In this document: positions 1 through 34,339 of the stretch, piece after piece
How the letters are laid out: every line of letters begins with the position of its first letter
How positions within the stretch are numbered: position 1 is the stretch's first letter
DNA from: Caulobacter sp. S45
Lineage (GTDB): Bacteria; Pseudomonadota; Alphaproteobacteria; Caulobacterales; Caulobacteraceae
Assembly (NCBI RefSeq): GCF_903642205.1
Contig: NZ_CAHJWH010000015.1
Span: 1-34,339, forward strand
Reading direction: 5' to 3'
Length of the DNA stretch: 34,339 bases
Translations under genes and position numbers: made by a program
The notes under the pieces: generated by a model
Databases searched by the model: none
Seen by the model: only the letters and a program-made list of their open reading frames with translations
Told to the model about the DNA's origin: nothing

Positions 1-79
1 CCTCCACCAAGGGCTCCCATGAATCAGACATCACCCCGCGCCGAAATCCCCCCAGCCGTTCAAGCGATCACCGTGCGGC

Positions 80-433
80 TCAGCTGCGGCTGGCGGTCAG
101 CTCCACGCCTGCGGCCTGCGCGCCGCCGATCGCCTCGGGCTTGCGGACCCTGATCCTCACCCGCACCGCGCGGGGGTGGTCCAGGCAGTCGGCCGCCAGT
201 TGCTCGGCGAAGGTCTCCACCAGCTCGACATGGCCGCAGGCGGCGAGCGCGCGGGCCTTGGCGGCCAAGGTCTCGTAGTTGACGGTGCCGTGGATGCCGT
301 GGGCCACCGCGGGGGTGAGGGTGAGCTCGATGTCCACCGACAGGGGCTGGGTGCGGCCGCGTTCGTGGTCGTAGAGGCCGATCTCGGCCTCCAGCGTCAA
401 ACCTTCCACGAAGACCGACAACGCATGGATCAT
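80..433 (-). CDS. folB: Dihydroneopterin aldolase
   Basis: Cytoplasmic aldolase of folate synthesis, cleaving 7,8-dihydroneopterin to 6-hydroxymethyl-dihydropterin and glycolaldehyde. The 117-residue product has the usual single-domain family length. It shows the N-terminal strand ending VFVEGL, the IGLYDHERGR segment with the catalytic-type Glu at residue 24, Tyr54 in the VNYETL motif, and a C-terminal RVRKPEAI segment with the conserved Lys at 98. It lies downstream of a PTR1-like pterin reductase on the same strand, 175 bases away, which suggests shared pterin metabolism. The usual neighbour folK would begin to the left and cannot be confirmed here. The ATG at 433 is the natural family start. 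Identification is firm. Confidence 0.93.
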   Translation of the reverse strand: MIHALSVFVEGLTLEAEIGLYDHERGRTQPLSVDIELTLTPAVAHGIHGTVNYETLAAKARALAACGHVELVETFAEQLAADCLDHPRAVRVRIRVRKPEAIGGAQAAGVELTASRS

Positions 434-560
434 CTATCCTCCGCTGCAAAGCCGGGGAGGTGGCGCGGCGCGGAACGCGCCGTGAAGGAGCGGGTGTCGC
501 GGCCACGGGAGAGGTAGACCGGCCGGCCGCGGTTCGCGCCCTCCACCTCGCTTCGCGCGG

Positions 561-590
561 CCCCCATCTCCCGCTCCGCAGGGGAGGAGA
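561..590. repeat. Short GC-rich intergenic palindrome (CTCCC/GGGAG type)
   Basis: In the 175-base gap between the SDR stop and the folB start, CTCCC and GGGGAG segments face each other around a short loop. Similar C-run/G-run palindromes occur near 14.6-14.77, 21.6-21.7, 28.26 and 32.25 kb, always outside genes. It is probably one copy of a dispersed repeat family; a terminator or mRNA-stabilising role is inference. Confidence 0.4.
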
Positions 591-608
591 AGATACGCTG
601 ATGCATGG

Positions 609-1364
609 TCACTCGCTCACGATGTCGGGGGTGCGCCAGGCCAGATGTTGGCCGCTGTCCACCGCAATCACCTGGCCGGTCACCGCTCGGGCTTGCGCCA
701 GGTAGAGCACGGCGGCGGCGATCTCCTGCGGCGTGGAGCTGCGCTGCAGCGGCGTGGCGGCGGCCTCGGCGGCAAAGGTCGTCGCATCCTGGTGGATGGA
801 GGCGAGGGTGGGTCCCGGGCCGACCCCGTTCACCCTGATGCGGGGCGCCAGAGCCTGGGCCATCATGCGGGTGGCGGTCCAGAGCGCCGACTTGGACAGG
901 GCGTAGCTGAAGAACTGCGGGTTGGGCTTTAGCACCCTCTGGTCGAGGATGTTGACGATGCAGGCCTCTGCATCGGCGATCTGGGCAGGCAAGGCGGCGG
1001 CGAAGGCTTCGGCCAGCACGATCGGGGCGCGGAGATTGGTCGCCATATGCGCGTCCCAGAGCTCGCGCCCGACCCCGCCGAAGCGGTCGTCGTGGAACAG
1101 CGAGGCGTTGTTGACCAGCAAGGCCAACGGCCCGAGATGCGCGGCCGCCTGTGCAGGGAGTCCGGCCACCGCCGCTTCGTCGGTCAGGTCCGCGGCCACA
1201 GCGACGGCGCGGCGGCCGCGCGCCTTCAGCTCGGCGAGGGTGGCCTGCGCTTCGTCTGGGGCTCGTCGATAATGGACCGCCACGTCATAGCCGGCGTCGC
1301 CGAGGGCCAGCGCAATCGCCCGCCCCACCCGCTGCGCGCCGCCGGTGACCAAGGCGGCCGGCAC
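609..1364 (-). CDS. PTR1/FolM-like pterin reductase of the SDR family
   Basis: NAD(P)H-dependent short-chain reductase of 251 residues, probably reducing dihydropterins or dihydrofolate. The nucleotide-binding motif is TGGAQRVGR at residues 7-15, matching the TGxxxRxG form of pteridine reductases rather than the classical TGxxxGxG. NNAS follows at about 85-88. The catalytic set reads Asp141, Tyr154 and Lys158; the same Asp/Tyr/Lys spacing (13 and 4) is known in PTR1, where Asp replaces the usual Ser. It begins with GTG, four bases after the stop of a 26-residue ORF, so translational coupling is likely, and folB follows on the same strand. Substrate is inferred from motifs and neighbours. Confidence 0.82.
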   Translation of the reverse strand: MPAALVTGGAQRVGRAIALALGDAGYDVAVHYRRAPDEAQATLAELKARGRRAVAVAADLTDEAAVAGLPAQAAAHLGPLALLVNNASLFHDDRFGGVGRELWDAHMATNLRAPIVLAEAFAAALPAQIADAEACIVNILDQRVLKPNPQFFSYALSKSALWTATRMMAQALAPRIRVNGVGPGPTLASIHQDATTFAAEAAATPLQRSSTPQEIAAAVLYLAQARAVTGQVIAVDSGQHLAWRTPDIVSE

Positions 1365-1368
1365 GAGC

Positions 1369-1449
1369 CTAGTCCGGGCGGCCGAACTCGAACATGTTCA
1401 CCGCGATGACGGCGACTACGAAGATCAGGATCGGCAGGAGGGCGCCCAT
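1369..1449 (-). CDS. 26-residue single-span membrane protein
   Basis: A very short frame between rlmN and the pterin reductase. It starts MGALLPILIFVVAVIAVN and ends MFEFGRPD: one hydrophobic span of about 15-17 residues followed by a short polar tail. An AAGGA ribosome binding site lies six bases before the ATG, and the stop is four bases before the GTG of the reductase. Strong binding site, clean membrane segment and tight coupling all argue that it is translated. I do not recognise a family with certainty. It may be an inner-membrane micropeptide; an alternative is a leader ORF that only delivers ribosomes to the reductase. Confidence 0.6.
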   Translation of the reverse strand: MGALLPILIFVVAVIAVNMFEFGRPD

Positions 1450-1510
1450 GGACGTGTCCTTCGCGGGAGGTGAGCGGGCTTTAGAGTGCGAAAGCCGGGA
1501 AGGAAAGCCG

Positions 1511-2674
1511 CTACTCCGCCAGCTCCGGCACCCGCCGCGCACTGGCCCGCAGCTTCTCGCTCTCCGACTTCAGCTGACCGCAGGCCGCCAGGATGTCCCG
1601 CCCCCGCGGCGTGCGGATCGGTGAGGCGTAGCCAGCGCAGTTCAGGATGGCGGCGAAGGCCTCGATGGTCGCGCCGTCGGAGCAATGGTATGGCGAGCCT
1701 GGCCAGGGGTTGAACGGGATCAGGTTGATCTTGGCGGGAATGCCGTCGATCAGCTTCACCAGCGCCCTCGCCTCCGCCGGGCTGTCGTTCACGCCCTTGA
1801 GCATGATGTATTCGAAGGTCGCCCGCCGCGCGTTAGACAGGCCCGGATAGGCCCGCACGCCCGCCATCAGCTGCTTTAGCGGGTACTTGCGGTTCAGCGG
1901 CACCAGCTGGTCGCGAAGCGCGTCGTGGGTGGCGTGGAGCGAGATGGCCAGCATGGCCTGGGTCCGGTCGCCGAGTGGCTTGAGTTCCGGCACGACGCCG
2001 GAGGTGGAGACGGTGATCCGCCGGCGCGAGATGGCGATGCCCTCGCCGTCGGAAATGATGTCGATGGCGCCCGCCACCCCGTCCAGGTTGTAGAGTGGCT
2101 CGCCCATGCCCATGAACACGATGTTGGACAGCCGCCGCTCTTCCTTCGGCGAGGGCCACTCCTCCAGGTCGTCGCGGGCCACCTGCACCTGGGCCACGAT
2201 CTCGGCGGCGGTGAGGTTGCGCACGAGCGCCTGGGTGCCGGTATGGCAGAAGGTGCAGTTCAGGGTGCAGCCGACCTGGCTGGAGACGCAGAGCGCGCCC
2301 GAGCGGCCGACATCGGGGATGTAGACGGTCTCGGCCTCGATCCCGGGCGCGAAGCGAATCAGCCACTTGCGGGTGCCGTCGCGGCTGACCTGCCGCTCGA
2401 CGATCTGGGGCCGCACCAAGGTGAAGCGCTCGCTTAACGTGGCCTGCATGTCCTTGGACACGTTGCTCATGGCGGCGAAGTCGGTGACGCCGTGATGATG
2501 GATCCAGCGCCACAGCTGGGCGGCGCGCATCTTCGCCTTGTCGGAGGCGACAGCGCCACTCTCCACCAGGGCGGCGGCGAGTTCGGGTCGGGTGAGGCCG
2601 GACAGGTTGCTCGGCGCGACCGTCGCCGCCGTTCGGCGGCCGAGGTCCAGGCTTGTGACGGGCGCAGCGTCCAT
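1511..2674 (-). CDS. rlmN: Dual-specificity 23S rRNA/tRNA adenine C2-methyltransferase
   Basis: Radical SAM enzyme that methylates C2 of A2503 in 23S rRNA and A37 of some tRNAs. The 387-residue protein carries the iron-sulfur cluster motif Cys136-x3-Cys140-x2-Cys143 within [10 protein letters not shown], the [11 protein letters not shown]-binding motif, and a conserved Cys at about 365 in AACGQL, the residue that is transiently methylated in RlmN. Length is normal for alphaproteobacteria. The ATG at 2674 gives the expected short variable N-terminus. The 26-residue ORF begins 61 bases downstream on the same strand. Identification is firm. Confidence 0.96.
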
Positions 2675-2741
2675 GGCGACAAGATAGGCCTTTAGGAACG
2701 AAGCGCCAATCGACCCCCGTCTCCTTCAGGAGCGAGGGAGA

Positions 2742-3203
2742 TCAAGGGCCCCGCGAGTAGGTGAGGCCATCGCAGGTGGACAGGCACTGGGTCCAGGCGG
2801 GGTCGCAGCCGCTGGTGTCGGCCTCGCCGCCGCTGGCGCACTGGGTGCGCGCCACCGCGCACTGGGCGCGGCACTGGCCGGTAGTGCTGCGGGCGAGAGT
2901 GGGCAGGCGGCTGTAGCGGGAGTGCACAGCCGAGCGCAGGACGAGCGGGGGAGGCGGTGCAACGATCGGCTTCACCGGCTTCAATGTCCTGGTCGACGGG
3001 ACCGGCGGGCGGATCGCGGCGTCCGGCGCGCCGAGGCTGTTCTGGTCCGACAGGCTGTTAGAGGCCGCCATGTCGGACGCCTCAGGCAGGGGCTTCGGCC
3101 TCGGCCGGGGCTTGTCCTGGGCGTTCGCCTGTCCCGCCGATGCCAGGACGCTGACGAGAAGTCCGGCGCACAGCAGGCGGGCGACGCTGCGCGCCTGGCC
3201 CAT
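2742..3203 (-). CDS. Secreted protein with a symmetric six-cysteine C-terminal motif
   Basis: No family recognised. The 153-residue product starts with a signal peptide (hydrophobic residues about 8-24, likely cleavage after ANA at 28). A Pro/Lys/Arg-rich disordered stretch fills about 30-100. The last 45 residues hold six cysteines at 111, 115, 122, 133, 140 and 144, spaced 3-6-10-6-3, which suggests an antiparallel helical hairpin closed by disulfides in the periplasm. It begins four bases after the grpE stop, so it is very likely the third gene of the hrcA-grpE transcript. Being made with grpE hints at an envelope protein-quality role, but that is inference. A CHCH-like convergent fold is another way to read the cysteines. 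Confidence 0.75.
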   Translation of the reverse strand: MGQARSVARLLCAGLLVSVLASAGQANAQDKPRPRPKPLPEASDMAASNSLSDQNSLGAPDAAIRPPVPSTRTLKPVKPIVAPPPPLVLRSAVHSRYSRLPTLARSTTGQCRAQCAVARTQCASGGEADTSGCDPAWTQCLSTCDGLTYSRGP

Positions 3204-3207
3204 TGGC

Positions 3208-3819
3208 CTAGGCCTTTGCGTCCAGTGAAGCGCCGGCGGCGGACGCTTCGGTCTGGGCGTAGGCGCCGTCGTTCACGGGCTGCAGGGGGGCCGCAGCCTT
3301 GGGCGTCACAGCCACCATGGCGGGGCGGATGATGCGGCCGAACAGCTCGTAGCCCGGCTGCATGACCCAGATCACGCTACCCGGCGGCACGTCGTCGGCC
3401 GGCTGCTCCATCATGGCCTGGTGGCGGTTGGGGTCGAACTTCTCGCCCTTATCGGGCATCACACGCTTCAGGTTGTTACGCTCGAAGGCGGTCTGCAGGG
3501 CCTTCTCGCTCATGGTCACGCCCATGACGAAGTTCTTCACCGCCGCGTCCTCGACGTCCCTCGGCGCATGCTCCACGGCGCGGTGCAGGTTGTCCGAGGC
3601 GTCCAGCAGGTCGCGGGCGAACTTCTGGATGGCGTAGGCGCGCGCGTCGTTGGCCTCCTTCTCAGTCCTCCGCCGCACGTTCTCCGCCTCTGCGGCGTAA
3701 CGCATGGCCTGGTCCTTCAGGGCGGCGTTCTCGGCCATCAGCTTGGCGAGCGTGCTGCCTGGGTCGATGGCGTCCTCGCCCAGCTCGGCTTCGGGGTCGT
3801 CGAAATCGTGTTCGGCCAT
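3208..3819 (-). CDS. grpE: Nucleotide exchange factor GrpE
   Basis: Co-chaperone that releases ADP from DnaK. The 203-residue product has an acidic N-terminus, a long coiled coil (about 25-80) reading through AEAENVRRRTEKE, and the C-terminal beta domain with GYELFGRIIRPAMVAV, all typical. The ATG at 3819 is preferred because GGAGA lies five bases upstream; an upstream in-frame ATG at 3831 has a poorer site. It follows hrcA by 38 bases and runs directly into the secreted cysteine protein. An hrcA-grpE operon is known from Caulobacter crescentus. I saw no CIRCE inverted repeat in front of the operon. Confidence 0.96.
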   Translation of the reverse strand: MAEHDFDDPEAELGEDAIDPGSTLAKLMAENAALKDQAMRYAAEAENVRRRTEKEANDARAYAIQKFARDLLDASDNLHRAVEHAPRDVEDAAVKNFVMGVTMSEKALQTAFERNNLKRVMPDKGEKFDPNRHQAMMEQPADDVPPGSVIWVMQPGYELFGRIIRPAMVAVTPKAAAPLQPVNDGAYAQTEASAAGASLDAKA

Positions 3820-3857
3820 TCGGCTCTCCATCTTCGTGTCTTTGTGCGGGTGGGCCG

Positions 3858-4952
3858 CTAGCCGTCCAGCAGGCGGCCGAGCACGCGGGCGGTGTAGTCC
3901 ACCAGCGGGATCACCCGGGCATAGTTCAGGCGCGCGGGCCCGATCACCCCGATCGCGCCCACCACCTTCTGCTTGCCGGTCATATAGGGCGCCGCGATCA
4001 CGGCGGAACCCGATAACGAGAACAGCTTGGTCTCGGCGCCGATGAAGATGCGCACGCCCTCGGCCTGGCGCACGTCGTCGAGCAGGCCGATCAACTGCTC
4101 CTTCTGCTCCAGGTCGTCGAAGAGCAGGCGCACCTTGTCGAGGTCCTCCCGCGCCGTGGCGTCCGCCAAGAGGTTGGCGCGGCCGCGCACGATGAGCGCC
4201 CGCTCCCCGCTCGGGCCCCCGCCCCAGGCGGCCATGCCGTCCTGCACCAGGCGGGTGGCGGCGTCGTCCAGCTCCTGGCGGGCGGCCTTCAGCTCGGCCG
4301 AGATGGCGGCTTCCGCCTCGGCCAGGGTGCGGCCATGCAGTCGGGTGCTGAGGAAGTTGGACGCCTCCTGCAGGGTGGAGGGGGTGAGGCCAGGGGGCGT
4401 CACCATCAGCCGGTTCTCGATGGAGCCGTCCTCGAATACCATGATGACGAGCGCGCGGGAGGGATCGAGCGGCACGAACTCCACGTGCTTGACGCCGGCG
4501 TCGCGCACCGGCGTCACCACCATGCCGGCGCCGCCGACGAGGCCCGAGAGCAGTATGCTGGCCTCGTCCAGGGCCTCCTGGAAGCTGCGGCCACGGCCGG
4601 CGAGGCGCCCCTCAATCAGCTTGCGCTCGTCCTCCCCGATGTCGCCGATCTCCATCAGGCCGTCGACGAACAGGCGCAGGCCCGCATGGGTGGGCAGGCG
4701 GCCGGCGCTGGTGTGCGGCGCCGCCAGCAGGCCCAGCGCGGTCAGGTCCTGCATGGTGTTGCGGATGGAGGCGGGGGAGAGCTGCAGCCCGCCCTTGGAC
4801 ACCGTGCGCGAGCCCACCGGCTCGCCCGTCTCCAGATAGGTCTCCACGATGCGGCGGAAGATGTCGCGGGCCCGCTCGTCCAGGGCGCCGAGGCTTGCGG
4901 CGCGCTCCAGGGCGAAGATGCTGGTGGAGGTGAGCGGCGGTGCGGGCGTCAC
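3858..4952 (-). CDS. hrcA: Heat-inducible transcription repressor HrcA
   Basis: Dimeric repressor that binds CIRCE elements, chiefly at groESL, and needs GroEL for activity. The 364-residue protein has the N-terminal winged helix (about 25-95, including [17 protein letters not shown] and [12 protein letters not shown]), a central GAF-like region and the conserved C-terminal [22 protein letters not shown]. The annotated start is a GTG at 4952. A TATAGCG sequence sits only a few bases before it, so the message could be leaderless or the true start slightly downstream. It is divergent from rph across 73 bases and leads grpE. Confidence 0.95.
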
Positions 4953-5025
4953 GGCGCTATAAGGTGGCCCGCGCCGCCGGCTTCGTCTAGGTGGGCGGCC
5001 GTTCTCACAAGGTGGAGCCTACCAC

Positions 5026-5739
5026 ATGCGCGCCCTCGACCGTGCTCCCGATGCGCTTCGCCCCATCACCCTGGAGACTGGCGTCAACCGCTATGCGGAA
5101 GGCTCCTGCCTGGTCGGCTTTGGACACACCCGGGTGCTGGTTACCGCCAGCCTCGAGGAGGGCGTGCCAGGCTTCCTGAAGGGCAAGGGCCAGGGTTGGG
5201 TGACGGCGGAATACGGCATGCTGCCCCGCGCCACCCACACTCGCGGCCGGCGGGAAGCTGCGGCTGGCAAGCAGAGCGGGCGCACCCAGGAGATCCAGCG
5301 CCTGATCGGGCGCTCGCTCCGCGCCGTGGTGGACCTGAAGGCGCTCGGCGAGCGGCAGTTCGCCCTCGACTGCGACGTGCTCCAGGCGGACGGTGGCACG
5401 CGCACCGCCGCGATCACCGGGGCCTGGGTCGCGCTGCGAAAGGCGTTCGACTACCTGCTGGCGGAGGGGGTGCTGAAGCGCGATCCGATGCTGGACCAGG
5501 TGGCGGCGATCTCCTGCGGGATCGTGGGGGGCGAGCCGCGGCTGGACCTGGACTACGAGGAGGATTCGGGCGCGGAGGCGGACGCCAACTTCGTGCTGAC
5601 GGGCTCGGGCCAGATCGTGGAGGTGCAGGCCACCGGCGAGAGGCGCGGCTTCTCACGCGCGGAGTTCGAGGCGTTGTTCGGGTTGGCGGAGGCCGGGATC
5701 ACGCGGCTGTGCGACTTGCAGAAGGAGGCCTGCGCCTAG
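5026..5739 (+). CDS. rph: Ribonuclease PH
   Basis: Phosphorolytic 3'-5' exoribonuclease that trims tRNA 3' ends. At 237 residues it is standard length, with the N-terminal [18 protein letters not shown], the [15 protein letters not shown] phosphate/RNA-binding region, and the C-terminal [16 protein letters not shown] segment typical of the family. The ATG at 5026 has GGAG eight bases upstream. It is divergent from hrcA, an arrangement seen across alphaproteobacteria, and its stop lies one base from the stop of the convergent thioesterase gene, so there is no room for a separate terminator. Confidence 0.97.
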
Positions 5740-5740
5740 A

Positions 5741-6154
5741 TCAAGAGGGCTGGCGGAGGGCTCTGAACGTCGCGCTCGCCTTGGCGCAGGGAACGCCATC
5801 GGCGTTCACGAAGCAGTCGGCAAAGCAGATCGTACCGCCCGCCTTGATGAAGCGCGGTTCGAAGGTGATCCACTGGCCCGTCTGCGCGGAAGCCAGGAAG
5901 TCGATGGACAGCGATACCGTGACCAGAGACGCCAAGTCGGTCAGCTGCGCCGCACAGCTCAAACCCATGGCGTTGTCGGCGAGGGCCGCCAGCAGTCCCC
6001 CATGCACGAACCCGCGGCTGTTCACATGGGCCGGGCCCGCGCGAACGGCCAGCACCACGCCCTCGGCTATCTTCCGCGAATAGATCGGCTCCCACGGATC
6101 GGTGAGACCGCTCTTGCGATCGTGCCTGGAGAAGCCGTCAGGAACGGTCTCCAT
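5741..6154 (-). CDS. PaaI-type hotdog-fold thioesterase
   Basis: Probable acyl-CoA thioesterase of 137 residues. The hotdog signature is clear: GFVHGGLLAALADNAMG, with His51-Gly-Gly at the start of the central helix and Asp60 in the usual acidic position, followed by VTVSLSIDFLASA and a final beta strand. Substrate cannot be read from sequence; related proteins act on aryl or medium-chain acyl-CoA. It begins 15 bases downstream of the exbD-like gene on the same strand and is probably co-transcribed, though no functional link between the two is known. The ribosome binding site is weak. Confidence 0.85.
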   Translation of the reverse strand: METVPDGFSRHDRKSGLTDPWEPIYSRKIAEGVVLAVRAGPAHVNSRGFVHGGLLAALADNAMGLSCAAQLTDLASLVTVSLSIDFLASAQTGQWITFEPRFIKAGGTICFADCFVNADGVPCAKASATFRALRQPS

Positions 6155-6169
6155 CCCGACGATACGTTC

Positions 6170-6601
6170 TTACGACCGGTCCTCGGTGATCAGCGAGACT
6201 TTGTAGAAGCCGCTGCCCTGCAGCTTGTTCAGCACGGCCATGAAGGCGGAATACTTCACTTCCTTGTCGGCGCGGATGTAGACGGTCTGGTCCTGCGCGT
6301 TGGAGCCCAGCGCGCCGACGAGGTCGGACGGCAGGTTGGGGATGGCCGACTCCTTCGGCCCGACGAAGATGGCGCCGGACTTCTGGATCGACACCACGGT
6401 CGGCGGCTTGGGCGGCGGGGCGGTGTTCGGCAGAGCTGGCGGCAGGTCGAGCTTGATCGACAAGGTCGGCACGGGCGCGGCCACCATGAAGATGATCAAG
6501 AGCACCAGCATGACGTCCACCATGGGGGTGACGTTCATCTCGGCATTGGTGGCGATGGTGAACTTCGACCCCGACGCCGGACCGGAAAGCTGTGCCGCCA
6601 T
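6170..6601 (-). CDS. ExbD/TolR-family proton-channel subunit (orphan)
   Basis: Inner-membrane protein of 143 residues that would pair with an ExbB/TolQ partner to harness proton motive force for TonB or Tol function. The N-terminus is cytoplasmic, followed by NVTPMVDVMLVLLIIFMVAA with the essential membrane Asp at residue 29, a Pro-rich linker (about 48-66), and the C-terminal periplasmic domain with QTVYIRADKEVKYSAFM. No exbB or tonB lies beside it: upstream is a divergent promoter region and downstream a thioesterase. The partner must be encoded elsewhere. A perfect inverted repeat stands 20 bases before the start. Confidence 0.88.
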   Translation of the reverse strand: MAAQLSGPASGSKFTIATNAEMNVTPMVDVMLVLLIIFMVAAPVPTLSIKLDLPPALPNTAPPPKPPTVVSIQKSGAIFVGPKESAIPNLPSDLVGALGSNAQDQTVYIRADKEVKYSAFMAVLNKLQGSGFYKVSLITEDRS

Positions 6602-6620
6602 TCCTGGATACTCCCGTGCA

Positions 6621-6638
6621 GACCCGTCTGGACGGGTC
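6621..6638. promoter_or_regulatory. Inverted repeat upstream of the exbD-like gene
   Basis: GACCCGTC and GACGGGTC face each other across two bases in the 119-base divergent gap between the exbD-like and WD40 genes. It lies 20 bases before the exbD start, just ahead of its ribosome binding region. It could be a repressor operator or an RNA hairpin in the exbD leader; the sequence does not decide. Confidence 0.4.
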
Positions 6639-6720
6639 CCTTCATGACCCTTTTGCCCGATACCACCGGGATGTAAAGACCCACGCCCGCCTGTCCCGGG
6701 GCGGCTAGGCCTGAGCCCAG

Positions 6721-7689
6721 ATGACCGCCTTCAGCTACGACGCCTATGTCGCCGCCGCCCATTTCGACGGCGCCAGCCAGGCCTGGTTCGCGCTCGGCGA
6801 CGGTACGGTGCGCGGGCCGGGCCTGCCCGACCGTAGGACCCATGCGGGCGCTGTTCTCTGCGCCGCCCTCCACCCCTCCGGCTCGGGCCTGCTGACCGGC
6901 GGGGACGATGGAGCGGTCTGCTGGACCCGCCCTGGGGAGACGACGACGCTGTTCGAACGGCCGGGCCGCTGGATCGACGCGCTGGACGCCAGTGCGGCCA
7001 ACGGCCTGGTCGCTTTCGCCTGCGGACGCGAAGCTCATGTCCGCGATGTCGCCGACGCGAGGTTCGAGCGTCTGTTCCGCCACGAGCGCTCCGTGGCGGC
7101 CCTCGCCTTCGACCCCAAGGGCCGACGGCTGGCGGCGGCGAGCTATGGGGGCGTGCTTCTCTGGTACGCCCGCATAGCCGAGCAGAAGCCTCAGGCGCTG
7201 AAATGGGCCGGCTCGCACATCGGTCTGGCCTGGAGCCCCGATGCACGCTTCGTCGTCTCCTCAATGCAGGAGAACGCCCTGCATGGCTGGCGGCTGGCTG
7301 ATGGCAAGGACATGCGGATGGGCGGCTATCCGGCCAAGGTGCGCAGCCTCGCCTTCCTCTCCAAAGGCCGCCTGATGGCCAGTTCCGGCGCGCCGGCGGC
7401 GGTGGTCTGGCCCTTTGCGGGCGCGGACGGCCCGATGGGCAAGGAGGCGGCGGAGATCGGGTTCCAGGAGGGATCTGAGGTCTGTAGGGTCGCCGCCGAA
7501 GCTGGAGGTTCGCGGCTGGCCGGCGGTCGCACCGATGGTTCGGTCTGGGTCGCCGACCTGGCGGCCCAGGGCGTTCGCGAGATCGTGCCGCCTGCCGGGT
7601 CGCCCGTCAGCGCCCTGGCCATGTCGCCGGACGGAACGCAGTTGGCCTTCGGCGATGAGGCCGGCGGGGCCGGCGTCATCGTTCTTTGA
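6721..7689 (+). CDS. WD40-repeat beta-propeller protein
   Basis: A 322-residue cytoplasmic protein without signal peptide or membrane span. Repeats of the WD40 type recur through its length: LCAALHPSGSGLLTGGDDGAVCW near 46-68, VAALAFDPKGRRLAAASYGGVLLW near 124-148, and later units including ALAMSPDGTQLAFGDEAG at the end. It should fold as one propeller and act as a protein-interaction platform. The partner is not evident: the neighbours are an exbD-like gene in the opposite direction and a receiver-domain protein. The ribosome binding site before the ATG is weak. Alphaproteobacterial WD40 genes sometimes lie beside zinc metallochaperones, but none is present here. Confidence 0.8.
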   Translation: MTAFSYDAYVAAAHFDGASQAWFALGDGTVRGPGLPDRRTHAGAVLCAALHPSGSGLLTGGDDGAVCWTRPGETTTLFERPGRWIDALDASAANGLVAFACGREAHVRDVADARFERLFRHERSVAALAFDPKGRRLAAASYGGVLLWYARIAEQKPQALKWAGSHIGLAWSPDARFVVSSMQENALHGWRLADGKDMRMGGYPAKVRSLAFLSKGRLMASSGAPAAVVWPFAGADGPMGKEAAEIGFQEGSEVCRVAAEAGGSRLAGGRTDGSVWVADLAAQGVREIVPPAGSPVSALAMSPDGTQLAFGDEAGGAGVIVL

Positions 7690-7799
7690 GGCTGTGCGAG
7701 CGCATTGCGGGCCTTTGTGTGTATTTTCGTTTGACGCCGTGTCGAAATCCTTGGAGGCGTACGGATCAGCGGAGTTTCGCCGTGTCGCAGTGAGGATCT

Positions 7800-8168
7800 A
7801 TGGGAGGCAAGGCGTCGGAGCGGGCCAAGCGGGTGCTGATCGTCGAGGACGAGACGCTGGTGGCCATGCTGCTGGAGGACATGCTGGATGACGCCGGCCA
7901 CACCGTGGCCCACTGCGCCAGCAGCCTGCCTCAGGCCCTGAGCTTCATCGAGGCCGATGCCGACGCCTTCGACTTCGCCATCCTGGATGTCAATCTGGGC
8001 GGCCAGCCGATCTTTCCGGTGGCGGAGGCATTAAGGGCCAGGGGCAAGCCCTTCGCCTTCGCCACCGGCTATGGTCCCGGCGGCCTGCCGGATGTCTGGC
8101 GCGACCGGCCGACCCTATCCAAGCCGTTCGGGGCCTCGGACGTGGCGCGGGTCCTGGACGGCGGCTGA
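7800..8168 (+). CDS. Single-domain response regulator, FAT GUY-like
   Basis: Stand-alone receiver domain of 122 residues with no output domain. The phosphorylation site is Asp63 in ILDVNLGG, the acidic pocket Glu16/Asp17 in IVEDE, the switch Thr89 and the conserved Lys108 in SKPFG. The beta4 segment reads PFAFATGYG (84-92), which resembles the PFxFATGY signature of the alphaproteobacterial FAT GUY receivers that act in general stress phosphorelays, except that Gly replaces the final Tyr. GAGG lies a few bases before the ATG. It is convergent with rpmB across a long inverted repeat. No kinase is adjacent, so its partner is unknown. Confidence 0.88.
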   Translation: MGGKASERAKRVLIVEDETLVAMLLEDMLDDAGHTVAHCASSLPQALSFIEADADAFDFAILDVNLGGQPIFPVAEALRARGKPFAFATGYGPGGLPDVWRDRPTLSKPFGASDVARVLDGG

Positions 8169-8214
8169 GGTGGACGGCGGTAGAAGCTGATCGGTAGCGA
8201 GCGATCTTACCCAC

Positions 8215-8328
8215 CGTCATCCTCGGGTTTGTCCCGAGGATCATGCGTTCCGCTACCGGGCGCTTTCAGCGCCGCAGGCGCTCTGCACCGGGCCGGCCTC
8301 GATCCTCGGGACGAGCCCGAGGATGACG
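8215..8328. repeat. Long inverted repeat between convergent genes
   Basis: Two 28-base arms at 8215-8242 and 8301-8328 are inverted copies with two mismatches, separated by 58 bases. Each arm is itself a partial palindrome built on CCTCGGG and CCCGAGG. The element fills the junction between the receiver gene and rpmB. Elements of this CGTCATCCTCGGG type are common between alphaproteobacterial genes; a bidirectional terminator role is inferred from position. Confidence 0.75.
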
Positions 8329-8354
8329 GACTCGGAGCAGTGAAGCGGCGGGCC

Positions 8355-8660
8355 TCAGGCGGCGGCCTGGTCAGCGGCCGGGCTGGTACGGGCCTTGACC
8401 TGGCGCTTCAGCTTCTGGGCGCGGGGCGACAGGACCTCGTCGCTCGCCTTCAGCAGGTAGATGTCCAGGCCGCCCTTGAAGTCCAGGGTGCGGAGAGCGG
8501 CCTTGGACACCTTCAGCCGGACGCTCTGCTTGAGCGACTCGGAATAAAGCGCGGTGGAGGCCAGCGACGGCAGGAAGCGGCGCTTTGTCTTGATGTTGGA
8601 ATGGCTGACGTTGTGGCCGACCATCGGGCCGACGCCCGTGAGTTCGCAACGGCGCGACAT
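8355..8660 (-). CDS. rpmB: 50S ribosomal protein L28
   Basis: Large-subunit ribosomal protein of 101 residues beginning MSRRCELTGVGPMVGHNVSH, the family N-terminal signature, followed by the basic KTKRRFLPSL stretch. A short Ala-rich C-terminal tail is common in alphaproteobacteria. The open frame extends 44 codons further upstream, but that part is not L28-like and covers the promoter, so the ATG at 8660 is chosen. The gene stands alone, divergent from tRNA-Leu, with its own near-consensus promoter at 8727-8756. Confidence 0.96.
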   Translation of the reverse strand: MSRRCELTGVGPMVGHNVSHSNIKTKRRFLPSLASTALYSESLKQSVRLKVSKAALRTLDFKGGLDIYLLKASDEVLSPRAQKLKRQVKARTSPAADQAAA

Positions 8661-8726
8661 AATCTTGGTCCAAGCTTGGAATAGGTGATCGACGCGGGAA
8701 GAGGCTCCACCGCGCTGGAAGCGGTG

Positions 8727-8756
8727 CGTATAGGCCGGGGGACCCGATCGGGTCAA
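8727..8756 (-). promoter_or_regulatory. Predicted sigma-70 promoter of rpmB
   Basis: On the minus strand TTGACC (8751-8756) and TATACG (8727-8732) are 18 bases apart, about 65 bases before the rpmB start codon. Both hexamers match the housekeeping consensus well for so GC-rich a genome. Confidence 0.55.
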
Positions 8757-8797
8757 GCTCACGCGCCCCGTATTAAGAAGCGAGAGGGACAACGCCG

Positions 8798-8826
8798 TTG
8801 ACCGCCTCCATGCGGCGCCCTACACA
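8798..8826 (+). promoter_or_regulatory. Predicted sigma-70 promoter of tRNA-Leu
   Basis: TTGACC (8798-8803) and TACACA (8821-8826) are separated by exactly 17 bases. Initiation near 8833 would give a leader of about 37 bases before the tRNA. It lies back to back with the rpmB promoter. Confidence 0.6.
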
Positions 8827-8869
8827 GCGCGCCTTCCGACGCCCTGCGGGTCTTGACCCGCAGGAGCCT

Positions 8870-8956
<87 letters not shown>

Positions 8957-9048
8957 GACTGTTCGCCGGCCGGCGGCGACGCGGCCTTGAAGATGGCGTC
9001 TACCGCCTTGGGGGCGCCTCCGGCCGCATTGCGCAGAGCACTTTCCGC

Positions 9049-9663
9049 ATGACCGTCCACCTGCACCGCGGCGACCTGCCCGACGGCTTCGACTTCGGCG
9101 CTGCCGTGGCGGTGGATTCCGAGGCCATGGGCCTGCGGCTGCACCGCGATCCCCTGACGGTGGTCCAACTCTCCGCAGGAGATGGCGACGCTCACGTGAT
9201 CCAGCTGGCGCGCCCCGGCTACGAAGCGCCCAATCTCAAACGCCTGCTGACCGACCCTGCAGTGCTGAAGATCTTCCACTTCGGGCGTTTCGACATCGCC
9301 ATGCTCGAGGTCTACCTGGGCGTGCGCACAGGACCGGTCTACTGCACTAAGATCGCCTCCAAGCTGGCGCGGACCTATACGGACCGGCACGGGTTGAAAG
9401 ACGTAACCAAGGAACTCCTCAGCGTGGACATGTCCAAGGCGCAGCAGAGCTCCGACTGGGGGCAGGACGCGCTCACGCCCGAGCAGCAGGCCTATGCGGC
9501 GTCGGACGTGCTCAACCTGCATCGCCTCAAGGATCGGCTCGACGCCATGCTGGTCCGGGAGGGACGCATGGGGCTGGCCCAGGCCTGCTTCGATTTCCTG
9601 CCCGCCCGCGCGCGCCTCGACGCCGCGGGCTGGGAGGACGTCGATATCTTCGCCCACAGCTGA
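9049..9663 (+). CDS. Short RNase D-type 3'-5' exonuclease
   Basis: DEDDy-family exonuclease of 204 residues, probably acting on tRNA or other structured RNA 3' ends. The four acidic ligands and tyrosine are visible: Asp23 and Glu25 in VDSEAMG, Asp82 in HFGRFDIAML, and Tyr149/Asp153 in YAASDVLNL. It ends after the exonuclease domain, whereas classical RNase D continues into HRDC domains and is nearly twice as long. It lies just after tRNA-Leu and 11 bases before lptC. Caulobacterales commonly carry this short form at this position. The ribosome binding site is weak. Confidence 0.88.
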   Translation: MTVHLHRGDLPDGFDFGAAVAVDSEAMGLRLHRDPLTVVQLSAGDGDAHVIQLARPGYEAPNLKRLLTDPAVLKIFHFGRFDIAMLEVYLGVRTGPVYCTKIASKLARTYTDRHGLKDVTKELLSVDMSKAQQSSDWGQDALTPEQQAYAASDVLNLHRLKDRLDAMLVREGRMGLAQACFDFLPARARLDAAGWEDVDIFAHS

Positions 9664-9674
9664 TCGGCCGGACG

Positions 9675-10481
9675 ATGGCCTTGGACATGGGCTACAGCGA
9701 GGATGGATTTCCGCCGCCAGGGGCCAGCCCTGACCTGGCGCGCCGCGCTGCGGCGCTGGAACGCTGGCGCAGGCGCTCGCGCCAGGTGCAATTCTTCCGC
9801 AAGGCCCTCCCGGCGGCGATTGCAGCCATCATGCTGCTGGGGTTGGGCTGGGTGGGGGTGCGGGCGCTGCTGTCCGCCCTCGCCCGGGCGGACAAGGAGC
9901 TCGGCTCCATCCACCTGATCAATCCCGCCTTCTACGGCCGGAACGAGAAAGGCGAGCTCTACATCATGTCGGCCAGCGAAGCGGTGCGCGATGCGGGCGA
10001 CCCGGACCGGATCACCCTGGTCAACCCGGACCTGCTGCAGTACCCGGCCGGAGCGCCGGCTCCCATGACCACCAAGGCCCTGCACGGTGTCTATCACGAG
10101 GCGCACAAGCTCTTGGACCTGATCGGGAACGTGGTCGCCACCGACGGGCGGGGCTACACCTTCGAGAGCCAGGTGGCGCACGTGGACATGCGCCGCAACA
10201 GTGCGTTGGGGAACGCCCACGTCCACAGCTACGGCCCCTCGGGGTTCATTTTGGCCGACGCCTATCAGGTGTATGACAAGGGCCAACACGCCATCTTCAC
10301 AGGCCACGTGCACACCCACCTGACCAACAAGCCCGATGTCAGGGGACCGGTCCAGCCCGCCGCCAGGCCGGTGCTGCCGGCCGGCGCGATACCTGTGCCC
10401 TACCAGATCTTCGGCCACGGGGCGGCGACCGGCGCCGCGCCCACCCTGCGCCCCGCCATCTCAGAAAGACCAAGGCCATGA
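9675..10481 (+). CDS. lptC: LPS export ABC transporter periplasmic protein LptC
   Basis: Bitopic inner-membrane protein that takes LPS from LptB2FG and hands it to LptA. The 268-residue product has a basic cytoplasmic N-terminus (about 1-43), one membrane helix (about 45-68, LPAAIAAIMLLGLGWVGVRA) and a periplasmic LptC domain with YTFESQVAHVDMRRNSALGN. The C-terminus runs on with about 40 Pro/Ala-rich residues beyond the conserved fold. Its TGA overlaps the lptA ATG in an ATGA arrangement, so the two are translationally coupled. Identity rests on the domain and on the lptC-lptA-lptB order. Confidence 0.9.
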   Translation: MALDMGYSEDGFPPPGASPDLARRAAALERWRRRSRQVQFFRKALPAAIAAIMLLGLGWVGVRALLSALARADKELGSIHLINPAFYGRNEKGELYIMSASEAVRDAGDPDRITLVNPDLLQYPAGAPAPMTTKALHGVYHEAHKLLDLIGNVVATDGRGYTFESQVAHVDMRRNSALGNAHVHSYGPSGFILADAYQVYDKGQHAIFTGHVHTHLTNKPDVRGPVQPAARPVLPAGAIPVPYQIFGHGAATGAAPTLRPAISERPRP

Positions 10482-11173
10482 GACGCCTTTCCGCCCTTGG
10501 GCCTGTGGCTGCCTTGGGCCTGAGCTCGGCGCTGCTCCTCGCCGGCTCCGCCGCTGCCCTTCCGCCTGAGCCCGCCTCCGCGCCGAAGGGCTCTCACGTA
10601 GCTGCAGCGCCTCCGCCCTCGGCGCCTCAGTCGAGCGGCGCGCCGGGCTTGACGCCGGACGGGAAGTCCAGCGAGCCGATCGACATTACCTCGGAAGGCG
10701 TGGAGATGATCCAGCCTCAGCACCTCACCATCTTCCGGGGAAACGTCGAGGCCACCCAGGACCAGACCCGCGTCCGTACGCCGGAAATGAGGGTCTATAG
10801 CAAGCCCAAGCCAGCAGGGGCGCCCGGTCAGCCGGCGGCTACAACGACCCCATTCGGAGCGGACCAGAGCGGAGGGGTGGACCGAATCGAGGCGACGGGA
10901 CCATTCTACTATATCACGCCGACAGAGAACGCCCGCAGCGACTACATGGTCTATGAGTCGGGACCGAACACCATCACCCTGACCGGCCACGTCGTGCTTG
11001 CGCAGGGCAAGAGCGTCGGCAAGGGCGACAAGCTCATCATCTACAGGGCGACCGGCCAGAACCAGCTGATCTCCAATTCGCCCCAGACGGCGGGTGGCCG
11101 GGTGCGGGTGATCCTGTATCCTCAGCAGCAGGCGGCTGCGACGCCTGCGCCTGCCAAGCCGCCCGCGCGCTGA
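10478..11173 (+). CDS. lptA: LPS transport periplasmic protein LptA
   Basis: Periplasmic bridge protein carrying LPS across the periplasm. The 231-residue product has a signal peptide (hydrophobic about 8-27), an Ala/Pro-rich linker to about residue 65, then the OstA-type beta-jellyroll with DITSEGVEMIQPQHLTIFRG and the later TITLTGHVVLAQGKSVGKGD. An insertion rich in Pro, Ala and Gly near 108-130 is unlike the enterobacterial form, and the C-terminus is Ala/Pro-rich. It overlaps lptC by four bases and lptB by one (TGATG), so the three proteins are made from one coupled message. Confidence 0.93.
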   Translation: MRRLSALGPVAALGLSSALLLAGSAAALPPEPASAPKGSHVAAAPPPSAPQSSGAPGLTPDGKSSEPIDITSEGVEMIQPQHLTIFRGNVEATQDQTRVRTPEMRVYSKPKPAGAPGQPAATTTPFGADQSGGVDRIEATGPFYYITPTENARSDYMVYESGPNTITLTGHVVLAQGKSVGKGDKLIIYRATGQNQLISNSPQTAGGRVRVILYPQQQAAATPAPAKPPAR

Positions 11174-11937
11174 TGGCCACTGTCCTGCACAGCCTTGCTG
11201 CAGCCGAGGCCGTCAACCGCGAAGGGCTGTTCGTCGACCGCATCGGCAAGTCCTTCCGCGGCCGCGCCGTGGTGAAGAGCGTCAGCCTGCGCCTCGGCCG
11301 GGGCGAGGTGGCGGGCCTGCTCGGGCCGAACGGCGCGGGCAAAACCACCTGCTTCTACATGATCACCGGGCTGGTGGCCGCCGACTACGGCGCGATCTAT
11401 CTGGACGGCGAGGACATCACCGGCCAGCCCATGTACCAGCGCGCGCGCCTGGGCGTCGGCTACCTGCCCCAGGAGACCTCGATCTTCCGCGGCATGACGG
11501 TGGAGCAGAACATCGCCGCCGTCGTGGAGATGCGCGAGCCTGACGACCGCAAGGCCAGCGAAACCACCCAGCGTCTGCTCGAGGAGCTGCGCATCTCCCA
11601 CCTGCGCAACTCGCCGGCGGTGTCGCTGTCGGGCGGCGAGCGGCGTCGCTGCGAGATCGCCCGGGCGCTGGCCAGCGAGCCCGCCTTCATGCTGCTGGAC
11701 GAGCCCTTCGCCGGCATCGACCCCCTGGCCATCACCGACATCCGCGAGGTGGTGACCTATCTGAAGACGCAGGGGATCGGGGTGCTGATCACCGACCACA
11801 ACGTGCGCGAGACGCTCGGCATCATCGACCGGGCGTCCATCATGCACGACGGCGAGGTGCTGTTCGAAGGCAGGCCGGACGAGATCCTTGCCAATCCGGA
11901 AGTGAGGCGCGTCTATCTCGGCGACCGGTTCGACTAG
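11173..11937 (+). CDS. lptB: LPS export ABC transporter ATP-binding protein LptB
   Basis: ATPase that drives LPS extraction with LptF/LptG, which are not in this window. The 254-residue protein has Walker A GPNGAGKTT (51-59), the Q loop after YLPQETSIFRGMT, the signature LSGGE from residue 152, Walker B ending in Asp176-Glu177 of LLDEPFAGIDP, and the switch His in ITDHNVRETL. About 15 extra N-terminal residues precede the usual start. Its ATG overlaps the lptA stop. In many proteobacteria rpoN follows lptB; here a hairpin and an acyltransferase gene follow. Confidence 0.96.
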   Translation: MATVLHSLAAAEAVNREGLFVDRIGKSFRGRAVVKSVSLRLGRGEVAGLLGPNGAGKTTCFYMITGLVAADYGAIYLDGEDITGQPMYQRARLGVGYLPQETSIFRGMTVEQNIAAVVEMREPDDRKASETTQRLLEELRISHLRNSPAVSLSGGERRRCEIARALASEPAFMLLDEPFAGIDPLAITDIREVVTYLKTQGIGVLITDHNVRETLGIIDRASIMHDGEVLFEGRPDEILANPEVRRVYLGDRFD

Positions 11938-11940
11938 GTC

Positions 11941-11965
11941 TTCGCTCTCCTCCTGAGAGAGCGAA
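11941..11965 (+). terminator. Hairpin just after lptB
   Basis: TTCGCTCTC (11941-11949) and GAGAGCGAA (11957-11965) form a nine-pair stem with a seven-base loop, four bases after the lptB stop. No T run follows, so it may be a weak terminator or a 3' stabiliser of the lpt message. Confidence 0.5.
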
Positions 11966-12039
11966 CGCGCATCCAGCGAAACCCCGGCGTAACCCTCACT
12001 GGCCTACAACACGTGCGCGTCTCAGTCGGAAGGCCCTGC

Positions 12040-13140
12040 ATGGATATCGAGGTGGTGAGGCCCGACCGCCTGCAGCCGTCCGACGCCGCGCGGTGGGCCG
12101 GGCTCCGCCGTGAGGCCGGCCTGACCAGCCCCTTCTTCTCACCCGACTGGGTGCGCGCCTGCGCCGGGGCTGACGGCCCCGATCGGCGGCGCGCGCGCAT
12201 CGCCATCCTGCGCGACGGCGGCCGCCCGGTCGGCTTCCTGCCCGCGCGGGTGTCCCGCTTCGCCGCCCAGCCCGTCGGCGCGCCCATGTGCGACTACCAG
12301 GGCGTGGCCCTGGAGGCCGGCTACAGCTTCCGGCCTCGCGTCCTGGTCAAGGCGCTGGGCGTCCACCGCCTGGACTTCGACACCCAGATCGCCAGCCAGG
12401 CGGAGATGGCGCCCTACATGCGCGGGCGCACGGTCAGCCATCTGGCCTGCCTGCGCGAGGGCTTCGACGCCTATGCCGCCCATCGCAAGGCCGCCGGCAG
12501 CGACATCCTGCAGGACTGCGCCAAGAAGCGCCGCAAGATCGGCCGGGAATTGGGCGAGGTGCGTTTCACCGCCGGCTCCACCATCCAAGCCGACTTCGAC
12601 ACTATGCTGACCTGGAAGCGCGCCCGCTACGTTGAGACCCGCCAGACCGACATCTTCGACGCCGGCTGGCCGCTGCGCCTGATCCAGAACCTGTTCGAAA
12701 GCCCCGTGGGCGAGATCAGCGGCAAGCTGTTCACGCTCCACGCCGGCGAGCGGTTGCTCGCCACCCACTATGCCCTCTGCGATGGCCAGGCCCTGCACGC
12801 CTGGTTCATTTCCCACGACCTGGAGGCGTCCAAATACTCTCCAGGTGTGGTGCTGATAGCCGACATCCTGAAGTGGGCGGCGGCCCAGGGGATGGCCGAA
12901 TTCGACCTGGGCGCCGGGGACTACCGCTTCAAGCAGAGCCTGGCCAGCGTCCAGCGCGAAGTCGCCTACGGCTATGTCGGCCGGTTCTCCCCCTCCACGG
13001 CGGTGCGCGCGGCCGCCTATGGCGTGCGAGGCGCAGCGGAGTCCCTGCCGCTCGGACGCGCCTCAGCCTGGCCTGGCAAGGCCATGCGGCGGGTGGACAT
13101 CTTGCGCGGCCTGCGGGGCGGGTGGTCTTTCGCCCGCTAG
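12040..13140 (+). CDS. FemAB/CelD-like GNAT acyltransferase
   Basis: Cytoplasmic acyltransferase of 366 residues with the double-GNAT layout of the CelD/FemAB-like group. Typical C-terminal segments are AHYALCDGQ-like (here THYALCDGQALHAWFISHD) near 245-265, SPGVVLIADILKWAA, and EFDLGAGDYRFKQSLASVQR near 288-307. Members of this group modify cell-surface polysaccharides; the Caulobacter holdfast protein HfsK is one, so a role in exopolysaccharide or holdfast acylation is plausible but not shown. The ATG at 12040 is chosen because GGAAGG stands six bases before it; an in-frame GTG at 12013 lacks a site. It follows lptB by about 100 bases. Confidence 0.8.
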   Translation: MDIEVVRPDRLQPSDAARWAGLRREAGLTSPFFSPDWVRACAGADGPDRRRARIAILRDGGRPVGFLPARVSRFAAQPVGAPMCDYQGVALEAGYSFRPRVLVKALGVHRLDFDTQIASQAEMAPYMRGRTVSHLACLREGFDAYAAHRKAAGSDILQDCAKKRRKIGRELGEVRFTAGSTIQADFDTMLTWKRARYVETRQTDIFDAGWPLRLIQNLFESPVGEISGKLFTLHAGERLLATHYALCDGQALHAWFISHDLEASKYSPGVVLIADILKWAAAQGMAEFDLGAGDYRFKQSLASVQREVAYGYVGRFSPSTAVRAAAYGVRGAAESLPLGRASAWPGKAMRRVDILRGLRGGWSFAR

Positions 13141-13354
13141 ACCTGCGCCTGGCCCGCCCATCCCGCGCATGCCGGACGCAGATTAAAGGCGCCACGCCGG
13201 CTGTACAGGCTCAAGCTCTCGTTCTGCTGAGTCTTACGATCCGGCTCCCTCATTCGCCAGGATAAGGGGATCAGGTTGTGTTCAGGCCCGTACGGTCGAC
13301 ACGGCGCCGATCCGGCTTCCCCTGTCGCCTGCCAAGCTTTACGGCTCCGCGCCC

Positions 13355-14554
13355 ATGAGCGTCACCCTGGACGATATCCGCGCCGCCGCCGACCGCATCC
13401 GCGGCCAGGTCGAGCGCACGCCCTGCCGCCGGTCCCGCACCCTGTCCCAGATCGTAGGTGCGGAGGTGTGGGTGAAGTTCGAGAACCTGCAGTTCACCGC
13501 CGCCTTCAAGGAGCGCGGCGCCCTGAATAAGCTCCTGCAGCTCACGGACGGCGAAAAGAAGCGCGGCGTCATCGCCGCCTCTGCCGGCAATCACGCCCAG
13601 GGTCTGGCCTATCACGGCCAGCGGCTGGGGGTGCCGGTGACCATCGTCATGCCCCGCCAGACGCCGATCATGAAGGTGGAGCACACCCGCGGCTTCGGCG
13701 CCGAGGTGATCCTGCAGGGCGAGACCTATGACGACGCGGGCCTCTATGCGCGCCAGATCTGCGACCAGCGCGACCTGGTGTTCGTCCACGCCTTCAACGA
13801 TCTGGACGTGATCGCCGGCCAGGGCACCGTGGCGCTGGAGATGCTGGAGGACGCGCCCGATCTGGAGGTGCTGCCCATCCCCATAGGCGGCGGCGGCCTG
13901 ATCTCGGGCATGGCCACCGCGGCCAGAGCGATCCGCCCGGGCATCCGGATCGTGGGGCTGGAGGCGGCCATGTACCCCTCCTTCACCGCGCGCATGAGCG
14001 GCGCGCGCCCTAACATCGGCGGCCAGACCATAGCCGAGGGGATCGCCGTCAAGACGGTAGGGGAGCTGACCTTCGCCATCGCCGAGCCGCTGATCGACGA
14101 GGTGCTCCTGCTGGAGGAGGGCGACCTGGAGCGCGCCGTCGCCCTCTATGTCAATGTGGAGAAGACGGTGGCGGAGGGCGCGGGCGCCGCCTCGCTGGCG
14201 GCGCTGCTGGCCTATCCGGAGAAGTTCAAGGGCGAAAAGGTCGGCTTGGTCCTCTGCGGCGGCAACATCGACACGCGCCTGCTGGCCTCGGTGCTGACAC
14301 GCGAGCTGATCCGCAAGCGGCGCATGACGCGCTTCCGGATCGTCGGCGACGACCGGCCGGGGCTGCTGGCCACCGTCTCGGCGGTGATCGGCGGGGCGGG
14401 CGGCAACATCATCGAGGTGGCGCACAACCGCCTCTCCCTGGACGTCCCGGCTAAGGGCGCGGAGTTCGACATCATGGTGGAGACCCGCGACAGCCGCCAC
14501 ACCGACGAGATCACCGAGGCCTTGCGCGAGCATGGGTATCCTCCGCGGGGGTAG
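13355..14554 (+). CDS. ilvA: Threonine ammonia-lyase with C-terminal ACT domain
   Basis: PLP enzyme that deaminates threonine to 2-oxobutyrate, the first step toward isoleucine. At 399 residues it has the shorter architecture: catalytic domain plus one ACT domain. The PLP Lys is Lys52 in FTAAFKERGAL, followed by ASAGNHAQG, the phosphate-binding GGGGLISGMA and LCGGNID. Residues about 325-399, from TRFRIVGDDRPGLLATVSAV, form the ACT domain expected to bind an allosteric amino acid. Short ACT forms are also annotated tdcB-like, so biosynthetic versus catabolic use is open. No Shine-Dalgarno is visible before the ATG, and I found no leader peptide or attenuator in the 214 bases upstream. Confidence 0.9.
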   Translation: MSVTLDDIRAAADRIRGQVERTPCRRSRTLSQIVGAEVWVKFENLQFTAAFKERGALNKLLQLTDGEKKRGVIAASAGNHAQGLAYHGQRLGVPVTIVMPRQTPIMKVEHTRGFGAEVILQGETYDDAGLYARQICDQRDLVFVHAFNDLDVIAGQGTVALEMLEDAPDLEVLPIPIGGGGLISGMATAARAIRPGIRIVGLEAAMYPSFTARMSGARPNIGGQTIAEGIAVKTVGELTFAIAEPLIDEVLLLEEGDLERAVALYVNVEKTVAEGAGAASLAALLAYPEKFKGEKVGLVLCGGNIDTRLLASVLTRELIRKRRMTRFRIVGDDRPGLLATVSAVIGGAGGNIIEVAHNRLSLDVPAKGAEFDIMVETRDSRHTDEITEALREHGYPPRG

Positions 14555-14566
14555 CGACTCCCCTTT

Positions 14567-14770
14567 CCTTCTGGTCGAGGGGTCGCATGTGGAGTCTGAA
14601 GTGCTCGCTGCCCCTCGAATGGGGAGGGGCAGGGGTGGGGTGGTCACGTCAAGGCTGCGGAAGGCGTCACCCGAGCCCTTCCGCACGCGTCCTGAAGTCG
14701 CCCCCATCCCCAACCCTTCCCCCATCAAGGGGGAAGGGAGCCCGATGCGAAGCGCGCTCCCCTTCTAGGA
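14567..14770. repeat. Mosaic of GC-rich intergenic palindromes
   Basis: The 285-base gap between ilvA and the FKBP gene holds no gene. It contains a chain of C-run and G-run segments able to pair with one another: CCCCTCGAATGGGGAGG near 14.61 kb, AGGGGTGGGG facing CCCCCATCCCC, and CTTCCCCC facing GGGGGAAGGG near 14.72 kb. It resembles the shorter repeats near 0.57, 21.6, 28.27 and 32.26 kb and looks like several units in tandem. Confidence 0.55.
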
Positions 14771-14839
14771 AGGGAAAAACCGGATGAACCCTCGTGCGGA
14801 CGACGCATTGTCAGCCCGTCCACCGCCGAGTCCTAAACC

Positions 14840-15391
14840 ATGCCCACCCGCCGCCGCGCCTTCGTCACCGTCCTAATAGCTTCCAGCGCGCTGCTCGCTG
14901 CGTGCGGTCACCACCAGCAGAGCGCTTCCCAGGACGAGCAGAAGTTTCTGGACCAGAACAGGAAGCAGAAGGGCGTCTCCGTCCTCGGCGACGGTCTGCA
15001 GTACAAAGTGGTGGCCTCCGGTCCAGCGGACGGCCCGCACCCGGCCAAGGGCGATGAGGTGAAGGTCGACTACACCGGCAGCCTGCTGTCGGGCAGCGTG
15101 TTCGACTCCACCAGCGCCACCGGCCAGCCTGCGGTGCTGGAACTCGGCCACCTGATCCCCGCCTGGCAGGAGGTGCTGCCCCGCATGCGCCCGGGCGACG
15201 ACTGGCTGATCTACACGCCTCCGAGCCTGGGCTACGGCGCTGCCGGCCATCCGCCGGTGATCCCGCCCAACAGCGTGCTGGTTTTCGACATCAAGCTGCT
15301 CGGCGTGCTGAAGTCCGGCGAGAACTCCGGCGTGAAGTTCGCCGGGACCCAGCAGCCGGAAGGGCCCTCGCTCCAGACCAACGCCCAGTAG
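14840..15391 (+). CDS. FKBP-type peptidyl-prolyl isomerase lipoprotein
   Basis: Periplasmic prolyl isomerase of 183 residues tethered by lipid. The N-terminus is a lipoprotein signal with lipobox LAAC and the modified Cys at 22. The FKBP domain spans about 50-155, with DEVKVDYTGSLLSGSVFDST, the central ELGHLIPAWQEVLPRMRPGD and the closing YGAAGHPPVIPPNSVLVFDI, all standard. A short Gln/Pro-rich tail follows. It probably assists folding of outer-membrane or periplasmic proteins. It sits alone between repeat DNA and the ahcY control region. Confidence 0.9.
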   Translation: MPTRRRAFVTVLIASSALLAACGHHQQSASQDEQKFLDQNRKQKGVSVLGDGLQYKVVASGPADGPHPAKGDEVKVDYTGSLLSGSVFDSTSATGQPAVLELGHLIPAWQEVLPRMRPGDDWLIYTPPSLGYGAAGHPPVIPPNSVLVFDIKLLGVLKSGENSGVKFAGTQQPEGPSLQTNAQ

Positions 15392-15415
15392 CTCCCGGCT
15401 CCAGCACGGAGGGCG

Positions 15416-15439
15416 GCATATAAGGACATCCTTATATGC
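15416..15439. promoter_or_regulatory. Perfect palindromic operator upstream of ahcY
   Basis: GCATATAAGGA and TCCTTATATGC are perfect inverted 11-base arms around a central CA. The site is strikingly AT-rich for this genome. It lies four bases upstream of the -35 hexamer, centred about 50 bases before the predicted ahcY start of transcription. ArsR-type SahR regulators are known to control ahcY and methionine-cycle genes in proteobacteria, and the placement fits such an operator; the regulator itself is inference. Confidence 0.65.
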
Positions 15440-15442
15440 GGG

Positions 15443-15471
15443 TTGCCGGTTGGGCGCTCCGCCGATATAGA
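15443..15471 (+). promoter_or_regulatory. Predicted ahcY promoter
   Basis: TTGCCG (15443-15448) and TATAGA (15466-15471) are 17 bases apart, about 30 bases before the ahcY ATG. The palindromic operator lies immediately upstream. Confidence 0.55.
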
Positions 15472-15500
15472 CGCGGCCGACATCCTCTTCGGAGCCGACC

Positions 15501-16898
15501 ATGGCCGACTACATCGTGCGCGACATCTCCCTGGCCGGCTTCGGCCGCAAGGAGATCGACATCGCCGAGACCGAGATGCCCGGCCTGATGGCCGTGCGCG
15601 AGGAGTTCGGCCAAGACAAGCCGCTGCACGGCGCACGCGTCGCAGGCTCCCTGCACATGACCATCCAGACGGCGGTGCTGATCGAGACGCTGCAGGCGCT
15701 GGGCGCCGACATCCGCTGGGCGTCCTGCAACATCTTCTCCACCCAGGACCATGCCGCCGCCGCCATCGCCGCCACCGGCACCCCCGTCTTCGCCACCAAG
15801 GGCGAGACGCTGGAGGAGTACTGGGACTACGCCCACAAGATCTTCGAATGGGCCGACGGCGGCTATCCCAACCTGATCCTGGACGATGGCGGCGACGCAA
15901 CGCTGCTGTGCGTGCTCGGGCCCAAGGCGGAGAAGGACGTCAGCGTCATCTCCGACCCGCAGAACGAGGAGGAGGAGGCGCTGTTCGCGGTAATGAAGCG
16001 CTACCTGAAGGAGAAGCCCGGCTTCTATTCGGCGATCCGCGGCGCCATCAAGGGCGTGTCGGAGGAGACCACCACAGGCGTCCACCGCCTCTACCAGATG
16101 GCCACCAAGGGCGAGCTGCCCTTCCCCGCCATCAACGTCAACGACAGCGTCACCAAGTCCAAGTTCGACAATCTCTACGGCTGCCGCGAATCGCTGGTGG
16201 ACGCCATCCGGCGGGGCACCGACGTGATGCTGGCCGGCAAGGTGGCGGTGGTCTGCGGCTACGGCGACGTGGGCAAGGGCAGCGCCGCCTCGCTGCGCCA
16301 GGGCGGCGCGCGGGTGGTGGTCACCGAAATCGACCCGATCTGCGCCCTGCAGGCCGCCATGGAGGGCTACGAGGTCCAGACGCTGGACGACATGGCCGGC
16401 AAGTCGGACATCTTCGTCACCGCCACCGGCAACAAGGACGTGATCACGGTGGATCACATGCGGGCGATGAAGAACAACGCCATCGTCTGCAACATCGGCC
16501 ACTTCGACAGCGAGATTCAGGTCGCGGGGCTGAAGAACTTCAAGTGGGACGAGATCAAGCCCCAGGTCCACCACATCGAGTTTCCCGACGGCAAGAAGAT
16601 CATCCTGCTGTCGGAGGGCCGCCTGGTGAACCTCGGCAACGCCACGGGGCATCCGAGCTTTGTAATGAGCGCGTCGTTCACCAATCAGACCCTGGCCCAG
16701 ATCGAGCTATGGACCAATGTCGGCACAGGCCGCTACCAGAACCAAGTCTACACCCTGCCCAAGCACCTGGACGAGAAGGTGGCCATGCTCCACCTCGCTA
16801 AGCTGGGCGCAAGGCTGACCCTGCTGTCAAAGGCGCAGGCAGACTACATTGACGTGCCTGTACAAGGCCCCTTCAAGCCGGACCACTACCGATACTGA
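15501..16898 (+). CDS. ahcY: Adenosylhomocysteinase
   Basis: Cytoplasmic NAD-dependent hydrolase that splits S-adenosylhomocysteine to adenosine and homocysteine, relieving product inhibition of methyltransferases. The 465 residues match the long bacterial form. Visible landmarks are [27 protein letters not shown], the substrate-site [14 protein letters not shown], the NAD-binding [10 protein letters not shown], and the conserved C-terminus KPDHYRY. The ATG at 15501 is the family start. The preceding palindrome and promoter indicate dedicated control by methyl-cycle status. It converges with a small membrane-protein gene. Confidence 0.98.
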
Positions 16899-16911
16899 AG
16901 CGTCCGCTTGG

Positions 16912-16946
16912 GGCGCCCCTGTTGACGTCAACTAGGTAGGGGCGCC
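16912..16946. terminator. Hairpin between convergent ahcY and membrane-protein gene
   Basis: GGCGCCCCT (16912-16920) and AGGGGCGCC (16938-16946) form nine pairs. The loop holds GTTGACGTCAAC (16921-16932), itself a perfect 12-base palindrome that overlaps the stop codon of the convergent gene. A bidirectional terminator is likely, though no T run is present. Confidence 0.5.
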
Positions 16947-17383
16947 GGGGCGCGGGCCTGGCGCGGCTTGGCCTGCGACCTTCGCCAGGAACCGGCCAGT
17001 CCCGCAATTAAACACGCCACCATCGCATAGCTGAGCAGGTCGTTAATGAGGTAGTGAGCGGGGATCGACGGGCCGTCACCCACAAAGTCAAACGCCTGCA
17101 GGCACAACGCAATGCTCTGCAGGAGCATAGCGCCGCCGAGCCAGACGCTGCTAAATCGCAGAGCAATGAAGAGCAGGCCGGAGGCTAGCGCGAAGTCTAT
17201 TGCGCACATGCTCAATCCTGGAAATTTGGGGTAGGCGACAGCCATAAAGACATCGGCTGCGATATCAGCGATGAGTATCAGCAAGCTTCCATACTGCTCC
17301 GCACCAGCGCCGCGCCACCACGCCAGTAGGCAGATGCCAGCCAGGACGCTCGGTAAGCTCAGCCATATAAAAGCGTTGAACAT
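16928..17383 (-). CDS. Uncharacterised polytopic membrane protein
   Basis: No family recognised. The 151-residue product has four or five hydrophobic spans (about 5-22, 31-50, 58-75, 80-98 and 112-130) and a basic C-terminus rich in Arg, Ala and Pro, so it should be an inner-membrane protein. Its codons include more A/T-ending ones than those of its neighbours, a possible sign of recent arrival or weak expression. The ATG at 17383 follows a rho-independent terminator almost directly and has no Shine-Dalgarno, so translation may depend on read-through or a leaderless transcript. It converges with ahcY, and the stop lies within a hairpin. Confidence 0.6.
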   Translation of the reverse strand: MFNAFIWLSLPSVLAGICLLAWWRGAGAEQYGSLLILIADIAADVFMAVAYPKFPGLSMCAIDFALASGLLFIALRFSSVWLGGAMLLQSIALCLQAFDFVGDGPSIPAHYLINDLLSYAMVACLIAGLAGSWRRSQAKPRQARAPAPLPS

Positions 17384-17386
17384 AAC

Positions 17387-17419
17387 AAAAATGCGCCCCG
17401 ACCTTCGGCAGGGCGCATT
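17387..17419 (-). terminator. Rho-independent terminator of the 17454-17792 gene
   Basis: Read on the minus strand, AATGCGCCC and GGGCGCATT form a perfect nine-pair stem (17411-17419 with 17390-17398) and run into TTTTT (17391-17387). It lies about 35 bases after the stop of the helical-protein gene and ends only a few bases before the next start codon. Confidence 0.8.
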
Positions 17420-17453
17420 CTACTCGGAGAAAGTTAATTGTCTGAAAAATGGA

Positions 17454-17792
17454 TCAGCCGACTTGGCGAAGGTCCGAGGTGGTCAGCCGGGACTGCGCAG
17501 GCGGCTTGGGAGCCGCACCAGCCATGTTCGTGCGGATGCCGACGCGCAGCTTGGCGTCGTTGAGGTCGTGGTGGCAGGCCACCATGGCGGTGCGCGCCTG
17601 GCCGAGCGCGGCCAGCGCTGCGGTCGCCCTGGTGAAGGACTCGTCGGCGAAGACGGCGGAGACGCCGAGTTCCTGGCGCGCCTTCACCAGCTCGCCCACC
17701 AGCAGCGAGGCGTTGGCGATCGCCTGATCGATGGCGTCTTCCGTGGCGAACAACTTGTTGGCCACCTGTTGAGCGACGAGCGCGCGTTCCAT
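17454..17792 (-). CDS. Uncharacterised helical protein
   Basis: No family recognised with certainty. The 112-residue product starts MERALVAQQVANKLFATEDA and is almost wholly amphipathic helix to about residue 95, with a Pro-containing tail. There is no signal peptide or membrane span, so it is probably cytoplasmic. The ATG at 17792 is preferred because GGAGG lies five bases before it; an in-frame GTG six codons upstream overlaps that site. A clear terminator follows, so it is a single-gene unit. It is divergent from the hybrid kinase gene across about 180 bases. Confidence 0.7.
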   Translation of the reverse strand: MERALVAQQVANKLFATEDAIDQAIANASLLVGELVKARQELGVSAVFADESFTRATAALAALGQARTAMVACHHDLNDAKLRVGIRTNMAGAAPKPPAQSRLTTSDLRQVG

Positions 17793-17975
17793 GAAACCCT
17801 CCAACCTCACACGAGGTGATCAAGGTAAACATAAGCTTAAGCATTTCGCCAGCCTCATTTTCGCCCAGAACGCGATTTCGCTCTCCTGTGAGCTGAATGT
17901 GGCCGGAAAGCCACCGGGGCGGGAACGCGTGGTGCTTAAGCGAAGCGTTAGCACTCGCGAGGCTATCACCGGCCG

Positions 17976-19967
17976 ATGACCGCAGCTGATCCTGTAGCTG
18001 GAGCGCATACGCCGTCCCCGCCGGGCCGCCCGTCTCGCCATGCCCAGTCGCTGCAGGCGCGCATCACCGCCGCCATCCTGCTGACCGCGGTCGCGGTGCT
18101 CTTCGTCGGCTGCACCCTGTTCATGCTCGAGCAGCGCCACACCGAGCAGGCCGCCGACCACCGGGTCAGCCAGGGCTTGGCCGGCATCCTGGCCGCCAAC
18201 GAGGCCCAGCCGTTCGCGGCGGGCGATGACGCGCGGGTAGCCCGCGACCTGCAGGTGATGAGCTACTTCCCCCGGCTCGACTCCATAGAGGCGCGGGGCC
18301 CTCACGGTCACGCTGTGGTCTTCGCGCGCAGCCTGACACGCCTCCAGAAAGGGAAGAAGCTGTTCCAGGCGCCGTTGCGCTGGGACGGCAGGGTGGTCGG
18401 CGAGGTTGTGGTCAGCATCTCGCCGCCGTCCGGCGCGACAGCGCTCAGCCACTACCTGGCGATGGGGGGGGCGCTGTTCTTCGCCGCCACGGCCCTGGCG
18501 CTGTTCCTCGGCCGCTGGCTCGCCGCGCGGATCACCACGCCGGTGGCCAGGCTTTCCGAAGCCATGGAGGCGGTAGGCTCTAGCGGCGCGTTCCAGGTCC
18601 ATGTGGAACTCGACACCGCCGATGAGATCGGCCGGCTGACCCAGTGCTTTAATACGCTGATGTCGCGTCTGCACGTGAAGGACATGGCCCTGCGTCGCAC
18701 CCTGGCCGAGCTGGTGGAGGCCCGGGACGCGGCGGAGGCGGCCAATCTGGCCAAGTCACAGTTCCTCGCCAACATGAGCCACGAAATCCGCACGCCGCTG
18801 AACGGCGTCCTGGCCATGGCGCAAATCCTGGCCCGCAGCCCTCTGGAGCCCAGCCAGCGCGAGCAGGTGGACGTGATCCACGCCTCTGGCGAGACCTTGC
18901 TCAGCCTGCTCAACGACATCTTGGACGTCTCCAAGATCGAGGCCGGCAAGCTGGAGTTGGAGGTGGCCGACTTCGACGTCTGCAGCCTCGTTCAGGCCGC
19001 GGCCTCGGGCTTCGCCGCCGTGGCCGGGCGCAAGGGGCTCAAGCTGGATGTCGAAGTCGCGGACGACGCCCGAGACTGGCGGCAGGGCGACGCTGCGCGG
19101 CTGCGCCAGATCTTGAACAATTTCCTCTCCAACGCCCTGAAGTTCACCGAGGCGGGCTCGGTGCGCCTGCGCGTGTGGGGTGACGGCGCAGGGGGCGCTG
19201 AAGGCCTTCGCCTGACGGTGAGCGACACCGGCATGGGCATTCCCGCCGAGAAGGTCCCGCTGCTGTTCCAGAAGTTCACCCAGCTGGACGCCTCCACCAC
19301 GCGCCGCTTCGGCGGCACGGGCCTGGGCCTCGCCATCTGCCGCGAGCTGAGCGAGCTTATGGATGGGCGCGTGTGGGTCGAGAGTGAGCCTGGGCAGGGA
19401 TCGACCTTCGCGGTGCTCGTGCCGCTGCCGCGCGTCGCTGCGGCTGCTCAGGCGCCGATCCCGCGCGTGCAGTCGGAGACCGTCGCCCGCCCCCCGCTTC
19501 CTCCGCTCGATCCCATGGATGAGGCGGCGCCCGAGGCGCGCCCCGGGCCTGAAGTGGACGAAAGGGGCGCGCTGCGCGTGCTGGCCGCGGAGGACAACCC
19601 CACCAATCAGCTGGTGCTCACCACCATCATGCAGATCTTCGGGGTGGAGTTGACGCTCGCCAGCGACGGCCTGGAGGCGGTCGAGGCCTGGCGCGGTGGC
19701 CGCTTCGACGTCATCCTCATGGACATCCAGATGCCGCGCCAGGACGGGGTGGCGGCGACCCGCTCCATCCGCGCCGAGGAGGCGGCGAGCGGCCGCGCAC
19801 GCACGCCGATCCTGGCGCTCTCCGCCAACGCCCTCACGCACCAGGTGGAAGCCTACCTGGCCGCCGGCATGGACGGTCACGTGGCCAAACCCATCGAGCT
19901 GCCCAAGCTGCAGGCGGCGCTGGAGCAGGTGCTGGCCAGCGCCGATGAGGTCTGCATCGCCGCCTGA
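17976..19967 (+). CDS. Hybrid sensor histidine kinase/response regulator
   Basis: Membrane sensor kinase of 663 residues. Two membrane helices (about 30-51 and 161-182) flank a periplasmic sensor region of about 110 residues. A HAMP segment (about 183-235) leads to the HisKA domain with phospho-acceptor His269 in NMSHEIRTPLNG. The ATPase domain has the N box NNFLSNALKF near 381-390, DTGMGIP and GGTGLGLAI near 446-454. A Pro-rich linker joins the receiver domain with phospho-acceptor Asp583 in LMDIQMP. No HPt domain follows, so a separate phosphotransfer protein must receive the signal. The ligand is unknown. Codons near 18.46 kb include a run of eight G. Confidence 0.93.
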   Translation: MTAADPVAGAHTPSPPGRPSRHAQSLQARITAAILLTAVAVLFVGCTLFMLEQRHTEQAADHRVSQGLAGILAANEAQPFAAGDDARVARDLQVMSYFPRLDSIEARGPHGHAVVFARSLTRLQKGKKLFQAPLRWDGRVVGEVVVSISPPSGATALSHYLAMGGALFFAATALALFLGRWLAARITTPVARLSEAMEAVGSSGAFQVHVELDTADEIGRLTQCFNTLMSRLHVKDMALRRTLAELVEARDAAEAANLAKSQFLANMSHEIRTPLNGVLAMAQILARSPLEPSQREQVDVIHASGETLLSLLNDILDVSKIEAGKLELEVADFDVCSLVQAAASGFAAVAGRKGLKLDVEVADDARDWRQGDAARLRQILNNFLSNALKFTEAGSVRLRVWGDGAGGAEGLRLTVSDTGMGIPAEKVPLLFQKFTQLDASTTRRFGGTGLGLAICRELSELMDGRVWVESEPGQGSTFAVLVPLPRVAAAAQAPIPRVQSETVARPPLPPLDPMDEAAPEARPGPEVDERGALRVLAAEDNPTNQLVLTTIMQIFGVELTLASDGLEAVEAWRGGRFDVILMDIQMPRQDGVAATRSIRAEEAASGRARTPILALSANALTHQVEAYLAAGMDGHVAKPIELPKLQAALEQVLASADEVCIAA

Positions 19968-20006
19968 GCCTGCCCACGGTTCAGCGGCCTGGGCTTTACA
20001 TCTGGA

Positions 20007-20582
20007 TCAACGACACTGCGGAGCGCTCGCGGTGCCCCAGACCTCGTCCGCTCGCGCCCACCCTCTGGCGTGTCCGACCGACAACCGGCACCAGACGCCC
20101 TGGCACTCCTTCAGCTCGGCCATGGCGTGGCCGACCAGGGTGGCGACCGCAGGCGACGCGTCGTCCGGCCTGGCGTGCAAGGCGAGATCCTGAGGCTGGG
20201 TGCGCATCACGGTATGGCGCGCATCGGTGGTGCGGCCACGCACCCACGACAACGATCCGTCGGAGTCGCACACGCGCCGCCACTCCTCGGTCTCTGCCAC
20301 CACTTGAAGCGGCAAGCCCTTGACCCGATAGACCCACTTCACCGCATAGTCGTCGCCGGGTCCCACCCGAGCGTTCACCTTGTCGAACTTGGTGGAGACA
20401 TAGCGCGGGACGGGGAAGCCCGACGGCGTCTGCCGCCCGCCGGCCTGCCCTGCGGCGGGCTGCGGCGCCTGCGAATGACGCGAACAGGCGGCCGGACCCA
20501 CCGCCACCAGGGCGAGCAGGGCCGCCGCCCATTGGCCACCTCCGGCCGCTTTGCTACAGACCTTGGCCCCGAGCGTTCCCAC
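20007..20582 (-). CDS. Exported protein with tandem bacterial SH3-like domains
   Basis: A 191-residue envelope protein. Residues about 17-33 are hydrophobic and end in AAC, resembling a signal sequence, though Pro at -3 makes a lipoprotein uncertain. Two SH3-like repeats follow: one from YVSTKFDKVNARVGPGDDY to WVRGRTT, the other from LALHARPDDASP to GWARADEVWG, a layout seen in alphaproteobacterial SH3_4 proteins thought to bind cell-wall peptides. The only usable in-frame start is the GTG at 20582, leaving just 21 bases to the divergent dehydrogenase ATG. The second repeat has a Cys pair (KECQGVWC), and the C-terminus ends APQCR. Confidence 0.8.
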   Translation of the reverse strand: MGTLGAKVCSKAAGGGQWAAALLALVAVGPAACSRHSQAPQPAAGQAGGRQTPSGFPVPRYVSTKFDKVNARVGPGDDYAVKWVYRVKGLPLQVVAETEEWRRVCDSDGSLSWVRGRTTDARHTVMRTQPQDLALHARPDDASPAVATLVGHAMAELKECQGVWCRLSVGHARGWARADEVWGTASAPQCR

Positions 20583-20603
20583 ACGCTCTTTTCGTTCGCC
20601 CTG

Positions 20604-21590
20604 ATGCCCGATCGCAAGCTTAAAGTCGTCGTCACGCGCAAGTTGCCCGCTGCGGTGGAGGCCCGCATGCGCGAGCTGTTCGACGTGGAGCTGAACGCCG
20701 ACGACCGTGCGATGAGCGCGGACGCGCTGGCCGCGGCCGTTGCGCGGGCCGACGTGCTGGCTCCCACCGTCACCGACCGGATCGACGCAGGCGTTTTGGC
20801 CCAGGCGGGCCCGCAGCTGAAGCTGATCGCCAACTTCGGAGCGGGGTTCGAGCACATCGACGTGGCGTCGGCCAATGCGCGTGGGATCATCGTGACCAAT
20901 ACCCCGGGCGTCCTGACCGAGGACACCGCCGATATGGCCATGGCGCTCATCCTGGCGGTGCAGCGGCGGGTGGTGGAGGGCGCCAAGGCGCTTGAGGCGG
21001 GACGTTTCGAGGGCTGGACGCCCACCTGGATGATGGGCCGGCGCCTCCGCGGCAAGTCGCTGGGGGTCATCGGCATGGGCCGCATCGGACAAGCCCTCGC
21101 CCGCCGCGCCAAGGCCTTCGGCCTGTCGATCCACTATCACAACCGCCGGCCCATCCCCGGCCACATCGCCGAGGCGCTGGAGGCCACCCACTGGGAGAGC
21201 CTGGACCAGATGCTGGCCCGCATGGACGTGGTGTCGCTGAACTGCCCGCATACGCCGGGCACCTACCACCTGCTCTCGGCGCGCCGGCTGAAGCTGATGC
21301 CGCCCCACGCCATCCTGATCAACACCGCCCGGGGCGGGGTGGTGGACGAGGCGGCGCTGGCGGCACGGCTTGCCGAGGGCAGTCTGGCGGGGGCGGGGCT
21401 CGACGTCTACGAGAACGAGCCCCGCGTAGACCCGCGCCTGCTGAAGATGCCCAACGTGGTGCTCCTGCCCCATCTGGGCTCGGCCACGATCGAGGGGCGG
21501 GCCGAGATGGGCGACAAGGTGATCATCAACATCAAGGCCTTCCAGGACGGCCACCGGCCGCCGGACAGGGTGCTGCCCTCGATGCTGTAG
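20604..21590 (+). CDS. D-2-hydroxyacid dehydrogenase (glyoxylate/hydroxypyruvate reductase type)
   Basis: NAD(P)H-dependent reductase of 328 residues, probably reducing glyoxylate or hydroxypyruvate. It has NFGAGFEHIDV, the nucleotide-binding GVIGMGRIGQ near 151-160, the catalytic Arg243 in NTARGGVVDE, the Glu in VYENEP near 272, and the His in LLPHLGSAT near 290. The open frame continues far upstream, but the conserved sequence begins at the ATG at 20604. No Shine-Dalgarno precedes it, consistent with a leaderless message. Exact substrate and cofactor cannot be read. It is divergent from the SH3 protein gene and convergent with the DUF6481-like gene. Confidence 0.92.
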   Translation: MPDRKLKVVVTRKLPAAVEARMRELFDVELNADDRAMSADALAAAVARADVLAPTVTDRIDAGVLAQAGPQLKLIANFGAGFEHIDVASANARGIIVTNTPGVLTEDTADMAMALILAVQRRVVEGAKALEAGRFEGWTPTWMMGRRLRGKSLGVIGMGRIGQALARRAKAFGLSIHYHNRRPIPGHIAEALEATHWESLDQMLARMDVVSLNCPHTPGTYHLLSARRLKLMPPHAILINTARGGVVDEAALAARLAEGSLAGAGLDVYENEPRVDPRLLKMPNVVLLPHLGSATIEGRAEMGDKVIINIKAFQDGHRPPDRVLPSML

Positions 21591-21599
21591 GGCAACTCT

Positions 21600-21716
21600 T
21601 GATCCTTCCCCCTAGGGGAGCGGTACCGGTGGAGCTGGTGGAGGGGGCGCCGCCGACGCAATGCGTCGGCCCCCTCAGTCGACTTCGCCAACAGCTCCCC
21701 CAGCGGGGGAGCATTT
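21600..21716. repeat. Inverted repeat cluster between convergent genes
   Basis: CCCCCTAGGGGAGC at the left faces GCTCCCCCAGCGGGGG at the right. Inside, AGGGGGC..GCCGACGCA and TGCGTCGGCCCCCT form a strong central hairpin. It fills the whole junction between the dehydrogenase and the DUF6481-like gene and probably terminates both. Its GGAGCTGGTGGAGGGGGC segment is of a type widespread in Caulobacteraceae intergenic DNA. Confidence 0.65.
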
Positions 21717-21721
21717 GACCC

Positions 21722-22078
21722 TCAGCCGCGCGAGTACATCGACAGGCGCTGGGCGCGGCGGGACTGGGCGTCCATCTTCTGAAGCTGCTTGCGCTCCTTG
21801 CGCTCGGTGCGCTTGGCTTCGAGCATGGCCTGTTCGTCCTGCAGCAGGGCCAGTCGCGCGGCCTCCTCGGCGGCGGCGCGTTCGGAGCGATGGCGCTCCT
21901 TCTCCTCGACGCGCGCGATGCGCACCGCCTCGCGCTCCTGCTCGCGAAGGGTGGCGCGGTCCACGAGGGTCTCGGCGACGACTGTGGGCTTGGGCTTGAA
22001 GCGGGCGAGCATCGCCTTCTTGGCGTCCGCTGCGGCGGTGAGGCGATCGTTAAAACCAGGATTAGCCAGTTGCTTCAT
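21722..22078 (-). CDS. DUF6481-like charged coiled-coil protein
   Basis: A 118-residue cytoplasmic protein of unknown function. It opens MKQLANPGFNDRLTAAADAK and is then a nearly continuous highly charged helix rich in Arg, Glu and Ala from about 40 to 110, ending SRRAQRLSMYSRG. This matches my recollection of the DUF6481 family found in Caulobacterales and relatives; the assignment is by pattern only. Such charge and composition suit an RNA- or ribosome-associated protein, which is speculation. The leader of about 90 bases contains a GC hairpin (GGCGGG/CCGCCC). It converges with the dehydrogenase gene. Confidence 0.75.
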   Translation of the reverse strand: MKQLANPGFNDRLTAAADAKKAMLARFKPKPTVVAETLVDRATLREQEREAVRIARVEEKERHRSERAAAEEAARLALLQDEQAMLEAKRTERKERKQLQKMDAQSRRAQRLSMYSRG

Positions 22079-22216
22079 AAAACGTCCGGGATGTTCACGG
22101 GACAGGCCGCGGCCGGGCGGAAGCCCGCCGGCTGGCGATCTGGCGGCCGATATAGTGGAATTCCGGCTTTCCGGGAAGATGTCCGGCCGGGATTTCCCGC
22201 CTGAATCGCACGAGAG

Positions 22217-22987
22217 TCAGCTGAGCGTGGCTTCCAACTGGCGCGAGACCTGTTCCGCGGCCTCGCGATAGACGGGCGTTGCGCGGAACCCCGCAGGGCG
22301 CGGCAGGGCGGCGGCGACGGAGGTCTCAGCGGCCAGCCGCCCCGGGCCGCTGGTGAGCACGACCACGCGCGAGCCCATGTAGACCGCCTCCTCCACGCTG
22401 TGGGTGACGAAGACCACCGCCACGCCGGCGTCGAGCGCCAGGGTCAGCACGTCGTCGGCGAGGCGGCGGCGGGTGATCTCGTCCAGCGCCGCGAACGGTT
22501 CGTCGAGCAGCAGCAGGCGGGGATGAGTCACCAGGGCGCGGGCCAGGGCGACCCGCATCGCCATGCCGCCGGACAGCTGGACCGGCCGCAGCCGTGCGCT
22601 TTTCGCGAGACCGACTCTCTCCAGGGCTGCGGTCGCCCGGTCGGCGGAGTCCCGGGCGGGCGCCCCGGCCAGGCGGAGGGGCAGGGCGACATTGGCGCGG
22701 GCGTCCGACCAGGGGGCCAGGGTAGGCGCCTGGAACACTACCGCCGTCTCGCCGCGCCCAGGAGTGCGACGGACGACGCCACGGGTGGGCGGCTCGAGTC
22801 CAGCCAGCAGGCGCAGGGCTGTGGACTTGCCGCAGCCCGAGGGCCCCACCAGCGAGACCACGTCCCCGGCGAAAACCTCCAGGCTCAGCGGGCCGAGCGC
22901 ACGTCGGCCTCGGTAGTCGACCTCGACGCCCTCCAGGGCGGCGACGGACATAGGGCGGGTGGGGGCTGCCAGGGCTGCGCTGTCCAT
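22217..22987 (-). CDS. ABC transporter ATPase of the nitrate/sulfonate/taurine class (orphan)
   Basis: ATP-binding subunit of 256 residues. It has Walker A GPSGCGKST (48-56), Q loop VVFQAPTLAPW, signature LSGGMAMRVALARAL, Walker B LLLLDEPFAALD and the switch His in FVTHSVEEAVYMG. The EAVYMGSRVVVLTSGPGR segment is characteristic of SsuB/TauB/NrtD/ThiZ-type importers. No permease or binding protein lies beside it, so the transported substrate is unknown. It starts seven bases after the stop of the DUF72 gene and is likely co-transcribed and translationally coupled. Met13 is an alternative start. Confidence 0.9.
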   Translation of the reverse strand: MDSAALAAPTRPMSVAALEGVEVDYRGRRALGPLSLEVFAGDVVSLVGPSGCGKSTALRLLAGLEPPTRGVVRRTPGRGETAVVFQAPTLAPWSDARANVALPLRLAGAPARDSADRATAALERVGLAKSARLRPVQLSGGMAMRVALARALVTHPRLLLLDEPFAALDEITRRRLADDVLTLALDAGVAVVFVTHSVEEAVYMGSRVVVLTSGPGRLAAETSVAAALPRPAGFRATPVYREAAEQVSRQLEATLS

Positions 22988-22994
22988 GGTGCGA

Positions 22995-23777
22995 TTAGAG
23001 CCGGGCGATGAGCGCCCGGGCGGCGGCAGGCGCGCGTACCTTGGCTCCGTTGATCATGAAGATGAAGACATCGCGCCGCCCGGCGGAGCTGGCCGGTTTC
23101 GATAGGTAGTCCAGGCCGGTCGGCGCACCGCCCTCAGCCCAGGTCTTGGCCATTCCGGCGAAACGGTCGAGCTCAGCGGGGATGTAGCCCGTCTCCACGC
23201 CTTCCTTGGCATCTTCCAGGCGGGCGTAGACGAAGTTCGCCGTGGAATCGGCCAGCGATGGATATTTGGCGCTGTCGGCGAAGACGACCGCCGCACCGCG
23301 CTTGCGGGCCATGTCCACAAAGGCCGCGTTGCGGAAGCTCTCGTGGCGCACCTCCAGGGCATGGCGCAGCTTGCGGCCTGAGACCTCGTCTGGCAGCAGG
23401 TCCAGGAAGGCCGCCATGTCCTCCGGCTCGAAGCGCTTGGTCGGCATGAACTGCCACAGGATGGGGCCGAGCTTGTCGCCGAGCTCGGCCAGCCCGCTGC
23501 CCACGAACTTGGCCACCGACTCGCCCGCCTCGGCCAGCACCTTGCGGTTGGTGCAATAGCGCAGCGCCTTCACGCTGAAGACGAAGTCGTCCGGCGCCTC
23601 CGCCGCCCACTTGGCGAAGGTGGCTGGCGACTGGGTGCGATAGTAGGTGCCGTTCACTTCGATCGCCGTGACCTGGCGGGAGGCGTACTCCAGCTCACGC
23701 GCATGCGGCAGTTTCTCGGGAAAGAAGGTCCCGCGCCAAGGCTCGAAGGTCCAGCCGCCGATGCCGACCCTGATCAT
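22995..23777 (-). CDS. DUF72 family protein
   Basis: A 260-residue cytoplasmic protein of the DUF72 (YecE-like) TIM-barrel family, whose function is unsettled. Family landmarks are the opening IRVGIGGWTFEPWRGTFFP, TAIEVNGTYYRTQSPATFAKW, FSVKALRYCTN, WQFMPTKRF and ALEVRHESF. The true start is the ATG at 23777, with GGGAG six bases upstream; the frame stays open further left but without family sequence. It follows glutamate-cysteine ligase by 108 bases and precedes the ABC ATPase by seven. An 11-base complement of its ribosome binding region lies just after the gshA stop. Confidence 0.92.
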   Translation of the reverse strand: MIRVGIGGWTFEPWRGTFFPEKLPHARELEYASRQVTAIEVNGTYYRTQSPATFAKWAAEAPDDFVFSVKALRYCTNRKVLAEAGESVAKFVGSGLAELGDKLGPILWQFMPTKRFEPEDMAAFLDLLPDEVSGRKLRHALEVRHESFRNAAFVDMARKRGAAVVFADSAKYPSLADSTANFVYARLEDAKEGVETGYIPAELDRFAGMAKTWAEGGAPTGLDYLSKPASSAGRRDVFIFMINGAKVRAPAAARALIARL

Positions 23778-23878
23778 GCACGCTCCCGACCGATGGGCCT
23801 GGGCCGGACTGTACCGCATCAACGCCCATCGATCTCCCCGCATCTCGAAGCGGATGGGGCCGAAGGGCGGGAGCGTGC
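23778..23878 (-). promoter_or_regulatory. Inverted arms able to mask the DUF72 ribosome binding site
   Basis: On the message, GCACGCTCCCG (23878-23868) is the exact complement of CGGGAGCGTGC (23788-23778), which contains the GGGAG ribosome binding site and ends directly at the DUF72 start codon. The arms are about 80 bases apart. Pairing would block initiation, suggesting translational control; whether it forms is unknown. Confidence 0.45.
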
Positions 23879-23885
23879 GAAGTGT

Positions 23886-25253
23886 CTAGTAGGCCAGGTT
23901 GAACACTCGGTTCACGTCGCCCTGCCAGGGGCCGTGATACAGCTCGAGCAGGCGTTCGGCGGGGGTGACGCCGCTTTCGGCCACCTCCAGCAGCGGGTTC
24001 AGGAACACCGTCTCGTCGAGCATGCCGCCGTTCAGACGGTTGCGGCGCTTCAGACCTTCGCGCGAGATCGCGGTCATGTCCTTGGCCACATCCTGCAGCG
24101 TGCGGCCGGCGACCACGGCGTTCAGCCCCTGGCGTGCGGCATCCACGCGGAGCTGCAGCTTGTCCTGCATCGTCCAGGCCTTGCAGAGGTCCCAGGCCGC
24201 TTCCAGCGCCGCATCGTCGTAGAGCACGCCGGTCCACAGCGCGGGCAGGGCGCACAGGCTGGACTGCGGCCCGCTGTCGGCCCCTCGCATCTCCAGGTAG
24301 GTCTTCAGCCGCACTTCGGGGAACAGGGTGGTGAGGTGGTCGCCCCAGTCCTTCATGCCGGCGCGCTCGCCCGGCAGCTCGGCCAGCTCGCCGGCCATGA
24401 AGCGGCGGAATGACCTGCCGGCCAGATCGACATAGCGGCCGTTCCGCATGGCGAAATACATCGGCACGTCGAGCGCATAGCGCGCGTAGGTCTCGAACCC
24501 GAACCCGTCCTCGAACACGAACTCGAGCAGGCCGGTGCGGTCGGCGTCCACATCGGTCCAGACCGCGCCCCGCGCCGACAGCCAGCCGTTGGGCTTCCCT
24601 TCGGTGAAGGGCGAGTTGGCGAACAGGGCCGTGGCCACGGGCTGCAGGGCGAGCGAGACCCGGAACTTCTTCACCATGTCGGCTTCGGAGGCGAAGTCGA
24701 GGTTCGCCTGAACCGTGCAGGTCCGAAACATCATGTCCAGCCCGCGCGTGCCGACCTCGGGCATGTAGTCGCGCATGATTTTATAGCGGCCCTTGGGCAT
24801 GACCGGCACTTCGTCCACCCGCCAAATGGGCGAGAAGCCGAGCCCCAGGAAGCCTATGCCCAGCTCGTCCGCGATCGCCCTGGTCTCGTTCAGGTGCTGG
24901 GAGGTCTCGCAACATATGTCGTGCATGGTGGCCAGCGGCGCCCCGGACAGCTCGAACTGGCCGCCGGGCTCCAGGCTGATGCTTGCGCCATTACGGCTGA
25001 GCGCGATCAGTGTCTCGCCGCCGTCCCGCGCCTCGTAGTCGCCCTTCCAGCCGAAGCGCATCAGCCCCTTCAGCAGGGCCTCGACGCCGTCGGATCCCTC
25101 GTAGGGGATGGGCCGCAGGGTGGCCTGGCGAAAGCCGAACTTCTCGTGCTCGGCGCCGACCTTGAACTCTGAGCGCGGACGACAACCTGCGGCCAGGTAG
25201 CCGGCCAGGTCCTCCAGACGCAACGGAGGCGCATCCACTTTGGCGTCGGCCAT
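23886..25253 (-). CDS. gshA: Glutamate-cysteine ligase (plant/alphaproteobacterial class)
   Basis: First enzyme of glutathione synthesis, joining glutamate and cysteine with ATP. The 455-residue protein belongs to the class shared by plants and alphaproteobacteria, with VGAEHEKFGF, ISLEPGGQFELSGAP, FLGLGFSPIW, PKGRYKIMRDYMP, the TVQANLDF segment and TYLEMRGADSG. The ATG at 25253 is chosen because GGAGG stands four bases before it; an in-frame ATG ten codons earlier has no site. It lies 98 bases after rsmE on the same strand, so co-transcription with rsmE is plausible. It supports redox and stress defence. Confidence 0.96.
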   Translation of the reverse strand: MADAKVDAPPLRLEDLAGYLAAGCRPRSEFKVGAEHEKFGFRQATLRPIPYEGSDGVEALLKGLMRFGWKGDYEARDGGETLIALSRNGASISLEPGGQFELSGAPLATMHDICCETSQHLNETRAIADELGIGFLGLGFSPIWRVDEVPVMPKGRYKIMRDYMPEVGTRGLDMMFRTCTVQANLDFASEADMVKKFRVSLALQPVATALFANSPFTEGKPNGWLSARGAVWTDVDADRTGLLEFVFEDGFGFETYARYALDVPMYFAMRNGRYVDLAGRSFRRFMAGELAELPGERAGMKDWGDHLTTLFPEVRLKTYLEMRGADSGPQSSLCALPALWTGVLYDDAALEAAWDLCKAWTMQDKLQLRVDAARQGLNAVVAGRTLQDVAKDMTAISREGLKRRNRLNGGMLDETVFLNPLLEVAESGVTPAERLLELYHGPWQGDVNRVFNLAY

Positions 25254-25351
25254 CGGGCCTCCAGGTGCGCGCGCGGCGTCCAAGATCGGATCGCAGCAAC
25301 CGCGAGATAAGGCCGCAGCTCCCGGCGCTCAAGCCCTCGCTGCGTGGCGGC

Positions 25352-26140
25352 TCAGGCGCCCAGATCGGCTTCTGCCGGGGCGGCGCTCCAGTCGCCCAGC
25401 GCCGCCTGCCACAGGGCGAGGGCGCAGATGGCGGCGGTGTCGGCGCGCAGGATGCGGGGGCCGAGCGTCACGGCGATGACGAAGGGGAGGCTGCGCAACC
25501 GGTCCCGCTCGGCCGGATCGAAGCCGCCCTCGGGCCCGATCAGCATCGCCCAGGGGGCCTCGCGCGGCTGGTCCGCCAGCGCCTGGATGACCGATTGCGC
25601 CCTGCCCGCGTCGCCGCCCCAGCGCATCTGCGGATCATCGCCGGCCTCGTCGCAGAACATCAGCCGTCGCGCAGGCGTCCAGCTCTCGAGAAGCCGGTCC
25701 AATGGCTCGGGACCCAGCACCTGCGGCACGTCGAGCCGCCCGGTCTGCTCGGCCGCCTCCATCGCGATCGCCTGCAGGCGCGAGACGTTGGTGTGGCCGG
25801 CGTTGGTGCGCCCGGTGGTGGTCAGGCGGACTCGTCGGGCGCCGAGTTCAGCCGCCTTCTCCACGATGGTCTCGAGCCTGGAGCGCTTCACCAGCGCCAC
25901 GACGAGGTCGAGGTCGGGCGGCAGGCGCATGGGGCGCATCTGCGCCGTCACGGCCAGCGCGGCGCTGCGCTTGCCGGTCGCCGTCAAGGTCGCGCGCCAC
26001 TCTCCATCGCGCCCGTTGAACAGGTGGACCTCGGCGCCCGTGCCCAGCCGCATGACGTTGACCAGGTAATGGGTCTGCTCGGCCGGCAGGGCGACGGAGG
26101 CGCCCGCGACAAGGGCATCGGGAACGAACAGGCGGATCAT
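25352..26140 (-). CDS. rsmE: 16S rRNA (uracil-1498-N3)-methyltransferase
   Basis: SPOUT-class methyltransferase that modifies U1498 of 16S rRNA. The 262-residue product begins MIRLFVPDAL, a typical family N-terminus, with an RNA-binding PUA-like domain to about residue 70. The SAM-binding trefoil knot shows LIGPEGGFDPAERD and VTLGPRILRADTA near the C-terminus. ALVKRSRLETIVEKAAELG is also conserved. Two upstream in-frame ATG codons exist (26167 and further), but the family start and a GGCGGA site favour 26140. It is divergent from the SMP-30 gene and leads gshA. Confidence 0.94.
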   Translation of the reverse strand: MIRLFVPDALVAGASVALPAEQTHYLVNVMRLGTGAEVHLFNGRDGEWRATLTATGKRSAALAVTAQMRPMRLPPDLDLVVALVKRSRLETIVEKAAELGARRVRLTTTGRTNAGHTNVSRLQAIAMEAAEQTGRLDVPQVLGPEPLDRLLESWTPARRLMFCDEAGDDPQMRWGGDAGRAQSVIQALADQPREAPWAMLIGPEGGFDPAERDRLRSLPFVIAVTLGPRILRADTAAICALALWQAALGDWSAAPAEADLGA

Positions 26141-26196
26141 GCGATCCGCCGTGGCACGCGCGCTCATCCCGCTCAAGTGCTGCAGGAGCCACGCCC

Positions 26197-27096
26197 ATGG
26201 CCGGATACGAGATCGTCCCGCGCTCCGAGCGCGACCAGCTCGGCGAGACGCCCTTCTGGGACGGGGCGACACAGAAGCTGTGGTGGTGTGACATCGTTGG
26301 CAAGACGGTCAAGCGATTCGACCCCTCCAGCGGCCGGATCGAGCGCTGGCCGATGCCGAAGTACGTCAGCGGCGTGATCCCGAGCGAGGACGGCCACGCC
26401 CTGGTGATGCTGGTCGACGGGGTCTACCGGCTGGATCTGGAGAGCGGGGCGACAACCGAGTTCACCCGGCCAGACACCGATCCCCGCAACCGCTCCAACG
26501 AGGTGCGCACCGATCCGCAGGGGCGCCTCTGGCTGGGCACCATGTTCAACAACATTGGGCCCGGCGGGGAGGATGTGCCGGTGGCGGCGGACAACGGGTC
26601 GGTGTTCTGCATCGCCCCGGACGGCTTCGCCAAGCGGATGCTGAGCGGGATCAACATCACCAACACCTTCTGCTGGAGCCCGGACGGGTTGAGCTTCTAC
26701 ACCAACGACACCAAGCGGCGGGTCATCTGGGTGTTCGACTACGACCCCGACGGGCCAGCCCTGCACAACCAGCAGGTGTTCGCCGAGGGCGATGTCGCGC
26801 CGGGCAATCCGGACGGCGGCGCCATGGACGAGGAGGGGTGCCTGTGGAGCGCGCGCTGGGGCGGGAGCCGGTTCGTGCGCTTCACCCCTGCCGGCAAGAT
26901 CGATCGCGAGATCGAGCTGCCCGCCAAGCAGCCGTCGAGCTGCGCCTTTGGAGGCGCCGACCGCAAGACGCTCTACATGACCAGCGCACGCCAGGGGCAG
27001 GACGACCTGCCGCCCGACGCGCTGGACGGGTCGCTGTTCGTGACCCGGGTGGACGTGGCGGGACTGCCGATGCCGAGGTTTGCTTCGGCAGGCTGA
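26197..27096 (+). CDS. SMP-30/gluconolactonase/LRE family protein
   Basis: Metal-dependent lactonase with a six-bladed propeller, 299 residues, probably hydrolysing a sugar lactone. The metal ligands of the family are visible: Glu17 in LGETPFWD, Asn156 in GINITNTFCWSPDG and Asp206 in GNPDGGAMDEEG, with NRSNEVRTDPQGRLWLGTM supplying the conserved substrate-side residues. There is no signal peptide, so it is cytoplasmic. GGAG lies eight bases before the ATG. No sugar dehydrogenase or transporter is adjacent, so the substrate is undetermined. It ends at a large inverted repeat. Confidence 0.92.
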   Translation: MAGYEIVPRSERDQLGETPFWDGATQKLWWCDIVGKTVKRFDPSSGRIERWPMPKYVSGVIPSEDGHALVMLVDGVYRLDLESGATTEFTRPDTDPRNRSNEVRTDPQGRLWLGTMFNNIGPGGEDVPVAADNGSVFCIAPDGFAKRMLSGINITNTFCWSPDGLSFYTNDTKRRVIWVFDYDPDGPALHNQQVFAEGDVAPGNPDGGAMDEEGCLWSARWGGSRFVRFTPAGKIDREIELPAKQPSSCAFGGADRKTLYMTSARQGQDDLPPDALDGSLFVTRVDVAGLPMPRFASAG

Positions 27097-27110
27097 TCCG
27101 TTGTGGGTCG

Positions 27111-27236
27111 CCTCGTCCTTCAACAAGCTCAGGATGAGCCGAATGGCCGTCCAGGCGCTCCCTCGGCTGTACGGCCGCGTCTTCGCGTTCCAACCGCTTG
27201 AAGTCGGCCTCATCCTGAGCTTGTCGAAGGACGAGG
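27111..27236. repeat. Long inverted repeat between convergent genes
   Basis: Arms of 28 bases at 27111-27138 and 27209-27236 are inverted copies with one mismatch, separated by 70 bases. The arms are of the CGTCCTTCGACAAGCTCAGG kind, abundant between genes in many alphaproteobacteria. It occupies the junction between the SMP-30 gene and the convergent SDR and may terminate both. Confidence 0.78.
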
Positions 27237-27254
27237 CCGCTCCGCCGCGGAAGG

Positions 27255-28181
27255 TTAGGCCACCGCCTCCGACCCGCCCGTCGCCGAATAGACCTCGCCG
27301 GTGATGTAGCTCGCTTCCTGCGAAGCCAGAAGTACATAGACCGGCGCCAGCTCCACAGGCTGGCCGGGACGGCCTAAGGCGGCCTCTTCGCCGAACTTCT
27401 GCACCTTCTCCTGGGTCTGGCCGCCGGAGGGCTGCAGCGCGGTCCAGAACGGGCCGGGCGCGACGACATTGGCGCGCACGCCCTTCTTGATCATCTGCTG
27501 GGACAGCGACTTGGTGAAGGCCACGATGGTCGCCTTGGTCGAGGCGTAGTCGAGCAACGCCTCGCCCGGCTTGTAGGCCTGTACCGAGGCGGTGTTGATG
27601 ATCGAGGCGCCGGGGGGCAGGTGCTCGGCCGCCGCCTTGGTGATCCAGAACATGGCGTAGACGTTGGTCTTGAAGGTCTCGTCGAACTGCTCAGAGGTGA
27701 TGTCGGCGATGGTGGGCTGGGTGGTCTGCTTGCCGGCGTTGTTGACCAGGATGTCCAGGCCGCCGAACGCCTTCACCGTGTCGGCCACGATCTGCTTGCA
27801 GAAGGCCTCGTCCCTGATGTCGCCGGGGAGCGCCAGCGCCTTGCGGCCGTCGGCTTCGATCAGCGCGATCACTTCCTTGGCGTCGGCCTCTTCGTCCGGC
27901 TCGTAGACGATGGCGACATCCGCCCCCTCACGGGCGAAGGCGATGGCGGCGGCGCGACCGATGCCGGAGTCGCCGCCGGTGACCAGCGCTTTGCGGCCGT
28001 CCAGGCGCGCGTGGCCCTTGTAGCTGGTTTCGCCGTGGTCGGGCTTGGGGTCCATGGCGCGGGCCAAGCCCGGCGCCTGCTGGGGCTGCTCGGGGAAGGG
28101 CGGCTGGGGGTATTGCGTGCGGGGGTCCTGCATGCGCAGGCGCTCGTCGGCGGCGGGGAAGGCGTTGGCGGCGGCGTCCAT
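27255..28181 (-). CDS. Stress-type SDR oxidoreductase (YghA/GSP39-like)
   Basis: NAD(P)-dependent short-chain dehydrogenase of 308 residues. The long N-terminal extension with PPFPEQPQQAPGLARAMDP and PDHGETSYKG is typical of the YghA/general-stress-protein-39 group, thought to reduce aldehydes. The cofactor motif is TGGDSGIGR (68-76), NNAG follows, and the catalytic pair is Tyr212/Lys216 in DYASTK. The ATG at 28181 matches the family start and has AGGA upstream; an in-frame ATG 18 codons earlier is less likely. A candidate EcfG-type promoter ends about 50 bases upstream, fitting stress control. It lies downstream of acsA on the same strand. Confidence 0.9.
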   Translation of the reverse strand: MDAAANAFPAADERLRMQDPRTQYPQPPFPEQPQQAPGLARAMDPKPDHGETSYKGHARLDGRKALVTGGDSGIGRAAAIAFAREGADVAIVYEPDEEADAKEVIALIEADGRKALALPGDIRDEAFCKQIVADTVKAFGGLDILVNNAGKQTTQPTIADITSEQFDETFKTNVYAMFWITKAAAEHLPPGASIINTASVQAYKPGEALLDYASTKATIVAFTKSLSQQMIKKGVRANVVAPGPFWTALQPSGGQTQEKVQKFGEEAALGRPGQPVELAPVYVLLASQEASYITGEVYSATGGSEAVA

Positions 28182-28233
28182 GGGGGAGGTTCCTGGCGGC
28201 GGACGCGAGGGTGCGTCCGTCTTCGGAAGTCTC

Positions 28234-28259
28234 AACCATCGGGCCGGACCGAAGTTTCC
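28234..28259 (-). promoter_or_regulatory. Candidate EcfG-type general stress promoter of the SDR gene
   Basis: On the minus strand GGAAAC (28259-28254) and GTT (28236-28234) are separated by 17 bases. The alphaproteobacterial EcfG pattern is GGAAC, 16-17 bases, CGTT; here one base differs in each element. It is about 50 bases before the start codon of a gene whose relatives are often stress induced. Confidence 0.45.
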
Positions 28260-28261
28260 TT

Positions 28262-28287
28262 CTTCCCCCCGCCCGCAAGGGAGAAGA
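28262..28287. terminator. Repeat-type hairpin just after acsA
   Basis: On the minus strand CTTCTCCC and GGGGGAAG pair over eight positions, one of them G-U, around TTGCGGGCG, three bases after the acsA stop. It belongs to the same CTCCC/GGGAG palindrome family as the others here and abuts the candidate stress promoter. Confidence 0.45.
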
Positions 28288-28289
28288 CA

Positions 28290-30254
28290 CTAACCCGCCG
28301 TTTCCCGCCCCTTCACCAGCTCATCCACGACCGAGGGGTCGGCGAGCGTTGAGGTGTCGCCCAACTGGTCGGTGGCGCCCTCGGCGATCTTGCGCAGGAT
28401 GCGGCGCATGATCTTGCCGGAGCGGGTCTTGGGCAGGCCCGGCGCCCACTGGATGGCCTCCGGCGCTGCGAAGCGGCCGATGTCGGTGCGCACCACGTCG
28501 GCCAGGGTCTTCTTCAGCTCGTCCGTCGGGTCGTGGCCCTGCCGCAAGGTGACGTAGGCGTAGAGGCCCTGGCCCTTGATGTCGTGAGGAAAGCCGACCA
28601 CGGCCGCCTCCGCGACCGAAGGGTGGCCGACCAGGGCCGACTCCACCTCGGCGGTGCCGATGCGGTGGCCGGAGACGTTGATCACGTCGTCCGTGCGGCC
28701 GGTGATCCAGTAGTAGCCGTCCGCGTCGCGCCGCGCCCCGTCTCCCGTGGTGTACTTGCCGGGATAGGTCTTGAAGTAGGTGTCCACGAAGCGGGCGTGG
28801 TCGCCATAGACCGTGCGCATCTGCCCCGGCCAGCTCCTGGCGATCACCAGGTTCCCCTCCGCCTCGCCCGCCAGCACCTTGCCCTCGGCGTCCAGCAGTT
28901 CAGGCACGACGCCGGGTAGCGGCAGGGTGGCGGAGCCCGGCTTGAGCGCCACGGCGGCGGGAGTGGGCGAGATCAGCACGCCCCCGGTCTCGGTCTGCCA
29001 CCAGGTGTCCACGATGGGGCAGCGGCCCTCGCCCACCACCTTGTGATACCAGCGCCAAGCCTCCGGGTTGATGGGCTCGCCGACCGAGCCCAGCACACGG
29101 AGCGACCTGCGCGAGGTCGCCTTCACGGGACCATCGCCCTCGCGCATCAGGGCGCGGATGGCGGTGGGCGCCGTGTAGAAGATGTTGACCTGGTGCTTGT
29201 CGATCACCTGCCAGAAGCGCGAGCTGTCGGGCCAGGTCGGCACGCCCTCGAACATCAGGGTCGTCGCCCCGTTGGCCAGCGGGCCGTAGACGATGTAGCT
29301 GTGGCCGGTGACCCAGCCGACGTCTGCGGTGCACCAGAACACTTCGGCTTGTCCAGGAGGATTGGCGCGGTAGTCGAACACCGTCTCGTGGGTGTAGGCG
29401 GCCCAGAACAGATAGCCGCCGGTGGTGTGCAGCACGCCTTTGGGCTTCCCGGTCGAGCCCGAGGTGTAGAGGATGAACAGCGGGTCCTCGGCGCCCATGG
29501 GCTCCGGATCGCAGTCGGTGGAGACCTTCGCGGCCTCGGCCTCGTAGGCGAAATCGCGACCCTCGGTCATGGCCACGGTCTTGCCGGTGCGGCGCACCAC
29601 CAGCGCGGTTCGCACGCCCTCGGCCTGCTCCAGCGCCTTGTCCACGCTGGCCTTGAGGGCGAAGGTCTTGCCGCCGCGCATGCCCTCGTCGGCGGTGACC
29701 ACTACCGTGGAGCCGCAGTCGGTGATGCGGTTGGCGATGCTCTCGGGCGAGAAGCCGCCGAACACCACCGAATGCACCGCGCCCACCCGCGCGCAGGCCA
29801 GCATGGCGTAGGCGGCCTGCGGGATCATCGGCATGTAGATCGTCACCCGGTCGCCCTTCTTGACGCCGTGCGCCTTCAGCACGTTGGCAAAGCGGCAGAC
29901 CTCCTGGTGCAGCTCGCGGTAGCTGATCGCCCGGCTGTCCTTGGCGTCGTCACCCTCCCACAGGATCGCGGTCTGGTCGCCGCGGGTGTCGAGGTGGCGG
30001 TCCATGCAGTTGGCGCTGACGTTCAGCACGCCGTCGCCGAACCAGCGGATGTGCAGGTCCGAGGCGTCGAAGGAGACGTCGCTGACCTGGGTGAAGGGCT
30101 TGATCCAGTCCAGCCGCCGGGCGGCGTCAGCGAAGAAGCCGTCTGGATCGGCCGCCGCCCGCTCGCGCTCGGCGGCATAGCTCACCGCATCAAGGGATGA
30201 GGACGCGGCGAGTTCGAGCGGCGGTGGAAAGACGTCAGGCGCAGCGTCGTCCAT
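28290..30254 (-). CDS. acsA: Acetyl-CoA synthetase
   Basis: AMP-forming acetate-CoA ligase of 654 residues, converting acetate to acetyl-CoA. The adenylation motif [42 protein letters not shown] and the C-terminal [11 protein letters not shown] are all present; Lys614 in the last motif is the residue acetylated in the family to switch activity off. Length is standard. GAGGA stands eight bases before the ATG. On the minus strand a weak promoter-like pair TTGCCG and GCTAGC (30311-30284) lies upstream. It is divergent from fabA across 177 bases, linking acetate activation and fatty-acid synthesis by position only. Confidence 0.97.
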
Positions 30255-30431
30255 CAGGCATGTCCTCTTTTCGTTGGGCGAAGGCTAGCGCCGCGCTTCC
30301 GTCCTCGGCAAGCGGATCGGGCCGCCGGGCCGGTTCCATGGCCCAGGTTGAGGCGGCGCGCCGGCTCGTGTACCCCTCGCCTTCGACGCGGCGGCCTTGG
30401 GGACGCTCTGATCCAGGATGCGCCAGACGCC

Positions 30432-30974
30432 ATGACCGCCGTAGATCTGTCCCTGCCCGCCTACGCCATGTCGAGCTTCGACCACGACGACCTGCTGTCC
30501 TGCGCCCGGGGCGAGATGTTCGGGCCTGGGAACGCCCAACTGCCCTCGCCGCCCATGCTGATGATGGACCGGATCACCGAGATCACCCTCCATGGCGGCA
30601 AGCACGGCAAGGGCTTCATCCGCGCCGAGATGGACGTCGATCCCGACCTCTGGTTCTTCAAGTGCCACTTCCACGAGGACCCGGTCATGCCCGGCAGCCT
30701 CGGGGTGGACGCCCTCTGGCAACTGGTGGGTTTCTTCCTCGGCTGGTCCGGCAAGCCAGGACGCGGCCGGGCGCTGGGCGCGGGCGAAGTGAAGTTCCGC
30801 GGCCAGGTGACGCCCGACGTGAAGCGCATCACCTATCTTGTCGACATGAAGCGGACGATCGACCGCAAGCTGATCATGGGCATCGGCGATGCGGTGCTGG
30901 AGGCGGACGGGAAGGCCATCTACACCGCCGAAGACCTCCGCGTCGGCTTGTTCGACGCCAAGGGCCTCGTGTAA
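30432..30974 (+). CDS. fabA: 3-hydroxydecanoyl-ACP dehydratase/isomerase
   Basis: Bifunctional enzyme that dehydrates 3-hydroxydecanoyl-ACP and isomerises the double bond, opening the anaerobic route to unsaturated fatty acids. The 180-residue product shows [11 protein letters not shown], the hotdog active-site His79 in [14 protein letters not shown] and Asp93 in [16 protein letters not shown], with the same 14-residue spacing as the E. coli enzyme. The ATG at 30432 is taken as start, though the binding site is weak and Met13 is possible. fabB follows 39 bases later. In many relatives irr precedes fabA; here acsA is divergent instead. Confidence 0.96.
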
Positions 30975-31013
30975 CACCCGCGAAACAGCAGCCTGCGAAC
31001 GAGGGAAGGGTTC

Positions 31014-32240
31014 ATGCGCCGCGTCGCGGTCACCGGCATCGGCATCGTCTCCTCGATCGGCTCGACGGCCGCGGAGGTGGCCCGGTCCCTGCGCGAGGCC
31101 CGGTCCGGCGTGGTCCTGGCCCCCGAATATGCCGAGCTCGGCTTCCGCTGCCAGGTCCATGCGCCTCCCAGGATGGCCGGCGGAAGCTGGGAGGCCCTGG
31201 TGGACAGGCGGGCCGCCCGCTTCCTCAGCCCGGGGCTGGGCTACGCCCACATCGCCATGGAGCAGGCGATCTCTGACGCCGGGCTCTCGCCCGCCGACAT
31301 GGCGCACGAGAAGACCGGCCTGATCGTGGGCGCCGGCGGGCCTTCCACCCGCACCATCGTCCAGGCCGCCGAGACGACCCGCACCAAGGGACCCAAGCGC
31401 GTGGGCCCCTTTGCGGTGCCCAAGGCCATGTGCTCGGGCCCGTCGGCTGTGCTGTCCACCTGGTTCAAGACGCGCGGAGTCAACTACTCCATCTCCTCGG
31501 CTTGTGCGACCTCCACCCATTGCATCGGCGTGGGCTACGAGCAGATCGCCATGGGCAAGCAGGACATCGTCTTCGCCGGCGGCTGCGAGGAGCTGGACTG
31601 GACACTTTCCGTGCTGTTTGACGCCATGGGCGCCATGTCCTCCGGCTTCAACGACCGCCCGGCTGTGGCCAGCAGGGCCTACGACGCCGACCGGGACGGC
31701 TTCGTGATCGCCGGCGGGGCCGGAATCGTGGTGCTGGAGGCGCTGGACCGGGCGGAGGCGCGCGGCGCGAAGGTCTATGGGGAGATCGCCGGCTATGCCG
31801 CCAACGCGGACGCCCACGACATGGTCGCCCCGTCGGGCGAGGGCGCGGTGCGCTGCATGAAGCTCGCACTGGAAGGCGTGGGAGCGCCGGTGGACTACCT
31901 GAACCCCCACGGCACCGGCACCCCGATCGGCGACGCCAAGGAGATGGAAGCGGTGCGCCAGGTGTTCGGCGACCGTGTCCCGCTCATCTCCTCGACCAAG
32001 TCGCTGACGGGTCACAGCCTGGGCGCGGCCGGCGCACAGGAGGCGATCTACTGCCTGCTGATGATGCAGGACGGCTTCGTGGCCGAGAGCGCCCACATCG
32101 ACACCCTGGACGACGCCTTCGCCGACCTGCCCATCGTGCGTGCGCGCAGGGACGGCGTGAGGCTGAACACGGTAATGTCCAACAGCTTCGGCTTCGGCGG
32201 AACCAACGGCTGCCTGGTGATGACCCGGCACGAGGCGTGA
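31014..32240 (+). CDS. fabB: 3-oxoacyl-ACP synthase I
   Basis: Condensing enzyme that elongates the cis-unsaturated intermediate made by FabA. The 408-residue thiolase-fold protein has nucleophile Cys164 in [10 protein letters not shown], His299 in NPHGTGTP, Lys329 in SSTKSLTG and His334 in [10 protein letters not shown], the full family set. The closing [11 protein letters not shown] is standard. GGGAAGG precedes the ATG. Position directly after fabA identifies it as FabB rather than FabF. fabI, often third in this operon, is absent; mtnA follows instead. Confidence 0.96.
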
Positions 32241-32253
32241 GGGTCCACGCGCG

Positions 32254-32277
32254 CTCCCTCCCGCAAGGGGGGAGGGG
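32254..32277 (+). promoter_or_regulatory. Repeat hairpin carrying the mtnA ribosome binding site
   Basis: CCCTCCC (32256-32262) can pair with GGGAGGG (32270-32276) around a seven-base loop, and the purine run that ends at the mtnA ATG (32278) is the right arm. The only plausible ribosome binding site therefore sits inside a palindrome of the dispersed CTCCC/GGGAG family. Confidence 0.5.
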
Positions 32278-33393
32278 ATGAACATCGCCGGCCGTCCCAC
32301 CCGCACCATCTGGCCGGCCGCCGACGGCTCGGGCGACGTGGAAATCCTCGACCAGACCCGCATCCCGCACGCCGTCGCCACCGTGCGCCTGCGCACGCTC
32401 GACGACGCCGTTCGGGCCATCGCCGAAATGCAGGTGCGCGGCGCGCCGCTGATCGGGGTGGCGGCGGCCTATGGCGTGTGTCTAGGCCTGCGAGAGGATG
32501 CCTCGGACGAAGGCCTGGAGCGGACGCACGACCGGCTGCTGGAGGCGCGCCCCACCGCGGTGAACCTCGCCTGGGCCCTGAAGGAGATGCTCGCCGCCGT
32601 GCGCAACCGCCCGCGAGGCGACCGTCTGGCCGCCGCCTCCGCACGCGCCGCCGAGCTGGCGGATGCCGACGTGGCCACCTGCGAGGCCATCGGCGAGCAC
32701 GGCGCAAGGCTCATCGCCGAACACGCCGAGCGCAAGGGCGGTGGGCGGGTGGAGGTGCTGACCCACTGCAACGCCGGCTGGCTGGCGACGGTGGACTGGG
32801 GCACGGCGCTGGCGCCCATCTACAAGGCTCACCGCTCCGGCGTCGACGTCCACGTATGGGTGGACGAGACGAGGCCGAGGAACCAGGGCGCCAGCCTCAC
32901 CGCCTTCGAGCTGGGGCAGGAGGGTGTGCCCCACACCATCATCGCCGACAACACCGGTGGCCACCTGATGCAGCACGAGATGGTCGATCTCTGCATCGTC
33001 GGTTCCGACCGCACCACCCGCACCGGCGATGTCTGCAACAAGATCGGCACCTATCTGAAGGCGCTCGCGGCCCACGACAACAGCGTGCCCTTCTACGTCG
33101 CCCTGCCGTCCTCCACCATTGATTGGAGCCTGACGGACGGAGTGGCCCAGATCCTCATCGAGCAGCGCTCCGCCGAGGAGGTCACCCGCATGACCGGTCG
33201 CACGGCCACGGGCGAGGTGGTCAGCATCGACATCGCCGCGCCCGGCAGCCCCGCCGCCAACTACGCCTTCGACGTGACGCCGGCGCGCCTGGTCAGCGGC
33301 ATCATCACCGAACGCGGCGTCTGCGCCGCCGACGAAGCGGCGCTCGCCCTGCTGTTCCCGGAGCACCGCCCGACGGCGCCCAACGCCGGGTGA
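32278..33393 (+). CDS. mtnA: Methylthioribose-1-phosphate isomerase
   Basis: Aldose-ketose isomerase of methionine salvage, converting methylthioribose-1-phosphate to methylthioribulose-1-phosphate. The 371-residue protein has [10 protein letters not shown], catalytic Cys164 in [10 protein letters not shown] and Asp244 in [11 protein letters not shown], matching the known Cys/Asp pair of the family, and [12 protein letters not shown]. No other salvage gene is adjacent. The ATG at 32278 directly follows a GGGGAGGGG run 37 bases after fabB. Related eIF2B-like sugar-phosphate isomerases are the only real alternative, and the catalytic pair argues against it. Confidence 0.95.
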
Positions 33394-33586
33394 GCCCTGC
33401 CCCGCCGGGACGTTCACCCATCTCAGGATCGGCTCGCTGGCGGGGGTTCGGCGCCACGAAACATTACGCACGCGTCATCTTGTGAACCTTACTTCATGAC
33501 GCAGCCTTAACTGGCTGACCAAGCACATCCCCAGTATTCCATGGATACCCGCTGAGGGCGGCGAAACACATTCACGGAGACTGAAA

Positions 33587-33940
33587 ATGAGCAAGGTCCT
33601 GAACACGCTTTCGGCCATCGGCGCGCTGGTCATGGTCGCCACCCCCCTGGTCGCCATCGGCGGCCTCGCCCATGCCGAGACCGGCGTCCAACCCGTCCAC
33701 ATCATGGTCGGGGATCTGAACCTGAGCCAAGCCGCCGGCGCGGCGACCTTCCGTCAACGCGTGGACATCGCCTCGGAGCAGTTCTGCACCAGCCGTGGCG
33801 AGATCAGCCTCGGTGGCGTCAACAGCTGCCGGCAGGCCTTCCGCGAGGAAGCGGTGGACGGGCTGGGCGCTCAGCAGCGCCAGGACCTTCGCTCCAGCCA
33901 GACCACGAGCCGCACCAGCTGGGCGATGGCCAGTCGCTGA
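33587..33940 (+). CDS. UrcA family secreted protein
   Basis: A small exported protein of 117 residues. The signal peptide covers 1-30, with likely cleavage after AHA. The mature part holds VHIMVGDLNLSQAAGAATFRQRV and two cysteines (67 and 81) in EQFC..NSC spacing, which is the UrcA-family pattern of a short periplasmic domain with one probable disulfide. Function in the family is not known. GGAGA lies about nine bases before the ATG. It stands alone, with 193 upstream bases that are less GC-rich than average and may hold its promoter, though I see no convincing hexamer pair. Confidence 0.8.
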   Translation: MSKVLNTLSAIGALVMVATPLVAIGGLAHAETGVQPVHIMVGDLNLSQAAGAATFRQRVDIASEQFCTSRGEISLGGVNSCRQAFREEAVDGLGAQQRQDLRSSQTTSRTSWAMASR

Positions 33941-34081
33941 GCGGCTTGCAAGACCAGGATGCCTGACGCGGAGCCCCTGCCATCCCGGATGCGCCCTTCG
34001 CGTCTTCGGGAGCCAGGGCCTCCGGGCGGCGTCCATGCCGGGTTCCAGCCGCGCCGGCGGTGACCGTCAGGGCGACGCCGC

Positions 34082-34339
34082 TTAGCCGTTCGGCGCGGCG
34101 CCGCCCGCCTGGGCGCTCGCCGCGGCCGGCAGGGCGTAGGGAGAGCCGGCCGGCAACGGCTGGGCGAGCCTGGCGGAGGGCGTCGGCGGCGCAGGCGCCC
34201 GCTGGAGGCCGCGAAGCCGCAGTGTTCCGGGCGAAGAGAGGGCGGGCCTGTTCAGCGCCAGCTGGGCGGGATGCCCCGGGCGCCTGTGAGCGGGCTCGAA
34301 GACGAAATCCACGCCGACCTGCGCGCTCGCCAGCGGCGG
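34082..34339 (-). CDS. C-terminal part of an unrecognised gene, cut by the window edge
   Basis: An open minus-strand frame enters from the right edge and ends in TAA at 34082, giving at least 85 residues. It reads QVGVDFVFEPAHRRPG and then a Pro/Ala/Leu/Arg-rich tail without recognisable domain. Third codon positions are strongly G/C, as in real genes here, and it converges with the UrcA gene. The start is outside the window; an internal GTG at 34312 is unlikely to be the true start. Product unknown. Confidence 0.45.
   Translation of the reverse strand, partial: PPLASAQVGVDFVFEPAHRRPGHPAQLALNRPALSSPGTLRLRGLQRAPAPPTPSARLAQPLPAGSPYALPAAASAQAGGAAPNG

Follow-up and report, generated by a model that had tools for sequence, protein, structure and literature searches.

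The DNA stretch analysed here (34,339 nucleotides of Caulobacter sp. S45, called "the window" below) carries, on its minus strand directly after grpE, a gene for a small and probably exported protein whose last third holds six cysteines in a predicted helical hairpin. The protein is a member of an apparently undescribed family. In most of the relatives that share its architecture (type A, below) a putative CtrA box stands at a fixed distance before the start codon; in the window's genus the box is missing, and the gene follows hrcA and grpE, a gene order specific to that genus. The features concerned are these:

1369–1449, minus strand: microprotein MGALLPILIFVVAVIAVNMFEFGRPD, 26 residues and hydrophobic, between rlmN and an SDR gene; common to three genomes of the genus (positions 126–206 of L002 and 103–183 of L003)
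1511–2674, minus strand: rlmN (PF04055 and PF21016), next downstream of the hairpin gene on the same strand, likewise in L009–L011
2742–3203, minus strand: gene for the six-cysteine hairpin protein, type A, 153 amino acids, ATG start; the single match in its own genome
2772–2873, minus strand: six-cysteine hairpin, residues 111–144, C-x3-C-x6-C-x10-C-x3-W-x2-C-x3-C (from the sequence, the 30-row alignment and the model)
2883–3119, minus strand: proline-rich linker, residues 29–107 (from the sequence; mostly low confidence in the AlphaFold2 model)
3120–3203, minus strand: likely signal peptide, about residues 1–28, with a probable cut after ANA and before QD (from the sequence)
3208–3831, minus strand: grpE (PF01025, E 8.7e-48), 4 nt upstream of the hairpin gene
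3858–4952, minus strand: hrcA (PF01628, E 5.3e-57), first gene of the presumed operon

The window protein and its six-cysteine hairpin

Both hrcA and grpE were identified by matches above the Pfam cut-offs. The window protein contains seven cysteines, one (C12) within the signal peptide and six (C111, C115, C122, C133, C140, and C144) in the mirror-symmetric arrangement C-x3-C-x6-C-x10-C-x6-C-x3-C of residues 111–144. The original prediction had given the gene coordinates, these six positions, and the 4-nt gap to grpE correctly, C12 being an extra, and had also proposed a signal peptide. The sequence makes the latter likely: its region forms a helix (3–28) in the AlphaFold2 model of the window protein, and A28 and Q29 in the cut region are kept in at least 90% of 30 aligned rows. 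Export via a Sec-type signal peptide is likely on these grounds.

The mirror spacing, also predicted, was confirmed in the window protein. It occurs once across the six frames of the whole window and is kept by relatives at another locus, and on this basis the pattern is beyond chance; no homologue without the spacing was met among the loci read. In the 30 aligned full-length rows, C111, R112, C115, C122, C133, C140, and C144 are invariant, and W137 is kept in at least 90%. All but one of 86 distinct hairpins (85) have a tryptophan four residues past the fourth cysteine, the exception, of type A, having phenylalanine; as the 86 were selected by the six-cysteine pattern, the constancy of their cysteines is partly built in, while the tryptophan was no criterion. 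The YF that precedes the third cysteine in 54 of the 69 type A hairpins is absent from the window protein.

Compared with the protein of genome G027, the window protein is 66% identical over 152 codons, the hairpin (88% identical; dN 0.053, dS 0.26, dN/dS about 0.2) being more constrained than the linker (59%; dN 0.36, dS 0.62, dN/dS about 0.6). Against the more distant G010 (hairpin 63% identical, dN 0.39, dS 0.55; linker dN 0.66, dS 1.18) this contrast vanishes, so the constraint at that distance lies on the cysteines and the tryptophan and not on the whole hairpin.

Structure prediction with AlphaFold2 and the 30-row alignment returned the two helices around the cysteines that had been proposed, as a helix-loop-helix, at residues 108–124 and 134–150 of the window protein (mean pLDDT 67.7, hairpin blocks 68–89) and at 60–79 and 82–97 of the relative encoded at locus L090 (mean pLDDT 74.1, hairpin blocks 88–95), with a low pTM in both (0.35 and 0.42, respectively). 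Superposed on hairpin chains (6wql, for example), they are predicted to run antiparallel. The three proposed cysteine pairs have a constant residue sum, 255 in the window protein and 161 in L090, a constancy that an antiparallel register demands, and judging from this register the cysteines probably form three nested disulfides, 111–144, 115–140, and 122–133. Foldseek found no match at E ≤ 0.001 for either model. The VIA-align rows reach Z 5.7 and are of a common helical kind, from which we claim no membership; they include, as weak matches, 6wql (Z 4.1, rmsd 2.5, 46 residues), a pumpkin seed peptide that we take to be a hairpinin, and the respirasome chain 8zo8_B7 (Z 3.5), presumably a CHCH subunit.

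Three known kinds of protein invite comparison. The CHCH proteins of mitochondria, with their twin CX9C motifs, are cystine-stapled helical hairpins, as is predicted for the window hairpin, the structural match being weak and of a common kind; a CHCH domain was rejected, since the window hairpin reads C-x3-C-x6-C, with CX10C and not CX9C from outer to inner cysteine. Sublancin has CX6C spacing, which that of the window hairpin resembles, and the sublancin family is matched weakly in both NCBIfam (TIGR04196, E 0.02) and Pfam (E 0.73); the NCBIfam score of 15.6 bits against a cut-off of 40 led us to reject membership. Glycocins (sublancin and glycocin F) are, in the parts of PMC12457901 that concern them, bacterial and built on two nested disulfides, to this extent like the window hairpin, but the third disulfide described there closes a C-terminal loop, whereas three symmetric pairs are predicted here. 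Furthermore, unlike glycocins, the hairpin protein has a Sec-type signal, and no biosynthetic genes were seen among 30 neighbours at nine of the relatives' loci; at the window gene itself the Pfam scan covered hrcA, grpE, and rlmN, none of which encodes a glycosyltransferase or C39 transporter.

Plant α-hairpinins share with the window hairpin the mirror-symmetric cysteines and the helix-loop-helix (predicted in the latter). As delimited in a passage of PMC11591084, they follow CX3C-X4-20-CX3C or, with six cysteines, CX3CX3C-X4-20-CX3CX3C. The window hairpin lies outside this spacing: it does have the outer CX3C pairs, but 24 residues separate them, and its inner spacing is 6, not 3. It differs from them also in being bacterial, in its proline-rich tether and conserved tryptophan, and in showing no sequence match.

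A family of the Caulobacteraceae with two types

Searching with a profile built from the first six hairpins, we obtained matches in 104 of 249 Caulobacteraceae genomes, spread over 15 of 22 genera. With a 25-row profile, 20 of 200 genomes in a sample of the order were matched, all of them Caulobacteraceae, and in a sample of the class 1 of 289, which was the window's own genome; within the samples searched, the family is found in the Caulobacteraceae only. Each genome of the window's genus has a single hairpin match at E 0.001. A scan of named genomes for C[AN]xxYYFC[LG][SA], confirmed by tblastn, gave 38 loci, all titled Phenylobacterium, Caulobacter, or Caulobacteraceae except for four metagenome assemblies whose titles say no more than Alphaproteobacteria or Caulobacterales, and all 38 encode the six cysteines. 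The loci read are mostly those of the best-scoring matches, a part of the 104 matching genomes, and since these are often close relatives, the counts for the family are not independent. Of the eight hits from the first whole-protein search, three (L005, L006, and L008) lack the six-cysteine motif and were set aside as matches of linker composition.

None of 30 members of the family had a Pfam match at E 0.01; what the window protein itself matches in Pfam and NCBIfam falls below the cut-offs, and PHROGs gave no match (NCBIfam and PHROGs were run on three proteins only); a search of a plasmid collection with the hairpin protein found no match, and a sequence search of the PDB found nothing better than E 1.7. 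Our literature searches located no earlier description of the family, though a published list of CtrA targets may hold a Caulobacter orthologue under its locus tag.

With further genomes added, the 86 distinct hairpins comprise 69 of type A and 17 of type B. In type A, a signal peptide and a linker precede a C-terminal hairpin of the form C-x3-C-x6-C-x5..10-C-x3-W-x2-C-x3-C; in type B the hairpin directly follows the signal peptide and has a tail behind it. The hairpins of type A have a mean charge of −0.14, close to neutral, and those of type B, at +3.4, are basic on average. We assigned the 17 type B rows manually, guided by the tree, in which they make up a single clade (support 100/99, on 32 columns only). 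The window protein is of type A by architecture and by its place in the tree, with a likely signal peptide, the linker, and the C-terminal motif of that type; its group includes 11 further divergent rows, and the CtrA box is kept in six of them (fork support 86/76), in a tree whose deep support is weak on its 32 columns. Three genera (L039, L134, and L137) have a type A and a type B gene in tandem, head to tail with A first, and of these loci L134 alone has a box before the A gene.

Putative CtrA boxes of the relatives and the grpE order of one genus

A putative CtrA box, TTAA-N7-TTAA with at most one mismatch, lies 37–42 nt before the start codon of 59 of the 69 type A hairpins (40 exact, 19 with one mismatch). 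The ten without it are the three of the window's genus together with L078, L080, L082, L086, L137, L039, and L115, the last of which keeps the hairpin but has no credible start or box and is counted as a miss. L078, L080, and L082 form one clade that keeps the YYF hairpin and has no CtrA box upstream. Among the 17 type B genes, none has a box with at most one mismatch at 37–42 nt; one carries such a box farther off, at 45 nt, and sites with two mismatches occur in two.

In the 38 named-genome loci, the exact box is found just upstream in 34, and under a looser pattern a box-like site is present in 37, its first base 37–40 nt before the ATG. The 286,602 bases of these loci contain 36 exact boxes, 34 of them at the hairpin promoter, against 0.05 on average in 100 runs of first-order Markov copies, none of which held more than 1. 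Considering all 6,854 ATGs on both strands of the same loci, 35 have an exact box at 37–42 nt, a number that rises to 38 when one mismatch is allowed. When the promoters are aligned on the box, which fixes the TTAA columns by the search itself and leaves the flanks free, a preceding GG is constant (34/34) and is itself preceded preferentially by CAT (23, 24, and 30 of 34); spacer and remaining flanks vary, and the information declines further upstream.

For C. crescentus, PMC4287350 places the 5′ base of full CtrA motifs near −35 (−39 for ctrA P2) and has expression following CtrA in the predivisional cell. A box 37–42 nt before the ATG in this geometry would put the transcription start at, or a few bases from, the start codon, so the relatives' transcript is predicted from the box position to be near-leaderless and CtrA-activated. 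Most type A relatives have a full site at the activating position as in the Caulobacter CtrA regulon (PMC4287350), from which they would differ in a transcript start coinciding with the start codon; the window gene differs in lacking the site. The only match in the window with at most one mismatch is at 17826, and none of the three loci of its genus (L009–L011) has a box at that threshold.

A survey of 30 proteins from nine loci by Pfam, together with a motif scan of the 38 loci, showed SDR, TetR regulator, Abhydrolase_3, zinc alcohol dehydrogenase, and FMO genes around the CtrA-type gene in varying combinations. These neighbours are mostly metabolic and name no function. By motif, 19 of the 38 loci (all within L088–L118) have a chemoreceptor (MCP) gene about 0.9–2.1 kb upstream of the hairpin and on its strand, and Pfam confirmed it in the three of them that were scanned (L088, L090, and L110); it is found in none of the seven loci titled Caulobacter, one of which (L108) spans only 271 nt upstream. 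Of five genomes checked at E 1e-60 for the SDR gene that flanks the relatives' hairpin, only G011 has it; the three of the window's genus and G015 gave no match.

In all three genomes of the genus examined, the hairpin gene stands between grpE, which it follows at 4, 3, and 20 nt respectively, and rlmN, and it would be cotranscribed with grpE. At 27 other Caulobacteraceae grpE loci (the best 30 of 59 matches less the three of the window's genus), no hairpin motif occurs within 1.5 kb past grpE. Other genes follow there, apart from three loci with no open reading frame passing the filter within 700 nt. The genes after grpE vary among L012–L038, a dnaN-like frame recurring in L023, L024, L028, and L030, and with such variation the 3′ end of the operon looks like a rearrangement point. 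Roberts and colleagues are said to have described, in 1996, heat induction of the Caulobacter hrcA-grpE operon. A passage of PMC8119881 has HrcA and CIRCE acting on groESL. The window contains no CIRCE element, its positions 2500–5200 contain no terminator-like site (1.2 on average in shuffles), and a sigma-32 consensus had no match in L009 or L010; seven of 30 loci, including L011, match it only weakly.

The proposal that hairpin and chaperone belong together is supported as to gene order in the genus, where the gene adjoins grpE in every genome examined, and not as a general link: the chaperone connection is lineage-specific, and the CtrA-type promoter of the relatives is the stronger general feature. 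As to conservation, the six cysteines are kept in the relatives read and the hrcA-grpE location is not kept outside the genus. A transcript separate from that of grpE is predicted for most relatives, and not for the window's genus.

What the hairpin protein may do

We think it probable that the protein is a small exported, stapled hairpin, timed by CtrA in most type A relatives and re-sited in the window's genus, which serves as a protein-binding module of the envelope. It would consist of a proline-rich tether ending in an α-hairpin, probably stapled by three nested disulfides. With their own CtrA box, the type A relatives would make it when active CtrA peaks, in the predivisional cell, and a role in the envelope around polar or motility development seems most likely. 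In the window's genus, with the gene apparently third in the hrcA-grpE operon and no CtrA box, expression should be constitutive or stress-linked. The gene orders are most simply explained if, in this genus, a CtrA-driven gene moved to its place behind grpE and lost its box; alternatively, the order of this genus may have come from the loss of one of two copies. Of the earlier interpretation this retains a likely exported, predicted helical hairpin with its six cysteines in nested register, and gives up the general link to grpE.

Other readings fit parts of the evidence. The tight order in all three genomes of the genus and the want of a terminator-like site between 2500 and 5200 would suit a heat-shock periplasmic factor, made with GrpE and guarding the envelope under stress, but the lack of the motif after grpE at the 27 other loci read, the CtrA-type promoter of most type A relatives, the lack of CIRCE in the window, and the unmatched sigma-32 consensus in L009 and L010 speak against it; the position after grpE may also be incidental, because rlmN follows on the same strand. 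We regard such a factor as rather improbable. Less probable still is a secreted peptide of the α-hairpinin or glycocin kind, directed against neighbouring cells. It could draw on the nested cystine pairs of plant α-hairpinins and glycocins, so far as the passages of PMC11591084 and PMC12457901 go, on the weak sublancin-family matches, and on the basic type B hairpins; yet neither a glycosyltransferase, a C39 transporter, nor an evident immunity gene turned up among the 30 neighbours at nine of the relatives' loci, the mean charge of type A hairpins is close to zero, and a CtrA-type promoter would better suit a developmental part.

The same promoter favours a periplasmic protein, produced by the predivisional cell, that partners a chemoreceptor or belongs with the flagellar or pilus programme, as does the MCP gene upstream in half of the named-genome loci and in the three Pfam-scanned ones. 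Its absence from the loci titled Caulobacter, including the short one, weighs against this, and the MCP linkage may be one inherited gene order; we hold this partner to be unlikely. A similarly doubtful idea is that types A and B make up a two-part, cell-cycle-timed exported system, perhaps a disulfide-stapled heterodimer at a cell pole, whose A gene has passed, in the window's genus, from control by the cell cycle into the chaperone operon.

On our preferred reading, that of a CtrA-timed envelope module re-sited in one genus, the family offers a natural case of one gene that most relatives keep under a cell-cycle promoter and a single genus has in a chaperone operon. It also provides a bacterial example of a mirror-symmetric six-cysteine helical hairpin, as predicted here, of the sort seen in plant defence peptides. 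As the Caulobacteraceae include the best-studied bacterial model of the cell cycle, the hairpin family is a ready target there.
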